This document shows positions 1 to 55,034 of a DNA stretch of 55,034 bases, one piece after another (position 1 is the stretch's first letter; every line of letters starts with the position of its first letter). The stretch is from Nitrospinaceae bacterium (GTDB taxonomy: Bacteria > Nitrospinota > Nitrospinia > Nitrospinales > VA-1). A program made the position numbers and the translations under genes. The stretch is from contig JAJDBH010000124.1 in assembly GCA_029261455.1 (NCBI GenBank), positions 1 through 55,034 of the forward strand. Reading direction: 5' to 3'. The notes below the pieces were generated by a model. That model had not been told where the DNA came from and made no database searches. It saw nothing but the letters and a program-made list of their open reading frames with translations.

Positions 1-354
1 GGGAAAAATTTATTCACAGGCACACATTTCCCTCATGAGTTCTCTCTCTAACTTAATGAATTTGTTGACGTTTGTCAAGCTATTACAAAATTTTGACGCA
101 TCGATAAGGTCCTCTTCTTAGTTGCAATAAATTTAAGCCCGGACCCGTATGAAAACAACATGAAAAGACAGACTCCCATAATTATTGAAAGTCCTATTAT
201 TATTTTCGGATAATTCGAGAAAGACCTTTAAATAATTATGTTTCCCCACTCGCTGTGGAGGCTATGAAGGCAATTACTCATTGGCCCCACGCCTAGTGGG
301 CGTATATAATGGCAGAATCAAAAAAAATGAAGTTGTTCGGGAAAGGAAACTATT
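1..354. other. Leading intergenic region
   Basis: No convincing gene is visible. Bases 65-78 form a perfect inverted repeat (TTGAC, 4-nt spacer, GTCAA) that could be an operator, and a second TTGACG lies at 93-98; neither has a clear -10 partner. A CCAC/GTGG hairpin is at about 246-259 and a stronger palindrome at 286-300. A 23-codon frame (309-380) beginning ATGGCAGAA overlaps the start of the next gene in another frame and could be a leader peptide, but nothing proves it is translated. Confidence 0.4.
284..301. repeat. Palindromic repeat copy 1 (CCCAC-GCCTA-GTGGG)
   Basis: A perfect 5-bp stem, CCCAC at 286-290 and GTGGG at 296-300, has loop GCCTA. The same core, CCACGCCTAGTGG, recurs at 863-875 on the other side of the next gene, preceded in both places by a GGCTAT sequence 20-25 bases upstream. 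This looks like a small family of REP-like intergenic palindromes. Confidence 0.6.
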
Positions 355-738
355 TTGAGCGCACAATCATTATTGAATGAACTTATACCGCATTTACCGA
401 TCCGTGCTTATGGGCGCGGGGCCGTGTTGACCCTGCTCCGTGAAATGGGGTTCCAAGTCAAAAATAAAACTCCACTGGAAGTGATCGATATTTATCGTGA
501 TGATAACTCCGGTGAACTGGTTTGCAAACTGAGTCCCGATGGAAAAGGTGAGTTCACTGCCGCACTCACCAACCTGAAACGAGACATCACCCATCCGCTT
601 TATCGTAAAGTCAAAAACTATCAGGTCGAAGTATCTGAAGCACTTGGTAAACTTGATGTGGAAGACAACCGCCAAAGCAGTATCGATCAGGAAGATCGAG
701 ATGGCTTCCGTGTTGGAGATTTATATAAGAATAAGTAA
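355..738 (+). CDS. Conserved-looking hypothetical protein (127 aa)
   Basis: I do not recognise this protein. The frame opens with TTG at 355, preceded by AAAGGAAA about eight bases upstream, which is a fair ribosome binding site; no in-frame ATG lies before it. The product is soluble and charged, with no signal peptide, membrane segment or cysteine-rich motif. The N-terminal 35 residues look helical, the middle (residues 40-75) looks like beta strands with an SPDGKGEF turn, and the last 25 residues are acidic and probably disordered. It stands alone, flanked on both sides by copies of the same palindrome, and faces the radical SAM gene tail to tail. TTG start and lack of homologues I can name keep confidence moderate. 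Confidence 0.6.
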   Translation: MSAQSLLNELIPHLPIRAYGRGAVLTLLREMGFQVKNKTPLEVIDIYRDDNSGELVCKLSPDGKGEFTAALTNLKRDITHPLYRKVKNYQVEVSEALGKLDVEDNRQSSIDQEDRDGFRVGDLYKNK

Positions 739-856
739 CTCACACCTTGCTCGCGATGGCGTGCAAGAGTGCTTGGTCCTCTAACGAGGGAGATAGGCAA
801 CAACGGCGTATATTAAGCCAAGATAACTATAGTTTGCCCAACCAGGCTATTGCCAG

Positions 857-880
857 TCGGCTCCACGCCTAGTGGGCCGA
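857..880. repeat. Palindromic repeat copy 2, possible terminator stem
   Basis: CGGC-t-CCAC and GTGG-GCCG pair around GCCTA, giving an eight-pair stem with one bulge. It lies between two convergent genes, so it may end transcripts from either side, although there is no long T run. The sequence GGCTATTGCCAGTCGGCTC just before it recurs with one base missing at 30785-30802. Confidence 0.6.
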
Positions 881-887
881 GTGAGGG

Positions 888-2228
888 TTAGTCTTTTTCT
901 GAATTGATGAATTTTTTCAGGAAGGGGAACATGGCGCCGCGTTTTTCTATCATTTCTTCGCGCGACTTTTTCACTACTGCTTCGTCGATGAGGCGGATGT
1001 CGCGTTCGGCGGCAAATTTCTCGATACCCTTAACGACCATGCCACGGGCGAAAGAGGGGATGCGTTCGAGCCGGCCTTTGGCTTCTGGTGTCCACTGTGT
1101 TTGGAATTCGACTTCAAGTCCGAGAGTGTCTTCGACTTTTAAAGTGATGGCTTTACCGCCGTATTTTCCGGGTTCGTAATCACAGGAAGGGTCGGGGTCC
1201 ATATAGTTTCCGGTTTCGGCAAAAGCTCGGGCCCGGCAACCGGAACACATGGCAGAAAATTCACAGGTTCCGCATTTACCTTCGAGTCCTTTGCGGTCGC
1301 GCAACTGAATCATCAGTGGCGCGTTTTCCCAAAGGTCTTTAAAGCTTCTGGATTTTAAATTGCCCACCGACTCTTCAATGAAGGGGCAGGGGGTCAGGTT
1401 GCCTTCTGGTGAAATGCGGCTGTAATGCGTGGCCGCCGGGCATCCGCCGGAATAGGTGCGGGTGTAAACAGATTCGGGATCGTTCTCGTAAACAACGCGC
1501 TTGTATTGCGGAGCGCATTTGGAGTTGATCATCAACTTGCCTTTATATTTCATCTGTTGCTCATAAAGCATTTTCAAAGCTTCTTCATAAGCGGCGTTGG
1601 AGATGTCGGTGTTGCCTTGTCCACGTCCGGTGCAGACCAGAAAATATAAATTGAAAGCGATGGCACCAATCTTTTCGGTGAACTCAACCACTTCTGGGAT
1701 TTCTTTATAGTTCATATCCGAGACGGACATTTGCACGAGAAAATCGACGCCGACTTCGTTCAGAATATCGAAAGCGTCCATAGAAAGTTCCCAGGCTTTA
1801 TCTACGCCGCGAAACTTGTTGTGCTTGTCTGGGTTCATCGAGTCAATGCTGATTCCTACACCATGCGCTCCGGCGGCTTTTATTTTCTCGGCATTAACAC
1901 GGTTGATCATGGTGCCGTTGGTGCCCAGCACGACCATAAATTTTCTGTCGGCGGCGTAACGGATGATCTCATAGATATCTGGACGAAGAAGCGGTTCGCC
2001 ACCTGTGAGAATGAGAAACGCGTTAGGATTAACTTCCGCGATCTGATCGATCACCTTGAAGCATTCTTCCGTATTCAATTCGTCGGTTTTGAGGCCGCCG
2101 CGAAAGTCGGCATCGAGATAGCAGTGGTCGCAATTGAGGTTGCACCGCTTGGTGAGGTTCCATGATATCGAGTAAGCGCGGAAGTCCATTTTTTCCGGGC
2201 TGATTTCTAATGTCGGCGTAGAATCCAT
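888..2228 (-). CDS. Radical SAM/SPASM enzyme with C-terminal PCP_red domain
   Basis: This 446-residue protein carries the radical SAM cluster motif CNLNCDHC (C-x3-C-x2-C, about residues 29-36) and the GGEP motif that helps bind S-adenosylmethionine. It continues with a SPASM region having two cysteine groups (GCPAATHYS...TPCPF and CGTCEFSAMCSGCRARAF...SCDYEP) that should hold auxiliary 4Fe-4S clusters. This layout is that of the NirJ/AhbC/AhbD group, which modifies haem precursors. The last 70 residues (WTPEAKGRLERIP onward) match the PCP_red domain found at the end of the light-independent protochlorophyllide reductase subunit BchB. That fusion supports tetrapyrrole chemistry, but the exact reaction cannot be told from sequence. 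It is divergent from the cytochrome lipoprotein gene, separated by under 90 bp. Confidence 0.85.
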   Translation of the reverse strand: MDSTPTLEISPEKMDFRAYSISWNLTKRCNLNCDHCYLDADFRGGLKTDELNTEECFKVIDQIAEVNPNAFLILTGGEPLLRPDIYEIIRYAADRKFMVVLGTNGTMINRVNAEKIKAAGAHGVGISIDSMNPDKHNKFRGVDKAWELSMDAFDILNEVGVDFLVQMSVSDMNYKEIPEVVEFTEKIGAIAFNLYFLVCTGRGQGNTDISNAAYEEALKMLYEQQMKYKGKLMINSKCAPQYKRVVYENDPESVYTRTYSGGCPAATHYSRISPEGNLTPCPFIEESVGNLKSRSFKDLWENAPLMIQLRDRKGLEGKCGTCEFSAMCSGCRARAFAETGNYMDPDPSCDYEPGKYGGKAITLKVEDTLGLEVEFQTQWTPEAKGRLERIPSFARGMVVKGIEKFAAERDIRLIDEAVVKKSREEMIEKRGAMFPFLKKFINSEKD

Positions 2229-2312
2229 GTTAAATTGGGGCTCAGATGGCCCTTTCCTATTTTAATTAGGTGATTGATGAAAGCTTGCACCTATCATAGA
2301 AGGTTTCCCTCA

Positions 2313-3125
2313 ATGAAACAAATATTTTGCGGGTTTATGACCCTGTTGTTGGCTTTCGGGATTTCAGCCTGTTCTGCGCCTAAAAAAGTAGGAGTGGGGG
2401 CAGAGAGGATTTTCAGGATCACGCATGCAGATTCTGCAGGACGGATGTTTTCAGAAATATGGACTGCGCCGAAACTCGACTCTCTAGGAATGCAGGAAAC
2501 TTCCAGTGAATATTTTGACCGAGCCATGCACATGAGTGACTCGCGATTTACAGCCATTGCCCTTTCCCGATTATTGACGGAGTTCACATTGAAACGTGGC
2601 GAGGATGCGGTGCTTTTAAATTGCTTTGATGATTACCAAGGGATTTTATCTCTCAATGATATCTACAAATATGATTTGCGGCTGGCGACAAAGATAAAAC
2701 TGGTATCTGGGAACTCTAAACCAGACTGGTTGAATCCGCTACTCATCCTGGTTCCTGATGGTAAACGACCGCCTTTTCAGGAACGATTCATGACAGCAAA
2801 TATTCGCGAGTTGAAATTTGTTCGACTCAATGACTATTACGCACCGTTGGAAAATATTGCAGGGACTTCTCCGAAAGCTCAAGAGGGGTTGGAAGTTTTT
2901 AAAGACAACTGCCTGTTCTGTCATTCTCTAAAGGGCAGAGGAGGCAATAAAGGCGTGCAGTTGCTGGAGGCGTATGATTTTTCTTACAAGCCCGACCAGA
3001 TTCGAATGCTGGGAGACTTTAGAGATTTCCACAATAAAGATAACCCAGATAAACAGGATGTTGACCAGTTTGTTACTCAGGAAAAACTGGAACGCGTTGT
3101 GGACTTTCTAAAGAATTTCGACTAA
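2313..3125 (+). CDS. Cytochrome c-type lipoprotein with a molybdopterin-fold-like N-terminal half
   Basis: The start at 2313 is preferred over the in-frame ATG at 2274-2279 because it puts a lipoprotein signal right at the N-terminus: MKQIFCGF, a hydrophobic stretch, then the lipobox AFGISAC. The mature protein should be anchored in the membrane facing the periplasm. One haem c site, CLFCH, lies about 60 residues from the C-terminus. The middle (GYQ/DYQGILSLNDIY, then LILVPDGKRPPFQERF) resembles the core of the oxidoreductase molybdopterin-binding fold of sulfite-oxidase-like proteins; the molybdenum-ligand cysteine may be the one at NCFDDY, but I cannot confirm it. Likely a small periplasmic electron carrier or a subunit of a redox enzyme encoded elsewhere. 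Confidence 0.7.
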   Translation: MKQIFCGFMTLLLAFGISACSAPKKVGVGAERIFRITHADSAGRMFSEIWTAPKLDSLGMQETSSEYFDRAMHMSDSRFTAIALSRLLTEFTLKRGEDAVLLNCFDDYQGILSLNDIYKYDLRLATKIKLVSGNSKPDWLNPLLILVPDGKRPPFQERFMTANIRELKFVRLNDYYAPLENIAGTSPKAQEGLEVFKDNCLFCHSLKGRGGNKGVQLLEAYDFSYKPDQIRMLGDFRDFHNKDNPDKQDVDQFVTQEKLERVVDFLKNFD

Positions 3126-3148
3126 CTCAAGAATTAAGGGAAGTAAGC

Positions 3149-3925
3149 TTAGGCCTTAGGGACTTGAACCCCTTTAGAGTCCAAGAATTGTTTGAAGGTC
3201 GGGTCGTTGAGGATATGTGGAGAGATTGGCATATTGGCCGGCAGTCCTTCAAGGTTGGGACCGAACATGCTCTTTACTTTATTAGGAAGCGCAATGCCTT
3301 TCGACTTGAAGTAGGTCAACACTCCCGGCTCGAAAAGGATATGCGGCGGGAGATCTTCAGTTTTTATTTGAGAGCTGGCAACCGGTGCAGGAGCCGGGGC
3401 TGAACGGAACCTTGGTTTTGGTTGACGGCGTTGTGGTGGAGAAACCCGCTTTGTTTGCCGTGTTGTTTGGCGATTTGCCGCGATGTTTTGGGCGACCTCG
3501 ACATTTCTTCCTCCTGATAAAAGCCAGATCCTGCTGGTTGCAAGGTTGTCGGTCCAGACTTCTACCCGGCTGAATCCTTTTAAAAGATCGCGTATGGCGG
3601 CTTCCCAATTATCGGCCTGTATGCGTGCGCTAAAGGGAACTGTTTCAAGCGAAGGGTCGATGGAAAATAAGATCCCCGTTTCATCTTGAACATTTCTTAA
3701 AACGTCCAGCAAGGTCAGGTCTTCAAATTGGAGGCTGATTCCCTCTGGTTCAGTTTTGGTTTTATATGTAGGATTGGAGAGGATAGTCGGGGCGGGGCTG
3801 GGTGCTATTTCCGATATCGGAGATTGTTTCTGTTCTTTCAAATCCAGAAAGCGCGCATCGGCAGTCACCTGCCACAGTACAAACCCGGCACCAAGAACAA
3901 TCCCTGTCTGGATAAAACGTTTCAT
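3149..3925 (-). CDS. Periplasmic protein with secretin/TonB short N-terminal (STN)-like domain
   Basis: A signal peptide (residues 1-24, ending near TADA) is followed by a proline-rich linker. Then comes an STN-like domain at about residues 62-125, with the pattern ISLQFEDLTLLDVLRN, typical of the small domains before secretins and TonB receptors. A basic, proline/arginine-rich linker (150-185) follows. The C-terminus holds two similar units, LPPHILFEPGVLTYFKSKG and ISPHILNDPTFKQFLDSKG, which look like an internal duplication. There is no secretin pore domain, so this is not a secretin itself; it may assist an envelope assembly or pilus system. No such genes are next to it. Confidence 0.65.
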   Translation of the reverse strand: MKRFIQTGIVLGAGFVLWQVTADARFLDLKEQKQSPISEIAPSPAPTILSNPTYKTKTEPEGISLQFEDLTLLDVLRNVQDETGILFSIDPSLETVPFSARIQADNWEAAIRDLLKGFSRVEVWTDNLATSRIWLLSGGRNVEVAQNIAANRQTTRQTKRVSPPQRRQPKPRFRSAPAPAPVASSQIKTEDLPPHILFEPGVLTYFKSKGIALPNKVKSMFGPNLEGLPANMPISPHILNDPTFKQFLDSKGVQVPKA

Positions 3926-4159
3926 CCCGATCCTCCACTACCGAGAAATATTATTGGAATTATAGGTGAAAAGTTAGGTAAAGGGAAGGGGAAGAAAGGA
4001 GGTTTTCCTTTTTATTTTTTAGGGCATTATCTGGCTTCCAGAGGGTTTCATCAATCACATTGAATTATCCGCAGTTATGGAGGTGGTTGTTTTTCTTAAG
4101 GAAGTCTTCAATACTGAGTGAGCCTGAATAACAGCTGATAATTATTGAATTAATGACAG

Positions 4160-4720
4160 CGACCATTAGTTTTAGCCAATTCAAATTCATGTGAGGCTTC
4201 TGCAAATTTTTCTGTGGAACTAAATATTTCCCAACAAAGAATGCCCGGACTTTGAATCAGGAACCTGGTTAAGGTATATGCGAATGGTTGTTTCTGCTTC
4301 ATCTCAGTCTTTCATCAAAACTCCCCAGAATAAACAGCAATAACGAAGAAAAATAGAATAGTCCCGCCAGTCCAGAGCTTCGACTGGAAATATAGGTCAC
4401 GGTTTCGGCGTGTACCGGGCTCAGTGCAAAGAAGAGGGTAGTGAGAACCGCTACTGGGCCCGCCGCCTGTTTGCCCCATTCGATTCCTCTAAGGATAGTT
4501 ATTTAAGAGATAAAATATGGTGAGGCTGGTAAAAAGTACAGGAAAATATTGACCAGATGATAGCCGAGTGAGTCCGTTTTCCTTGTGCGTAATTGATGGC
4601 GAAGCTGAGATAATACAGGTGGTGGTTACGAGGGGGGCTCAAAATACTGTTCGCCGCTTTGTGCGATCTCTGTTTTTGCGATCTCTGTTTTGATGACTCT
4701 CTGTATTTTATATTATCAGT
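4160..4720 (-). pseudogene. Decayed TPR membrane glycosyltransferase (PMT/TMTC-like)
   Basis: No intact gene spans 3926-4795, but protein-like segments of one family appear in order in different minus-strand frames. They are YYLSFAINYAQGK (about 4610), TDSLGYHLVNIFLYF (about 4560), TSLTIFYLLNNYP ending at a stop (about 4510), then GIEWGKQAAGPVAVL and LSPVHAETVTYISSRSSGLA (about 4480-4340). This is the N-terminal signature of TPR-containing integral membrane glycosyltransferases: RP-x-YLSFAINY, GYHLVNI, then HPVH-TEAVTYISGRSD. Further on, near 4164-4240, a frame reads SSTEKFAEASHEFELAKTN, a good TPR helix pair. At least three frame changes and stops separate the parts, and most of the gene is lost, so it is a dead remnant. 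Confidence 0.7.
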
Positions 4721-4728
4721 TATCGCAA

Positions 4729-4768
4729 AACATAAAAATGGCTCACGGTCAGAAACCGTGAGCCATTT
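4729..4768 (-). terminator. Strong hairpin terminator after the collagen-like gene
   Basis: AAATGGCTCACGGT (4736-4749) pairs perfectly with ACCGTGAGCCATTT (4755-4768) around a five-base loop. On the minus strand the stem is followed by a T-rich run (ATTTTTATG), which fits a Rho-independent terminator for the gene ending at 4796. Confidence 0.85.
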
Positions 4769-4795
4769 ATTGAAACTCAAAGTTTTAGTAAGACT

Positions 4796-5875
4796 CTAAA
4801 AATCATTAATGCAAATTGCTGAGACAGTATAGGAAAATGCAGCAGGATCAGTGAACCCTCTAACAGCCCATTGGTCGATTGTTGATGGACCAGAATCAAG
4901 AAGAATTTCTCCATCGACACCTCCATTCATTATGACACCTCCACCGACTACTACTTTCCCGGAAGGGCAATTTGCGGATTTAGCATAAAAAACGGAACCT
5001 GAGTTGGGAAATGTTTGTTTGATTAATTCATATCCCTGTGTTGGCACCGTTGGAGCCGTTGTCAAATCAAAAGAAGAAACGCCATTGCTGTTCAGGAGGT
5101 GGAAGCGGTGTGCTTGCTGCCCACTGGCAATGATGCTTGACGGGACCCAGATATCGAGGGTGTTGGAGTCTAAAACTACAACATTGTCTCGCTGTGACTG
5201 GTCCGGATGAGTGTTCAGCAGGGTATTGAAGTGGGTTATATTCGGTGGGGTGGTCCCATCGGCAGAAAGTCCTTCACCCTCTATTATAAATGCTTCGTAA
5301 GCTGGGACTTGAGTCTCAACACAATTCACGGGTTGCCCTGAACTGTCTGTTTCACAAGTTTCTTCGGTAAAGAAAACAGGGATTTGGTTACAGAATTCTG
5401 TCCCTGAAGGGTCTGTAGGGTCCGTTGCACAATGTTCTTCGAAGGAAATGGGTACTGGAATCTCTTGACAGAATGTCCCAATAATGTTCGTGAAACAGCT
5501 CTCAACTGTTAGTGGGGGGAGTTGACTGATGCGCCTTATTTCAACGTTATCGTTACCGTCGTTGCCTCCATTCGCGCCAGCTACACCCTGTGGACCTGTT
5601 GGACCTGCGGGACCTGTTGCACCTGTTGCACCGGGGGCACCATCAGCGCCATTAGTGCCTGGCAACCCTTGAATACCTTGTGGGCCTGGATCGCCCTGTG
5701 GTCCAGGTGCCAACTCTATATTAGCCAGATCCTGTTCCAGTGAGTCTATTTCCGCCTGAAGAGCGGCTATCTGGGCAGGGATTCCACTATTTCCTCCGTT
5801 ATTACCGCCACCCCTTCTATTCTTGATAACTTTTTTGATTTTGACCTTTTTCTTTAAAGTTATCGTGCCGTTTTT
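4796..5875 (-). CDS. Collagen-like secreted protein, main body (frame broken upstream)
   Basis: The frame is open from a TAA at 5876-5878 down to 4796, and no ATG lies at its beginning; only a TTG at 5713 could start it internally. From the N-terminus it holds a lysine-rich stretch, a GGGNNGGN linker, a short coiled coil (IAALQAEIDSLEQDLANIE), and about 15 Gly-X-Y collagen triplets (GPQGDPGPQG and so on). A cysteine-rich segment follows, then a C-terminal globular domain ending in CPSGKVVVGGG...VSAICIND, a module common at the ends of secreted bacterial proteins. The lysine-rich start matches the end of the signal-peptide frame at 5860-6045, so the two are one gene (about 416 residues) split by a frameshift at the A7 run 5871-5877. 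Confidence 0.75.
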   Translation of the reverse strand, partial: KNGTITLKKKVKIKKVIKNRRGGGNNGGNSGIPAQIAALQAEIDSLEQDLANIELAPGPQGDPGPQGIQGLPGTNGADGAPGATGATGPAGPTGPQGVAGANGGNDGNDNVEIRRISQLPPLTVESCFTNIIGTFCQEIPVPISFEEHCATDPTDPSGTEFCNQIPVFFTEETCETDSSGQPVNCVETQVPAYEAFIIEGEGLSADGTTPPNITHFNTLLNTHPDQSQRDNVVVLDSNTLDIWVPSSIIASGQQAHRFHLLNSNGVSSFDLTTAPTVPTQGYELIKQTFPNSGSVFYAKSANCPSGKVVVGGGVIMNGGVDGEILLDSGPSTIDQWAVRGFTDPAAFSYTVSAICINDF

Positions 5876-6045
5876 TTATCTATGGTGACCTTTTTCTTGA
5901 TCGTTTTTTTAACGACCTTTTTTTTCTGTTGGGCTTGTGCGTGGGTAACGAAGCTCAGGCCATTCGAGAAACCTGTGAAGTTTATAGTCAGAAATAAAAA
6001 GGAGATGCAAAAAATATTAAACAGGCGCGAAGTAATAATTTTCAT
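5860..6045 (-). CDS. Signal-peptide N-terminal piece of the collagen-like protein
   Basis: This 61-codon frame starts at an ATG with a strong ribosome binding site (AAGGAGAT, 6054-6061). It codes for a signal peptide ending at about THAQA-QQ, then a lysine-rich tail (KKKVVKKTIKKKVTIDKK) and a stop. The lysine-rich pattern continues in the -1 frame as TLKKKVKIKKVIK, so the stop results from the A7 run at 5871-5877. One extra A, or a -1 slip on AAA AAA A, would join it to the collagen body. Sequencing error, slippage-based phase switching or a real null allele cannot be told apart here. Confidence 0.65.
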   Translation of the reverse strand: MKIITSRLFNIFCISFLFLTINFTGFSNGLSFVTHAQAQQKKKVVKKTIKKKVTIDKKTAR

Positions 6046-6061
6046 GAGGGCAAATCTCCTT

Positions 6062-6418
6062 TATTCTTGAAACATTAGTTTAGGTAAATTTGAAAGCTTA
6101 TACTGCTTGTGGTTTTACTTGTCTATTTAAATTTACATGCTTTTACTAGCACTATTATTTGGTATGGGCAAGTGATTAATAGTCAACTATTGTTGCATTT
6201 AGGTTGGTTTTAGTCTTGGTTGGGGGAAATACTTTGATAGGCCGATAGTTATTCCTTTTGAGAAACCACTAATTTTTTTACATAAAACTGAAAATATCGG
6301 ATTGCTAATATTGTTTTTTGGCTTCACTAAACCAATGATTTTTGCTTTCCGGCAGAGCAGGGTCCATGCTATTGTGGATGCTTCTATAAACTTGTTTAAC
6401 TTTATGTGGGTGTAGTTA
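6062..6418. other. Intergenic region between collagen-like gene and fxsA
   Basis: This AT-rich stretch holds the promoters for two divergent genes, but I could not pick out a clear -35/-10 pair. No gene, repeat or structured RNA is visible. Confidence 0.3.
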
Positions 6419-6814
6419 ATGTCTTTACCGATTACGGCTATTTTTGCTCTGGGAACAGGGATTGAACTTTATGGATTAAAATATGTTAGCGATGGTATTA
6501 GTATTCTGAATACCGTTTCGTTGATCATGTTCACTTTTCTAGTGGGAATTGTTGTCAGCCGAAGTTATGGCAAAGAGGTCTTTGAGAAAATGCAGAGGCA
6601 ACTGAAATCACGCGAAGCCCCTGGTGACGAGGCACTGAATGGAGCCGTAATGGGAGTGGCCAGCATGCTTCTCATTACTCCGGGTGTGGTGACTGATCTG
6701 ATAGGACTCCTAATCATGACCCCGCTAACCCGTGGAATCTTCAAGAAAATAGCCTTGAATATTGCCAAGGATAGAATCCAAACAGGACAACCCTATTTCT
6801 TTTTTAAGGATTAG
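6419..6814 (+). CDS. fxsA: FxsA family membrane protein
   Basis: The 131 residues match the FxsA family in length and layout: two N-terminal hydrophobic helices, a cytoplasmic stretch with RQLKSREAPGDEALNG, and the hallmark third segment ASMLLITPGVVTDLIGLLIMTP followed by the C-terminal R-G-x-F. FxsA is an inner-membrane protein whose overexpression relieves exclusion of phage T7 by F plasmid; its normal role is unclear. It is the first gene of a plus-strand run, nine bases before the methyltransferase. Confidence 0.88.
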   Translation: MSLPITAIFALGTGIELYGLKYVSDGISILNTVSLIMFTFLVGIVVSRSYGKEVFEKMQRQLKSREAPGDEALNGAVMGVASMLLITPGVVTDLIGLLIMTPLTRGIFKKIALNIAKDRIQTGQPYFFFKD

Positions 6815-6823
6815 CGGATTGCA

Positions 6824-7600
6824 ATGGCTCCTGAAGCCGAGATAAACCTTGTTTGTAAGATAAAGCGATGGCTCACCGGCTGTACGCTGAGTGCTTTTTT
6901 TCCTCCCCGAAACCTCAGAGATGAACTGCTGGATCTTGATGAAGCTCCTTATGAGGAGGTCCGTGATAGTTTGCAGGATGTTGCTACTGTCAACCGCTAT
7001 TTGAGCGGATACCGGGTTCTGCTCCGACATGTTGAACCTTTCTTGGAATCCCATAAAGCCAATCGCCCGTTCAGAGTGCTGGACGCGGCCACGGGGTCTG
7101 CCGATCAGCCTGTAGCACTCGTCAAGCTAGCGCGAAGGATAGGGGTCCCTATTCAAATTATTGCTATTGATATCAATGCCAAGATGCTCAAGCTGGCTAA
7201 AGAGGAGATTGCCTCTTATCCCGAGATTCAACTGGTGCAATGCGATATTCTTTTGCTGCCTTTTAAGGAGGACAGCTTCGATTTGTCGGTCAACTCTTTA
7301 TCCCTGCATCATTTCAGCTGGGAGAAGGTGGTGGCGATTTTGCGCGCCATTTATAAGGTCGGGAAATTGGGCATGGTGGTGAACGATTTGCACCGGAGCC
7401 GGATAGCGCATGCTGTGATTTTTGTTTTGACTCGGATTTTTACCCGCAACCGACTGACCCGTTATGACGCACCGGTTTCGGTGATGAACGCTTTCACACC
7501 TAAAGAATTTCGAGAGCTGGCTCGGCAGGCGGAAATTGAACCTCATGAAATCCACCGACACTTTCCCTACCGCATCGCTTTGCTTGGACGCAAAACATGA
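6824..7600 (+). CDS. Class I SAM-dependent methyltransferase
   Basis: A Rossmann methyltransferase core runs from about residue 80. It has LDAATGSADQP as the SAM-binding loop, IIAIDIN as the acidic second strand, VQCDILLLPF as motif II and DSFDLSVNSLSLHHF as the post-strand-4 segment. The N-terminal 75 residues are a helical cap (FPPRNLRDELLDLDEAP) seen in methyltransferases that sit beside geranylgeranyl-reductase-like flavoproteins in polyketide or lipid-modifying clusters. The stop overlaps the next start by four bases (ATGA), so the two are co-translated. The substrate is probably a lipid or quinone-like molecule; this is inference from the partner gene. Confidence 0.8.
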   Translation: MAPEAEINLVCKIKRWLTGCTLSAFFPPRNLRDELLDLDEAPYEEVRDSLQDVATVNRYLSGYRVLLRHVEPFLESHKANRPFRVLDAATGSADQPVALVKLARRIGVPIQIIAIDINAKMLKLAKEEIASYPEIQLVQCDILLLPFKEDSFDLSVNSLSLHHFSWEKVVAILRAIYKVGKLGMVVNDLHRSRIAHAVIFVLTRIFTRNRLTRYDAPVSVMNAFTPKEFRELARQAEIEPHEIHRHFPYRIALLGRKT

Positions 7601-8859
7601 ACTCATTTGATGTCATTGTCATTGGTGGCGGGCCAGCAGGATGCGCCATGGCAATGGATCTCAATAGCCGTGGTTATGATGTTGCTCTTTGTGATCAGGC
7701 CAGGTTTCCTCGTGACAAAGTGTGTGGAGAGTTTATCAGTCCGGGTGCCGACCCGATTCTTGAAAAACTGGGAGTGCTCGATTCTATTGAAGCGTTATCT
7801 CCCAAGCGGTTAAAGGGAGTGGCGATCTCTTCTTATGAAAGCGCGGAGTTGGGGATTGATTATCCTGTTACGGCAGGAAGCGGATTGCGTCCGACCAGTT
7901 TGTCGGTGCCGCGTTATCAACTGGACGCGCTATTTTTAAAACGAGTTCAGAGTGCCGGAGTGAAAGTTTTTGAGCAACATAAGGTGATAGATTTTATTTT
8001 CAATGAGGGTTGTGTTGTCGGGGTTCAAGGTTGGGATGAAACAAAAACTTCTTTTTCTATGAATTGTAAACTGGTTGTGGATGCTGGGGGACGCAACTCG
8101 ACTTCGCTTAGGAAATTTGATTTGAAGAGGGAACCCAAGGGCAGTTCAAAAATTGCTTTTTCTGCTCATTGGCAGGGTGTGCGTTTGCCGGAAGACTATT
8201 GCTATATGCATGTCAGCCGACCGGGGTATACAGGTATCTCTTCTGTGGGAAACGGACGGGCCAATGTGGTGCTGGTAGTGGAGGGTTCTGCTTTTTCTGA
8301 TGGGAAAACAGAAAAACCGGAAACATTTTATCATCGCGTACTGATGCAAAACCGCCGCCGTAGTAAAATGTTGGAGAGTGGAGAGAGGGTGGAACCTGTG
8401 CGTTCTGTCGAGTCTTTAGCTTTCGCGGTCAAACCTGTGCCCTGCGGCGGACTTCTTCTCGTTGGAGATGCGACGGGTTTTATTGACCCGTTTACAGGTG
8501 AAGGTATTTATCTGTCATTAAGAAGCTCTCAATTGGCGGGAGAAGTGATTCATGCCGGGTTTAAAAGCTTAAATTTTTCTAGAAATTTTCTCTCGGATTA
8601 TGATCAGCGGCGACAGCAAGAGTTTGGCGGCAAGTTTTTATTGAGCAGGGTTCTGCAATGGTTGATTTATAACCGGCCTTTTTGCAACCGTGTGATGAAA
8701 AGCCTTTCTACCAATCGAATTCTCGCGGAAACTTTGGTTGGTGTGATTGGAGATATTTTACCTGCTGACAAAGTAGTCTCCATGAGGTTTTTATCCAAGC
8801 TTCTGGTTGGAGTTTTAACGGGGAATGCTGAGTTGGACTTGCCGAAGGTGCTGAAGTGA
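7597..8859 (+). CDS. FAD-dependent oxidoreductase, geranylgeranyl reductase family
   Basis: The 420-residue protein begins with the FAD-binding motif VIGGGPAGCAMA and continues with FPRDKVCGEFISPGA, the signature of the geranylgeranyl reductase/FixC-type flavoproteins. The second FAD-contact motif LLVGDATGFIDPFTGEGIY lies near residue 285. Enzymes of this family reduce or hydroxylate isoprenoid or aromatic ring substrates. It is translationally coupled to the methyltransferase before it, which suggests successive tailoring steps on one molecule. No polyketide synthase is present in the window, so the substrate remains unknown. It ends one base before the stop of the convergent HDOD gene. Confidence 0.85.
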   Translation: MNSFDVIVIGGGPAGCAMAMDLNSRGYDVALCDQARFPRDKVCGEFISPGADPILEKLGVLDSIEALSPKRLKGVAISSYESAELGIDYPVTAGSGLRPTSLSVPRYQLDALFLKRVQSAGVKVFEQHKVIDFIFNEGCVVGVQGWDETKTSFSMNCKLVVDAGGRNSTSLRKFDLKREPKGSSKIAFSAHWQGVRLPEDYCYMHVSRPGYTGISSVGNGRANVVLVVEGSAFSDGKTEKPETFYHRVLMQNRRRSKMLESGERVEPVRSVESLAFAVKPVPCGGLLLVGDATGFIDPFTGEGIYLSLRSSQLAGEVIHAGFKSLNFSRNFLSDYDQRRQQEFGGKFLLSRVLQWLIYNRPFCNRVMKSLSTNRILAETLVGVIGDILPADKVVSMRFLSKLLVGVLTGNAELDLPKVLK

Positions 8860-9720
8860 TCAGTTACTTTGGAGAATAGCTTGGGCGGCTTCCAGACCTT
8901 CTTTGGTGTTCTCAATGAGGATCTCTAATTCTTCGGAATCCAAATTCAGTTTGTCGAGAACACCGTATTCGAGGGGTGCGGTGTCTTCTGGGACAATGCC
9001 ATTGGCGAATCCGTTCTGGTTTGCGAGCAGGTTGGCGGTAGCGAGCAGGTGTGCAATATGTTTCACGTCGCCTTCTTCCCCTGGTGCGTCATGGTGGACT
9101 CGAACAGCTTCCATCAAACCTGGTGCAACCGGCCACCATCTTTCTATAAACCTTGCTCCCAACTCGGCATGAGTTATGCCGAAAGTGCCCTCTTCATTTT
9201 CAAAAAGGGTGAGATCGGATGATTTTATTTGTTTGAGAAACTCGTTATATTTTTCGGGTATAAGGTGGTCAAAAACGAGAATTCCAACATCGTGCATCAA
9301 ACCGCAAAGGTAAGAGAACTCGATTTCTTCTTCAGGTATTTTGACCATGTGCCCCAGCGAGCGTGTGAGATAGGCGACGCCCAGTGAATGGGTCCAGAAG
9401 TTGAGTTGGTTGAAGCTTTTTGTTTTGCTGAAAAGAGCGGGGAGTTGCACAGTATAGGCCAGATCCAGCACCATCTTCACACCCAGTCTCATTACAGCAT
9501 CATTCGTATCTTCAACATTTTCTCGCCCCCCACCAAACAGGACACTGTTTGCAAGCTTGAGCAGCCGACCTGATAAGACGGGTTCTGATTCAATGATGCC
9601 GGAAACTTCCATGATATCGCATTCTGGATCATTGATTTTTTTTTCCAGATTCATCAAGATCTCGGGAAGTGGCGGAAGATCGCCTTTCTCCTCAATCAAA
9701 GCGATCAGTTTTTCTCTCAT
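8860..9720 (-). CDS. HDOD domain signalling protein
   Basis: Residues 12-210 form an HDOD domain: LPPLPEILMNLEKKINDPE at the start, a middle with LKLANSVLFGG, and LCGLMHDVGILVF, where HD-type histidine and aspartate remain. This is followed by ITHAELGARFIERWW and VRVHHDAPG. HDOD proteins are non-hydrolytic relatives of HD phosphodiesterases that act as scaffolds in two-component and cyclic-di-GMP pathways. There is no attached receiver or GGDEF domain. It is the last gene of the tsaB / YdcH-like operon, 33 bp downstream, although a functional link is not obvious. Confidence 0.88.
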   Translation of the reverse strand: MREKLIALIEEKGDLPPLPEILMNLEKKINDPECDIMEVSGIIESEPVLSGRLLKLANSVLFGGGRENVEDTNDAVMRLGVKMVLDLAYTVQLPALFSKTKSFNQLNFWTHSLGVAYLTRSLGHMVKIPEEEIEFSYLCGLMHDVGILVFDHLIPEKYNEFLKQIKSSDLTLFENEEGTFGITHAELGARFIERWWPVAPGLMEAVRVHHDAPGEEGDVKHIAHLLATANLLANQNGFANGIVPEDTAPLEYGVLDKLNLDSEELEILIENTKEGLEAAQAILQSN

Positions 9721-9753
9721 AAATTTATCGCGTTTTGGCCGGCTGATGATTTA

Positions 9754-9981
9754 TTAGTTAGTTGTTTCTTCATAGAGACTTAAGATTTTCTCCATGCGAT
9801 CTTTGAGACTCAGTTTTTGTTTTTGATGTTTTTTCTTTTCGAGCTCCTGTTCAGGAGTGATGAGCTTCGTTTTATTAAGAGCCTCAACTTTGTGTTTAAG
9901 GGTGGTGTGCTCTGCATAAAGCTCACGAAATTCTGTGTTTTCCTTGCTGACTTTTTCAAGCAAAGCGGGATTAATGTCCAT
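9754..9981 (-). CDS. YdcH/DUF465 family small coiled-coil protein
   Basis: The 75-residue all-helical protein shows the DUF465 (YdcH) pattern: FRELYAEHTTLKHKVEALN, then a linker with TPEQELEKKKHQKQKLSLKDRMEKIL. The KK-x-KQKLxLKD block is the conserved part. The family's function is unknown. Its start lies inside the end of tsaB (11-bp overlap), so the two are co-translated. Confidence 0.85.
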   Translation of the reverse strand: MDINPALLEKVSKENTEFRELYAEHTTLKHKVEALNKTKLITPEQELEKKKHQKQKLSLKDRMEKILSLYEETTN

Positions 9982-10678
9982 GCTTTACAACCTCCTGATT
10001 AGATATGTTACGGTTTAATTCTGCTTCTGATTTTCTGACATAATGTATTGCCAAGTCGTCAAGATTAAATGAAGGACTGGCCTTGAATTTAGTGAAGGCA
10101 ATTTGAGCCGCGCTGGCGGCAACAGTCTGGTTTTTTAATTGAGCCTGATGGATAAATCTGTCTCCCATTTGTGAGGAGAGGGTTTCACCATAGGGCTCTA
10201 ATCCACCGCCTAAAAATATAGTGGGCTCCTGAGTCTGGTCACATAGCTCCTGGGGAGAAACTGCCTGATCCGGGGTCTCCCTGGATAAAGTTTCACCTGT
10301 ATATTTAAACCTTGCTGTATAGACCTCTTTTTTCCTGGCATCCAGAACCGGGCAAATTGGTTGAGATGCCGGTTTGACTAAATTTGCATACGCTTCCAGT
10401 GTGTTGATCCCCCAAAAAGGCTTCTCTGTGGCCAGCACCAAACCCTTGATCAGGCTGACACCAACCCTTAGCCCAGTAAAAGAACCGGGGCCAGTTGTGA
10501 CGCAGAACCCATCTACTCTCTCCAGCCCACCTTCTATTTCTGCTAAGACTTCATCCACCATCACCAGAAACTGGTCCGCAAACGTCGAAGAGCTAATAGA
10601 TTCGGCAATTATGCTTCCACCATTAAGAAGAGCAACACTTCCTTTAGGTGTGGAGGCATCAAGACCCAATATAATCAT
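9971..10678 (-). CDS. tsaB: tRNA threonylcarbamoyladenosine biosynthesis protein TsaB
   Basis: TsaB pairs with TsaD and TsaE to place the t6A modification at position 37 of tRNAs reading ANN codons. The protein starts MIILGLDASTPKGSVAL, the ASKHA-fold phosphate-1 motif of TsaB, and carries VTTGPGSFTGLRVGVS, its best-known signature, at about residue 60. The length (235 residues) is normal. It has lost the metal-binding histidines that mark TsaD, as expected. It heads the minus-strand operon with the YdcH-like and HDOD genes. Confidence 0.93.
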   Translation of the reverse strand: MIILGLDASTPKGSVALLNGGSIIAESISSSTFADQFLVMVDEVLAEIEGGLERVDGFCVTTGPGSFTGLRVGVSLIKGLVLATEKPFWGINTLEAYANLVKPASQPICPVLDARKKEVYTARFKYTGETLSRETPDQAVSPQELCDQTQEPTIFLGGGLEPYGETLSSQMGDRFIHQAQLKNQTVAASAAQIAFTKFKASPSFNLDDLAIHYVRKSEAELNRNISNQEVVKHGH

Positions 10679-11079
10679 TGTTTCAAGTTCAGGGAAGGAA
10701 GATGGAATTGTAAGGAGAGGAGCATTGAATTACTCCTGAAAGTTTAATTTAAAGATAGGGGATAGGGTAGGGAAAGTCAATGGAAAATCGGCTTTTTAAG
10801 GCCTCATTACAGTGTTGGGCAAGGCAGGATTTCTCTCTAAGATTCAAAAGTTTACGGAAATAAGATAATTAAGGTCAAAGTGTTCAGTCTCTTCAAGTTC
10901 TTGAAATAAAATGCCTTACCAATATTTTCCTGCAGGAGAAGAAAAATATTGGAATATGAGCGGTCGGTGATGATTTCATGCGCAGAATATCACTTGAGAT
11001 AAGCAATGGCAGGAGTTTTTCATTGCAAAAAGAAGGTCTTGAAAGTAAGGTTTGACCGAGCTGTAAAATTTTAAATTTA
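10679..11079. other. Intergenic region with a 10-bp perfect hairpin
   Basis: No gene is convincing in these 400 bases. CCAATATTTT (10919-10928) and AAAATATTGG (10943-10952) form a perfect ten-pair stem around a loop that itself contains the palindrome CCTGCAGG. A smaller palindrome, TTCAAG-tt-CTTGAA, lies at about 10892-10906. These could be regulatory sites or part of a leader for the CDP-alcohol phosphotransferase gene downstream; there is no T run that would make a standard terminator on the plus strand. Confidence 0.45.
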
Positions 11080-11844
11080 ATGGTGTTTGCCGGTGGATGC
11101 TTTTCCATTGACCATTTAAATATCAAACAATTTCAACAGGATAGCAATATCACTTCTGAATCCTTTAAGAGCCCACCTGAGCAACGCCTGGAGGCACCTA
11201 AGACATGGCAGCCTTTGGTCCGACATTTTTCTTATCGGGTTACCCCGCTATTGATGCGTACACCGATCACGCCTAATCAGATTACAGCGTTGTCTCTACT
11301 ATTTGGTGTGGCCTCTGGAGTGGCCTGCCTGTTTGGCAGCTACACATCATTGCTCATTGGAGCCTTTTTGCTATTAGGTTGCTATGTGCTTGATAATTGT
11401 GACGGTGAGGTGGCCCGGCTCAAGAACATGTCTAGCCATTTTGGGATGAGATTCGACACCTTCGTCGATTGGGCTGTCCACGCTGTTTTCTTTGTTTGCC
11501 TGGGGTGGGGCGCAACCCTGGCAACGGGACAGAACTGGTGGTTGTGGACCGGAATTGCAGCAGGAGTAGGTGGCTCTATCAATTATGGCTTGGAGCTCTA
11601 TCAGAATCGGACCAAGCTTCACTCCTCCGAGTTGCCGGAGGAAGAAGCAATGAAGAAAGATGACGATTCTGATATGGATCGGTTTGTGTTTAACGCGCGT
11701 GCTGTCCGCAGTGATTTTTGCTTTATCGTATTATTTTTGAGCATGGGAGGTGTGCTTTGGTATCTTCTTCCTCCTGCCGCGCTAGGTGCCCAGGCCTATT
11801 GGTGCCTGCAGTTCACCCGCAGTGCGCGACGCTGGCACGTATAA
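11080..11844 (+). CDS. CDP-alcohol phosphatidyltransferase family membrane protein (1)
   Basis: This enzyme class joins a CDP-activated alcohol to a second alcohol inside the membrane. The catalytic signature D-x2-DG-x2-AR-x8-G-x3-D-x3-D is complete: LDNCDGEVARL then FGMRFDTFVD, at about residues 105-128. TPITPNQITALSLLFGV just before it is the usual first membrane helix. About six membrane helices are expected, with a soluble acidic loop (SELPEEEAMKKDDD). The N-terminal 40 residues are extra. Together with the neighbouring nucleotidyltransferase, the second CDP-alcohol enzyme and inositol-phosphate synthase, it likely makes an inositol-containing phosphodiester; the acceptor is not known. 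Confidence 0.85.
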   Translation: MVFAGGCFSIDHLNIKQFQQDSNITSESFKSPPEQRLEAPKTWQPLVRHFSYRVTPLLMRTPITPNQITALSLLFGVASGVACLFGSYTSLLIGAFLLLGCYVLDNCDGEVARLKNMSSHFGMRFDTFVDWAVHAVFFVCLGWGATLATGQNWWLWTGIAAGVGGSINYGLELYQNRTKLHSSELPEEEAMKKDDDSDMDRFVFNARAVRSDFCFIVLFLSMGGVLWYLLPPAALGAQAYWCLQFTRSARRWHV

Positions 11845-11849
11845 CAGCT

Positions 11850-12857
11850 ATGAAACCCCTGAAAATTTTGTATTTGTTAATAGGCATTGGCCTGCTTGCT
11901 TTTGTGTTGAGTCATACAGATATTCCTTCTGTATGGTCTCAATTAGAAAAAGTGGGTTGGGGGATTCTGGTTGTGTTGGCCGTATATAAAATAGTTTTCA
12001 TTTTGGATACATTTGCATGGCAGTTGACTTTACCCAGTACACAACCCACCAGGCGTTGGATGTATGTGCTTTGGAAGGTTCGTATGGTGGGTGCAGCGTT
12101 TGCCAAAGTGATGCCTTTCAGTTCCTTTGGAGGAGCTCCTATTAAAGGTTTTGTTCTCAAACATCATTATGGGATTAACTACCGGGAGGGTGCAGCATCG
12201 CTGATTCTTGCCGAATCCACTCATATGATTTCCCTGGTTTTTTTTATGACCACGGGTGTCCTTCTTATACTCTTTGCCTCTAACCTGCCAGAAAGCTACC
12301 ATCTTTTCGCTATCATTAGTCTGGGAGTAATCACTTTTGGAATAATGTTGTTCATTATTGTTCAGCGTTACAAGATCACTTCATTGACGGGTAGTTGGTT
12401 GAGTAAGCGAAAGATCGGGAAGCGATTAGAAAAAGTCATCCATCAAATCCATGATATGGATGAACGGTTAGTGCAATTTTATACCCGTGATAAAAGACAC
12501 TTCATCTCGGCATCATTTTTAAACCTTGTTGGCTGGTATCTGGATGCTCTGGAGATTTATGTCATTTTTTATTTTTTAGGACACCCCATAACATTTGTTG
12601 AGGCCGTGATTCTGCAAACATTCGTTGAACTGGTTCGGGCAGGGACATTCTTTATCCCAGCAGGATTGGGCAGTCAGGAAGCTGTTTTTATGATCGCGAC
12701 GGAAGCAATAACAGGGCAACCAGTTCTTGGCATTGCTGCTGCTCTCATTAGAAGGGTTCGGGAAATTGTCTGGATGATTTGGGGATTTTCCATAGGTCTG
12801 GAATATTCACAAAAACCTTTTGATCTGGCTAAAGTTGCACAGAAAGATTTGAATTAA
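11850..12857 (+). CDS. Lysylphosphatidylglycerol synthase TM-region / flippase-like (UPF0104) membrane protein
   Basis: The start at 11850 (MKPLKILYLL) is chosen because the longer frame would overlap the previous gene by over 120 bases with no membrane character. The protein has about eight hydrophobic helices and family-typical spots: a first helix ending HTDIPSV, the MPFSSFGGAPIKGFVL region (matching the G-G-x-P-x-K/R motif), and RAGTFFIPAGLGSQEA near residue 265, the E-x-x-P-G-x-x-G-x-x-E signature. Members move or build lipids and glycolipids across the membrane. Only six bases separate it from the CDP-alcohol phosphotransferase, so it probably handles that enzyme's lipid product. Confidence 0.83.
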   Translation: MKPLKILYLLIGIGLLAFVLSHTDIPSVWSQLEKVGWGILVVLAVYKIVFILDTFAWQLTLPSTQPTRRWMYVLWKVRMVGAAFAKVMPFSSFGGAPIKGFVLKHHYGINYREGAASLILAESTHMISLVFFMTTGVLLILFASNLPESYHLFAIISLGVITFGIMLFIIVQRYKITSLTGSWLSKRKIGKRLEKVIHQIHDMDERLVQFYTRDKRHFISASFLNLVGWYLDALEIYVIFYFLGHPITFVEAVILQTFVELVRAGTFFIPAGLGSQEAVFMIATEAITGQPVLGIAAALIRRVREIVWMIWGFSIGLEYSQKPFDLAKVAQKDLN

Positions 12858-12911
12858 AATACTGTTAGTTTTGACAGAGAATATTTTTTGCTGAAATGGG
12901 TTATTAATATT

Positions 12912-13622
12912 ATGAAATGTTTGATCATTATTGCTGGAAAAGGAAGCCGCTTAAAATCTTTATCCGAGAGTAAGCCGCTGGCTTCTCTTTTAGATGTTCC
13001 TCTTGTTGAACGGGTCATTCGCTCTGCAATCGAGGCGGGGGTAGATGGGTTTTATACGGTGGTGGGGTATCGAGGCGATCAGGTCCGCGAATTCCTTGAA
13101 GACCTGGGTGCTAAGATCGACGCTCCCATCACAGTTATAGAAAATGACGATTGGGAAAAGGCCAACGGTTTGTCGGTGCTTAAAGCTAAGGAATTTTTAG
13201 CGGAACCTTTTTTCCTGATGATGGGCGACCATCTTTTTGATCCTGATATTGCCCGAAAAATGATCGACTTCCCCTTGGCGGAGAATGAAATTGCTTTGGC
13301 AGTGGATGAAGATCTGAAAAACCCCATGGTCGATATGGATGATGTGACCCGGGTGATGGCGCAGGACGGTTTGATTCAAAATATTGGTAAGGGAATTGAG
13401 CAGTACAACTGTTTTGATACGGGAATCTTTCTTTGTAACCCGGTTTTGTTTTCTGCCATTGAACAATCTGTGCGAGAGACTGGGGACGACTCGCTTTCAG
13501 GAGGGGTCCGCATATTGGCAGGAAAAGGCCGAGTGCGTGCCATGCCGATTGATGGCAGGTTTTGGATTGATATTGACGATCCCGAAAGATACAAACAGGC
13601 CGAGCGCTATTTGCTTCCCTGA
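12912..13622 (+). CDS. NTP transferase, probable inositol-1-phosphate/sugar-phosphate cytidylyltransferase
   Basis: The start at 12912 (MKCLIIIAGKGSRLK) places the nucleotide-binding loop G-x-G-x-R at the N-terminus; an upstream TTG at 12888 is less likely. Conserved parts follow: KPLASLLDVPLVERVI, ENDDWEKANGLSVL, and FFLMMGDHLFDPDI with the metal-binding aspartate. FWIDIDDPERYKQAERYL closes the protein. This is the fold of sugar nucleotidyltransferases and of CTP:inositol-1-phosphate cytidylyltransferase from di-myo-inositol-phosphate pathways. The inositol-phosphate synthase and two CDP-alcohol enzymes next door favour inositol as substrate, but a sugar or phosphocholine cannot be excluded. 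Its end overlaps the end of the convergent gene by 16 bases. Confidence 0.78.
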   Translation: MKCLIIIAGKGSRLKSLSESKPLASLLDVPLVERVIRSAIEAGVDGFYTVVGYRGDQVREFLEDLGAKIDAPITVIENDDWEKANGLSVLKAKEFLAEPFFLMMGDHLFDPDIARKMIDFPLAENEIALAVDEDLKNPMVDMDDVTRVMAQDGLIQNIGKGIEQYNCFDTGIFLCNPVLFSAIEQSVRETGDDSLSGGVRILAGKGRVRAMPIDGRFWIDIDDPERYKQAERYLLP

Positions 13623-14809
13623 GTGAGGCGCAGGTAAACCATATAAATACTGAAGACAGTAGCACCGATAGCCGCGATAAGAATGAATATCTGCACTTGG
13701 TCGATCAAAGTCATCACCATGAGAAAATGAATGAAGTCCCGATTGGCGAGTTTCTCAGCCATAGAGGGTTCTGAATCCGCTGCCGGGGTGGTGGCACCGG
13801 TATTTTTTTTGAGAATGATCGCTCCCAATAGAATAAAAGAAGCCAAACTTGCGAATGCGGCCAGTGCTCCCAGGTATAGATAGGTTTCATCGCCCGTTGC
13901 TTTGCTCACTCCCCAGCCAATTGCTCCGAACACAAAGAAGTGGACGATATTGTCACAGATAATATCAAGCTTGCCGCCTAACTCAGATTCCATGAATTTC
14001 AATCGGGCGATTTCTCCATCTGCTCCATCCACCCAGGTTGAAAATAATAATAAGAGACCAGCCAACACGTTCATCGCATAAGTTCCGCCGGCAAAGCAAA
14101 AAGCCGACCCCAACCCCATGGCAAAACTGAAAAACGTGATTTGGTTGGGAGTGATTGGTGTATTCAAAAACACGCGGGTCATTTTTTTCGAAAACGGACG
14201 CGACAAGAGCCGGGTTATCGGGCTGTCGTGGTTTTGGCCGGAACCTGCAAGCAATCGTTCATGCTGGATGCTGAAATCTTTTTGTTCCTGTATTCGGGCT
14301 GTTGCTGATCCGGGTATAAATTTAAAGGAGGGTGTGTGCTCCTGAAATTCGATCAGTTCTTTTTCGTCGTTTCGTTGAACTTTTTCGATCAGGGTTTCCA
14401 GTTGTCCCTTGCTGAGGGGTAAAGCTGTTTCTTGCTGAGTGAAAGTTTGCAAAAGGGAACGGGTCTCTTTTTTGTCATGCAGAGCCGATCCGTTGAAAAG
14501 CAGAACCTGGCTTTCCCGGTTTTGCAGGGTTCCATTTAATTGCCCGGAACTTGCAACCCAATTGATTCTTGCGGTGACGCGAGAGTCTTCTTTGATAGCG
14601 GAGGCTAATTTTTCTGTTTCTTCATGTGAAGAATCTATATATACAATCAGGTCATTGATTCCTGCCCGCTGAAGGCTCAGAATATTTCTTAGCAGAAAGG
14701 GCACCCCAGCAATGGGGGATGTGTACCAATCACTAGCTTTTTCAGGTTCAGGGGGCGGCGATAAATGCAGTACTGAGATATTGGGTAAAGTATTGGTGCT
14801 TTGATTCAT
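13607..14809 (-). CDS. Degenerate nucleotidyltransferase fused to CDP-alcohol phosphatidyltransferase (2)
   Basis: The C-terminal half (from about residue 195) is a full CDP-alcohol phosphotransferase: TPITPNQITFFSFAMG, then VDGADGEIARL and LGGKLDIICD with all catalytic aspartates. The N-terminal half follows the outline of a nucleotidyltransferase (SPIAGVPFLLRNILSLQRAGI, then LIVYIDSS) but has no G-x-G-x-R loop, so it is probably inactive. The layout mirrors bifunctional inositol-phosphate cytidylyltransferase/di-myo-inositol-phosphate-phosphate synthases, with the intact cytidylyltransferase now supplied by the separate gene beside it. It is divergent from the inositol-phosphate synthase gene across 183 bp. 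Confidence 0.8.
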   Translation of the reverse strand: MNQSTNTLPNISVLHLSPPPEPEKASDWYTSPIAGVPFLLRNILSLQRAGINDLIVYIDSSHEETEKLASAIKEDSRVTARINWVASSGQLNGTLQNRESQVLLFNGSALHDKKETRSLLQTFTQQETALPLSKGQLETLIEKVQRNDEKELIEFQEHTPSFKFIPGSATARIQEQKDFSIQHERLLAGSGQNHDSPITRLLSRPFSKKMTRVFLNTPITPNQITFFSFAMGLGSAFCFAGGTYAMNVLAGLLLLFSTWVDGADGEIARLKFMESELGGKLDIICDNIVHFFVFGAIGWGVSKATGDETYLYLGALAAFASLASFILLGAIILKKNTGATTPAADSEPSMAEKLANRDFIHFLMVMTLIDQVQIFILIAAIGATVFSIYMVYLRLTQGSK

Positions 14810-14992
14810 ACGATTGCTGGCAGGTGAGGATTATTGTAATATTTTTAGAGAAATCTCGACTAACCGGTTGCAGAATGTTATTCTCGCACAGAATTATTGA
14901 ATTTACTACGGTTGTACTTTCTTCTTGTGCTACCACCCAGCTTATCCTGTTTAAAACTGAAATATCATCCAATTTGAGGGAGATAGGGTTTA

Positions 14993-16339
14993 ATGAGCGA
15001 CACGAAATATAGCGGCATGGCAAAAAAAATTGCCGCGTCAAAAGGGAAACTAGGGGTTTTATTACCAGGAATGGGAGCGGTGAGTTCAACACTTATCGCT
15101 GGAGTCTTTCTGGTGAATTCGGGTCATTCCAAGCCTATCGGGTCGGTGACGCAAATGTCACGAATCCGTCTGGGTAAAAGAGATAACCCACAATACCCCT
15201 TCATTAAAGATTTCGTTCCTCTTGCTGGTTTAACCGATATCGAATTTGGTGGCTGGGATATTTATGAAGAGAATTGCTATGAGGCCGCTCTGACATGTGG
15301 CGTTATCGATAAGCAGGAGCTTGACCTAGTGAAAGACCAGCTTGAAAAGATAAAGCCCTGGTCTGCTGTGTTCGATCCTTCTTTTGTGAAAAACCTGACC
15401 GGAACCAATATAAAAAAAGCTCCCAATAAAATGGAGCTGGCTAAACTTTTGATGAAAGATATTGAAAACTTCAAAAAAGAAAAAGGTTTGGAACGCGTGG
15501 TGATGTGTTGGTGTGGGTCGACGGAAGCTTATCAGGACGGTATGGATGATGAAGCCTACCAATCTTTGGATGCGTTTGAAGCGGCACTGGAAAACAATCT
15601 TGCCAGCATTCCCCCTTCAATGATCTACGCTTATGCGGCACTGAAAATGAACGTTCCCTTTGCCAACGGTTCTCCCAACCAGACGGTGGATTTCCCGGCT
15701 CTGGTCGAACTATCTATAAAAAACAACACCCCTATCGGCGGCAAAGATTTCAAAACAGGGCAAACCCTGATGAAAACCATCGTAGCTCCAGGGCTTAAAT
15801 CCAGAATGCTGGGGCTCGATGGCTGGTTCTCCAGCAATATACTGGGCAACCGGGATGGGGAAGTGCTGGATGATCCAGACTCCTTTCGATCCAAAGAGGT
15901 CAGCAAAGGCTCGGTTTTAGAAAGCATCCTGCAAGACGATCTTTATCCAGACCTCTATGGCGATTACTACCATAAAATCCGCATCGAATATTATCCGCCA
16001 AGAGGAGATGCAAAAGAAGGCTGGGACAATATCGATATCAAGGGTTGGTTGGGTCAAAAAATGCAACTGAAAATCAATTTCCTGTGCCGCGATTCTATTC
16101 TAGCGGCACCTGTAGTTCTAGACCTGGTCTTGTTTCTAGACCTGGCGCAACGAGCGGGAATGAGAGGGGTGCAAGAATGGCTTTCGTTTTACTTCAAGTC
16201 CCCCCAATGCCGACCAGATCTTCAGCCGGTGAACTCACTCTTCGATCAAGACGAGAAACTAAGAAATACCCTGAGAATCATTATGGGTGAAGAAGTCATT
16301 GACCACTCCGGTCTGGACTACTACGAGAATAAAGGCTAA
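14993..16339 (+). CDS. Inositol-phosphate synthase (INO1 family)
   Basis: This NAD-dependent isomerase turns glucose 6-phosphate into inositol phosphate. The 448 residues include the nucleotide-binding start KLGVLLPGMGAVSSTLIAG, the middle VPFANGSPNQTVDFPAL, the catalytic-region segment GKDFKTGQTLMKT and the later lysine-bearing SHYHK-like segment DYYHKIRIEYYPPRGD. Domain order and length fit the family; it is nearer the longer bacterial type than the short actinobacterial one. It supplies the inositol unit for the neighbouring cytidylyltransferase and CDP-alcohol enzymes. An in-frame ATG with GAGGGAGA ten bases upstream supports the start. Confidence 0.92.
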   Translation: MSDTKYSGMAKKIAASKGKLGVLLPGMGAVSSTLIAGVFLVNSGHSKPIGSVTQMSRIRLGKRDNPQYPFIKDFVPLAGLTDIEFGGWDIYEENCYEAALTCGVIDKQELDLVKDQLEKIKPWSAVFDPSFVKNLTGTNIKKAPNKMELAKLLMKDIENFKKEKGLERVVMCWCGSTEAYQDGMDDEAYQSLDAFEAALENNLASIPPSMIYAYAALKMNVPFANGSPNQTVDFPALVELSIKNNTPIGGKDFKTGQTLMKTIVAPGLKSRMLGLDGWFSSNILGNRDGEVLDDPDSFRSKEVSKGSVLESILQDDLYPDLYGDYYHKIRIEYYPPRGDAKEGWDNIDIKGWLGQKMQLKINFLCRDSILAAPVVLDLVLFLDLAQRAGMRGVQEWLSFYFKSPQCRPDLQPVNSLFDQDEKLRNTLRIIMGEEVIDHSGLDYYENKG

Positions 16340-16576
16340 CCGGGCAACGCCCGGTGGATAATTGGAAATAGCTTTGTCTGGCTGGCAAAAATATGTCTCG
16401 GCTCAACGAACCGTTGCTATCTGCTTCCCCTTGATAGGCGGATTGAGGGCTTTCCTTGTGCTTTCCGATTATTTCCAAAAATGAATTTAGCATCTAAGGC
16501 TAACTCATTCTTAGCTCCCTTTAAAACATATAGTCAATAGTGGACTTGACCCCTAGACCTAGATTTTAAAATACAT
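16340..16576. other. Structured intergenic region at the edge of the RT-PolA island
   Basis: A six-pair hairpin, CCGGGC-AAC-GCCCGG (16340-16354), follows the inositol-phosphate synthase stop directly and may end its transcript despite lacking a T run. TTGGAAATA (about 16362-16370) and TATTTCCAA (about 16473-16481) are inverted repeats enclosing about 100 bases, which contain a further hairpin CAACG-AAC-CGTTG. This nesting could be a small structured RNA or a decayed element end. Composition becomes strongly AT-rich after about 16500. Confidence 0.4.
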
Positions 16577-18187
16577 TCAACTATCAAACTTATCAAAAGT
16601 CACTTTAGGGTTGATGCTTGGGCATGTGTTTTTAAAAGTTTCTATAAATATTTCCTGAATTTGTTTTTGAATTTTATCCTTTTTGTCCTTTGGCACTTGA
16701 TATAAGACAGCGTCATGCATTGGAACCAAAAATTGGGCCTCTAAGATTTCTTCATTAACTCTCAAAATCGCTTTTTTCAAAATGAGGGAAGCTGTCCCTT
16801 GAATTCTTTGACTAATCACCCACCTTTTTTCAGAATTTAATATTTTTGAGTTTGGAGGGTTCTGCCTCCATCTGTTATTACCTAGTCGTGTTGAAACACA
16901 GTTATTTTCAATTAATGAATTATTTAAATCATTCTTCCATTTCCCTAATTTTTCAAATTGGTCAAAAAAGCGGTCTAACTTATTTTCTATATCAAGCTTC
17001 TCTGACTTACGAGATTCAGCTATAAGCTTAGTAAGGCCTTTTTTGTCCATACCATATGAAAAAGCCAGAAATATTTTTTTAGCTGTTTCTCTATCACCCT
17101 TATTCCCAAATAAGTTTTCACTTAAGCTAAGATAAATATCACCACCGTTATACATGTTAATAAGTTGCTCATCTTTAGAATCATCTGCCAAAATTCCCGG
17201 TTCAAATTGGCTGTAATCCGGATACAAAAACACCATCCCCTTTTCCGGTTTTATGATTTTTCTTGAATTTTTTCGTATGTTTTGAATTAAAGGTGATTTA
17301 ACTAAAATTCGCCCGGTGACTGTACCCATTGAGTCAAAAATAGGGAAAGTCCTTTTTTCACCAATTGCCCCAAATCTCAAAAGAAACGTCTTGTCCTTCT
17401 TAAGCTCATTAAATTCTTTAATAAGTTTTACTAAACGATTAACAGAGCAGGAAATTTCCAAATATTCGTGAAAAAGAGGAGCACTTACCTTTTCAGCTAG
17501 AAAGGAAAGACCCTCACCAATAAATTTATTTTTTAATTCGGCAAAATTATTTAGGTCATTTAATTGCCACTCTTTTTTCAAATCCCTGCTTATTTGATTA
17601 AATCGATTGTCAATATTATCCAATTGTTTTGAAGCAAAGTTTGAATTCAGGCAGATCCCCAAGCATTGCCTTTGCGCTAAAATATTTTGAATCGGTTGCT
17701 CAATTTCAAAATACCGATTAAACTCATTCTTCGCTTTTAATTTCTCCAATTGAATCTTCCAAACATCTTTTATCCTACTAGCAAACTCTTCCAGCAATTC
17801 TCTTACAACTTTGGTTTCTGGGAGTGCTCTTTTCCCATTTTGGATTGACTCTATTGTCTCCATTATTGCTAGATCGGGGTTTTGCTTTCGTAAAAGACTC
17901 CAGGGCAAATTATTACGATACGACTTACTTGAGTCTCCGACTAACAATTTTTCAATCTGGCAGATATCCAAAATTGACTCTGGAAATCGAATTTTTTGAG
18001 CCTTAAAAAAGGGGACTAAGGAGTGATAGTTGTAAGTAATAATTTGGGTTTTTAATAAAGACAACTCTTCAAGGGAGATAGGACGAACTGAACCATTACA
18101 AGAGATGTGCAGGTTCGGCTCCTTTAAGTTCTGTGAAAAAGGGTTAAATAAGTAAACTAAGATATTATTTTCGGAGTCATGAAACAT
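16577..18187 (-). CDS. Stand-alone family A (PolA-type) DNA polymerase paired with a reverse transcriptase
   Basis: A complete Klenow-type polymerase domain fills about residues 159-536. FEIEQPIQNILAQRQCLGI opens it, TGRILVKSPLIQNI (291-304) matches the TGRLSS..LQNIP block, and DYSQFE is motif A (D324 metal ligand, E329 steric gate). RETAKKIFLAFSYG is motif B, with R366, K370, Y378 and G379 in the classic spacing, QGTASLILKKA follows, and MHDAVLYQV is motif C (H491, D492). Differences from E. coli Pol I: the glutamate after HD is alanine and the motif B phenylalanine is leucine. There is no 5' nuclease. The first 150 residues resemble a 3'-5' exonuclease only faintly (IITYNYHSLVPFF, SILDICQIEKLL) and lack clear catalytic acids. 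The start overlaps the RT stop by 11 bases, so translation is coupled. Second-strand synthesis on RT product is a plausible role. Confidence 0.88.
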   Translation of the reverse strand: MFHDSENNILVYLFNPFSQNLKEPNLHISCNGSVRPISLEELSLLKTQIITYNYHSLVPFFKAQKIRFPESILDICQIEKLLVGDSSKSYRNNLPWSLLRKQNPDLAIMETIESIQNGKRALPETKVVRELLEEFASRIKDVWKIQLEKLKAKNEFNRYFEIEQPIQNILAQRQCLGICLNSNFASKQLDNIDNRFNQISRDLKKEWQLNDLNNFAELKNKFIGEGLSFLAEKVSAPLFHEYLEISCSVNRLVKLIKEFNELKKDKTFLLRFGAIGEKRTFPIFDSMGTVTGRILVKSPLIQNIRKNSRKIIKPEKGMVFLYPDYSQFEPGILADDSKDEQLINMYNGGDIYLSLSENLFGNKGDRETAKKIFLAFSYGMDKKGLTKLIAESRKSEKLDIENKLDRFFDQFEKLGKWKNDLNNSLIENNCVSTRLGNNRWRQNPPNSKILNSEKRWVISQRIQGTASLILKKAILRVNEEILEAQFLVPMHDAVLYQVPKDKKDKIQKQIQEIFIETFKNTCPSINPKVTFDKFDS

Positions 18188-19688
18188 GGCTTTGGATATC
18201 TCGAAATATTTCTGAAGGTTTTACTGGTGGAAGAATATCAATATATGTTCCATTAAAATTGTTTTTTAAGATTCTATAAGTCCCCGCCAATTCTTTTTTA
18301 ACGTGAGGTCTTACATGGTGTTTAATGATTTTCTCATAATCTAATTCGTGAACTGCTATAAGAGCGTTTCTCTGGGCCAAGAAGCTGTTTAGGCTCGAAA
18401 AGTTTGTTGCAACATACTCACGATCATGATTTGATCCGCAACCACCTAAATACAAACAGGCTCCCGCTTTCTCAGCCTCATTCCGGCTTTTCTTAATTGT
18501 AGATTTGGCTAGGTCAATTAAACTTTGATCTTTGAATTTTTTATATACTAAAATTTGCCATATATTATAAATATGCCAACCATAAATCCTTTTTTCTGGA
18601 TCACAAATAATTTCCTTAATTCTGTTTAAATTTCTTTTTGTTAAATGCACAGACTTCAAATATCTTGCGAAAATATCTACTGAGTAAGGTTGCTCCAGTA
18701 ACTCCTCAATTATTGACTCTGTTATTCCCCTAAAGTTAAACTCTTTCCTTATCGAGTCATAGCGTGCAATTTTTTCAAGCCTATAAATGCAAAATCTAAA
18801 CTCCCGCTCATGGGTTCTGTTTTTTCTTATTTGTTTTAGCGTTAGCTTTCTTAACAGGGGTAAAGCTTTTTGAATGTTTAGCAATTTTTTTGATTCCAAA
18901 AGACTGTCTATCTGATCAACCTCCCTATTTGGCTTATGTATAAAGAGTTCGATATTCTTATCATCTTCTTTCATAATAAATGTTTTTTGTCCGTTTACAT
19001 TTAGCCCTATCTTCCTCAAGTTTATAATTATTTCCTTTAATATTTTCCTTGCCTGAAAGACGTTGTCGCAGACAACCCTGATATCGTCCATGTAACGGAA
19101 ATATGAATATCCCTTTTTAACCATTTGAATATCTATCTTGCTTAGGAGTACATTTCCCAAAAATGATGAAGCATCTCTGTTTTGTGGAATTCCAACGCCT
19201 TTTGATTTTTCCCACTTTTTCAATAATCTAATCAACAGATTGGCAGCACACTTAATATCGTTCAACTGTGAGTGTTTTAATCCTAAGTTTTTTGAGTTGA
19301 ACAAAATTGCCTTTTTGACATCTGAAAAACGAATATTTTCATAATAATTTTGAACATCTGTAACTAGCAAAACTTTTCCCGTTCCATCAAGTTCAGCCGC
19401 AATATCGCCTTCAAATCGCATCCAAGCTTTTATAGCGTGTTGAAAAATGTACCTGCTGTTTTTTTGTGGGGCTTTTCTATGGCTATATACACAATTTGGT
19501 ATGGATTGGTCTAAATGGGAAATTAATATACCAGCTATTCCTTGATATATTAATCTGTCTAGAAAACTGGTAATCAATGAATAACGTAGAGTAAAGCCTT
19601 TTTTGGGGATGTTGAATTGTTCTGATTCTGACGGGGCGTATCTTTTGGAAGGATTTGCAATATAAACTTTAAACTTCTCTTTTACCAC
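18177..19688 (-). CDS. Reverse transcriptase with helical C-terminal extension (defence/unknown-group type)
   Basis: RT motifs run in order: KKGFTLRYSLITSFLDRLIY, YSHRKA, VLLVTDVQNYYENI (motif A, D111), GVGIPQNRDASSFLGN (motif B, 165-179) and YFRYMDDIRVV (motif C, YMDD at 199-202), then KIGLNVNGQKTFI. Residues 255-503 are helical with repeat-like segments, similar in style to the alpha-repeat tails of Abi and unknown-group RTs; no maturase, HNH or integrase domain is present, which argues against a group II intron. The start given is GTG at 19688. The frame stays open upstream to an ATG at 19814, apart from one TAG at 19731-19733, and the extra part looks like real coding sequence. The PolA-type gene follows with an 11-bp overlap. 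Confidence 0.87.
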   Translation of the reverse strand: MVKEKFKVYIANPSKRYAPSESEQFNIPKKGFTLRYSLITSFLDRLIYQGIAGILISHLDQSIPNCVYSHRKAPQKNSRYIFQHAIKAWMRFEGDIAAELDGTGKVLLVTDVQNYYENIRFSDVKKAILFNSKNLGLKHSQLNDIKCAANLLIRLLKKWEKSKGVGIPQNRDASSFLGNVLLSKIDIQMVKKGYSYFRYMDDIRVVCDNVFQARKILKEIIINLRKIGLNVNGQKTFIMKEDDKNIELFIHKPNREVDQIDSLLESKKLLNIQKALPLLRKLTLKQIRKNRTHEREFRFCIYRLEKIARYDSIRKEFNFRGITESIIEELLEQPYSVDIFARYLKSVHLTKRNLNRIKEIICDPEKRIYGWHIYNIWQILVYKKFKDQSLIDLAKSTIKKSRNEAEKAGACLYLGGCGSNHDREYVATNFSSLNSFLAQRNALIAVHELDYEKIIKHHVRPHVKKELAGTYRILKNNFNGTYIDILPPVKPSEIFRDIQSHVS

Positions 19689-19814
19689 TTTGTCGTTTAA
19701 TAGATCTTCATGGTTTAGCGGGTCAGGAAACTAATCATCTTTTAAATCTTGCCTTAACCTCCTAGTTAGTAAATCCATGTCAAAAGTAAGGTTTTCAATT
19801 TTTATTTTTGACAT
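19689..19814 (-). pseudogene. In-frame N-terminal extension of the RT interrupted by one amber codon
   Basis: Translation from ATG 19814 reads MSKIKIENLTFDMDLLTRRL and on to KDD, then TAG (19731-19733), then FPDPLNHEDLLNDK, joining the RT at VVKEKF with no frame change. PDPLxxxDLL just before the first RT motif is the kind of N-terminus such RTs usually have, so the annotated GTG start seems too short. A TGG (Trp) to TAG change would explain it. Options are a nonsense mutation, a base-calling error, readthrough, or re-initiation at GTG 19688. The ribosome site before 19814 is weak (GAGAG). Confidence 0.65.
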
Positions 19815-19872
19815 GTTAATGCTCTCAGATCTAGAACTGCATATATATTAAAGAGGTCATATCTTGAATTAG

Positions 19873-19917
19873 CAAAGGTTAATCATCGCTTGGTGTTATC
19901 TTTTCCAATAACCTTTG
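19873..19917 (-). ncRNA. Candidate structured leader/ncRNA upstream of the RT
   Basis: CAAAGGTTA (19873-19881) and TAACCTTTG (19909-19917) form a perfect nine-pair stem with a 27-base loop, which holds a competing GTTAT/ATAAC pair. It lies 59 bases before the possible RT ATG, inside the 138-base gap after the 85-residue gene. Retrons and several defence RTs carry their template RNA upstream of the RT gene, so this is the first place to look; it could equally be a terminator or attenuator. No transcript evidence is available. Confidence 0.35.
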
Positions 19918-19952
19918 TGGAGCTGGTTTTTAAGAGTTTTAGTTGTGCAGAA

Positions 19953-20210
19953 TTATTTCCATTCGTGACGAACACGACTGAATACTTTATTTTTCTCTCT
20001 CGGGTAGCTTGATAATATATCGTTAACAATGGCATCAAATTCACCTTGTTCTTCTTCTCCTTCAATCTTGAAAGCAGCAAAACAATCTTTTCTAATAGTT
20101 TCACCCATGGCTATTGAATCTTCATCATCTTGATTTTCTGAAAACTTTGATTTAAGTTCTTCATCATGAGTTTTCTCAATAAAATTTATCCACTCAATTT
20201 GTGCGTTCAT
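19953..20210 (-). CDS. Small acidic hypothetical protein (85 aa)
   Basis: I do not recognise it. An ATG is preceded by AAGGGAA at good spacing. The product is soluble, acidic (DEELKSKFSENQDDEDS, KIEGEEEQGEFDAI) and mostly helical, ending in a basic tail SRVRHEWK. It lies between the ferredoxin and the RT on the same strand, so it may be a small partner of either. A 73-codon frame overlapping its end in another register has no ribosome site and is judged spurious. Confidence 0.6.
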   Translation of the reverse strand: MNAQIEWINFIEKTHDEELKSKFSENQDDEDSIAMGETIRKDCFAAFKIEGEEEQGEFDAIVNDILSSYPREKNKVFSRVRHEWK

Positions 20211-20292
20211 TTAAATTTCCCTTAATTACTTCTGTTATGGGTTTAATCACTACAATATTATAGTCGCCCAAGTTGATTTAGGAATATCATTT

Positions 20293-20496
20293 TTACTCAT
20301 ATTTAATCACTTCAACGGGGCAGGCTTCGGCGGCCTTTATGATTTTTTCTTCCAAGCCTGAATAGTCCACTCCTTCTATCACTGTTGCGCCTTTGACCCA
20401 TTTTTCACGCTTTACTTTAAAAACCTCGGGGCAGATACTTTCTGACTTTCCACATGTAATGCAACCTTTCTCAACCCAAACCTTCGTAATTGCCAC
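20293..20496 (-). CDS. One-cluster ferredoxin with a substituted ligand position
   Basis: The start is set at GTG 20496 (MAITKVWVEKG) because AGGGAG sits just upstream; longer frames begin at ATG 20523 or TTG 20529. Single-cluster ferredoxins have C-x2-C-x2-C-x3-CP near the N-terminus and a distant CP. Here the first block reads CITCGKSESICPEVF, so the third cysteine is serine, while the last cysteine is present in ACPVEVIKYE. It may hold a 3Fe-4S cluster or a serine-ligated 4Fe-4S cluster. It follows the TET/JBP-like dioxygenase gene by 81 bases and could be its electron donor, although such dioxygenases normally need only 2-oxoglutarate and ascorbate. Confidence 0.83.
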   Translation of the reverse strand: MAITKVWVEKGCITCGKSESICPEVFKVKREKWVKGATVIEGVDYSGLEEKIIKAAEACPVEVIKYE

Positions 20497-20577
20497 TAGA
20501 CGCTCCCTTATATTTAAAGCCATTAACAAAACCTGTTTTAGGCTTATGCATATTTACCATGCGTTCGTTATTTCTTC

Positions 20578-21492
20578 TTACCCACCCATCGTAGCCAATC
20601 CGTCATCACAATAAGCGACACAAGATAGTCGTGTTCCGTGCCCGATGATGGGTGTTACTCCGTGAAGTTGGCTGCTATTTGCCAGGATAATGTCTCCGTC
20701 TTCTGCATCTATCGCCACTTCCCATCGCGGGAATACTAGATAACCCCCTTGGTATTTACCAACCCGAAACACACACATGCTGGTGAATCCAAACTTCGCA
20801 TCTTCTTTATCAATATGAAACGACATTTGTTTGGTTTCTTCTTCTTGATATTGGTTGGGTGATAGCCCTGTATAAATCCCCATTCTATGGGATTCCTTTA
20901 TATGTTTTTCGCAGAATGACTTTTGCGCTTTATATTTTTCGGGGCACCCTTTTTGGAAAGCAGTTTCATTTATAGAAGAAAGTGTTTGCAAGTTTTCCCA
21001 TCTATCGTGGTTCTCCTTGGCCCATTCTGATAAGTCTATATCACCAGTAACTTCATCCCTCTGGTATCCTAATAATAGTGAGTGCATATCCTGCCCCTGT
21101 GGGTTCTCATTCCATTCGCCCGTTTTTTCGTTTTTGGTGAAAAAAGAATTGGGAGTGTGGAGTTTATAATCTCTCCCTTCTTTCCATCCATATTCCATTT
21201 CCAACTTCTGCTTATCAACGGGGCCAGAACAATTCGCTCTCATATTGGTTGTATCGTCTATGGATGCGAGAGTTCTTTTGATTTCTTTAAAGTCACTACC
21301 CTGATAGCCATTCTTTATACATATGAGGAAGGGTTCCTTATCTCCAGATATAGCTTTAGGCGGGCTAACAATTTGGAAATCTTTTGAGTAGGTAATAACC
21401 TTGCGATATGTTTTGTCGGTAGGGAACAATCCATTCCACTTATCAAATATTTTCTTTTCGCTATGTTCTTTATCTGCAATAAAAGTTTTCAT
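20578..21492 (-). CDS. TET/JBP-like 2-oxoglutarate/Fe(II) dioxygenase
   Basis: The C-terminal half has the double-stranded beta-helix fold of Fe(II)/2-oxoglutarate oxygenases. MSFHIDKED gives the HxD pair (H226, D228), SSQLHGVTPI the distal histidine (H277), and GTRLSCVAYC the 2-oxoglutarate-binding arginine (R288). The segment between, GGYLVFPRWEVAIDAEDGDIILA, fits the TET/JBP style (GG-x-L-x-x-P, then GD). TET and JBP enzymes hydroxylate the methyl group of 5-methylcytosine or thymine in DNA. The N-terminal 200 residues, with TTNMRANCSGP, do not match anything I know. A role on DNA would suit its place beside two polymerases, but a protein or small-molecule substrate is possible. Confidence 0.72.
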   Translation of the reverse strand: MKTFIADKEHSEKKIFDKWNGLFPTDKTYRKVITYSKDFQIVSPPKAISGDKEPFLICIKNGYQGSDFKEIKRTLASIDDTTNMRANCSGPVDKQKLEMEYGWKEGRDYKLHTPNSFFTKNEKTGEWNENPQGQDMHSLLLGYQRDEVTGDIDLSEWAKENHDRWENLQTLSSINETAFQKGCPEKYKAQKSFCEKHIKESHRMGIYTGLSPNQYQEEETKQMSFHIDKEDAKFGFTSMCVFRVGKYQGGYLVFPRWEVAIDAEDGDIILANSSQLHGVTPIIGHGTRLSCVAYCDDGLATMGG

Positions 21493-21525
21493 CTTAAAGG
21501 CCTTATAACATTTTCATAAATAGTT

Positions 21526-21606
21526 TCATCCACCCATCATTTTGTAGAGAACATAAAGAACAAGTACTACTACCATAAGAATTTTTTTGTTTTCATCTAA
21601 TTTCAT
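21526..21606 (-). CDS. 26-residue single-span membrane peptide
   Basis: A short frame starts at ATG 21606, eight bases after a near-perfect GGAGG site. It codes for MKLDENKK, a hydrophobic run ILMVVVLVLYVLY and KMMGG before TGA. One membrane helix with a positively charged side on the inside is expected. The strong ribosome site argues that it is translated. It is the first gene of the six-gene minus-strand run, 33 bases before the dioxygenase gene. Confidence 0.6.
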   Translation of the reverse strand: MKLDENKKILMVVVLVLYVLYKMMGG

Positions 21607-22026
21607 TTAAAACCTCCGTATCTGTGGCTTCAAAAAGGGCTACCCGTTCCGGGCATGAGATTAGTGTTGGGGATATCACACGCTCACGAAAGTTTCGGAA
21701 GGGGAGACCGCGAAGTAGTCACTTGACTACAACTTGCACGAAAACACCAGCTTATACGCAAATTTAATTCTGCGGAACGGAAGGAAACCCTTCGACAAGC
21801 TCAGGATGGCTTTTCCCTCACCCCTTTTAAGAGTGTAGCCTATCGTTACTCGTCCTCCAGTGCCTACTTAGCTACGATTATTCTTTCCCGCTTTCATCAG
21901 AAATTTTGATAGAACCACTCTCAATTAGGCTTCATTTTTTATTTTTTCGCAATTATAGGGAGAGGTAAATCTGGTTCTCACTAGGAGGAACTATCTTTGG
22001 TCATTGAAAAAATTGACTTTATTTGC
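21607..22026. other. Intergenic region at the upstream end of the island
   Basis: No gene is seen in 420 bases. CCTTCGACAAGCTCAGG (21788-21804) is a near-palindrome of a kind widely scattered in bacterial genomes. GTAGTC-actt-GACTAC (21715-21730) is a perfect six-pair hairpin. The region is GC-richer than the island and probably holds its promoter, but I could not place one with confidence. Confidence 0.4.
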
Positions 22027-22055
22027 TTGACAATCATAATTGTTGGCATTATCGT
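22027..22055 (+). promoter_or_regulatory. Sigma-70-like promoter for the 64-residue gene
   Basis: A perfect -35 TTGACA (22027-22032) is followed after 17 bases by TATCGT (22050-22055), a fair -10. The next start codon on this strand is at 22161, preceded by GGAGG. Confidence 0.5.
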
Positions 22056-22160
22056 GAATGTTAGTTGCAGGGTAAATCTTATTTTTTGGTTTATTGTGTA
22101 GGTATAAAAGAACACCAGAAAATAGGCACTGAGGACTTTTTTTTGGAGGCAAGGCGCGTT

Positions 22161-22355
22161 ATGTTCTACGAAGTCAAGGTTTTCGACGCCAGAGGAGAAT
22201 TGAAAAAAGTTTTATCCCCTAAAAAGCTTAGTAACCGGTTTTGGAAGAGCGGTGAGCAAAATTTGATCGATTTTAGTGATAAGGACAACTCATCCTCCTC
22301 GGACTGGTCAAACAAAAAAGTTGCGAAGGATGAGTATCAGCTGGAAGATCGTTGA
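22161..22355 (+). CDS. Small hypothetical protein (64 aa)
   Basis: I do not recognise it. The ATG at 22161 is chosen because GGAGG lies at 22145-22149; the frame continues upstream to 22065 but without a better start. The product begins MFYEVKVFDARGELKKVLSP, a likely beta-strand opening, and ends in a hydrophilic, serine-rich tail (KDNSSSSDWSNKK). It is a single-gene unit, with a promoter-like sequence before it and a terminator after it, and probably cytoplasmic. Confidence 0.6.
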   Translation: MFYEVKVFDARGELKKVLSPKKLSNRFWKSGEQNLIDFSDKDNSSSSDWSNKKVAKDEYQLEDR

Positions 22356-22390
22356 TTAAAAAGTTTTATCGGATTATATATATTTAAAGG

Positions 22391-22422
22391 TGGCATAGGG
22401 CATTAGCTCTATGCCATTTTTT
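22391..22422 (+). terminator. Rho-independent terminator
   Basis: TGGCATAG (22391-22398) pairs with CTATGCCA (22409-22416) across a ten-base loop and is followed by six T residues. It closes the 64-residue gene before rnd. Confidence 0.85.
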
Positions 22423-22525
22423 ATGCCAAGGCTGTTTGGTCACATAATTCGTTTTGCCCTATTCATATGAAGCCAATTCCCCTATACTCCTAGCTTTGTA
22501 ATTAAACCGTTTAATGAGCTAATTT

Positions 22526-23686
22526 ATGTATATCACCACTGCAGACCAGTTAAAGGAATTTTGCGATAACCTCAAGTCTGCTGATGTTTTAGCAGTAGAC
22601 ACTGAATTTGTGCGGGAGAGAACTTATTTCCACCGTATCGGGCTGATTCAGGTAGGTGGCGCAGGGCATTTCGGCGCTATTGATCCTATCGCAATTCCTG
22701 ATTTGACTCCTCTATTGGAGTTGATGAAAGACCCCACAAAAGTTAAGGTCTTCCATGCTGCGCGTCAGGATCTTGAAATTCTGGTGCGCCTCTGTGGTCA
22801 GGTGATTCCTCCTGTATTTGATACCCAGATAGCAGCCGCTCTGGTGGGCTGGGGGGCTCAAATCTCTTTCGCGAAAATTGTCTATAAAGCTTTGGGGAAA
22901 AAAATCCATAAGTCAGAAACTTATACGGACTGGTGTCGCCGCCCTTTAAGCGATAGTCAGATCGAATATGCCATTGATGATGTCCGTTACCTGATGCCGG
23001 TGTATGAAAAGCTGATGGAACGATTGAAAAAAATGGGTCGTTTGGATTGGGTGCAGGGAGAAGTCAATAATTGGGAAGACCCCAACACATTTGCTTTGCC
23101 GGATCCGTATAAGCGGTTCATGAAAATTAAAAATCTGCGTAGTTTGAGACCCCGAAACCTGACAGTGCTTCAGGAAATCGCCGCGTGGCGAGAAGGGGAG
23201 GCGGTCAAGAGAGATTGTCTGGCCAAAGCCATTATCCGGGATGAAACGTTACTGGAAATTGCCCGTAAAGCTCCGAGGGATGAAAAAGGGCTGTCCGGAA
23301 TTCGAGGTTTTTATCAAAAGGAACTGAATAAAAGTGGGGCATTCATTTTGTCTGCAATTGAAAAGGCCATGGAGGTTCCAGAATCAGAACTCGTTGAGCT
23401 GCCGGAAAGTAATGGGCATGCTACGACTCGAGGAGTGGAGGAGCTGCTTTCGGCTTATGTGCAGATTCGTTCTGAAGAGTTAAAAATTGAGCCAAGTATT
23501 CTGGCAGACCGAAAGCAGATTCACAGTTTTGTGGCCCACTTTGAACAAAAGGAAGATATGGAGGAACACTTCCTGTTTCAGGGGTGGCGAAAAGAGTTGA
23601 TAGGATCGCCCATGTTTTCTTTGTTGAGCGGCAAGGTCGGGCTCAGGATTAACCCTTCTGGTCAGGTTCGTTTAACCGAGTCGTGA
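22526..23686 (+). CDS. rnd: Ribonuclease D
   Basis: RNase D trims the 3' ends of tRNA precursors and other stable RNAs. The DEDD exonuclease motifs are visible: VLAVDTEFVRERTY (Exo I, D and E), VFHAARQDLEIL (Exo II) and YAIDDVRYLMPVY (Exo III, tyrosine form). An HRDC domain follows at about residues 210-290 (LQEIAAWREGEAVKRD), then a second helical HRDC-like region. Length of 386 residues is normal. It ends two bases before the convergent TPR gene. Confidence 0.93.
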   Translation: MYITTADQLKEFCDNLKSADVLAVDTEFVRERTYFHRIGLIQVGGAGHFGAIDPIAIPDLTPLLELMKDPTKVKVFHAARQDLEILVRLCGQVIPPVFDTQIAAALVGWGAQISFAKIVYKALGKKIHKSETYTDWCRRPLSDSQIEYAIDDVRYLMPVYEKLMERLKKMGRLDWVQGEVNNWEDPNTFALPDPYKRFMKIKNLRSLRPRNLTVLQEIAAWREGEAVKRDCLAKAIIRDETLLEIARKAPRDEKGLSGIRGFYQKELNKSGAFILSAIEKAMEVPESELVELPESNGHATTRGVEELLSAYVQIRSEELKIEPSILADRKQIHSFVAHFEQKEDMEEHFLFQGWRKELIGSPMFSLLSGKVGLRINPSGQVRLTES

Positions 23687-23688
23687 AA

Positions 23689-24318
23689 TCAGGTCGCTCT
23701 CGCAGAAGGTATCGTTTCTTTCCAGGTTTTATATGCGTCTGATTTTCTCAGGTTACTGAGATCGATGTCGCTTTCTATTTGTTCGAATTGTTTGAACCCT
23801 TTCTCCACAGCTTGCTTAAGCGCTAAAAGCCCCGCCCCCGGATCTTCTTTCAAAGAGTAATAACAGGCAAAGTTGTAATCAAACAGAGGTTCCTGAGGGT
23901 ATTGGTTTTGCCCTGCCTGAAGTGTTTCTAACGCTTTATCGAATGCCTGAGTTTTCATATAAGCGGTGCTTATATTGATGAGGGCTTCCTTGAATTTTTT
24001 GTTATGGGCCAGGGCTTTTTCGAAGCGGATAACGGCCTCGCCATAATTCTCTTCCTTATAAAACTTGTTGCCCTCGTTGTAATGGAAGATGGCCATTCGG
24101 CGTACTCGCTCTTCCTGCGAAAGGTTTTCACCGTTACTACCTTCTTTGTGACCTTCCTCTTTGTGGCTTCCTTCTTTATGACTGCCTTCCTGCATGTTCT
24201 GAACCTTCCCCGAATCGAGTGAGGCTGAATTTTGGGAGGGTGGGAAATAATCCGCCGCGAGAAAAATGATGAAGGCGGTAAGACCCAGATGAGGTAGATA
24301 TTTTGTGTAGGGAGTCAT
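23689..24318 (-). CDS. Membrane-anchored TPR protein
   Basis: One N-terminal membrane segment (LGLTAFIIFLAADYF) is followed by a low-complexity linker of HKEGS units (GSHKEGSHKEEGHKEGS) and then TPR motifs at about residues 75-175 (AIFHYNEGNKFYKEENYGEA, INISTAYMKTQAFDKALETL). It probably acts as a periplasmic scaffold. It follows the DUF115 gene by five bases, so the two form an operon and may act together. The histidine/glutamate linker could bind metal ions, which is speculation. Confidence 0.78.
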   Translation of the reverse strand: MTPYTKYLPHLGLTAFIIFLAADYFPPSQNSASLDSGKVQNMQEGSHKEGSHKEEGHKEGSNGENLSQEERVRRMAIFHYNEGNKFYKEENYGEAVIRFEKALAHNKKFKEALINISTAYMKTQAFDKALETLQAGQNQYPQEPLFDYNFACYYSLKEDPGAGLLALKQAVEKGFKQFEQIESDIDLSNLRKSDAYKTWKETIPSARAT

Positions 24319-24323
24319 GGTTT

Positions 24324-25832
24324 TTAGATTGGTGAAATAAAAGATCGACGCATTAATTCGTTAACCGATCCTAATACCGGTGCCTGTTCAATTTCAGCAC
24401 CGTGGGATAAAAGATTAAAAACACGGGTGTCAGGATTAGCCTCGATGATATGCTCCAGTGTCCGTAGATAACTATACATGACTTGATCGGTGAGCAGGGG
24501 GTTACCCTGTGTGCTTTTTACCGTGAGTTGTTTTTTCTCTTGAGCTTTTTCCCGATGCAGTTTTTCGAGAGATTCCATTGTTGCGATTCTACCTTGAAGT
24601 TTCTGGTTGAAGTTGGAATGGTTGGAGTAATAGCGGTTTCCAGCAAAGGCGCAATCTTGACCGGTTAGGAAAATCGGGTCACAACCAAAATGGATCAGCA
24701 TATCGAGCCCCAAGCAGGCCACGGAGCCTCCTGCCTGTGTGGTGCCTTTTTCCTTCATGCTGGATTCGCTATCTTTTGAAAGAGAGTGCCCCTCTTTATA
24801 AACCACGTATCGTTCACCGGAAAAGTTTTTAAGTACATTGTGGTTGATGGTTGGCGTGAAGATCAATCTTGTCTTCTCTGCCGGGTAACCTATGAAATGC
24901 TCAGTGCTATCCACTTGCGGGTCGAGCGAGAAAACATAATCCGGTTGAATATTATTTTTTGCAAGAATAGGAAAAGCAGTGTCCACACAGGCGAGCAAAA
25001 ACTCTCTTTGAAGATGATGCAGATGTGGAAGCATCAGATCAAGGGAAGGACCTGCGCTGACCAAAATACCCGGCTTGCCCTGACCTGAGTTTTTTAAGGC
25101 GTTGATGCCGGGAGAGTCTGTTATAGCCTTTTGGTTTAATGAATAATTTACTTTCTCCAGCTTTCCAAATATCGCCGGGAACCGACGCTCAAGCAATAAA
25201 ACTTCCAGCGCATTAGTGAGCGAAGGAAAGGTAGTCGGGATGCATTGGAAAGAGGGTGCATGAAATAATACTTCAAATGAATCGGCATGGTCTTTGGTGA
25301 GCTGTTCCATCTCATAGGCGATTTCACGGGAAACCTTTGCCTCATCAGTTCCATAAATCAATCGGAAGCGCCGATCTTCAAAAATTTCTGTCTGGTCCCT
25401 CAGTTGCAAAGCGGCTGTGAAAATATCGAGATTAAGCTCGATCGTCAGAAGGTATCCGTCGGGACCAATTTTATCGAGAATGGTCTTTATATGGTAACCC
25501 AACCCAAAACCATACAGACAGACACAGGCTCCGGGTTTTAGCTTTTCGGCGAAGCGAACAGCTTCTTTTTCGGGGTCATAACTGCTATGAAGCAGGGTGT
25601 TTTCATAACGAAGGGTAGGGGCAGATGCTGAAAGAACTGTAACTTTCTCAGAAAAGGTTTGAGGAAGGTTTCCCGACTGGGAAGTACAGGCCTTCAATGA
25701 CTGGATGTTTTTTTCGAAGAAATGATTGTCCAACGGGGCGTCTCCGTATTGCATCACTACCATCATATCACCAATTGACTTGCATTCGTTTCCGAATTGC
25801 TTTAAAAAAATGATCGGACCTTTCTCGTTCAA
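24324..25832 (-). CDS. DUF115 / MAF flagellin-glycosyltransferase-like protein
   Basis: This 502-residue protein has the two halves of the family: an N-terminal region with CVCLYGFGLGYHIKTIL (about residue 100), and the core GKPGILVSAGPSLDLMLPHL, ACVDTAFPILAKNNIQPD, VFSLDP and then VACLGLDMLIHFGCDPIFLTGQD. Relatives include motility accessory factors that add pseudaminic or legionaminic acid to flagellins and archaeal pterin kinases. Here a sugar-transfer role is more likely than pterin synthesis. The first in-frame start is TTG 25832, 14 bases from the divergent mutL; an ATG pair at about 25766 is a possible alternative start. Confidence 0.8.
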   Translation of the reverse strand: MNEKGPIIFLKQFGNECKSIGDMMVVMQYGDAPLDNHFFEKNIQSLKACTSQSGNLPQTFSEKVTVLSASAPTLRYENTLLHSSYDPEKEAVRFAEKLKPGACVCLYGFGLGYHIKTILDKIGPDGYLLTIELNLDIFTAALQLRDQTEIFEDRRFRLIYGTDEAKVSREIAYEMEQLTKDHADSFEVLFHAPSFQCIPTTFPSLTNALEVLLLERRFPAIFGKLEKVNYSLNQKAITDSPGINALKNSGQGKPGILVSAGPSLDLMLPHLHHLQREFLLACVDTAFPILAKNNIQPDYVFSLDPQVDSTEHFIGYPAEKTRLIFTPTINHNVLKNFSGERYVVYKEGHSLSKDSESSMKEKGTTQAGGSVACLGLDMLIHFGCDPIFLTGQDCAFAGNRYYSNHSNFNQKLQGRIATMESLEKLHREKAQEKKQLTVKSTQGNPLLTDQVMYSYLRTLEHIIEANPDTRVFNLLSHGAEIEQAPVLGSVNELMRRSFISPI

Positions 25833-25846
25833 AATAAAGGATTTTT

Positions 25847-27664
25847 ATGTCTGTTACCCCTCAAAAACCAGTGTCGCAAATTCGTGTCCTTTCTGATGAT
25901 CTGGCTAACCAGATTGCCGCTGGAGAAGTGGTGGAACGACCTGCTTCCGTGGTCAAAGAACTTGTCGAAAATTCGATCGACGCCGGTGCGACCCTGATTC
26001 GGTTGGATATTGAAGGGGGAGGGAAAAAGAAAATACGCATCATGGATAATGGCATGGGCATGGCACCGGAAGAATGCCTGTTGGCTTTTTCACGCCATGC
26101 TACCAGCAAGTGCTCCCGGTTCGAAGATCTTGAGAGTATTCAGTCACTAGGGTTTCGCGGTGAAGCCCTGCCAAGCATAGCGTCAGTGTCTAAAGTGCGT
26201 TGCACCAGTGCCCGGAGTGAAAGTGAAGGCGGTAAATTGATCGTTGTGGAAGGTGGCGAACTTGTTGAACAAAAAGATGCCGCTTGTCCCCAGGGAACAA
26301 CGCTTGAAGTGGCACAACTTTTTTATGTGACTCCTGCGCGCAGTAAGTTCTTAAAAGGCGATTCCACAGAGTTCTCCCATATCACTCAGGTGGTCACACA
26401 GCAAGCGCTGGCTAATCCTCATATCCAGTTTAATTTAACGCATAATGGTCGTGAAGTGATCAACACCCTGCCGACGGACCAATTACATTACCGTATCGCG
26501 GAGTTATTCGGACCCGACCTGGCAAAATCCCTTCTGGAGGTTGAAGCACAATCCGGGGATTATCAGTTGAAGGGATTTGTATCGAGCCCTGTTTATACCC
26601 GATCGAGCCGGAACGCTCAGTATTGTTTTATCAATGGTCGGTTTGTTCGAGACAAAGTCATTCTGCATGCTACCCAACAGGGCTACAGTCATCTGTTGCC
26701 TAAAGGCCAGCACCCGGCAATGTTCCTGTATTTAACTATGGACCCGAAATTGCTGGACGTGAATGTTCATCCATCCAAAGCGGAAGTCCGCTTCGCGTTT
26801 CAACAGGATGTGCATCAATTCGTGGCGCATGGTGTTCGCGCCGCATTGGAAAAGAATCAGCAGGTTAATTTGGCGACCCCGCGAGACGAAACAGATATCC
26901 CTCTGCAAGAGACATCGCACTCCTATTCGCCGCGACCCAATTATCAACCACCGCAGTGGACGTCGCCTCCCCCTGTTCAAGGAGATCTGTCACAGGCTTT
27001 AAGAACCATGTTGAGGCCAGATGCGGAATCAACGCAGCAGGTTAACTGGTTCGATAAAGCACCTACACCCGTATCTAACCTTATTTATTCAGAGTTCGAA
27101 CCCTTGGGTCAATTGGATCGGTCGTTTATCATCATGCAGGGCAAACAAGGCATATTGGTTGTCGATCAGCATGTGGCCCATGAAAGAATTTTATATGAAC
27201 GGTTTCGTGCTGCCGCTGAAAATCGCAAGGTAGAAGTGCAGAAACTTCTGTTTCCTCTTCCCATAGAACTTTCAGCCGAAGAGACGGAAGTGTTGACTCC
27301 ACACCTGACGCGATTGCTGGACCTTGGGCTAGAGTTGGAATCGTTCGGCAAAAATGAGTTTTTACTTCGCTCTGTTCCGGCGATACTCAAAAATGGCGAT
27401 CACGAAAAACTTCTGCGAGAAACTATTGAATCCCTCCCCAAAGACACACACGATGATGTTCTCAATGAGAAATACGAAGATGTGTTGATCATGATGTCGT
27501 GCCGGAATGCCATAAAGGTCAACCACACACTCAACCTCGACCAGATGAGAAAACTTATCTCCGATCTGGAACAGACTTCCATGCCCTACACCTGTCCGCA
27601 CGGTCGACCTATCTCCCTGTTGTTCGATATGAACGATATCCTGAAAAAATTTCTCCGTAAATAG
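25847..27664 (+). CDS. mutL: DNA mismatch repair protein MutL
   Basis: MutL links mismatch recognition by MutS to strand removal. The N-terminal GHKL ATPase shows IAAGEVVERPASVVKELVEN, DNGMGM and GFRGEALPSIASV. The C-terminal domain keeps the endonuclease signature as DQHVAHERILYE (D-Q-H-x3-E-x4-E with A replaced by V), SCRNAIKVN and CPHGRP, so it is of the nicking type found in bacteria without MutH. A proline-rich linker at about 345-400 joins the halves. Length of 605 residues is usual. AAAGGA precedes the ATG. Confidence 0.95.
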   Translation: MSVTPQKPVSQIRVLSDDLANQIAAGEVVERPASVVKELVENSIDAGATLIRLDIEGGGKKKIRIMDNGMGMAPEECLLAFSRHATSKCSRFEDLESIQSLGFRGEALPSIASVSKVRCTSARSESEGGKLIVVEGGELVEQKDAACPQGTTLEVAQLFYVTPARSKFLKGDSTEFSHITQVVTQQALANPHIQFNLTHNGREVINTLPTDQLHYRIAELFGPDLAKSLLEVEAQSGDYQLKGFVSSPVYTRSSRNAQYCFINGRFVRDKVILHATQQGYSHLLPKGQHPAMFLYLTMDPKLLDVNVHPSKAEVRFAFQQDVHQFVAHGVRAALEKNQQVNLATPRDETDIPLQETSHSYSPRPNYQPPQWTSPPPVQGDLSQALRTMLRPDAESTQQVNWFDKAPTPVSNLIYSEFEPLGQLDRSFIIMQGKQGILVVDQHVAHERILYERFRAAAENRKVEVQKLLFPLPIELSAEETEVLTPHLTRLLDLGLELESFGKNEFLLRSVPAILKNGDHEKLLRETIESLPKDTHDDVLNEKYEDVLIMMSCRNAIKVNHTLNLDQMRKLISDLEQTSMPYTCPHGRPISLLFDMNDILKKFLRK

Positions 27665-27790
27665 TCCTCTAGCAAGGGTGGTAATGAAGCGGTAATGGCT
27701 ATAAAGTATGATGACGAAATACGATTAGGCATTATTGTGGAAGATAATAGAGCTGGAAAGAAGGCGCAAATATAAAGGACTTGGAATTAA

Positions 27791-28459
27791 TTGGCTACCT
27801 CAGGACACGTTATCCTCCTAAAAAAATCTATAGTTGAATGGAATCGTTGGCGGGAAGATTATCGAAACATTCAGCCAGATCTAGAAGGTGCTGACCTTCA
27901 TGACGCTGACTTGAGGAATGCCGACCTCAAAAAAGCCATATTCGATGGAGCAAATCTCAAGGGTGCCAATTTGCAGGGAGCCGACCTTGGCAAAGCCTTT
28001 TTCATAGACGCAGATTTGAAAGGTGCCAACCTCAACGAAACAGATTGCCGGGGAGTGCTATTTCAAGGAACCAAGTTCCGAGGATGCACCTTCAAGAAAG
28101 CAAACTTAAGAAAAGTTGATTTCAGTGACCTTGATCTCCGTGAAGTCGATTTCAGAGAAGCCGATCTCAGAAAAACGAATTTGGTAAAGTCTAATCTTCA
28201 GGAGGCAAGGTTCTTCAAGTCTGATCTTCGCGACACCTTGCTTTCCGAGGCCAATCTAGCGTCGGCATATTTGTCCTCAGCCTTGATGCAGGGGGCTCAA
28301 TTGCAATTGGCGAACCTTAACCAAGCTGTCTTGCGTTATTCCATGAACCTGACTCCTGAGCAGGTTCAGTCGGCTAAAATCGACCATAAAACCAAAGTTC
28401 CTCACTATCTGGAAATCCATTGGGAGTCTGAAAACGATTTCCGTTGCGAAGAAAAATAA
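27791..28459 (+). CDS. Pentapeptide repeat protein
   Basis: From about residue 35 to 190 the protein consists of A(D/N)Lxx repeats (ADLHDADLRNADLKKAIFD, GANLKGANLQGADLGKA and so on), which fold into a right-handed beta-helix. A short N-terminal helix precedes it and a C-terminal tail with LTPEQVQSAKID follows, as in many family members. Some relatives mimic DNA and inhibit gyrase, but most have no known function. The start is TTG 27791; the ribosome site is weak and distant (AAAGGA), so the exact start is unsure. Confidence 0.85.
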   Translation: MATSGHVILLKKSIVEWNRWREDYRNIQPDLEGADLHDADLRNADLKKAIFDGANLKGANLQGADLGKAFFIDADLKGANLNETDCRGVLFQGTKFRGCTFKKANLRKVDFSDLDLREVDFREADLRKTNLVKSNLQEARFFKSDLRDTLLSEANLASAYLSSALMQGAQLQLANLNQAVLRYSMNLTPEQVQSAKIDHKTKVPHYLEIHWESENDFRCEEK

Positions 28460-28468
28460 AGTCTTTAA

Positions 28469-28540
28469 CAACTCTTGTTCAGTCAATAGTTTGTGGAAGC
28501 CCCCGTGTAGCGGTTAATTAAATTAACTCCGACCTCTCAA
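28469..28540 (+). repeat. 72-bp direct repeat, copy 1
   Basis: This stretch begins CAACTCTTGTTCAGTCAATA and aligns without gaps to 30665-30736, 63 of 72 bases identical by eye. It starts nine bases after the pentapeptide-repeat gene; copy 2 follows the chemoreceptor gene, so the pair brackets that gene. Nothing in it looks coding. Confidence 0.8.
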
Positions 28541-28917
28541 ATCCCAATAAGTATAGCCACTGCAAATACCCCAATTATAAATTTTTATACTGAGCAATTT
28601 TTAATGCTTAAAAATATTGTACATACTGTGATTAATCAAAAATCTAAAAACTTGCTAAGTTGCTGTTAAATAATGGGATAAGTTAGTTTCTATTTTTTGG
28701 TATCAAGCTTGCTTTAATTGTGTGAAAAGATAAATCAGCTTATACGCTATAACCTTGATTGGTCTTGTGTGTATAGAGTTTTAAGGGAAAAGATAGCTAG
28801 GAATTTTTAAAAGCGAAGAAAGAGAAAACCATGAATGAAGGCGCTAAATTTCATGGCTAAAGAGTACAGCTTTTAACTCACCTAGTTTTGTTGAAACAAA
28901 ATCATGTGAGGCCTATT
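28541..28917. other. Intergenic region upstream of the chemoreceptor gene
   Basis: AT-rich with no visible gene. A palindrome GTTTTGTT-ga-AACAAAA at about 28886-28902 lies close to the start codon and might affect translation or bind a regulator. No clear promoter could be chosen. Confidence 0.35.
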
Positions 28918-30552
28918 ATGAGCAATACAGCAGCGAAAATGGAGATCCAGGGAGCCGCTTCAATTTTAGAAAAAATCCCAGTGAACCTTATTATTGCGGA
29001 CAAAGATTTCTGTATAACCTACCTCAATTCATCATCTAAGAAAACACTGAAATCAATTGAAGATCTGCTTCCTGTTAAAGCGGAAGAAATCGTTGGGAAA
29101 TCCATTGACGTTTTTCATAAGAACCCGGAGCATCAAAGAAATTTATTGTCAAACCCGAATAACCTTCCATACAGTACCCAGATTCAATTGGGAGAAGAGA
29201 TATTAACCCTTTTGGTAAACCTCGTTAAAGATGATGAAGGGAATAATTCAGGGTTCATGGTGACGTGGGAAGTTATCACTCAACAACTGGCATTGGAGAA
29301 ACGTGAGAAAGATGTAAAAGACAACTTGGAAAACATTCTTAGTAAAGTGACTTTAAAAGCTCAGGACTTAGCTACAGCCTCCTTGGAATTGACTGGGGTA
29401 AGTATGCAAATGAGTGATGATTCGGATGAAACTTCTAGCCAGGCTAATATGGTTTCCTCTGCATCAGACAAAGTTAGTTCTAGCGTTGAGATCTTAGCAA
29501 ATAGTGTTAAGGAAATGAGCATGAGTATACATGAAATTGCAAATGGTTCCGCTGAGGCTGCAAATGTAACCAATACAGCTGTACAAATTGGTGAAAATGC
29601 GAATGCTACGATTTCCAAGCTCGGAAAAAGCTCAGAGGAAATTGGGGAGGTGATCAAGGTAATAACAGGTATTGCCAAACAAACCAATCTTCTGGCCCTC
29701 AACGCCACCATCGAAGCAGCTAGGGCAGGGGAGGCAGGTAAAGGATTTGCTGTTGTTGCCAATGAGGTAAAGGAATTGGCTAAGGGAACTGCTAAAGCAA
29801 CTGAGAATATTAGTGAAAAAATAGATACCATTCAGTCTGCTACCACCGATTCGGTGGATGCTATTCAGGAAATATGTAGGGTGATCAATCAAATTAATGA
29901 TATTTCTAGTACCATTGCAAGCGCAATTGAAGAACAAACGGCTACTACGAATGAAATGACTAGAAGCATTGACGATGCCGCAAAGGGAACTCAAGAAATT
30001 GCCCAAAATATTCACGGTGTCGCGAATGCTGCAGAAGGGACTGCTTCGGGATCGAAGGATAACCAGAAGGCTGCAGATAAACTTTATCAAATTGCAGACG
30101 ATTTGCAGAGAATTGTCGCGACAGACCAATCTGACGAGGATTCTATTGTTCTTATGAAATGGAATGAGGCCTTCAGTGTAAATATTCAAGTGATTGATGA
30201 CCATCACAAAAACCTGGTGAAGCTAATTAATCAGGTTTATCGAGGAAAAACCTTAAACTTAGGAGTTGAGGCAATAAGGAAAACTTTGGATGAATTGGTG
30301 GATTATACGAAGTTTCATTTTGACTATGAGGAGGATTTGTTTGGGAGCAACGGTTATCCCGCAACAAATGAGCATAAAGAAAAACATAAAATTTTAATTT
30401 CCCAAGTAATGGACTTCCATCATAAGTTTAAAATGGGCGAAGCTGAAGTTGACGATGAACTGTTAAGGTTTCTCAAGGATTGGTTAACCCGACATATTAT
30501 GGGCACCGACAAAAAGTACAGTGCTTTTTTAAATAATAAAGGGATTAAATGA
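28918..30552 (+). CDS. Soluble methyl-accepting chemoreceptor with PAS-like and haemerythrin domains
   Basis: The start at 28918 (MSNTAAKM) has GAGG upstream; a TTG at 28888 is also in frame. Residues 10-125 form a PAS-like sensor ([20 protein letters not shown]). Residues 145-400 form a chemoreceptor signalling coiled coil with the hairpin tip [20 protein letters not shown] and [20 protein letters not shown]. The C-terminus (about 420-540) is a bacteriohaemerythrin with iron ligands in [23 protein letters not shown] and [11 protein letters not shown]. There is no membrane span, so it is cytoplasmic. It most likely senses oxygen or redox state through the di-iron site for taxis; no che genes are nearby. 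Confidence 0.88.
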
Positions 30553-30664
30553 TGGGGAACCTGATGAAAAAAACAACAACTCTTCCTGCTTCATCATTTT
30601 GCCTAAAACTTGCCTACAGTACAAGGCATGAAAAAAGAGTTGAAAATATCCTTTAGGGTTCTCG

Positions 30665-30736
30665 CAACTCTTGTCCAGTCAATAGTTTGTGGAATCTCCA
30701 GTGTAACGGTCAATTCAATTAACTCCGGCCTTTCAA
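30665..30736 (+). repeat. 72-bp direct repeat, copy 2
   Basis: Same orientation as the copy at 28469-28540, with nine substitutions and no gaps. It begins 113 bases after the chemoreceptor stop. A 64-codon frame that runs across it (30610-30804) is not considered a gene. Confidence 0.8.
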
Positions 30737-30784
30737 GCTGGTTACTACTTCACAAGCCGAGGCAACTCTTTGCTGGATTCATGG

Positions 30785-30812
30785 GCTATTGCAGTCGGCT
30801 CTAAGCCGAGTG
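30785..30812. repeat. Palindromic repeat copy 3, hairpin between convergent genes
   Basis: GGCTATTGCAGTCGGCTC matches 846-863 with one base missing. It is followed by the hairpin TCGGCT-CTA-AGCCGA (30795-30809), a perfect six-pair stem. It lies between the chemoreceptor and XRE stop codons and may stop transcription there. Confidence 0.6.
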
Positions 30813-30813
30813 G

Positions 30814-31365
30814 TTAGCCACGGACGGTGATTTTTTTGATGTTTTTGGCGAGTTTTTTTAGTTTGACGGCAGTCTGTTCTTTTTCCAGTTTGCGGGGGAT
30901 TTTTTTGACACCTGTCAGGCGTGATCTGCGGGTATTGTTGAACACCCATTCCAAGTCGAGCAGGAACTTTTCCCGGCTGTTGTGATTGGCTTTTCGAAAC
31001 AGAGTGAGTAGTTTTTGTTCGTCTTTGTTAGTGGTCACGAGGTTATCGTTCAGAAACCCTTTGAGCATTAAGCGCCCCTCTTCAATGCCACCACCGATCA
31101 CTTCTGCGTTATGGATTGTGGACTTAGGTTTTGCCTGGTCTGGAGTGTCTAAATCTTCGGGGAGGATCTTAGTGGTCAGGAGTCGGTCGAGCGACACGTT
31201 CCCCAGTTTAGCTAGTTTGACCATGACCGATACAGGCGCGTCTCTTTCCCCTGCTTCGTATCGGACGTAGGTTCTGAAACCGATTTCGAGGACCTCTGAG
31301 AGGGCCATCTGGGTGCAGTTGAGTTTTTTTCGGAGAGTTTTTAAATTTTCAGAAAGAATTGTCAT
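30814..31365 (-). CDS. XRE-family helix-turn-helix regulator
   Basis: Residues 6-62 are an XRE/Cro-type DNA-binding domain: LKTLRKKLNCTQMALSEVLEIG, then FRTYVRYEAGERDAPVSVMV and KLAKLGNVSLDRLL. The remaining 120 residues, with a basic C-terminus (LKKLAKNIKKITVRG), do not match a known effector domain; DEQKLLTLFRKANHNSREKFL is a motif often found in phage-type or stress repressors. Target genes are unknown. It follows the TPR gene by 29 bases and may be co-transcribed with the pan operon. Confidence 0.85.
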   Translation of the reverse strand: MTILSENLKTLRKKLNCTQMALSEVLEIGFRTYVRYEAGERDAPVSVMVKLAKLGNVSLDRLLTTKILPEDLDTPDQAKPKSTIHNAEVIGGGIEEGRLMLKGFLNDNLVTTNKDEQKLLTLFRKANHNSREKFLLDLEWVFNNTRRSRLTGVKKIPRKLEKEQTAVKLKKLAKNIKKITVRG

Positions 31366-31394
31366 GACTTTTGAACCGAGTGGGAAATACGAGG

Positions 31395-32153
31395 TCAGGC
31401 CAGTTCAACACCGTTTTTCCTTAAAAACTTATAGGCTTCATCAATCCAGAACCGCTCTTTTTCGAGTTTATAGTCAGGCAGATCTTTAGAAGAGCCGATA
31501 ATATTTTTCATATAGTCAATGGCTTCCTGCTTTTTGCCGCTTTTATCGAGAAGGTTGGCGTAGTGGTAATAAGCTTTAAAGAAGTGGAAAGAGTTGATGA
31601 CTTCGCCATATTTTTCCAAGGCTTTTTCTTCGTTGCCTGCTAGACGATAGCTTTCTGCTAACCCAAAAATGGCATTGCCATAATCGTATTTTTTGTCGAT
31701 CGCGGTGAGTTCTTCCAAGGCAACGGCGGCTTCTTCATAGTTGCCCATTCCGTGAAAGCATTTAGCTAACCCGTAACGAGCTTCCAGCATTTCGGGGTCT
31801 TTTTTGATGGCTTCTTCAAATTGAGGAATAGCCAGATCGAATTTTTTTTGCTCGGAATAAGTCTGCCCGAGCTTTTCGTAGTGATAGGCTTTATTGTATT
31901 GCTTGATCAGTTGCTTGAGTTGCAGGGTCTCTTCTGTTTCAATTTCCTTACGGATAGGAGTGGGAGATGTGGTCCCGGCTTTACCAGCGGCACCGCCAGC
32001 GCGATTTTTCACTACAAAGAAGTAGGCAAACGCTCCGACAGGGAAAAGGATGATCATAATGATGATCCAGATAAAATGTTCGCGGCGTTGGATGCAGTCC
32101 AGACACATCCAGACCATGAATCCAGCGGCGGCATATATGAAAAGATCGGTCAA
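31395..32153 (-). CDS. Membrane-anchored TPR protein
   Basis: Two N-terminal membrane segments (FIYAAAGFMVWMCLDC and FIWIIIMIILFPVGAFAYF) are followed by a glycine/threonine linker and at least four TPR units from about residue 85 to 215 (YHYEKLGQTYSEQKKFDLAI, ARYGLAKCFHGMGNYEEAA, AIFGLAESYRLAGNEEKALE). It is likely a scaffold on the inner membrane. It lies 53 bases downstream of panD on the same strand. No specific partner can be named. Confidence 0.8.
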   Translation of the reverse strand: MTDLFIYAAAGFMVWMCLDCIQRREHFIWIIIMIILFPVGAFAYFFVVKNRAGGAAGKAGTTSPTPIRKEIETEETLQLKQLIKQYNKAYHYEKLGQTYSEQKKFDLAIPQFEEAIKKDPEMLEARYGLAKCFHGMGNYEEAAVALEELTAIDKKYDYGNAIFGLAESYRLAGNEEKALEKYGEVINSFHFFKAYYHYANLLDKSGKKQEAIDYMKNIIGSSKDLPDYKLEKERFWIDEAYKFLRKNGVELA

Positions 32154-32206
32154 GGTAACCTCAAAAAGCGAAGGGTTGAGTTAGGCACAGGTTTACAAAA
32201 TACTCA

Positions 32207-32557
32207 CTAGCCTTCAACGACTCGATTGCTCTCGTCGAGAAGGGTGACTTGGGCATTATGGCTTTCCTGATCAGTATCTATCATACCATAAGCCGCGACG
32301 ATGATGCGATCATTTATCTGCGCCAGACGGGCGGCTGCACCATTGATTGAGAAAATTCCAGATCCGCGTTCGGCGGTGATGACATAGGTGATGAACCGGG
32401 CTCCGCTGTTAATGTTAAAGATATGCACCTGTTCGAGAGGCAGAATGCCGACTCTGTCCAACAGGTCCTCATCAATGGCGATACTGCCCTCATAGTCAAT
32501 TTCCGTTGCCGTTACCCGGGCACGGTGAAGCTTGGATTTAAGCATAATTCTTTGCAT
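32207..32557 (-). CDS. panD: Aspartate 1-decarboxylase
   Basis: PanD makes beta-alanine for pantothenate. The start is taken at 32557 (MQRIMLKSKLHRARVT), which is the family N-terminus; the frame could begin slightly earlier but would then overlap panC more. The self-cleavage site is present as DYEGSIAID (cleavage before serine creates the pyruvoyl cofactor). The later NGAAARL and IIVAAYG segments also match. The start overlaps the panC stop by one base (TGATG), so the genes are coupled. Confidence 0.95.
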   Translation of the reverse strand: MQRIMLKSKLHRARVTATEIDYEGSIAIDEDLLDRVGILPLEQVHIFNINSGARFITYVITAERGSGIFSINGAAARLAQINDRIIVAAYGMIDTDQESHNAQVTLLDESNRVVEG

Positions 32558-33420
32558 CAGATTTCCTCGATAATGCAATTATCAATAAGCCGTGACGGAC
32601 CGACCTTCACCGCGAGGGCGATCAGTGTTCTGCCACAGACTTGTTCTTTACCCCTGAAAGTTTTTGGATCACAAATGGAAATGTAGTCGATTTCTACTCC
32701 TTCTTTTCCTGACAGGCCTTGGCGAATTAAATCGCTGATCACTTTAGCGGATGTGGTGCCTTGCCGGATATTGTCGCGTGCTTCCTTAAGGGAACGAGAT
32801 AGAGACAGGGCAGTTTGTCTTTCTTGCTGCGACAAATATTGGTTCCTGGAGCTCATTGCAAGCCCATCGGGTTCTCTTACAATCGGTACACGGTTGAGAA
32901 CAACATCGAGGTTTAAATCTTCAACCAGAGCTTCGATAACGGCAAGCTGTTGCCAGTCTTTTTCGCCAAAGTAAGCGTTATGAGGCCGGACGATGTTGAA
33001 TAATTTTAACACAACTGTACTGACCCCTTTGAATAAGTCGGGCCGACTTTTCCCACATAAATGCTCGGTAATATCCTGCACCTGCACATAGGTTTTGTAG
33101 TCTGTCGGATACATCTCTTCATTGGATGGGTGAAATAGAATATCCACCCCTTCCAGTTTTTCGATGTCGCTTTGCAACTGGCGTGGGTAGGTATCCAGAT
33201 CTTCGTCAGGGCCAAACTGGGTGGGATTAACAAAAATACTCACCACGGTTCGGTCACAGGTTTCCAATGATCGTTTGACCAGGTTTAGATGGCCTTCATG
33301 GAGACAACCCATGGTTGGCACAAGCCCTATGGTCAGGTTCTGTTTCCGAAACGATTGAGAAATTTCTTTCATTTCGGAAATGGAGGATACTGCCTGCAAG
33401 GTCTGAGTTTTAGTTTCCAT
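32557..33420 (-). CDS. panC: Pantothenate synthetase
   Basis: PanC joins pantoate and beta-alanine with ATP. The start is set at METKTQTLQ (33420), with a second ATG at 33423; the longer upstream frame lies inside panB and looks non-native. Signatures are VPTMGCLHEGHLNLV (first ATP-binding motif with HxGH), VNPTQFGPDEDL, YFGEKDWQQL and REPDGLAMSSRNQYL (the KMSKS-like site). It overlaps the end of panB by 11 bases and the start of panD by one, forming a tight panBCD operon. Confidence 0.95.
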   Translation of the reverse strand: METKTQTLQAVSSISEMKEISQSFRKQNLTIGLVPTMGCLHEGHLNLVKRSLETCDRTVVSIFVNPTQFGPDEDLDTYPRQLQSDIEKLEGVDILFHPSNEEMYPTDYKTYVQVQDITEHLCGKSRPDLFKGVSTVVLKLFNIVRPHNAYFGEKDWQQLAVIEALVEDLNLDVVLNRVPIVREPDGLAMSSRNQYLSQQERQTALSLSRSLKEARDNIRQGTTSAKVISDLIRQGLSGKEGVEIDYISICDPKTFRGKEQVCGRTLIALAVKVGPSRLIDNCIIEEI

Positions 33421-34255
33421 CATTGACTTGCTTAAGCTTGCCTTGTTTTGAATGATAGGTATGTTCCTTTGCCGGAAATGTTTCTGCCCTGACATCCTGT
33501 ATGTAATCTGCAACGGCATTCTTCAAACTATCAGCCAGTTGAGCATATTGTTTAACAAATTTGGGGACGAAGTCCTGATTCAATCCAAGGAGGTCATGGA
33601 GAACTAGAATTTGTCCGTCACATTTGGAGCCTGCACCAATGCCAATGGTGGGTATTTTTAGTTCTGTAGTGATTTCTTCAGCGAGTTCACCGGGAATGCC
33701 TTCAAGAACCAAAGCGAAGATGCCCGCACTTTGCAAATCACATGCATCCTGCTTGATCTGTCGGGAGTCGAGATAGTTTTTCCCCTGAACTTTATAGCCG
33801 CCAAACTGATGCACCGATTGCGGGGTCAGGCCAATATGTCCCATGACGGGTATGCCCGCCTGAACAATCGCTTGAACCCTGTCTGCCATGCGGGCTCCGC
33901 CCTCTAGTTTGATGGCTGAAGCTCCGCCTTCCTGAATCAGGCGACCGGCGTTTGTCACCGCTTGTTCTACTGAAACCTGATAGGACATGAAAGGCATGTC
34001 GCCCACTACTAAAGCACGTTGAGCACCCTGCTTAACGGCGCGGGTATGGTCGATCATATTTTCCATGGTCACCGCCAGGGTGTTCTCATGGCCGAGAGAA
34101 ACCATTCCTAAAGAATCTCCCACGAGAATGATATCTAAATCCGTGGCGTCGAGAAGTTTGGCGAAACTGTAATCGTAGGCAGTCAGGGCTGTGATCTTTT
34201 TCCCTGATTTTTTTCGCCCTAAAATTTCTGGAGCGGTGACAGGCCTTGCATCCAT
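33410..34255 (-). CDS. panB: 3-methyl-2-oxobutanoate hydroxymethyltransferase
   Basis: PanB adds a hydroxymethyl group from methylene-tetrahydrofolate to ketoisovalerate, the first step to pantothenate. The barrel enzyme shows ITALTAYDYSFAKLLD, VGDSLGMVSLGHENTL (metal-binding aspartate), KLEGG, GHIGLTPQSVHQFGGYKVQGK and TIGIGAGSKCDGQILVLHDLLGL. Length of 281 residues is normal. First gene of panBCD; no ketopantoate reductase gene is in the window. Confidence 0.95.
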   Translation of the reverse strand: MDARPVTAPEILGRKKSGKKITALTAYDYSFAKLLDATDLDIILVGDSLGMVSLGHENTLAVTMENMIDHTRAVKQGAQRALVVGDMPFMSYQVSVEQAVTNAGRLIQEGGASAIKLEGGARMADRVQAIVQAGIPVMGHIGLTPQSVHQFGGYKVQGKNYLDSRQIKQDACDLQSAGIFALVLEGIPGELAEEITTELKIPTIGIGAGSKCDGQILVLHDLLGLNQDFVPKFVKQYAQLADSLKNAVADYIQDVRAETFPAKEHTYHSKQGKLKQVNDGN

Positions 34256-34427
34256 GATTTTTTATAAGGATAAGGCTTGAGTCAAACGGGCGGGGGATGG
34301 AATCAATAAATGAAACCACAGGAGAAGCGTACTACCTAAAGAAGAACGTTTTGAAAAATTTTAAGGCCCAGTGGGGTCCCCGAATTACGTCCGTCTTGAT
34401 TTGTGAAGCTTACTCCGTCCCGGTCCG

Positions 34428-35078
34428 TTAGGATCCAAGCGGGTTATAATATTCTCTACCTATTTTATGGCTGTTGACCTTGTTAATCAACTCTTCCAAG
34501 TCACATTTTTTTTCAACAAAGTCGATCTCATTGGTATTTATGACCAAAAGCGGTGTGTCAGAATAATAAAAAAAGAAATTATTGAAGGCTTTGTTCACGG
34601 AATCAAGGTAATCGGGGTCCATAAACGATTCATAATCCCGGCCCCGTTTGGAAACTCTCTCCAGCAATACATCGGTGCTGGCTTGCAAAAAAATGACTAA
34701 ATCGGGTTTCGGGGCCTTCGAGGCTATCAGATTGTAGATTTGTTCGTACAAGCGGTATTCGTGATCTTCCAGATTGAGTTGGGCAAATATTTTGTCCCGT
34801 TGAAACAGGTAGTCGATCACAACCACAGAGTTGAACAGGTCTCGTTGTGCCAGTTCCATATACTGGTTGTAACGGCTCAGTAAAAAAAAAATCTGGGTTT
34901 GAAAGGAGTAGGTTTCCTGATCCTCATAAAATTTTGCGATGAAAGGATTGGAATCGTTCTCTTCCAGAATCACTCTGGCGCCATATTGTTGTTCAAGAAG
35001 ACTAACCAGAGATGTTTTGCCCGCACCTATGGCACCTTCAACAGCAATGAATCTGGGCTCGATGGTTTGTTGGGTCAT
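34428..35078 (-). CDS. Deoxynucleoside kinase (dAK/dGK family)
   Basis: The 216-residue protein begins with the P-loop IAVEGAIGAGKTSL and continues with LEENDSNPFIAKFYED, a segment of deoxyadenosine/deoxyguanosine kinases (the catalytic glutamate follows ILEE). The DRY-like segment is SVVVIDYLFQRDKIFA, and the lid region is RVSKRGRDYE. It phosphorylates deoxynucleosides for salvage. It is ten bases from the response regulator gene on the same strand. Which base it prefers cannot be seen from sequence. Confidence 0.88.
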   Translation of the reverse strand: MTQQTIEPRFIAVEGAIGAGKTSLVSLLEQQYGARVILEENDSNPFIAKFYEDQETYSFQTQIFFLLSRYNQYMELAQRDLFNSVVVIDYLFQRDKIFAQLNLEDHEYRLYEQIYNLIASKAPKPDLVIFLQASTDVLLERVSKRGRDYESFMDPDYLDSVNKAFNNFFFYYSDTPLLVINTNEIDFVEKKCDLEELINKVNSHKIGREYYNPLGS

Positions 35079-35088
35079 GTTATTCAGG

Positions 35089-35454
35089 TCAACCGGCGTT
35101 TTGCTGGTTGAAAATCTCCTTGATGGTGAGTTTCAGCTCTCTAAGGTCCGCTGATTTGACCACATAAGCGTCTGAGGCCCATACTCTGAAATCCTGCTTG
35201 TATTGACCATAGGCAGAACAAAGTATGATGGGGATATCGCCTTTTTCATCTTTGATTTTGCGCATGACTTCGATCCCGTCCATTCCGGGCATTTTGATAT
35301 CCAGAATAATGAGGTCAGGAATATGCTTGTCTAACATTTTCAGGGCTTCCTCGCCAGTAGCGGCTACAGAAACCTGATAACCGTTTTCTTCAAGCTCTTC
35401 CTTATAGAGGAACCGGATATTTTGTTCGTCATCGACAACGAGGATAGTTTTCAT
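35089..35454 (-). CDS. Single-domain response regulator
   Basis: A 121-residue receiver domain with no output domain. VVDDEQNIRFLY holds the acidic pocket, LIILDIKMPGMDG the phospho-accepting aspartate (about residue 52), LCSA the switch threonine/serine position and VVKSADLRELK the conserved lysine. It sits 54 bases after the sensor kinase and is likely its partner, working through protein contact, as in CheY or Spo0F. Confidence 0.9.
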   Translation of the reverse strand: MKTILVVDDEQNIRFLYKEELEENGYQVSVAATGEEALKMLDKHIPDLIILDIKMPGMDGIEVMRKIKDEKGDIPIILCSAYGQYKQDFRVWASDAYVVKSADLRELKLTIKEIFNQQNAG

Positions 35455-35508
35455 AAGTCTCGGTCTCTAAAAATAGAGCAAAATAGATTCATCATTATAT
35501 GAAGGACA

Positions 35509-37416
35509 CTAGTTTTTAATATAATCGGGGCTGTTTTGCAATGGTAAATGGAGGTAGACGGTAACCCCTTTACCTAATTGGTTTTCTACCCGAATTGTTC
35601 CACCGTGATTCTCTATGATTTTCCGACAGATGGAAAGCCCGAGCCCTGTGCCAGTATGTTTGGTGGTGAAAAAAGGATTGAAAATATTTTCAAAAACTTC
35701 CTGGGGAATGCCCCCTCCTGTATCTTCAACCCGTACAGTGATCATTTTCTGCTTCTGGGCATATTCTTCCTGAAAAGTTTCAACTTTTAGCAGTCCACCG
35801 AGAGAAAGGGACTCCAGAGCGTTATAGAATAAGTTTATCAAAACCTGTTTGATTTTTTGTTGATCGAGGTCCAGTAAAGGGAGGTCAGTTTCCAAGCCGG
35901 TCACCAGATTTATATTTTTTTCATAGAGGCCTGCCTTGAACAAATAAAGGGCTTCTTCGATCAATTTATTGAGTTGGCATTGTTCTGTTTCGAGTGCTCC
36001 AGATTTTGAATAGATCAAAGTATTTTTGAGTAACCTTTCAAGTCGATCCACTTCGGTGGAAATAATGTCAGAATAGTTTGCGGCCGATTTCAAGTCATTA
36101 TTGTCTTCCCACTTTTGCGAGAGGTCGGTCATTTTATCTTTCAGCCTACGGGCGAATCCCCCAATAGAAACCAGCGGATTTTTAATTTCATGGGCAACTT
36201 CTGCAGCCATTTCCCCTAGAGCCGATAGTCGTTCTGCCTGGACCAGTTGTTCCTTCATGGAGAGAAGTTCGCGGTTGGTGTCGAGAAGTTTGGAGAAAAG
36301 CCTGGAGTTTTCGATAACCCAACTGGCGTAAACGGTGAACCGTGTTAAAAACCTCAGGTTTTCTTCGGTGATAGGTTTTTGATCATAACGGTTATCGACC
36401 AGAATGACCCCCAGTACTTCTTCATGCGCGATAAGTGGAACAGTGGCGAATGAGTCCACACCTAACGCATCAATGAATTCCTTACTGACAAGTGGATGTT
36501 CTTTGGCTTTTAAAATGTTGAAAGGTTTTTTTTGCAGTACAGTTTCTGAAAGAATATTTTCGTGGGGTTTGACCGTATAACTTAATTCGCAAACAAAGTT
36601 GTGAAACGGGGAGTCCCTGTGCAGATCATGCTGAGCTTCTTTGATAGCCCATTGCAGTAAATCGCCCTTTTTATTATCCAACTCGGTCCAGATTCTCACT
36701 GCATCTTCATGCGAATCTGGACCGAGGCCCATGATTCCTTGAAGTTTGCGGTTTTTATCATCAAGGGTGAACAGCATGGCCCTGTTGAATCCTCCGGCTT
36801 CTCCCATGGTGATAGCACTGAGGATGATCCAAAATCCATGTTCCAGCTTCAGAGTGGATTGTACCGCTAGACTGATATCATACAGAATTCGGGTTTCCTT
36901 TAATGTCATCTGGTTTTGGTGAAACTGAATGGCATTTTTCAGACAGCCGGTGACCTGACCTGCAATGGTTTCTAAAACAGTGGTTTCTTCCAGGCTGAAC
37001 ATTCTCTTTTCAACACTATGAACATTGATGACTCCCAGAGGTGGGCAATCGGCAAGAATTGGAACTGAAAGCAAGGAGTTAAACTTTTCTTCTTCAATTT
37101 CCGGGAAATAGAGAAATCGAGGATCTTGCATAGCTTCACTTAAAGCCAGGGAAGTTCCCTGTTGAGCAACCCAGCCAGTCACTCCCTGTCCCATGGCCAG
37201 ATTAATGTGCATGGCTTTTTCAGGCAGACCCATGGAGGCTTTCAGGTGCAGGAGCCCATCCGATTCATTGATCAGATATATGGCGCAGGCATCCATATGC
37301 ATTTTATTTTTAATGACCTGGATGATTTTCTCCAAGGTTTCATCCAGATCAAGGGTGGAGTTGGCGATCCGGGTAACTTCCTGAAGAATTTCCAGACCGA
37401 GACTGCTTTGCGTCAT
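35509..37416 (-). CDS. GAF-domain sensor histidine kinase
   Basis: Start at 37416 (MTQSSLGLEILQ) because AAGGAG lies eight bases before it. Two GAF domains occupy roughly residues 10-165 (ILQEVTRIANSTLDLDETL) and 185-365 (ILYDISLAVQSTLKLE). A coiled coil leads into HisKA with the phospho-acceptor in AAEVAHEIKNPLVSIGG. The ATPase has the N box NLFYNALESL, G1 VEDTGGGIP, F box FFTTKHTG and G2 GTGLGLSICRKI. There is no membrane span, so it senses an internal signal. Partner: the receiver gene just downstream. Confidence 0.9.
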   Translation of the reverse strand: MTQSSLGLEILQEVTRIANSTLDLDETLEKIIQVIKNKMHMDACAIYLINESDGLLHLKASMGLPEKAMHINLAMGQGVTGWVAQQGTSLALSEAMQDPRFLYFPEIEEEKFNSLLSVPILADCPPLGVINVHSVEKRMFSLEETTVLETIAGQVTGCLKNAIQFHQNQMTLKETRILYDISLAVQSTLKLEHGFWIILSAITMGEAGGFNRAMLFTLDDKNRKLQGIMGLGPDSHEDAVRIWTELDNKKGDLLQWAIKEAQHDLHRDSPFHNFVCELSYTVKPHENILSETVLQKKPFNILKAKEHPLVSKEFIDALGVDSFATVPLIAHEEVLGVILVDNRYDQKPITEENLRFLTRFTVYASWVIENSRLFSKLLDTNRELLSMKEQLVQAERLSALGEMAAEVAHEIKNPLVSIGGFARRLKDKMTDLSQKWEDNNDLKSAANYSDIISTEVDRLERLLKNTLIYSKSGALETEQCQLNKLIEEALYLFKAGLYEKNINLVTGLETDLPLLDLDQQKIKQVLINLFYNALESLSLGGLLKVETFQEEYAQKQKMITVRVEDTGGGIPQEVFENIFNPFFTTKHTGTGLGLSICRKIIENHGGTIRVENQLGKGVTVYLHLPLQNSPDYIKN

Positions 37417-37444
37417 AGAAAAAGACTCCTTGTCGAATCGGCTG

Positions 37445-38893
37445 TCAGGAACGAAGGGATTTCTGATAAAGAAGTGAATATTTTTTGGCAGCAAACTCCC
37501 AGCTATTGTCTTTAGACATCCCGTTTAACATCAGTTTTTTCCAAGTTTGAGTTTGGTGGAAATAGGATAAGGCTTTTTGCAGTGATTTCAGGAGAAATTT
37601 TAACTGTGGAGCCTTGAATTTAAATCCGGTTCCTTTTCCCGTCTTCTCACTGAATTCCTGAATGGAGTCTTTCAAACCACCGACAGCCCTGACTATAGGA
37701 ACGGTGCCATATTTCAATGCATACATTTGGGTGAGCCCGCAAGGTTCATAAAGAGAGGGCATAAGAAGCATATCACTACCTGCCAGTATTTGGTGGCCGA
37801 GAGACTCGTCAAACTTCAATGCTGTTGCAATTTTGTCTGGTTGTTCACGGCTCCATTGTTTAAAGAAGGCTTCGTATTCAGTTGAGCCTGTTCCCAGAAT
37901 CACTAAGGATACGTCTTGCTTGTCGAGTGCGTCTTTGGCTTCCATGATCAAGTCGATTCCTTTTTGTTGTGAAAGCCGGGTGATCATGCAGAGAATGGGT
38001 ACTTTTTTATTGAGCCGAAGAGAAAATGTTTTGATCAGGTCTTCACGACATTGTTTTTTTTGTGAGAGGGATTTGGGTCCATAATTAACCGGAATCAAAG
38101 GGTCGGTTTTTGGGTTCCATATTGTCTCGTCGACGCCGTTCAAAATCCCATGCAGACAACCAGAACGTTTTTGTAATATCCCTTGCATGCCAAACCCCAT
38201 ATCTGGAGTTTGGATTTCCTGGCTGTAGGTGGGGCTCACTGTGCTTAAAGTATCAGAAAAAATTAGTCCGCCCTTTAAAAAACTGATCTGGTCGTAAAAT
38301 TCAAGGCCTTCTTCAGTAAATAAAGACTCATCCAGTCCGGTAAATTTCAACTGAGAATGAGGGAAATTGCCTTGATAGCCGAGGTTATGGATCGAAAAAA
38401 AAGTTTTAGTTTGGGAGAACCACGGGTCTTTACGATAGATCGATTTTAAATATACCGGGATAAGTCCTGTATGCCAGTCGTTGCAATGAATGATGTCCGG
38501 TTTAAAGTCGATACTTTTGACGGCCTCAAGAACAGCTTGAGAGAAAAATGAAAATCGCTCCACGCTATCGGGGTAATCCGAACCGGGTTCTCCATAAATG
38601 TGTTTTCGGTTAAAGTAGCCATCGTGTTTGATGAGATAAACCGGAACCCCTCCATCGAGTTCAGACTTAAATAGCGTACCTTTCTCATTGAAGCCTGAGA
38701 GTTTCAGGTCGATTTTGAGAGACTGTATTTTTTTCCCTGCTTTGGCAGTGCAGGGGTATTTGGGCATGATGACCCGAATATCGTGTCCGAGTTTTTTCAG
38801 GGCAGGAGGCAATGCGCTACTGACATCTGCCAGTCCTCCAGTTTTAGCAAAAGGATAGACCTCGGCGGAGACAAAAAGGATTTTTAGTTTCAT
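37445..38893 (-). CDS. glgA: Glycogen synthase (ADP-glucose)
   Basis: GlgA extends alpha-1,4-glucan chains from ADP-glucose. The N-terminal KTGGLADVSSALP motif binds the sugar nucleotide, followed by HCNDWHTGLIPVYL, and the C-terminal lobe has ITRLSQQKGIDLI and LLMPSLYEPCGLTQMYALKYG with the catalytic glutamate region. Length of 482 residues is normal. It heads a minus-strand run with the sensor kinase, receiver and deoxynucleoside kinase genes, so carbon storage may be co-expressed with that regulator. Confidence 0.95.
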   Translation of the reverse strand: MKLKILFVSAEVYPFAKTGGLADVSSALPPALKKLGHDIRVIMPKYPCTAKAGKKIQSLKIDLKLSGFNEKGTLFKSELDGGVPVYLIKHDGYFNRKHIYGEPGSDYPDSVERFSFFSQAVLEAVKSIDFKPDIIHCNDWHTGLIPVYLKSIYRKDPWFSQTKTFFSIHNLGYQGNFPHSQLKFTGLDESLFTEEGLEFYDQISFLKGGLIFSDTLSTVSPTYSQEIQTPDMGFGMQGILQKRSGCLHGILNGVDETIWNPKTDPLIPVNYGPKSLSQKKQCREDLIKTFSLRLNKKVPILCMITRLSQQKGIDLIMEAKDALDKQDVSLVILGTGSTEYEAFFKQWSREQPDKIATALKFDESLGHQILAGSDMLLMPSLYEPCGLTQMYALKYGTVPIVRAVGGLKDSIQEFSEKTGKGTGFKFKAPQLKFLLKSLQKALSYFHQTQTWKKLMLNGMSKDNSWEFAAKKYSLLYQKSLRS

Positions 38894-38985
38894 AATTTAT
38901 ATCCTGATTCTCCGAAGAATTTCGGCTGCTTCTTTAATCATAGTTGATATCATATAATACCGTTTTAAACTAATTTGAGAATACC

Positions 38986-39180
38986 ATGCCACCTAAACAT
39001 TACAGCTTTAAAGTAAAAGGTGTTTTAATAAGCGAAAAGGACAACTCTGAGGATGATTTTAGCATCTTCATAACGGCGATGGATGACAATCATGCTGTGA
39101 TGCTTGTGCGTGAGCATTTGAGAAACCATGCACCCAAAGGACGTTCTATTATCAAAGGAATTGAACGAAAAGGTGAATGA
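38986..39180 (+). CDS. Small hypothetical protein (64 aa)
   Basis: I do not recognise it. It starts with ATG 38986 (MPPKHYSFKVKGVLISE), with no strong ribosome site. The pattern of alternating strands and one helix (DDNHAVMLVREHLRNHA) suggests a small alpha/beta fold with a basic end. It is divergent from glgA and closed by a bidirectional terminator. No cysteines and no signal peptide. Confidence 0.55.
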   Translation: MPPKHYSFKVKGVLISEKDNSEDDFSIFITAMDDNHAVMLVREHLRNHAPKGRSIIKGIERKGE

Positions 39181-39239
39181 AATTGAGGTAGGGGGGAGAA
39201 TCGCTTCGATGGCCCTGATTTTAGGGTGATTGCCTCTGC

Positions 39240-39274
39240 AAAATCCACTCAGCTCCCCTGGGTGGATTTTTTTT
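39240..39274. terminator. Bidirectional hairpin terminator
   Basis: AAAATCCAC (39240-39248) pairs with GTGGATTTT (39262-39270) and is followed by four more T residues; the A run on the other side gives the minus strand a T tract as well. It separates the 64-residue gene from the convergent 173-residue gene. Confidence 0.85.
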
Positions 39275-39282
39275 GCAATCCA

Positions 39283-39804
39283 TCAATAAGTTTCAAGATA
39301 GATTTCAATTTTTTGTTCATCGGTCAGGTGTTCTATAAGGCTACTGTCTTTCACCACCCTGATTCCTGCAAGGTCGATACTTTTTAAAATGAAATAAAAA
39401 TCTTCCCCGTATTGAGCCCAGTGTTCACTGAAAAATTTGTAGATATTATCGCCTTTGTAATCCTTCTCAAGACTTCGCATTTCTTGCAGAAAGTTTTCAA
39501 CTTCTTGTATTGCCTTTTTGTGGGTATTAGATTCCAGGTTGTGAACATAACTTTTGAATGAGGTTATGTTTTTGGTCTCAGTTGTGAATTCTGATTTAAG
39601 TGTCCTGCAAACGACATCTATCTGGTCACGTCCCAATTGAACCTCTACCGAAACGGGCTCGTCGGGATCTTCATTTGATTGGTGTTTTTTTATTAATTCA
39701 GCCTCGGCAATAAAGCTGTCAGGCTCCTGTGACTCATGGCTCCTGAGCACATAAAAAATTTCTGGAACCCGGATGGTAACTCTGAATTTCTTGTCACTTT
39801 CCAT
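39283..39804 (-). CDS. Hypothetical protein (173 aa)
   Basis: I do not recognise it. The N-terminus (FRVTIRVPEIFYVLRSHES) and middle (VSVEVQLGRDQIDVV) look like beta strands; the second half is helical (VENFLQEMRSLEKDYKG) and ends LTDEQKIEIYLETY. It is soluble, acidic and without signal peptide. It follows galT by 12 bases on the same strand, so the two are probably one transcript, but that does not tell its function. Confidence 0.6.
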   Translation of the reverse strand: MESDKKFRVTIRVPEIFYVLRSHESQEPDSFIAEAELIKKHQSNEDPDEPVSVEVQLGRDQIDVVCRTLKSEFTTETKNITSFKSYVHNLESNTHKKAIQEVENFLQEMRSLEKDYKGDNIYKFFSEHWAQYGEDFYFILKSIDLAGIRVVKDSSLIEHLTDEQKIEIYLETY

Positions 39805-39816
39805 TGTTACAGGCCT

Positions 39817-40818
39817 TTATTTGTCTTTGATCTGTGCTTCCCGAAGAATTTTGGCATCTTCTTCAGGGACAGTAGGATTGATATAAAACCCGGTTCCCTG
39901 CTCGAATCCTGCCATCTTGGTGAGCTTCGGCATGATTTCTATATGCCAATGATAATAATTATAATGATTACCGTTTACCGGCGCGGTGTGGAACACGTAG
40001 TTATACGGCGGAGAATTGAGAACGGTACGCATTCTTAGAAGGCTTTCTTTGAATAAAGATGCCAGTGCGTCAAGAAGGCTGGTTTCACATTCTTCAAACC
40101 GGGCAGAATGAATCCGGGGCAATATCCACATCTCAAATGGAAATCGGGGAGCAAAAGGAACAAGCGTGATGAAATGTTCGTTCTGGCAGACGATTCTTCT
40201 CCCATCTTTCAGTTCCTGCGTGATTAAATCGCAATAGATGCAGTGCTCTTTTTTATCGTAATGTTTTTTGCAGCCCGCGATTTCTTCGCTCACCACCTCT
40301 GGGACGATGGGCAGGGCGATCAATTGTGTGTGAGTGTGCTCCAGACTGGCACCGGCTGGCTCGCCCTGGTTTTTAAATATCAGGATGTATTTGAACCGAT
40401 TGTTTTGCTTTAAAGCCAAAACTCTTTCACGGAATGCTTCCAGACTGCTAACAATTTGAGTTTGAGGTAAAAGCTCCAACTCTGTATTGTGATCCGGGCT
40501 TTCAATCACTACTTCATGTGTGCCGATGCCGTTCATTTTATCGTAGAGGCCTTCGGTTTCTTGTTCTATTCCTCCTTCATCGGTCAAGGCTGGATATTTA
40601 TTGGGGACCACACGCAAGGTCCATCCCGGTGAATCGGGTGAGTTTTTGCGGTGAGCCATAATCTCAGGTGGAGTCAATTGTTCATTACCCTCACAAAAAG
40701 GGCAGGACTTGTATTTGGTCTTTTTTTCAGGAGTGGAAAAATCCTTCGGGCGTTTGCCGCGCTCACTGGAAATAATGACCCAGCGATTGACGATCGGATC
40801 TTTTCTTAATTCAGGCAT
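39817..40818 (-). CDS. galT: Galactose-1-phosphate uridylyltransferase family
   Basis: GalT exchanges UMP between glucose and galactose phosphates. The HIT-like active site is HTHTQLIALP, with a second histidine cluster HYHWHIEIMPKL. Zinc ligands appear as CPFCEGNE and in CIYCDLI. The first segment RKDPIVNRWVIISSERGKRP is typical of the short bacterial form. Some such enzymes act as ADP-glucose or other hexose-phosphate nucleotidylyltransferases, which would fit with glgA nearby. Length of 333 residues is normal. Confidence 0.88.
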   Translation of the reverse strand: MPELRKDPIVNRWVIISSERGKRPKDFSTPEKKTKYKSCPFCEGNEQLTPPEIMAHRKNSPDSPGWTLRVVPNKYPALTDEGGIEQETEGLYDKMNGIGTHEVVIESPDHNTELELLPQTQIVSSLEAFRERVLALKQNNRFKYILIFKNQGEPAGASLEHTHTQLIALPIVPEVVSEEIAGCKKHYDKKEHCIYCDLITQELKDGRRIVCQNEHFITLVPFAPRFPFEMWILPRIHSARFEECETSLLDALASLFKESLLRMRTVLNSPPYNYVFHTAPVNGNHYNYYHWHIEIMPKLTKMAGFEQGTGFYINPTVPEEDAKILREAQIKDK

Positions 40819-40951
40819 TTTTGGGCAGGCGAAAGTGTAAGAAACAGCTAGGAAATAATGACATTACTCTATGGAATGAAAGGTGAAAAGTCAATCTCCC
40901 TAATTCCCTAAAAACATTGATTGCCCGGTAATTAATACATATAATTAAATT

Positions 40952-42151
40952 ATGAAAAATGCAAAGATTGTATTGGGTGTTTCGGCCAGTATCGCCGCCT
41001 ACAAGGCTGTGGAGTTAGTGCGCTTGTTGGTGAAAGAAGGGGCCGAGGTGCGGGTTGTGATGAGTGCCAATGCCGGGCAATTTGTAGCTCCACTGACATT
41101 CGAGGCCCTTTCAGGGCATCCGGTTTACCACACACAGTTTGATGCGCAAAATTCAGCAGAGATGGAACACATCCGCGTAGCTGAAAATGCAGATCTTCTG
41201 GTTGTGGCTCCGACCACCGCTTCCATGCTGGGGAAAATGGCGCATGGCCTCGCCGACGATGCTTTATCAAGTTTGCACTTGGCGTTTAAAGGTCCGGTGC
41301 TGATTGCTCCTGCCATGAATGAAGGGATGTGGGGGCACCCCGCCGTGCAAGAAAATATTGCTACTCTTAAATCCAGAGGCGTCGAGTTTGTCGATCCTGA
41401 GTCGGGTGAACTCGCTTGTGGAGTGATTGGCCCGGGACGTTTGGCCGACATTCCCGTTATTCTGGAGAAGATTAAAAGTTATTTTACCCAGCGTGATGAC
41501 TTGGACGGGATACGATTTCTCATCACAGCCGGACCCACTCATGAAGCTATTGATCCTGTACGATATCTGTCTAATCCATCTTCAGGGAAAATGGGCTATG
41601 CCGTGGCCGAGCAAGTCAAGGCGCGTGGAGGTGAAGTGGTTCTCATCAGCGGACCGACTTATTTAAAGCCGCCAGCGGGTGTGGTCTTTAAGTCCTGCAA
41701 AAGGGCGAAAGAGATGAATGACCTGGTTCAGGAGCATCTTGATAACTGCGATGTTCTTGTGATGTCTGCCGCAGTGGGTGATTTTGCCGCAGAAAAACTG
41801 GAGAAAGAAAAGATTAAAAAACAAGGTGACGAAGGTCTGACCCTTAAGCTGGTGCCAACTAAAGATATTTTGCTTGAAGTTTCTAAACGTAACTCAGGAA
41901 AATTGGTGGTGGGTTTCGCGGCGGAAAGTCAGAATCTGGTGGAGAGTGCTTTGGAGAAACTGAAAAAGAAAAACCTCGACCTCATTGTTGCCAACGACAT
42001 CAGTGCTCCGGGAATCGGGTTTCAGTCCGATTCCAATCAGGTAACGATCATTGATCGTGAAGAAAATATGGAAAGCCTGCCTCTGAAACCAAAGGGAGAA
42101 ATTGCCGACCTCCTGCTTGACAAAATATTATCCCGACTCAAACGGTCTTAA
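40952..42151 (+). CDS. coaBC: Bifunctional phosphopantothenoylcysteine decarboxylase / synthase
   Basis: This fusion makes 4'-phosphopantetheine from phosphopantothenate and cysteine. The N-terminal flavoprotein CoaC shows VLGVSASIAAYKAVELV, VVAPTTASMLGKMAHG, APAMNEGMW and ELACGVIGPGR. The C-terminal CoaB domain shows FLITAGPTHEAIDPVRYLSN and SSGKMGYA, VLVMSAAVGDF, KDILLEV and VGFAAES. Length 399 is standard. With panBCD eight kilobases away it makes most of the CoA route visible in this window. It is divergent from galT across 133 bases. Confidence 0.96.
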   Translation: MKNAKIVLGVSASIAAYKAVELVRLLVKEGAEVRVVMSANAGQFVAPLTFEALSGHPVYHTQFDAQNSAEMEHIRVAENADLLVVAPTTASMLGKMAHGLADDALSSLHLAFKGPVLIAPAMNEGMWGHPAVQENIATLKSRGVEFVDPESGELACGVIGPGRLADIPVILEKIKSYFTQRDDLDGIRFLITAGPTHEAIDPVRYLSNPSSGKMGYAVAEQVKARGGEVVLISGPTYLKPPAGVVFKSCKRAKEMNDLVQEHLDNCDVLVMSAAVGDFAAEKLEKEKIKKQGDEGLTLKLVPTKDILLEVSKRNSGKLVVGFAAESQNLVESALEKLKKKNLDLIVANDISAPGIGFQSDSNQVTIIDREENMESLPLKPKGEIADLLLDKILSRLKRS

Positions 42152-42178
42152 CTCTAAAGCTCTATTGTAGTAGTTTTA

Positions 42179-42964
42179 TCAAGATGCATTTTTAGCGCAA
42201 CGAAATCCTACGCCAGTATTTCGCATGCGGGGTGTGGTTGCGTTGCGGTAGGTCAGATCGACATACTCTGAGGTGTTTCTCCAGTTTCCCCCGCGAATAA
42301 TTTTGTATTGTCCACTTTCAGGACCCTGCGGGTTTGCTTTGGGAGAAAACAGATAGTACTCTGGGTAATGCCAGTCATGAACCCATTCGGAAGCGTTTCC
42401 CGAAAGATCATAGATGCCATAATCTGACTTGCCTTTTTCATAAGAGCCCACTGGCATGGTCTTCATCTTCTCTTCGTTATAATTCAACTTTTCGGAATCA
42501 GGTGGTGAATCCCCCCAAGGGTATTGGATCGGACGTTTGCCCCGGCCTGCTTTTTCCCACTCAGCTTCTGTTGGAAGCCTTTTCCCGCTCCATTTGCAAT
42601 AGGCCACGGCTTCCTTCCAGGAAACGCCGACAACAGGTTGCTGGTCCCCATTGAAATTAGGATTTCCCCAGCCTTGAGGTTCTTTTGCTCCGGTATCCTT
42701 CACATACTTTTTGTATTTCACATTAGTCACTTCATAAATATCTATATAGAAAGCATCGAGTGAGACCTCATGTGCCGGGTTTTCTGGCCCCAAGGTGTGC
42801 CGGTCGGTATTGAACAAATCGTGAGGTTTGAGCTCCAATAGGGATTTCCTGCTTCCCATTTGGGATTTTCCAGCCGGAATTAGGGCCATTTCTTCTAAAG
42901 AGGGTGCAGCAAAACCAGGCGAAATCATACAAAGAGATAAAATGGTGGAAAGAATGAGTTTCAT
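42179..42964 (-). CDS. FGE-sulfatase domain protein (SUMF1-like), exported
   Basis: After a signal peptide (MKLILSTILSLCMISPGFAA) the mature part is a formylglycine-generating-enzyme-type fold: ALIPAGKSQMGS, HEVSLDAFYIDIYEVTN, GWGNPNFNGDQQPVVGVSW, RLPTEAEWEKAGRG, YPWGD, YDLSGNASEWVHDW, RGGNWRN and GVGFRCA. True sulfatase-activating enzymes need a cysteine pair near the C-terminus; only the final GFRCA cysteine is seen, so catalysis as FGE is doubtful. Related proteins act in ergothioneine synthesis, in protein-kinase pathways or as periplasmic binding modules. Confidence 0.87.
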   Translation of the reverse strand: MKLILSTILSLCMISPGFAAPSLEEMALIPAGKSQMGSRKSLLELKPHDLFNTDRHTLGPENPAHEVSLDAFYIDIYEVTNVKYKKYVKDTGAKEPQGWGNPNFNGDQQPVVGVSWKEAVAYCKWSGKRLPTEAEWEKAGRGKRPIQYPWGDSPPDSEKLNYNEEKMKTMPVGSYEKGKSDYGIYDLSGNASEWVHDWHYPEYYLFSPKANPQGPESGQYKIIRGGNWRNTSEYVDLTYRNATTPRMRNTGVGFRCAKNAS

Positions 42965-43202
42965 GATAATGGATTTTTCAATTTTAAAAGTAGGAAATGG
43001 ATTATAGGCAATTGAGCCTCTCAGTTCAATGATGAATAATAAACTGGTTCTGGCTGAGGCAAATGCTTCTAAAAGTATTGGAGATTGACAGGGCCAGCTA
43101 TAAGTAATAAAATTTGTTTACACCTGTTAGTAAACGAATTTTAAGGGCGTCTCGGCAACTTTTCTCTTACCAAGAGTTGTATATTAGCCGATGAGGAGTT
43201 TA

Positions 43203-43607
43203 ATGGATAAGCCTAAAAAAGAGCCGGTAACTTTAAACCAAAGTCCAGACAGCAAACTATGTCTGAACTGTGGGTTCCCCAACCGCAATACGGATACGCA
43301 ATGCATGTATTGCCGGACCAGCATGATTGAAGACAGTGGCTTGTTCAACTGGTTTCGCCAGACCTACTACATCCTCCGCTGGCGCTGGCAACTCAAGCAA
43401 AAACGCAATTCTCTGGATTCTCAGGAGAGTAAACCTCCGTTCTACCGCTCGATTGGTTTTTTTATTCTCGGTGTAGTTTTAAGCGCAGTGGGTATCTTTG
43501 TGTTCACCAGCGCTATAAGCCAGAACTCTTTTTCCAGTGGACTGATAGCCCTCCTATTGGTCGGTTATGGCATAGTCACTCTGAAAACGTTGTTCAGCAA
43601 TAAATAA
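43203..43607 (+). CDS. Small zinc-ribbon membrane protein
   Basis: Start at 43203 (MDKPKKEPVTL) because AGGAG is seven bases ahead; the frame begins at ATG 43191. A zinc ribbon, CLNCGFPNRNTDTQCMYC (about residues 17-34), is followed by a cytoplasmic basic segment (RWRWQLKQKRN) and two membrane helices (SIGFFILGVVLSAVGIFVF, SSGLIALLLVGYGIVTL). I cannot name a function. It precedes copA, 134 bases away, without clear evidence of linkage. Confidence 0.7.
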   Translation: MDKPKKEPVTLNQSPDSKLCLNCGFPNRNTDTQCMYCRTSMIEDSGLFNWFRQTYYILRWRWQLKQKRNSLDSQESKPPFYRSIGFFILGVVLSAVGIFVFTSAISQNSFSSGLIALLLVGYGIVTLKTLFSNK

Positions 43608-43741
43608 AAAGCTTCGCTAATTAAAATCCTTTTTTTTCATCCAGCCTTCCTGCTTTTCCAACCATAGTTATTAGATTAGATCTCTGAAAATGTGTATCCT
43701 GAAAAAGTAGTGTAGATTCCTTAATATAATTTGAGTTCATT

Positions 43742-46210
43742 ATGTCGGATATTAAACCTAAAAATAATAACAGCATAACCCTTTCGGTTAAAGGTATGAG
43801 TTGTGCCAGTTGTTCAGCGCGGATCGAAAAAAAGGTTGGTGAACTGGAAGGGGTGATTTCCGCCCACGTCAATTTTGCCGCAGAAACAGCCTCTATCGAA
43901 TACGATCCACAAAAAATTCCTGTTATACAGTTTCCCTTGACCATAGAAAAGTTGGGGTTTGAAATCCCGCGTCTGAGCAAAACATTTCCTGTTGAGGGGA
44001 TGACCTGTGCCTCTTGTGTTTCTCGGGTTGAGAAAAAGCTTTCGTCTTTGCAAGGAGTCCATGCCGTTGATGTGAATTTGGCGACGGAACAAGTGTTGGT
44101 TGAATATATTCCGGCTCTGGTCGATTTTGAATCTCTGCGGTCAGCTTTGCAAGAAGCCGGTTATCGTTTATTGCCTGAAAAATCTATTTCAACGGATGGC
44201 GATGAAGAACGATATCTCAAGCATCTGGCTGAGCTTAAACTGAAGCTGATCTTCAGCGGATTGACAAGTCTGATGGTCATGTTTCTTTCGATGCAGGGCG
44301 GGTCGTTATTCAATATCCAATTGCAGGCGTTGAACATCACATTGTTCATTCTTGCGACCCCGGTGCAGTTTTATTGTGGTGGGCAGTTTTACCGCGGGGC
44401 GTTCAACGGACTCCGTCACGGTTACGCTGATATGAACACGCTCATTGCTGTGGGAACTTCGGCGGCTTATTTCTATAGTGCATGGGTGACCATTCTTCCG
44501 GGCTTGTCAGCTAGTTTGGGTGTTTATTACGACACTTCAGTTATGATCATCACACTTGTATTACTTGGACGTTGGATGGAAGCGCGGGCCAAGCATAACG
44601 CTTCTTCCGCGATCAAAAAGTTGATGGGACTTCAGCCTAAAACCGCTCACGTCGAACGAGAAGGCAGGGAGCTTGAAGTCAGTGTGGAAGACCTCATTGT
44701 GGGAGATGTAGTTTTAGTCCGGCCCGGAGAGAAAATCCCTGTAGATGGGGTTCTGATTGAAGGGCAATCTTCGATTGATGAGTCTATGTTGACCGGTGAA
44801 AGTGTTCCGGTAGAAAAAAAATCTGGTGATGAAGTGATCGGGGCGAGCATCAACAGAACCGGATTCTTTAAAATGCGGGTGACCCGCATGGGTAAAGATA
44901 CGGTGCTGGCACAGATCATTCAATTGGTGGAACAGGCACAAGGATCGAAAGCACCTGTGCAAAGACTTGCGGATAAAATTGCTGGAATCTTTGTGCCATC
45001 AGTGATTGGCATGGCCCTACTGGCTTTCGCATTCTGGTGGGGCTTTGGAAGCTCATTCGATCCCTTGCCGACGACACCGTTTCTTTTTGCTCTGATGATC
45101 TTCATTTCGGTCATGATCATTGCTTGTCCATGTGCTTTGGGGCTTGCTACTCCAACGGCGATCATGGTTGGAACTGGAAAAGGCGCAGAGATGGGTATTT
45201 TGATTAAGAGCGGTGAGGCTTTAGAGCAGGCTGAAAAACTCGATACGATTGTATTTGATAAAACGGGAACTCTCACTTTCGGAAAACCGGAAGTAGCAGA
45301 TGTGCTTTTATCACCAGCCGCTCTATTGGATGTAGACCGTCTACTGATGTTGGCCGGTTCTCTGGAAAAACAATCGGAGCACCCTTTAGCTCAGGCTGTG
45401 GTTTTAGAGGCGAAGAAACGCAAACTCAGGCTCGAAACAGTTTCCGAATTTGAGGCTCTGCCCGGTTTTGGAGTGCAAGGAAAAATAGAGGATAAAAATG
45501 TTTTCCTCGGCAATGTCAAATTGATGCAGGAACAGAAAATCGATTTTTCTTCCATGAGTGATGACTTGGAAAAATTAGCGATTAAAGGAAAGACACCCAT
45601 GCTGTTGAGTGTTGATGGAAAGATTGAAGGTCTTATCACCACTACAGACAAGTTAAAGCCTTATGCCAGGGAATGTGTTCACCATCTAAAAAAGATGGGA
45701 CTGAAAGTGATGATGGTGACAGGAGATAATCGAAAAACCGCTCAGGCTGTCGCCCAACAGCTGGATATTGATGATGTGATCTCGGAAGTCCTACCTTCAG
45801 GTAAGAGGGATGAAATTAAAAAACTGATGGCAGGAGGGTGCAAGGTTGCAATGGTGGGCGATGGAATCAATGACGCACCGGCATTGGCAGAATCCACAGT
45901 GGGTATTGCTTTGGGGAGCGGTACGGATGTTGCGATGGAAGCTTCTGACATAACTCTGGTTACCTCAGATCTCAGGGCCGTAGCCCAAGCTATTGAATTG
46001 AGTCGGCGGACTATGGCTAAAATCAGGCAGAATCTTTTCTGGGCATTCTTTTACAATGTATTGGGAATTCCCATTGCTGCAGGGGTCTTGTATCCTTTTT
46101 ATGGTGTCCTTTTGAAACCCGTATTTGCTGCTGTGGCCATGTCTTTGAGTTCTGTTTCAGTAGTCGGTAATTCTCTTTTATTAAAACGCTTTTCTCCTTC
46201 CAAACTATAG
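43742..46210 (+). CDS. copA: Copper-exporting P-type ATPase
   Basis: This P1B-type pump moves Cu(I) out of the cytoplasm. Two N-terminal metal-binding domains carry [14 protein letters not shown] and [14 protein letters not shown]. The membrane metal site is [10 protein letters not shown] (C462, C464), the phosphorylation site is DKTGTLT (D506), SEHPLAQAV contains the P1B-specific HP pair, and [10 protein letters not shown] is the hinge. The last helices show [14 protein letters not shown] and [13 protein letters not shown], typical of Cu pumps. Length of 822 residues is normal. No CueR or CsoR regulator is adjacent. Confidence 0.95.
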
Positions 46211-46213
46211 GGG

Positions 46214-47362
46214 TTGGCTGTGGCCTCATTAAAAAGTTCAAAAAAGGTTCAGTCTTTTTGGTTCTCCATAGTAGTGGTCTTTTTCTTTTTCGGATTTATC
46301 GAATTAGTTCTCAGAGTCTCAGGGTTTGAACCAACATTTCACTATAAATCCTACACCATCCCTTCCTGGATGGAAGAAATGGACCCCGTAGTATTAGAAA
46401 AATACCAGCAGTTTGTGGCTGGGCAGGGATTTGTGAATGAAGATGCCTATGCCTATGAGCCCGACTTACGTTATGGTTATCGGTTAAAACCAAATTTTTC
46501 GACCACGGTACAGAACTATTCCTCGGCCCTTATGGTGGACAAGCTACCCCCCTGGACGATTGTCTCCAATGCCGAAGGCTTTCGTGTGTCTTCAAATGAG
46601 CCTACTAAAACAGAAGGAAGAACCCTGCATGTGTTGGGAGACTCCAGCAGTTTCGGCTGGGGAGTTGAGTATGAAAAATCCTATTCATCTCAGTTGACAG
46701 AAAAGTTGAATACTATCTCTCCTTTTAATATGCGAAACCTGTCCCTTCCTGGTTTTTCATCTTTTCAAGGTAAACTGTTGTGGCAGGAGTTGGACGACAT
46801 AAAAAAAGGTGATTGGGTTATTCTTTCTTTCGGTTGGAATGATGCTTATCCCTCGTTGCAAACAGATCGCCGTCAATTTAATTTACGTAACTCCGTGGTA
46901 GGAAAAATCAACTGGGAGTTGAAACATCTTTTACTTTTTCGATGGATGAGGACATGGGGTTTGCCCAAGCGTGCCCTCGATCACACAGAGGGTTTGCGAG
47001 TTCCTTTATCACAATACCGAGAAAACCTTGAGGCTTTGGTGGAAGGGGTTCGGGAAAAGGGCGGTAATCCAGTGTTTGTCAATGTTTGCAATCCGACGGC
47101 ATATCGGGATGCAGCCAAGGAGACCATTGAGAATAAAAAAATCCCCTTCTTTAATTTTCCCTCAGTGTTGAAACCTTATTTGTCGAGTATTCATGATCGT
47201 TTTCCGGACTTGTTTGTCACCTACTTTGAAGCCTATGGGGAAGGTATGGAAGATGACCCGATGTTAGCCTTCTTGTTTCCTGACCGTTGTCACCCAAATG
47301 AAATCGGACATAGCCTAATGGCTGAGGTTCTCTTTGAAACTCTCAAGGGAGAAATCCGCTAA
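46214..47362 (+). CDS. Membrane-anchored SGNH/GDSL-type hydrolase
   Basis: One N-terminal membrane segment (FWFSIVVVFFFFGFIELVL) anchors a periplasmic domain. SGNH blocks are LHVLGDSSSFGWGV (block I serine), VILSFGWNDA (block III GxND) and DRCHPNEIGHSLMA (block V with D-x-x-H). It likely removes or adds acyl groups on a glycan or lipid. It begins with TTG 46214 (or GTG 46220) only three bases after copA, so it is co-transcribed, but a tie to copper is not evident. Its last 48 bases overlap the 3' end of apbE on the other strand. Confidence 0.82.
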   Translation: MAVASLKSSKKVQSFWFSIVVVFFFFGFIELVLRVSGFEPTFHYKSYTIPSWMEEMDPVVLEKYQQFVAGQGFVNEDAYAYEPDLRYGYRLKPNFSTTVQNYSSALMVDKLPPWTIVSNAEGFRVSSNEPTKTEGRTLHVLGDSSSFGWGVEYEKSYSSQLTEKLNTISPFNMRNLSLPGFSSFQGKLLWQELDDIKKGDWVILSFGWNDAYPSLQTDRRQFNLRNSVVGKINWELKHLLLFRWMRTWGLPKRALDHTEGLRVPLSQYRENLEALVEGVREKGGNPVFVNVCNPTAYRDAAKETIENKKIPFFNFPSVLKPYLSSIHDRFPDLFVTYFEAYGEGMEDDPMLAFLFPDRCHPNEIGHSLMAEVLFETLKGEIR

Positions 47363-48358
47363 GTCCTTCATGCCCCGGGACAATTGAGGGGACTTGTTCT
47401 GGTCAACGATGAGGCCTTCGGTATTCTTCAGGGAGTCTATGAAAGCTAATCCTTTTTTTGCCCCCATGACGAACAGTGCTGTCGAAAGAGCATCTGCATC
47501 CATCACAGAATCGGTGACTACAGTCGCGGACATCATGCCGGTAACCGGGTACCCTGTTTTGGGATTTAAGATGTGATGATAGCGGGTTCCTTCAAGTTCG
47601 AAATATCTCTGGTAATCACCGGAGGTGGCGACGGATTTTCCTGAAAGGGAAAAGGATGCCAGGATCGACTCGGGTTTTCTGGGGTGTTGCAGACCAATTT
47701 TCCAGGCTGTCTTATCGGGTCGGTTCCCTAAAGTTTTCAAATCGCCTCCCGAATTGATGAAAGCATGATGGATATCATTTTTCTGCAAAGTCTTTGCGGC
47801 CTGGTCCACGGCGTATCCCTTGGCAATGGCACCGAGATGAAGCTGCATTCCTTTTTCAGATAAAAATACAGTCTGATTTTCTAAGTGAATTTTACCGTAA
47901 CCGACTTTTGCAAGCTTTTGTTCAATAGCGGTCTTATCGGGCAGGGAAGGGTGGTCACTGTCAAGCTGCCAAAGCTCCTGAACCGGTCCCACACTTATAT
48001 CCAGAGCGCCATCTGTTTGCTTGGCCCAATAGAGAGCTCGTTCGATCACCTCGAACACCTCGGGAGATGCGGGTACAGGTTGGAGACCTGCGGCCTGATT
48101 GATTTTAGAAACTTCAGACCCCGGAATATGGGTGCTCATCAATCCTTCTAACCTTTGAATTTCTTTGAAAGCATTTTGAATGGCGAGTTGAGCTTTGTTT
48201 TTATCTTTTTCAAAAACCGTGATCTCGACCAGGGTTCCCATCAAAAACTGGGATCTTCGGAGGACAAGCGATTCGGGTTTGCCACAACCTGAGACGAAAA
48301 CAAATAATAAAAGAAGAAAAACTACAGAGAAACGCGGGAAACAGGGGTGGGGTATCAA
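47315..48358 (-). CDS. apbE: FAD:protein FMN transferase ApbE (lipoprotein)
   Basis: ApbE attaches FMN to threonine of redox proteins such as NqrB/NqrC and RnfG in the periplasm. A lipoprotein signal (VVFLLLLFVFVSGC) is followed by FLMGTLVEITVF, LEGLMSTHIPGSEVSKIN, DISVGPVQELW, LGAIAKGYAVDQAAKTL, HAFINSGGDLKTLG and the SVATSGDYQRYFELEG and HHILNPKTGYPV motifs. Metal-binding residues at the end (TDSVMDADALSTALFVMG) are present. It lies five bases downstream of the ClC gene on the same strand. No Nqr or Rnf gene is in the window. Confidence 0.93.
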   Translation of the reverse strand: MIPHPCFPRFSVVFLLLLFVFVSGCGKPESLVLRRSQFLMGTLVEITVFEKDKNKAQLAIQNAFKEIQRLEGLMSTHIPGSEVSKINQAAGLQPVPASPEVFEVIERALYWAKQTDGALDISVGPVQELWQLDSDHPSLPDKTAIEQKLAKVGYGKIHLENQTVFLSEKGMQLHLGAIAKGYAVDQAAKTLQKNDIHHAFINSGGDLKTLGNRPDKTAWKIGLQHPRKPESILASFSLSGKSVATSGDYQRYFELEGTRYHHILNPKTGYPVTGMMSATVVTDSVMDADALSTALFVMGAKKGLAFIDSLKNTEGLIVDQNKSPQLSRGMKDLADFSLESFKENLSH

Positions 48359-48362
48359 GAGT

Positions 48363-50117
48363 CTACTTGTCGAACCCAGAGACTAGTACTTCGCGGTTGT
48401 AAGCGGCAACCACTTCGCCTCGGTTGACCATGCCGATCACCCGTTTGGGGTCATCACGGCGGACCACGGGAAGTTGTTCTACGTCAAGTTTGGCGAACAT
48501 TTCCATAGCTTCGTTGAGGTTGTTCTCGGGTGTGAGAGTCATCACAGATTCGACTTTTAAGTCGTTGGCGACCACTAAATTTCCCAACTCTTCGTCAAAA
48601 ATCATTTCTCGAACCATGTGAAAAGATAAAATGCCTGACATCTCTCCCTGACTAGTTACGACAGGAAAATAAAAATTCTTGGAATATGAAATTGTTTCCA
48701 GAATTTTTCTGAAAGGCATGCCCTCGGGAACTGTCGTGACATCCTTACTTAAAACATCATTGACCTTGATTGCGTTTAGAATAGAAACTTCCCGCCCATG
48801 TTTGATGTTGATACCGTCCTTTAGTAGCTTCTGTATGTAAATGGAGTTTTTATCAAACGCACGAAAGGTATAGGCCGAAACGATGCAGGTGATCATGATT
48901 GGTAAAATGATGGTGTAATCGTTGGTTAACTCAAACAGCATTAGGATATTGGTCATGGGCGCTTGCATTACTGCTCCTGCTACAGCACCCATTCCTACCA
49001 GTGCATAAGTCTCTGGCGAAGCGGTGAAACTGGGGTTGATCGCATGCACTAAAGTCCCATAGGCAGAGCCCAGCATAGCTCCGATAAACAGGGAGGGGGC
49101 AAAGACGCCACCCAGCCCTCCTGAACCCAGAGTTGCCGAAGTACTAATGATTTTTAAAAATATGAGCGCGAAGGCCAGTCCCCAAAAAAGCTCTCCGCTC
49201 AGAGCTTTTTCCATGAACTCATAGCCGTTACCCAGAACCGCTGGAAAAAGTAAAGAGATGAACCCAACTATCAGTCCACCGAGAGCAGGTTTCAAAGGCT
49301 TTGGAAGGTTAACCTTTTTGTCAAAAATATCATGAGCCTTGAAATAGGCGAATGTGAACAGTTTTGAAACCACACCGCAAAGAAGCCCAAGGAATAAATA
49401 AAAAACTATTTCGGAGTAGCTGACCAACTCGTGTACCGGCACATGGAAAGTGATTTCGTTGCCCTCCATCGCCCGGCCGGTAGCCGTACCAATGACTGAA
49501 GCAACAACAATGGGACTGAAGGTGTGGATGGTGAAGTCAGTGAGAATGATTTCGAGAGCGAACAAGACTCCTGCTAAGGGAGCATTGAAGGAGGCGGCGA
49601 TTCCCGCTGCTGCACCACAGCCGACTAAAACCTGAATTCGTTCATGTGAAAGGTGAAACAAGTTGCCGAGAGCTGAACCCACTGCTGAGCCTATCTGTAC
49701 GGTCGGACCCTCGCGTCCTGCTGAACCGCCAGACCCTATAGTTAGTGCAGATGTGGTGGAGCAGGTGAGCAAAGTACGTTTGCGAATTTTACCTGCCTTC
49801 AATGCAACCGCATGCATGACCCGATGCACTCCATTTTCTTTGACGGCATCGGGGAAAAAATGACAGATCACGCCGGTAATGATTCCACCTATCATGGGCA
49901 TGAGTGGCAATAGTAAAGGAACCGTGGAACCGGTTATTCCAATAAAGGCCAGTCCATCAGCAGAAAAAACAACTTCGAAAAATTCGATCAGCCTACGGAA
50001 TAGGGTTGATGCCAGCCCTGCTAGAAACCCAATCACCGCTGCCAGCAGTAGCATATTGTGGTCCTGCATTAAGAGGACCTTGATCTTCTTACGGAGATTT
50101 TCAAGTATGGTCTGCAT
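48363..50117 (-). CDS. ClC-family chloride channel/transporter with CBS domains
   Basis: The membrane part (about residues 20-440) has the ClC selectivity segments GSGGSAGREGPTVQIGSAVG (gating glutamate in GREGP) and GSGGLGGVFAPSLFIGAMLG, plus GMGAVAGAVMQAPMTNI. The gating glutamate suggests Cl-/H+ exchange is possible. Two CBS domains follow at about 455-575 (DVLSKDVTTVPEGMPFRKIL, VESVMTLTPENNLNEAM), likely binding adenine nucleotides. Length of 584 residues fits ClC plus CBS. Confidence 0.92.
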   Translation of the reverse strand: MQTILENLRKKIKVLLMQDHNMLLLAAVIGFLAGLASTLFRRLIEFFEVVFSADGLAFIGITGSTVPLLLPLMPMIGGIITGVICHFFPDAVKENGVHRVMHAVALKAGKIRKRTLLTCSTTSALTIGSGGSAGREGPTVQIGSAVGSALGNLFHLSHERIQVLVGCGAAAGIAASFNAPLAGVLFALEIILTDFTIHTFSPIVVASVIGTATGRAMEGNEITFHVPVHELVSYSEIVFYLFLGLLCGVVSKLFTFAYFKAHDIFDKKVNLPKPLKPALGGLIVGFISLLFPAVLGNGYEFMEKALSGELFWGLAFALIFLKIISTSATLGSGGLGGVFAPSLFIGAMLGSAYGTLVHAINPSFTASPETYALVGMGAVAGAVMQAPMTNILMLFELTNDYTIILPIMITCIVSAYTFRAFDKNSIYIQKLLKDGINIKHGREVSILNAIKVNDVLSKDVTTVPEGMPFRKILETISYSKNFYFPVVTSQGEMSGILSFHMVREMIFDEELGNLVVANDLKVESVMTLTPENNLNEAMEMFAKLDVEQLPVVRRDDPKRVIGMVNRGEVVAAYNREVLVSGFDK

Positions 50118-50273
50118 GGGCTTAAAAATAGTGGGTGTAAAACCCTCTATTATAATGAAATAAGTTGTTAAGTACCAGAGGTTTGCATAGAGGCTTGATA
50201 AAAATGGAACGATTTATCAGCTTATGCTATGCTTCGGTCGGTTTATTTTCTAAATGTGAGGTTGAATTAGCCA

Positions 50274-50939
50274 ATGGTCGAGCAGACAGAAGGGGTAATT
50301 ATCGCACCTTCCATCCTAGCCGCAGATTTTTCCCGGCTGGGGGATGAGGTTAAGGATGTAGAACAGGCTGGAGCTGACTGGATTCATGTTGATGTTATGG
50401 ACGGTCACTTTGTGCCCAATATCACCATTGGCCCGGCGGTGGTAGAGTCTATCCGTAAAGTGACGGAACTTCCGCTTGATGTGCATTTGATGATCGAAAA
50501 TGCCGACAATTATATTGGTGAGTTCATTTCTGCTGGCGCCGATATCATCACCGTACATGTTGAAGCCTGTCCACATTTGAACCGTACCATTCAGTTAATC
50601 AAGGATCAGGATAAAATGGCAGGGGTTGTGCTGAACCCGGCTACTCCTCTTTCTTCGTTAGAAGAAATTCTACATGAGATTGACATGGTTTTGCTGATGT
50701 CGGTCAATCCGGGCTTCGGCGGGCAGAAATTCATTCCTTCGATGCTGGACAAAATTCAGAACCTGAGTGAAATCACGACTCATTATGAAAACCCGATTGC
50801 ACTCGAAGTCGACGGAGGTATCAATTCTGATAATGCCGGAGATATTGTGCAGGCAGGAGCCAGCGTGTTGGTCGCTGGATCCGCTGTGTTTAACGCGAAA
50901 GACTATAAAAAGGCGATAGATTCTCTTCGTCTGGGTTGA
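50274..50939 (+). CDS. rpe: Ribulose-phosphate 3-epimerase
   Basis: This pentose-phosphate and Calvin-cycle enzyme interconverts ribulose and xylulose 5-phosphate. The barrel shows [34 protein letters not shown] (metal and catalytic aspartate), [42 protein letters not shown] and EVDGGIN with the second catalytic aspartate. VLVAGSAVF binds phosphate. Length of 221 is normal. Start is ATG 50274, with AGCCA but no strong ribosome site. Confidence 0.96.
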
Positions 50940-51092
50940 ATTTCAGCATATCTTAATTAGGGCCATTTGCCCTTGTAATTGTTTATAAAAAGGATAAACT
51001 GGCAACTTCTGTATTTTTATTTTATCGTTTCGTAGGTGGTTGGTCTCCTTGATGGCCAAAGCCTATTATCAAATACTGGGAGGGTATGAATT

Positions 51093-51479
51093 ATGATGGG
51101 AATTGGTTTTCCTGAGTTGATGGTCATTTTGATCATCATTATGATTATTTTCGGGGCAGGAAAGCTTCCCGAAATCGGTAGTGCTTTCGGGCGTAGTATC
51201 AAAAACTTCAAGACTTCCATGAAAGAAGCTCAGGAAGGTGACGAAGAAGCCGCCACTGTTGAAGAAGGCGAACAGGCGGCTCAAGTGGAAGAGGGTAAAG
51301 CCGAAGAAGACATGACCGAAGAAGAAAAAGAAGCTGCGATCCGTAAGAAAGCCGAAGAAGAAGGCGAGGCCAAAGATAAAGCTATGAGAGATAAAGCCGA
51401 TAGCTTTACTGCTTCACTCCCGCGTAAAGGATCTTACGACTTCAGTAAAGACCAGGAAAAAACTAAAGAGAAAAGCTAA
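51093..51479 (+). CDS. tatA: Sec-independent translocase protein TatA/TatE
   Basis: TatA forms the variable pore of the twin-arginine protein export system. The N-terminus [20 protein letters not shown] with the glutamate in the membrane helix, then the [20 protein letters not shown] hinge and amphipathic helix, is diagnostic. The tail (residues 45-128) is unusually long and made of acidic/lysine-rich repeats ([20 protein letters not shown]), ending in [15 protein letters not shown]. No tatC or tatB is adjacent. Closed by a strong terminator. Confidence 0.92.
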
Positions 51480-51500
51480 AGAGAAAACTACCGAATCATT

Positions 51501-51535
51501 AAAACCCCCGTGCCAAAAGGCGCGGGGGTTTTTTT
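51501..51535. terminator. Strong terminator after tatA
   Basis: AAAACCCCCG and CGGGGGTTTT pair around a ten-base loop (GTGCCAAAAGGCGC region), followed by seven T residues on the plus strand. Because the A run on the left gives T residues on the other strand, it may also end the convergent 112-residue gene, whose stop is at 51534. Confidence 0.9.
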
Positions 51536-51872
51536 ATGGGGTTGGGGCAGGGGGATCTTCGTCGTACTCCCAAGGTTCTTTAAGGTTGTCCGTTGTCCAG
51601 ATGGTCAGACCGTCCATATCTTTATAGATTCCGCGTGTAAAAAAGTTGAACGGATCAAAAAACCGAACACCTTTTGCCGGATCGATTACAAAATTCACCT
51701 TTTCCTTCTGAATGGGGTGAGCCTTGCATTCGAGGAACTTTTCTCCATCCACATCAGAGAGTTTGAATATTGCTTCGATGGTGTCGGCTGGGTATTGTCC
51801 TGAATCAACAACTTCCTTCACCTTCAACATGACAGCTTCCACTTGTTCTTTATCCAGATGATGCATTTTCAT
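51534..51872 (-). CDS. Hypothetical protein (112 aa)
   Basis: I do not recognise it. The N-terminus MKMHHLDKEQVEAVMLKVKE is helical; the middle EKFLECKAHPIQKEKVNFV and the end GLTIWTTDNLKEPWEYDE look like strands and an acidic proline tail (DPPAPTP). It is soluble with a single cysteine. The stop lies inside the shared terminator with tatA. A start with a moderate upstream GGGCAAG region gives no certainty. Confidence 0.6.
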   Translation of the reverse strand: MKMHHLDKEQVEAVMLKVKEVVDSGQYPADTIEAIFKLSDVDGEKFLECKAHPIQKEKVNFVIDPAKGVRFFDPFNFFTRGIYKDMDGLTIWTTDNLKEPWEYDEDPPAPTP

Positions 51873-51972
51873 AATGCCAGCTTGCCCTTTAAGTCGTTTG
51901 TGTTTAGAGAAGAAATTATAACATACCCGTCAAAGGCATGAAGCTAATGATGGGAATAATAAATATGAATAG

Positions 51973-51995
51973 AAAAAGGCTTATCATAATAAGCC
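51973..51995 (-). terminator. Terminator of the nuo genes
   Basis: GGCTTAT and ATAAGCC form a perfect seven-pair stem with a four-base loop (51978-51995). On the minus strand the stem is followed by five T residues, as expected for the end of the operon whose last gene, nuoN, stops at 52049. Confidence 0.8.
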
Positions 51996-52048
51996 GCAAA
52001 ACTTTGTGTTGTTAGAGTGAAAATTTGCTCAATGCCGCTGACGGCTAG

Positions 52049-53485
52049 TCAGTGCGTGGCTAGGGTGATGATGGCGTTGGGGAAGATACCGAGGTGGATG
52101 GTGCCGAGCACACCGACAAGAATGACAAACAGTGTCATGGGTGTGAGAGAGATATTAAACTCTCCTTCGGGTTCTTTCATATACATGAAGACCACGACTT
52201 TCAGATAGTAGTAAAAAGAGATGGCACTGTTGAGTACAGCGATGATAACCAACGTGAGCAACCCTTCCTGAATCGCGGCACTAAACAGATAGAACTTGGC
52301 TACGAAACCTGCAAACGGGGGCAAGCCACCCAATGACAGGAGGAATATTGTCATGCTTAACGCTATAACAGGATGCTTGTAAGCCAGACCCGAATAATTC
52401 TGGATTTCCAGATTCTCTTCGCCTTTTCGACCGAGAATAATGATGATACCAAAAATTCCAAAGGTCATGAAGGCATAGGTCAGCATATAAAAGAGCATAC
52501 TTGAACTGCCCAGAGAGCTCTTAGCAATGACTGCCATTAAGATGTAACCAGCGTGTGAAACACTGGAAAATGCCAGCATCCGTTTGATGTTGGTTTGCAT
52601 GATGGCACCGAGGTTCCCGACAACCATGCTGAGGACGGCGATGATGCTCAGAAGCATTTCCCATGATGGAGACATTTCCGGGAAGGCCTCGGCAAATACT
52701 CGGAAAAAAGCGGCAAACGCGGCGGCCTTAGGTCCCACTGCCATGAAAGCGGTAACAGGAGTTGGAGCACCTTGGTAAACATCGGGAGCCCACATGTGAA
52801 AAGGTGCTGAGGCGACTTTGAATCCAAATCCAATAACAAGTAGCACCAGTCCCATCAGGAGTAGAGGATTAGATTGGGCTGACGGATTTTGCACGAACTC
52901 TGCGATTTTGAACAGGTTTGTAGAGCCGGTAGAACCATAAACCAGAGTCATTCCGTATAGCAGGAAGCCGGTTGCAAACGCGCCAAGCAGAAAATACTTG
53001 AGAGCCGCTTCGTTGGACCTATGATCGTTTCTACGTATTCCCGCCAGGACGTACAGACAGATCGAGACAATTTCGATACCCAGAAAAATCATGATCATGT
53101 CTGTGGAAGAGGCGAGAAGAATCATTCCCACAGTACAGAACAGGATGAGGGCGTAATACTCTCCAGCCCGTATGCCTTCCCGCTCGTTGTATTCCACAGA
53201 TAAAAGGATTGCCAAAGCGGAACTGATGGTGAATATACATATAAAGAATAACGACAGGTGATCGACGATATAGCTATCGTTAAAGGAGTAAGCAGGAATA
53301 GGGTGTTTGGCAAACGCACTGATGGCCGTCATTAAAAGACCAATCAGACTGGTAAACACCAGCAGGGTTTTGTTTTTCCCACCCCAAAGGTCCAACACCA
53401 ATACCAGCATGGCAAAAACACTCAACACGAGCACAGGTGCCAGGGCAATCAGGTCAATCGATTCAGGTGCGAGAATGGGTTCCAC
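52049..53485 (-). CDS. nuoN: NADH-quinone oxidoreductase subunit N
   Basis: NuoN is one of the three antiporter-like proton-pumping subunits of complex I. It has about 14 membrane helices in 478 residues. Recognisable parts are EYYALILFCTVGMILLASS, FLGIEIVSICLYVLAG (the conserved glutamate), SNEAALKYFLLGAFATGFLL, FGFKVASAPFHMWAPDVYQG (conserved lysine and HxWxPDxY) and MLAFSSVSHAGYILMA. It starts three bases after nuoM, as in the usual ...LMN order, and is the last gene of the operon. Confidence 0.95.
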   Translation of the reverse strand: MEPILAPESIDLIALAPVLVLSVFAMLVLVLDLWGGKNKTLLVFTSLIGLLMTAISAFAKHPIPAYSFNDSYIVDHLSLFFICIFTISSALAILLSVEYNEREGIRAGEYYALILFCTVGMILLASSTDMIMIFLGIEIVSICLYVLAGIRRNDHRSNEAALKYFLLGAFATGFLLYGMTLVYGSTGSTNLFKIAEFVQNPSAQSNPLLLMGLVLLVIGFGFKVASAPFHMWAPDVYQGAPTPVTAFMAVGPKAAAFAAFFRVFAEAFPEMSPSWEMLLSIIAVLSMVVGNLGAIMQTNIKRMLAFSSVSHAGYILMAVIAKSSLGSSSMLFYMLTYAFMTFGIFGIIIILGRKGEENLEIQNYSGLAYKHPVIALSMTIFLLSLGGLPPFAGFVAKFYLFSAAIQEGLLTLVIIAVLNSAISFYYYLKVVVFMYMKEPEGEFNISLTPMTLFVILVGVLGTIHLGIFPNAIITLATH

Positions 53486-53488
53486 TGT

Positions 53489-55034
53489 TTATTCCTTAAT
53501 AAAAGCTTTTTTGGGCATTTGAAGCTTCTGGTTCAAACTTGCCATTTCAGTTGGTGTCATGAGCTGAGCGTGTTCCCCATGACTGTCTTTATGTTGTTCT
53601 TGGTGAGGTTTGAAGTTATCAGGGTTCACCTTAGAGACCAGATGGTTAACCGATGCATCAAATGTTTTCATGAAAGTATTGGGATACAAACCGATCCAGA
53701 AAATTAAAATGATCATGGGAACGATGGTGATCATTTCCCGAGTATTCATATCTTTCATGTCCATGTTTTTGGGGTTTTTCAACTCCAGAAACATGACGCG
53801 TTGAAACATCCATAGAATATAGCAGGCGGCTAGAATGACGCCAGAGGTGGCGAAGGCCGCCCAGAGTCCGTTAACTTGAAATATTCCCAGCAGAATAAGG
53901 AACTCGCCCACAAACCCGTTCATGCCCGGTAGCCCGATAGAAGACAGGGCTACAATCATGAAGCAAACCGTATATTTCGGCATGATCTTGGCTAACCCGC
54001 CAAACTCCGAAATCAATCTTGTATGACGCCTATCGTAGACGACACCGACTAAAAGGAAGAGAGCACTGGTGCTGATACCATGATTGATATTCTGGATCAA
54101 TGCGCCTTGGATACCATAAGGATTCAGCGCAAAAATTCCCAGCATGATAAATCCGAGATGGCTGACACTGGAATAGGCAACCAGTTTCTTCAGGTCTTCC
54201 TGAACCATAGCCACCAATGCACCGTATATGATTCCGATGATTGACAGCCAAGCCACCATGGGAACAAATTCATAGGAAGCTTGTGGGAAGAAAGGCAGGT
54301 TGAAACGCAGAAACCCATAGGTTCCCATTTTCAACAAGACGCCTGCAAGAATAACGGAACCCGCAGTGGGCGCCTCAACGTGAGCGTCTGGCAACCAGGT
54401 GTGAAATGGGAACATCGGCACCTTGATGGCAAAAGCCAGAAAAAAGGCCATCCACAGCCATTTCGAGGCGTCCAGAGAAACGTCGAGATGCTCGGTAATA
54501 TAAAGAATGTCTGCCGTTGCCACGCCTGTCGTTTGCTGGATGTGAAAATAAATCCAGAGGATAGCGACCAGCATGAGCAGGGAGCCTACAGCTGTGAACA
54601 AGAAAAATTTGATGGAGGCATAAATACGGCGCGGGCCACCCCATACACCGACAATGATGTACATGGGAACCAGTTGGAATTCCCAGAAAACATAAAACAT
54701 GAAAAGGTCAAGGGCAATGAAAACTCCCAGCATGCCGGTTGAAAGAGCCAGCATGGCGATCATGTATTCACGGATGTGTTTTTTAACATCCCATGACGCG
54801 ATAATGCAGATCATGGTCAGGAAGGTGGTCATCACATATAACAGAAGTGAAATGCCATCCAGACCAATGTGGTAGTTGATGCCCCATGCTTCTATCCAGG
54901 GAATGTTCAACCCAAACTGCATTTTATGAGTGGTGTTGTCAAAATTCGTCCACAACATTAACGAGAGCAGAAAATCTGCCACCGCAACAGCGAGAGCGGT
55001 CTGCTTGATCGCGCTTGCATTTTCCTTCGGCATG
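53489..55034 (-). CDS. nuoM: NADH-quinone oxidoreductase subunit M (5' end outside the window)
   Basis: NuoM is a proton-pumping membrane subunit of complex I. Visible signatures are YYALxLL-like GLDGISLLLYVMTTFLTM, YVFWEFQLVPMYIIVGVWGG (catalytic-path glutamate), AFFLAFAIKVPMFPFHTWLP then DAHVEAPTAGSVILAG (conserved lysine and HTWLPDAHxxAP) and LVAYSSVSHLGF. The frame reaches the window edge. An ATG is present at 55031-55033, but the usual first membrane helix of NuoM is missing before it, so the true start lies beyond base 55034 and this entry is partial. Confidence 0.93.
   Translation of the reverse strand, partial: MPKENASAIKQTALAVAVADFLLSLMLWTNFDNTTHKMQFGLNIPWIEAWGINYHIGLDGISLLLYVMTTFLTMICIIASWDVKKHIREYMIAMLALSTGMLGVFIALDLFMFYVFWEFQLVPMYIIVGVWGGPRRIYASIKFFLFTAVGSLLMLVAILWIYFHIQQTTGVATADILYITEHLDVSLDASKWLWMAFFLAFAIKVPMFPFHTWLPDAHVEAPTAGSVILAGVLLKMGTYGFLRFNLPFFPQASYEFVPMVAWLSIIGIIYGALVAMVQEDLKKLVAYSSVSHLGFIMLGIFALNPYGIQGALIQNINHGISTSALFLLVGVVYDRRHTRLISEFGGLAKIMPKYTVCFMIVALSSIGLPGMNGFVGEFLILLGIFQVNGLWAAFATSGVILAACYILWMFQRVMFLELKNPKNMDMKDMNTREMITIVPMIILIFWIGLYPNTFMKTFDASVNHLVSKVNPDNFKPHQEQHKDSHGEHAQLMTPTEMASLNQKLQMPKKAFIKE

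Follow-up and report, generated by a model that had tools for sequence, protein, structure and literature searches.

The UG9 group of reverse transcriptases (RTs) is a group of RT defence systems that has been catalogued but, it appears, not yet studied, and our literature search found no functional study of it. In a 2014 tree it was confined to Proteobacteria (PMC4244168), and Table 4 of the myRT survey lists a PolA-type model, PRK14975, as a neighbour of 94% of UG9 RTs (PMC8934634). More generally, the class 1 UG RTs carry a C-terminal alphaRep domain, and the members studied so far synthesize DNA in the absence of any nucleic acid template (PMC13174585). The class 1 systems DRT4/UG15, DRT6, AbiK and Abi-P2 act without a second polymerase, whereas a PolA gene accompanied UG9 in every full-length case that we found. 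Two other systems have a second polymerase. In DRT3 (UG3 and UG8), two polymerases jointly make double-stranded DNA (PMC13174585), the second one being, unlike that of UG9, another RT, with an ncRNA in addition. DRT7/UG10 resembles UG9 in that an RT works with a second, non-RT polymerase, for which a duplex-like product is described in a preprint as cited in PMC13213688; there, the RT is fused to a primase-polymerase (PrimPol), in comparison to the separate family A polymerase of UG9. DRT3 and DRT7 are the nearest working models for the UG9 mechanism.

The locus analyzed here lies on contig JAJDBH010000124.1 of a Nitrospinaceae bacterium. The whole stretch of DNA that was analyzed, hereafter the window, is 55,034 nt long, and the RT and PolA genes are located within positions 16577-19814. 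The features of the locus are as follows:

16577-18187, minus strand: family A DNA polymerase (PADLOC family RTasPolA), 536 aa
18177-18187, minus strand: overlap of the RT stop and the PolA start, 11 bp here and 8 bp in 20 relatives
18177-19814, minus strand: RT gene of the UG9 group, full frame from a natural ATG, interrupted by a TAG at 19733-19731
18177-19688, minus strand: uninterrupted RT open reading frame (ORF) from a GTG, 503 aa
19953-20210, minus strand: 85-aa ORF upstream of the RT, without family match
about 16515-20577, no strand: stretch that congeners lack at this site, with the RT, the PolA, the 85-aa ORF and a ferredoxin-like ORF inside

The RT motifs A, B and C, which had been pointed out in a sequence-only reading of this locus, are all intact (DVQNYYEN, GIPQNRDASSF including the GIPQ block, and YMDD), and the motif A aspartate, D111 in the numbering of the 503-aa ORF, becomes D153 if numbering starts at the ATG 19814. 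The PADLOC results showed that the best match of the RT was RT_UG9_small (E 3.6e-150, 499 bits) with RT_UG9_large second, while the next best group outside UG9 was UG21 with 189 bits (E 2.6e-56); in the genome-wide search the UG9 profile reached 546 bits. RVT_1 was the only significant Pfam domain. Other identities were rejected, namely DRT7/UG10 (no fused PrimPol domain by Pfam, and only 62 bits for the RT_UG10 profile), a group II intron RT (61 bits for TIGR04416 in comparison to a cut-off of 300) and a retron RT (37 bits for retron_St85 in comparison to a cut-off of 235). The RT therefore falls inside UG9, a group already described with a PolA partner in both PADLOC and myRT (PMC8934634), which is the very outcome that the sequence-only reading had named as counting against its statement that no RT system with this two-gene core was known. 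The core is already catalogued and not new. The window pair shares with the described system (PADLOC DRT models; PMC8934634) the RT group, the PolA-type partner, the gene order and the gene overlap, and it differs from the UG9 relatives in its phylum, its 11-bp overlap, an amber stop in the RT and the lack of a C-terminal Tyr-Asp. We assign the pair, as a divergent representative, to the UG9 RT and RTasPolA system, a two-gene cassette within the UG/Abi (DRT) class of presumed anti-phage systems, and the window copy is a deep branch outside the Proteobacteria.

The polymerase was matched by PADLOC to RTasPolA (E 1.2e-133), and its sole Pfam domain was DNA_pol_A (9.4e-37), with no 5' nuclease domain found by Pfam, in agreement with its earlier description as a complete Klenow-type polymerase without 5' nuclease. 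The AlphaFold model (pLDDT 71, pTM 0.75) matched the large fragment of Bst DNA polymerase I over its length. The motifs DYSQFE, R-x3-K-x3-L and HDA were found, and the residues D324 and E329 (motif A), R366, K370, Y378 and D492 were invariant in the family. Two changes are family-wide: HDE is replaced by HDA, and a leucine occupies the O-helix position equivalent to E. coli F762. In the N-terminal part, the family alignment showed no conserved Asp-x-Glu or similar 3'-5' exonuclease motif, and we read the protein as a probable templated polymerase without proofreading. The host genome has its own, separate Pol I of 905 aa with HDE and a phenylalanine at the O-helix position, in comparison to HDA and leucine in the RT-associated PolA, which is thus not the housekeeping enzyme. 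Identity with cellular DNA polymerase I was rejected on the basis of these differences and the lack of a 5' nuclease.

To describe the distribution of the pair, relatives were gathered from plasmids, genome contigs and IMG/VR. Conserved adjacency, which the sequence-only reading had proposed to look for in other genomes, was found: the PolA gene lies directly downstream in 20/20 loci with a full-length RT, a count which includes locus L013, where PolA is frameshifted, and locus L014, where PolA has an insertion. The overlap was 8 bp (ATGATTGA and variants) in all 20. Chance adjacency is ruled out by these loci, and the gene pair is confirmed as real, far beyond chance. The expression "fused by overlap", which had been applied to the window genes, holds for the 11-bp translational overlap but not for a fusion of the proteins. 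A strong RTasPolA match was observed at the RT locus in 14 of the 16 relative genomes, and the cellular Pol I of relative genomes scored far lower with this model than the RT locus did. Two truncated RTs (L018 and L020) had no PolA beside them, and the ordinary Pol I was the only RTasPolA match in their genomes. The L018 RT from Ruegeria (5851-7056), a short protein with 36-38% identity to the window RT and without PolA, is possibly a truncated or a sister-group RT.

The relatives are Alpha-, Beta- and Gammaproteobacterial, a phylum different from that of the window, and showed about 31% identity to the window RT and 23-25% to its PolA. Since they are mutually close and, at this identity, distant from the window RT, arguments from their conservation transfer weakly to the window. 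The UG9 cassette is rare: it was found in one of 77 genomes of the window's phylum, being absent from the other 76, and it occurred only in the seed genome among 385 genomes of one class and likewise among 369 of another. No close relatives of the window PolA were found in viral contigs with back-translated patterns; in phages, the PolA search recovered ordinary phage polymerases, while for the RT there were only two weak partial matches. There was also no conserved third gene, as at most 4 of the 108 neighbouring proteins of 17 relatives share a Pfam family, and it is doubtful that the 85-aa ORF of the window belongs to the RT-PolA system.

Comparison of the genomic site showed that in five congeners (G042, G030, G033, G032 and G034) ino1, located at 14993-16339 in the window, is followed by a few hundred bases and then by the RNase D side. 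At this site G041 has an oxygenase gene alone, and G036 has part of the oxygenase gene, with about 50 bp corresponding to 4.2 kb of the window. As several congeners have no such stretch at the site flanked by ino1 and the RNase D gene, we regard the RT-PolA stretch (about 16515-20577) as an accessory insertion at a variable spot; its boundaries are approximate, because a 69-bp part of the 85-aa ORF (20128-20196) adjoins the oxygenase gene in G041. Other UG9 copies are located on mobilizable or conjugative plasmids; intact pairs occur, for instance, on plasmid pDSHI01 of Dinoroseobacter shibae and in Paraburkholderia sprentiae. An accessory, mobile-type location in a variable spot is as expected of a defence cassette. 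The oxygenase gene itself (20578-21492, minus strand) is 2OG-Fe(II) oxygenase-like, below the Pfam cut-off, and occupies this variable spot in G041 and, in part, in G036, neither of which has RT-PolA there. A short ferredoxin-like ORF (20293-20523, minus strand), recognized by eye from CxxCGKSESICP...CPVEVIKYE, sits between the oxygenase gene and the 85-aa ORF and is missing from the G041 version of the site.

With respect to mechanism, the motif A aspartate and YxDD are invariant across the UG9 family alignment, which argues that RT catalysis is under selection. A structure model of the window RT, predicted reading through the stop, was of modest confidence (pLDDT 70.6, pTM 0.63) and consisted of the RT domain followed by an all-helical part at 297-519. 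Its best Foldseek matches were DRT4, UG15, DRT6, Abi-P2 and AbiK, which aligned over about 450-490 columns, nearly the whole length, with modest TM-scores of about 0.35-0.46. By this prediction UG9 may share with DRT4/UG15, DRT6, AbiK and Abi-P2 an RT domain with a C-terminal helical-repeat domain, and because the nearest fold matches are template-independent enzymes of the Abi/DRT4 type, the model would favour untemplated over RNA-templated synthesis.

Another feature, which was found here and is outside the published definition of UG9, is the end of the RT. The RTs of all 20 full-length relatives end in Tyr-Asp-stop, with 18 distinct tails, whereas the window RT ends in SHVS. Because the PolA ATG overlaps the Tyr codon, the second and third bases of this codon are constrained; the first one is not, yet it is T in 20/20. 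In DRT3b, DNA is attached to Y666 in the C-terminal tail, residues 622-667 (PMC13174585), and the constant UG9 tyrosine may be likened to this priming residue. We consider it a lead for protein priming and not proof, since the sequences are related and the window copy is without it, but a constant C-terminal tyrosine makes a single-residue test of protein priming possible.

Our overall explanation, which we favour tentatively and with somewhat less than even confidence, is that the UG9 RT makes a DNA strand, probably protein-primed and free of an RNA template, which PolA duplexes or extends in a presumed anti-phage role. An RT with a putative C-terminal helical-repeat domain like that of AbiK and DRT4 would make the strand, in typical members probably without an RNA template; in these members the RT protein would probably also serve as the primer, the candidate residue being the penultimate C-terminal tyrosine; the co-translated PolA, which is without nuclease motifs, would copy the strand into duplex DNA or extend it; and the product may be toxic to the infected cell or titrate away phage factors. 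Either the product or its synthesis would harm phage growth. Beyond the two enzymes being catalytic and always paired, we infer each of these steps, including the priming, the lack of a template, the second-strand synthesis and the defence role. The strict pairing with a nuclease-less PolA predicts a duplex product and two essential active sites. The more specific proposal, that the UG9 RT uses its C-terminal tyrosine to prime untemplated DNA, which its dedicated co-translated family A polymerase then takes over and makes duplex, is rather doubtful in our estimate; if true, it would be a third, distinct defence route to duplex DNA after DRT3 with its two RTs and DRT7 with its RT-PrimPol.

The sequence-only reading had proposed PolA as the second-strand enzyme of an RNA-to-dsDNA module. 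A coupled role as second polymerase is reasonable, since a dedicated PolA is kept with the RT in all 20 full-length relatives, while the RNA part of the proposal is weakened by the predicted fold and because no conserved structured RNA was detected next to the genes. Such an RNA-templated version, in which the RT would copy a short cis-encoded RNA to cDNA and PolA would make the second strand, has in its favour that class 2 DRT systems employ cis ncRNAs (PMC13174585), that the fold matches also include DRT9, an RT which depends on an ncRNA, and that four Rhodobacterales relatives share a conserved, sharply bounded block of about 245 nt upstream of the RT. However, this block was conserved to no greater degree than four-fold degenerate RT sites and folded no better than shuffles (z-scores of about 0), no compensatory pair was found among 62 by RNAalifold with only 4 sequences, Rfam gave no RNA family in the window, and template-independent enzymes gave the best fold matches. 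A cis ncRNA thus received no support from Rfam, from upstream and downstream conservation, from the consensus fold or from the comparison with synonymous sites and z-scores, although the negative is weak evidence because the sequences are so few and diverged. We regard the RNA-templated version as unlikely. It is still less probable, and in our view quite improbable, that PolA works on phage or host DNA with the RT as a sensor or scaffold, or that the pair serves in DNA repair or mobility and not in defence. PolA does keep all residues required for templated synthesis, and plasmid copies adjoin replication and transfer genes and integrases, but the invariant RT active site points to selection on RT catalysis, and with so few neighbours sharing a Pfam family an integrase or recombinase gene is not a constant partner.

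Whichever of these mechanisms applies to the family, the window copy may be decayed, a reading which is compatible with all of them. The upstream coordinate 19814 given in the sequence-only reading is a natural in-frame ATG, but the TAG at 19733-19731, codon 28 counted from this ATG, breaks the frame and had been missed. The family profile search of the whole genome reported "1 TAG" inside a match covering profile positions 2-536, and the position is Trp in 17/17 relatives aligned with the window RT. Because the match runs through the TAG and all aligned relatives have Trp, this RT copy is either decayed, or restarted at GTG 19688, or carries one wrong base in the draft assembly (234 contigs, 84.5% complete). 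Recoding is not suggested, since TAG serves as a regular stop in the window, where it ends 7 of the 36 ORFs of at least 200 aa. Given the early amber stop, the window copy may be non-functional, and the stop makes it a poor experimental candidate. That it is a recently decayed remnant, with the first 27 residues removed by the amber stop and no functional RT made, we place only slightly short of an even chance. The otherwise invariant Trp, the ordinary use of TAG as a stop, the missing C-terminal Tyr-Asp and the decayed UG9 loci elsewhere (truncated RTs lacking PolA at L018 and L020, and a PolA frameshift at L013) are consistent with decay, whereas both reading frames are otherwise uninterrupted for more than 1,000 codons and keep their catalytic residues, the single base in a draft assembly may be wrong, and GTG 19688 is a possible start.

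Some minor observations were made at the other UG9 loci. In Plastoroseomonas hellenica (L013, 7448-9014), the frameshift splits PolA into two frames, and in Vreelandella lutescens (L014, 7436-9253) the polymerase domain of the UG9-associated PolA contains about 90 extra residues, inserted just upstream of the conserved KEKRSAVSQVVQGTASLI block. Among the 108 UG9 neighbours (loci L005-L023), PADLOC identified a retron-type RT, ZacA/ZacB and several methyltransferases, and four integrases were identified with Pfam; some UG9 copies lie in defence islands or integrative elements.
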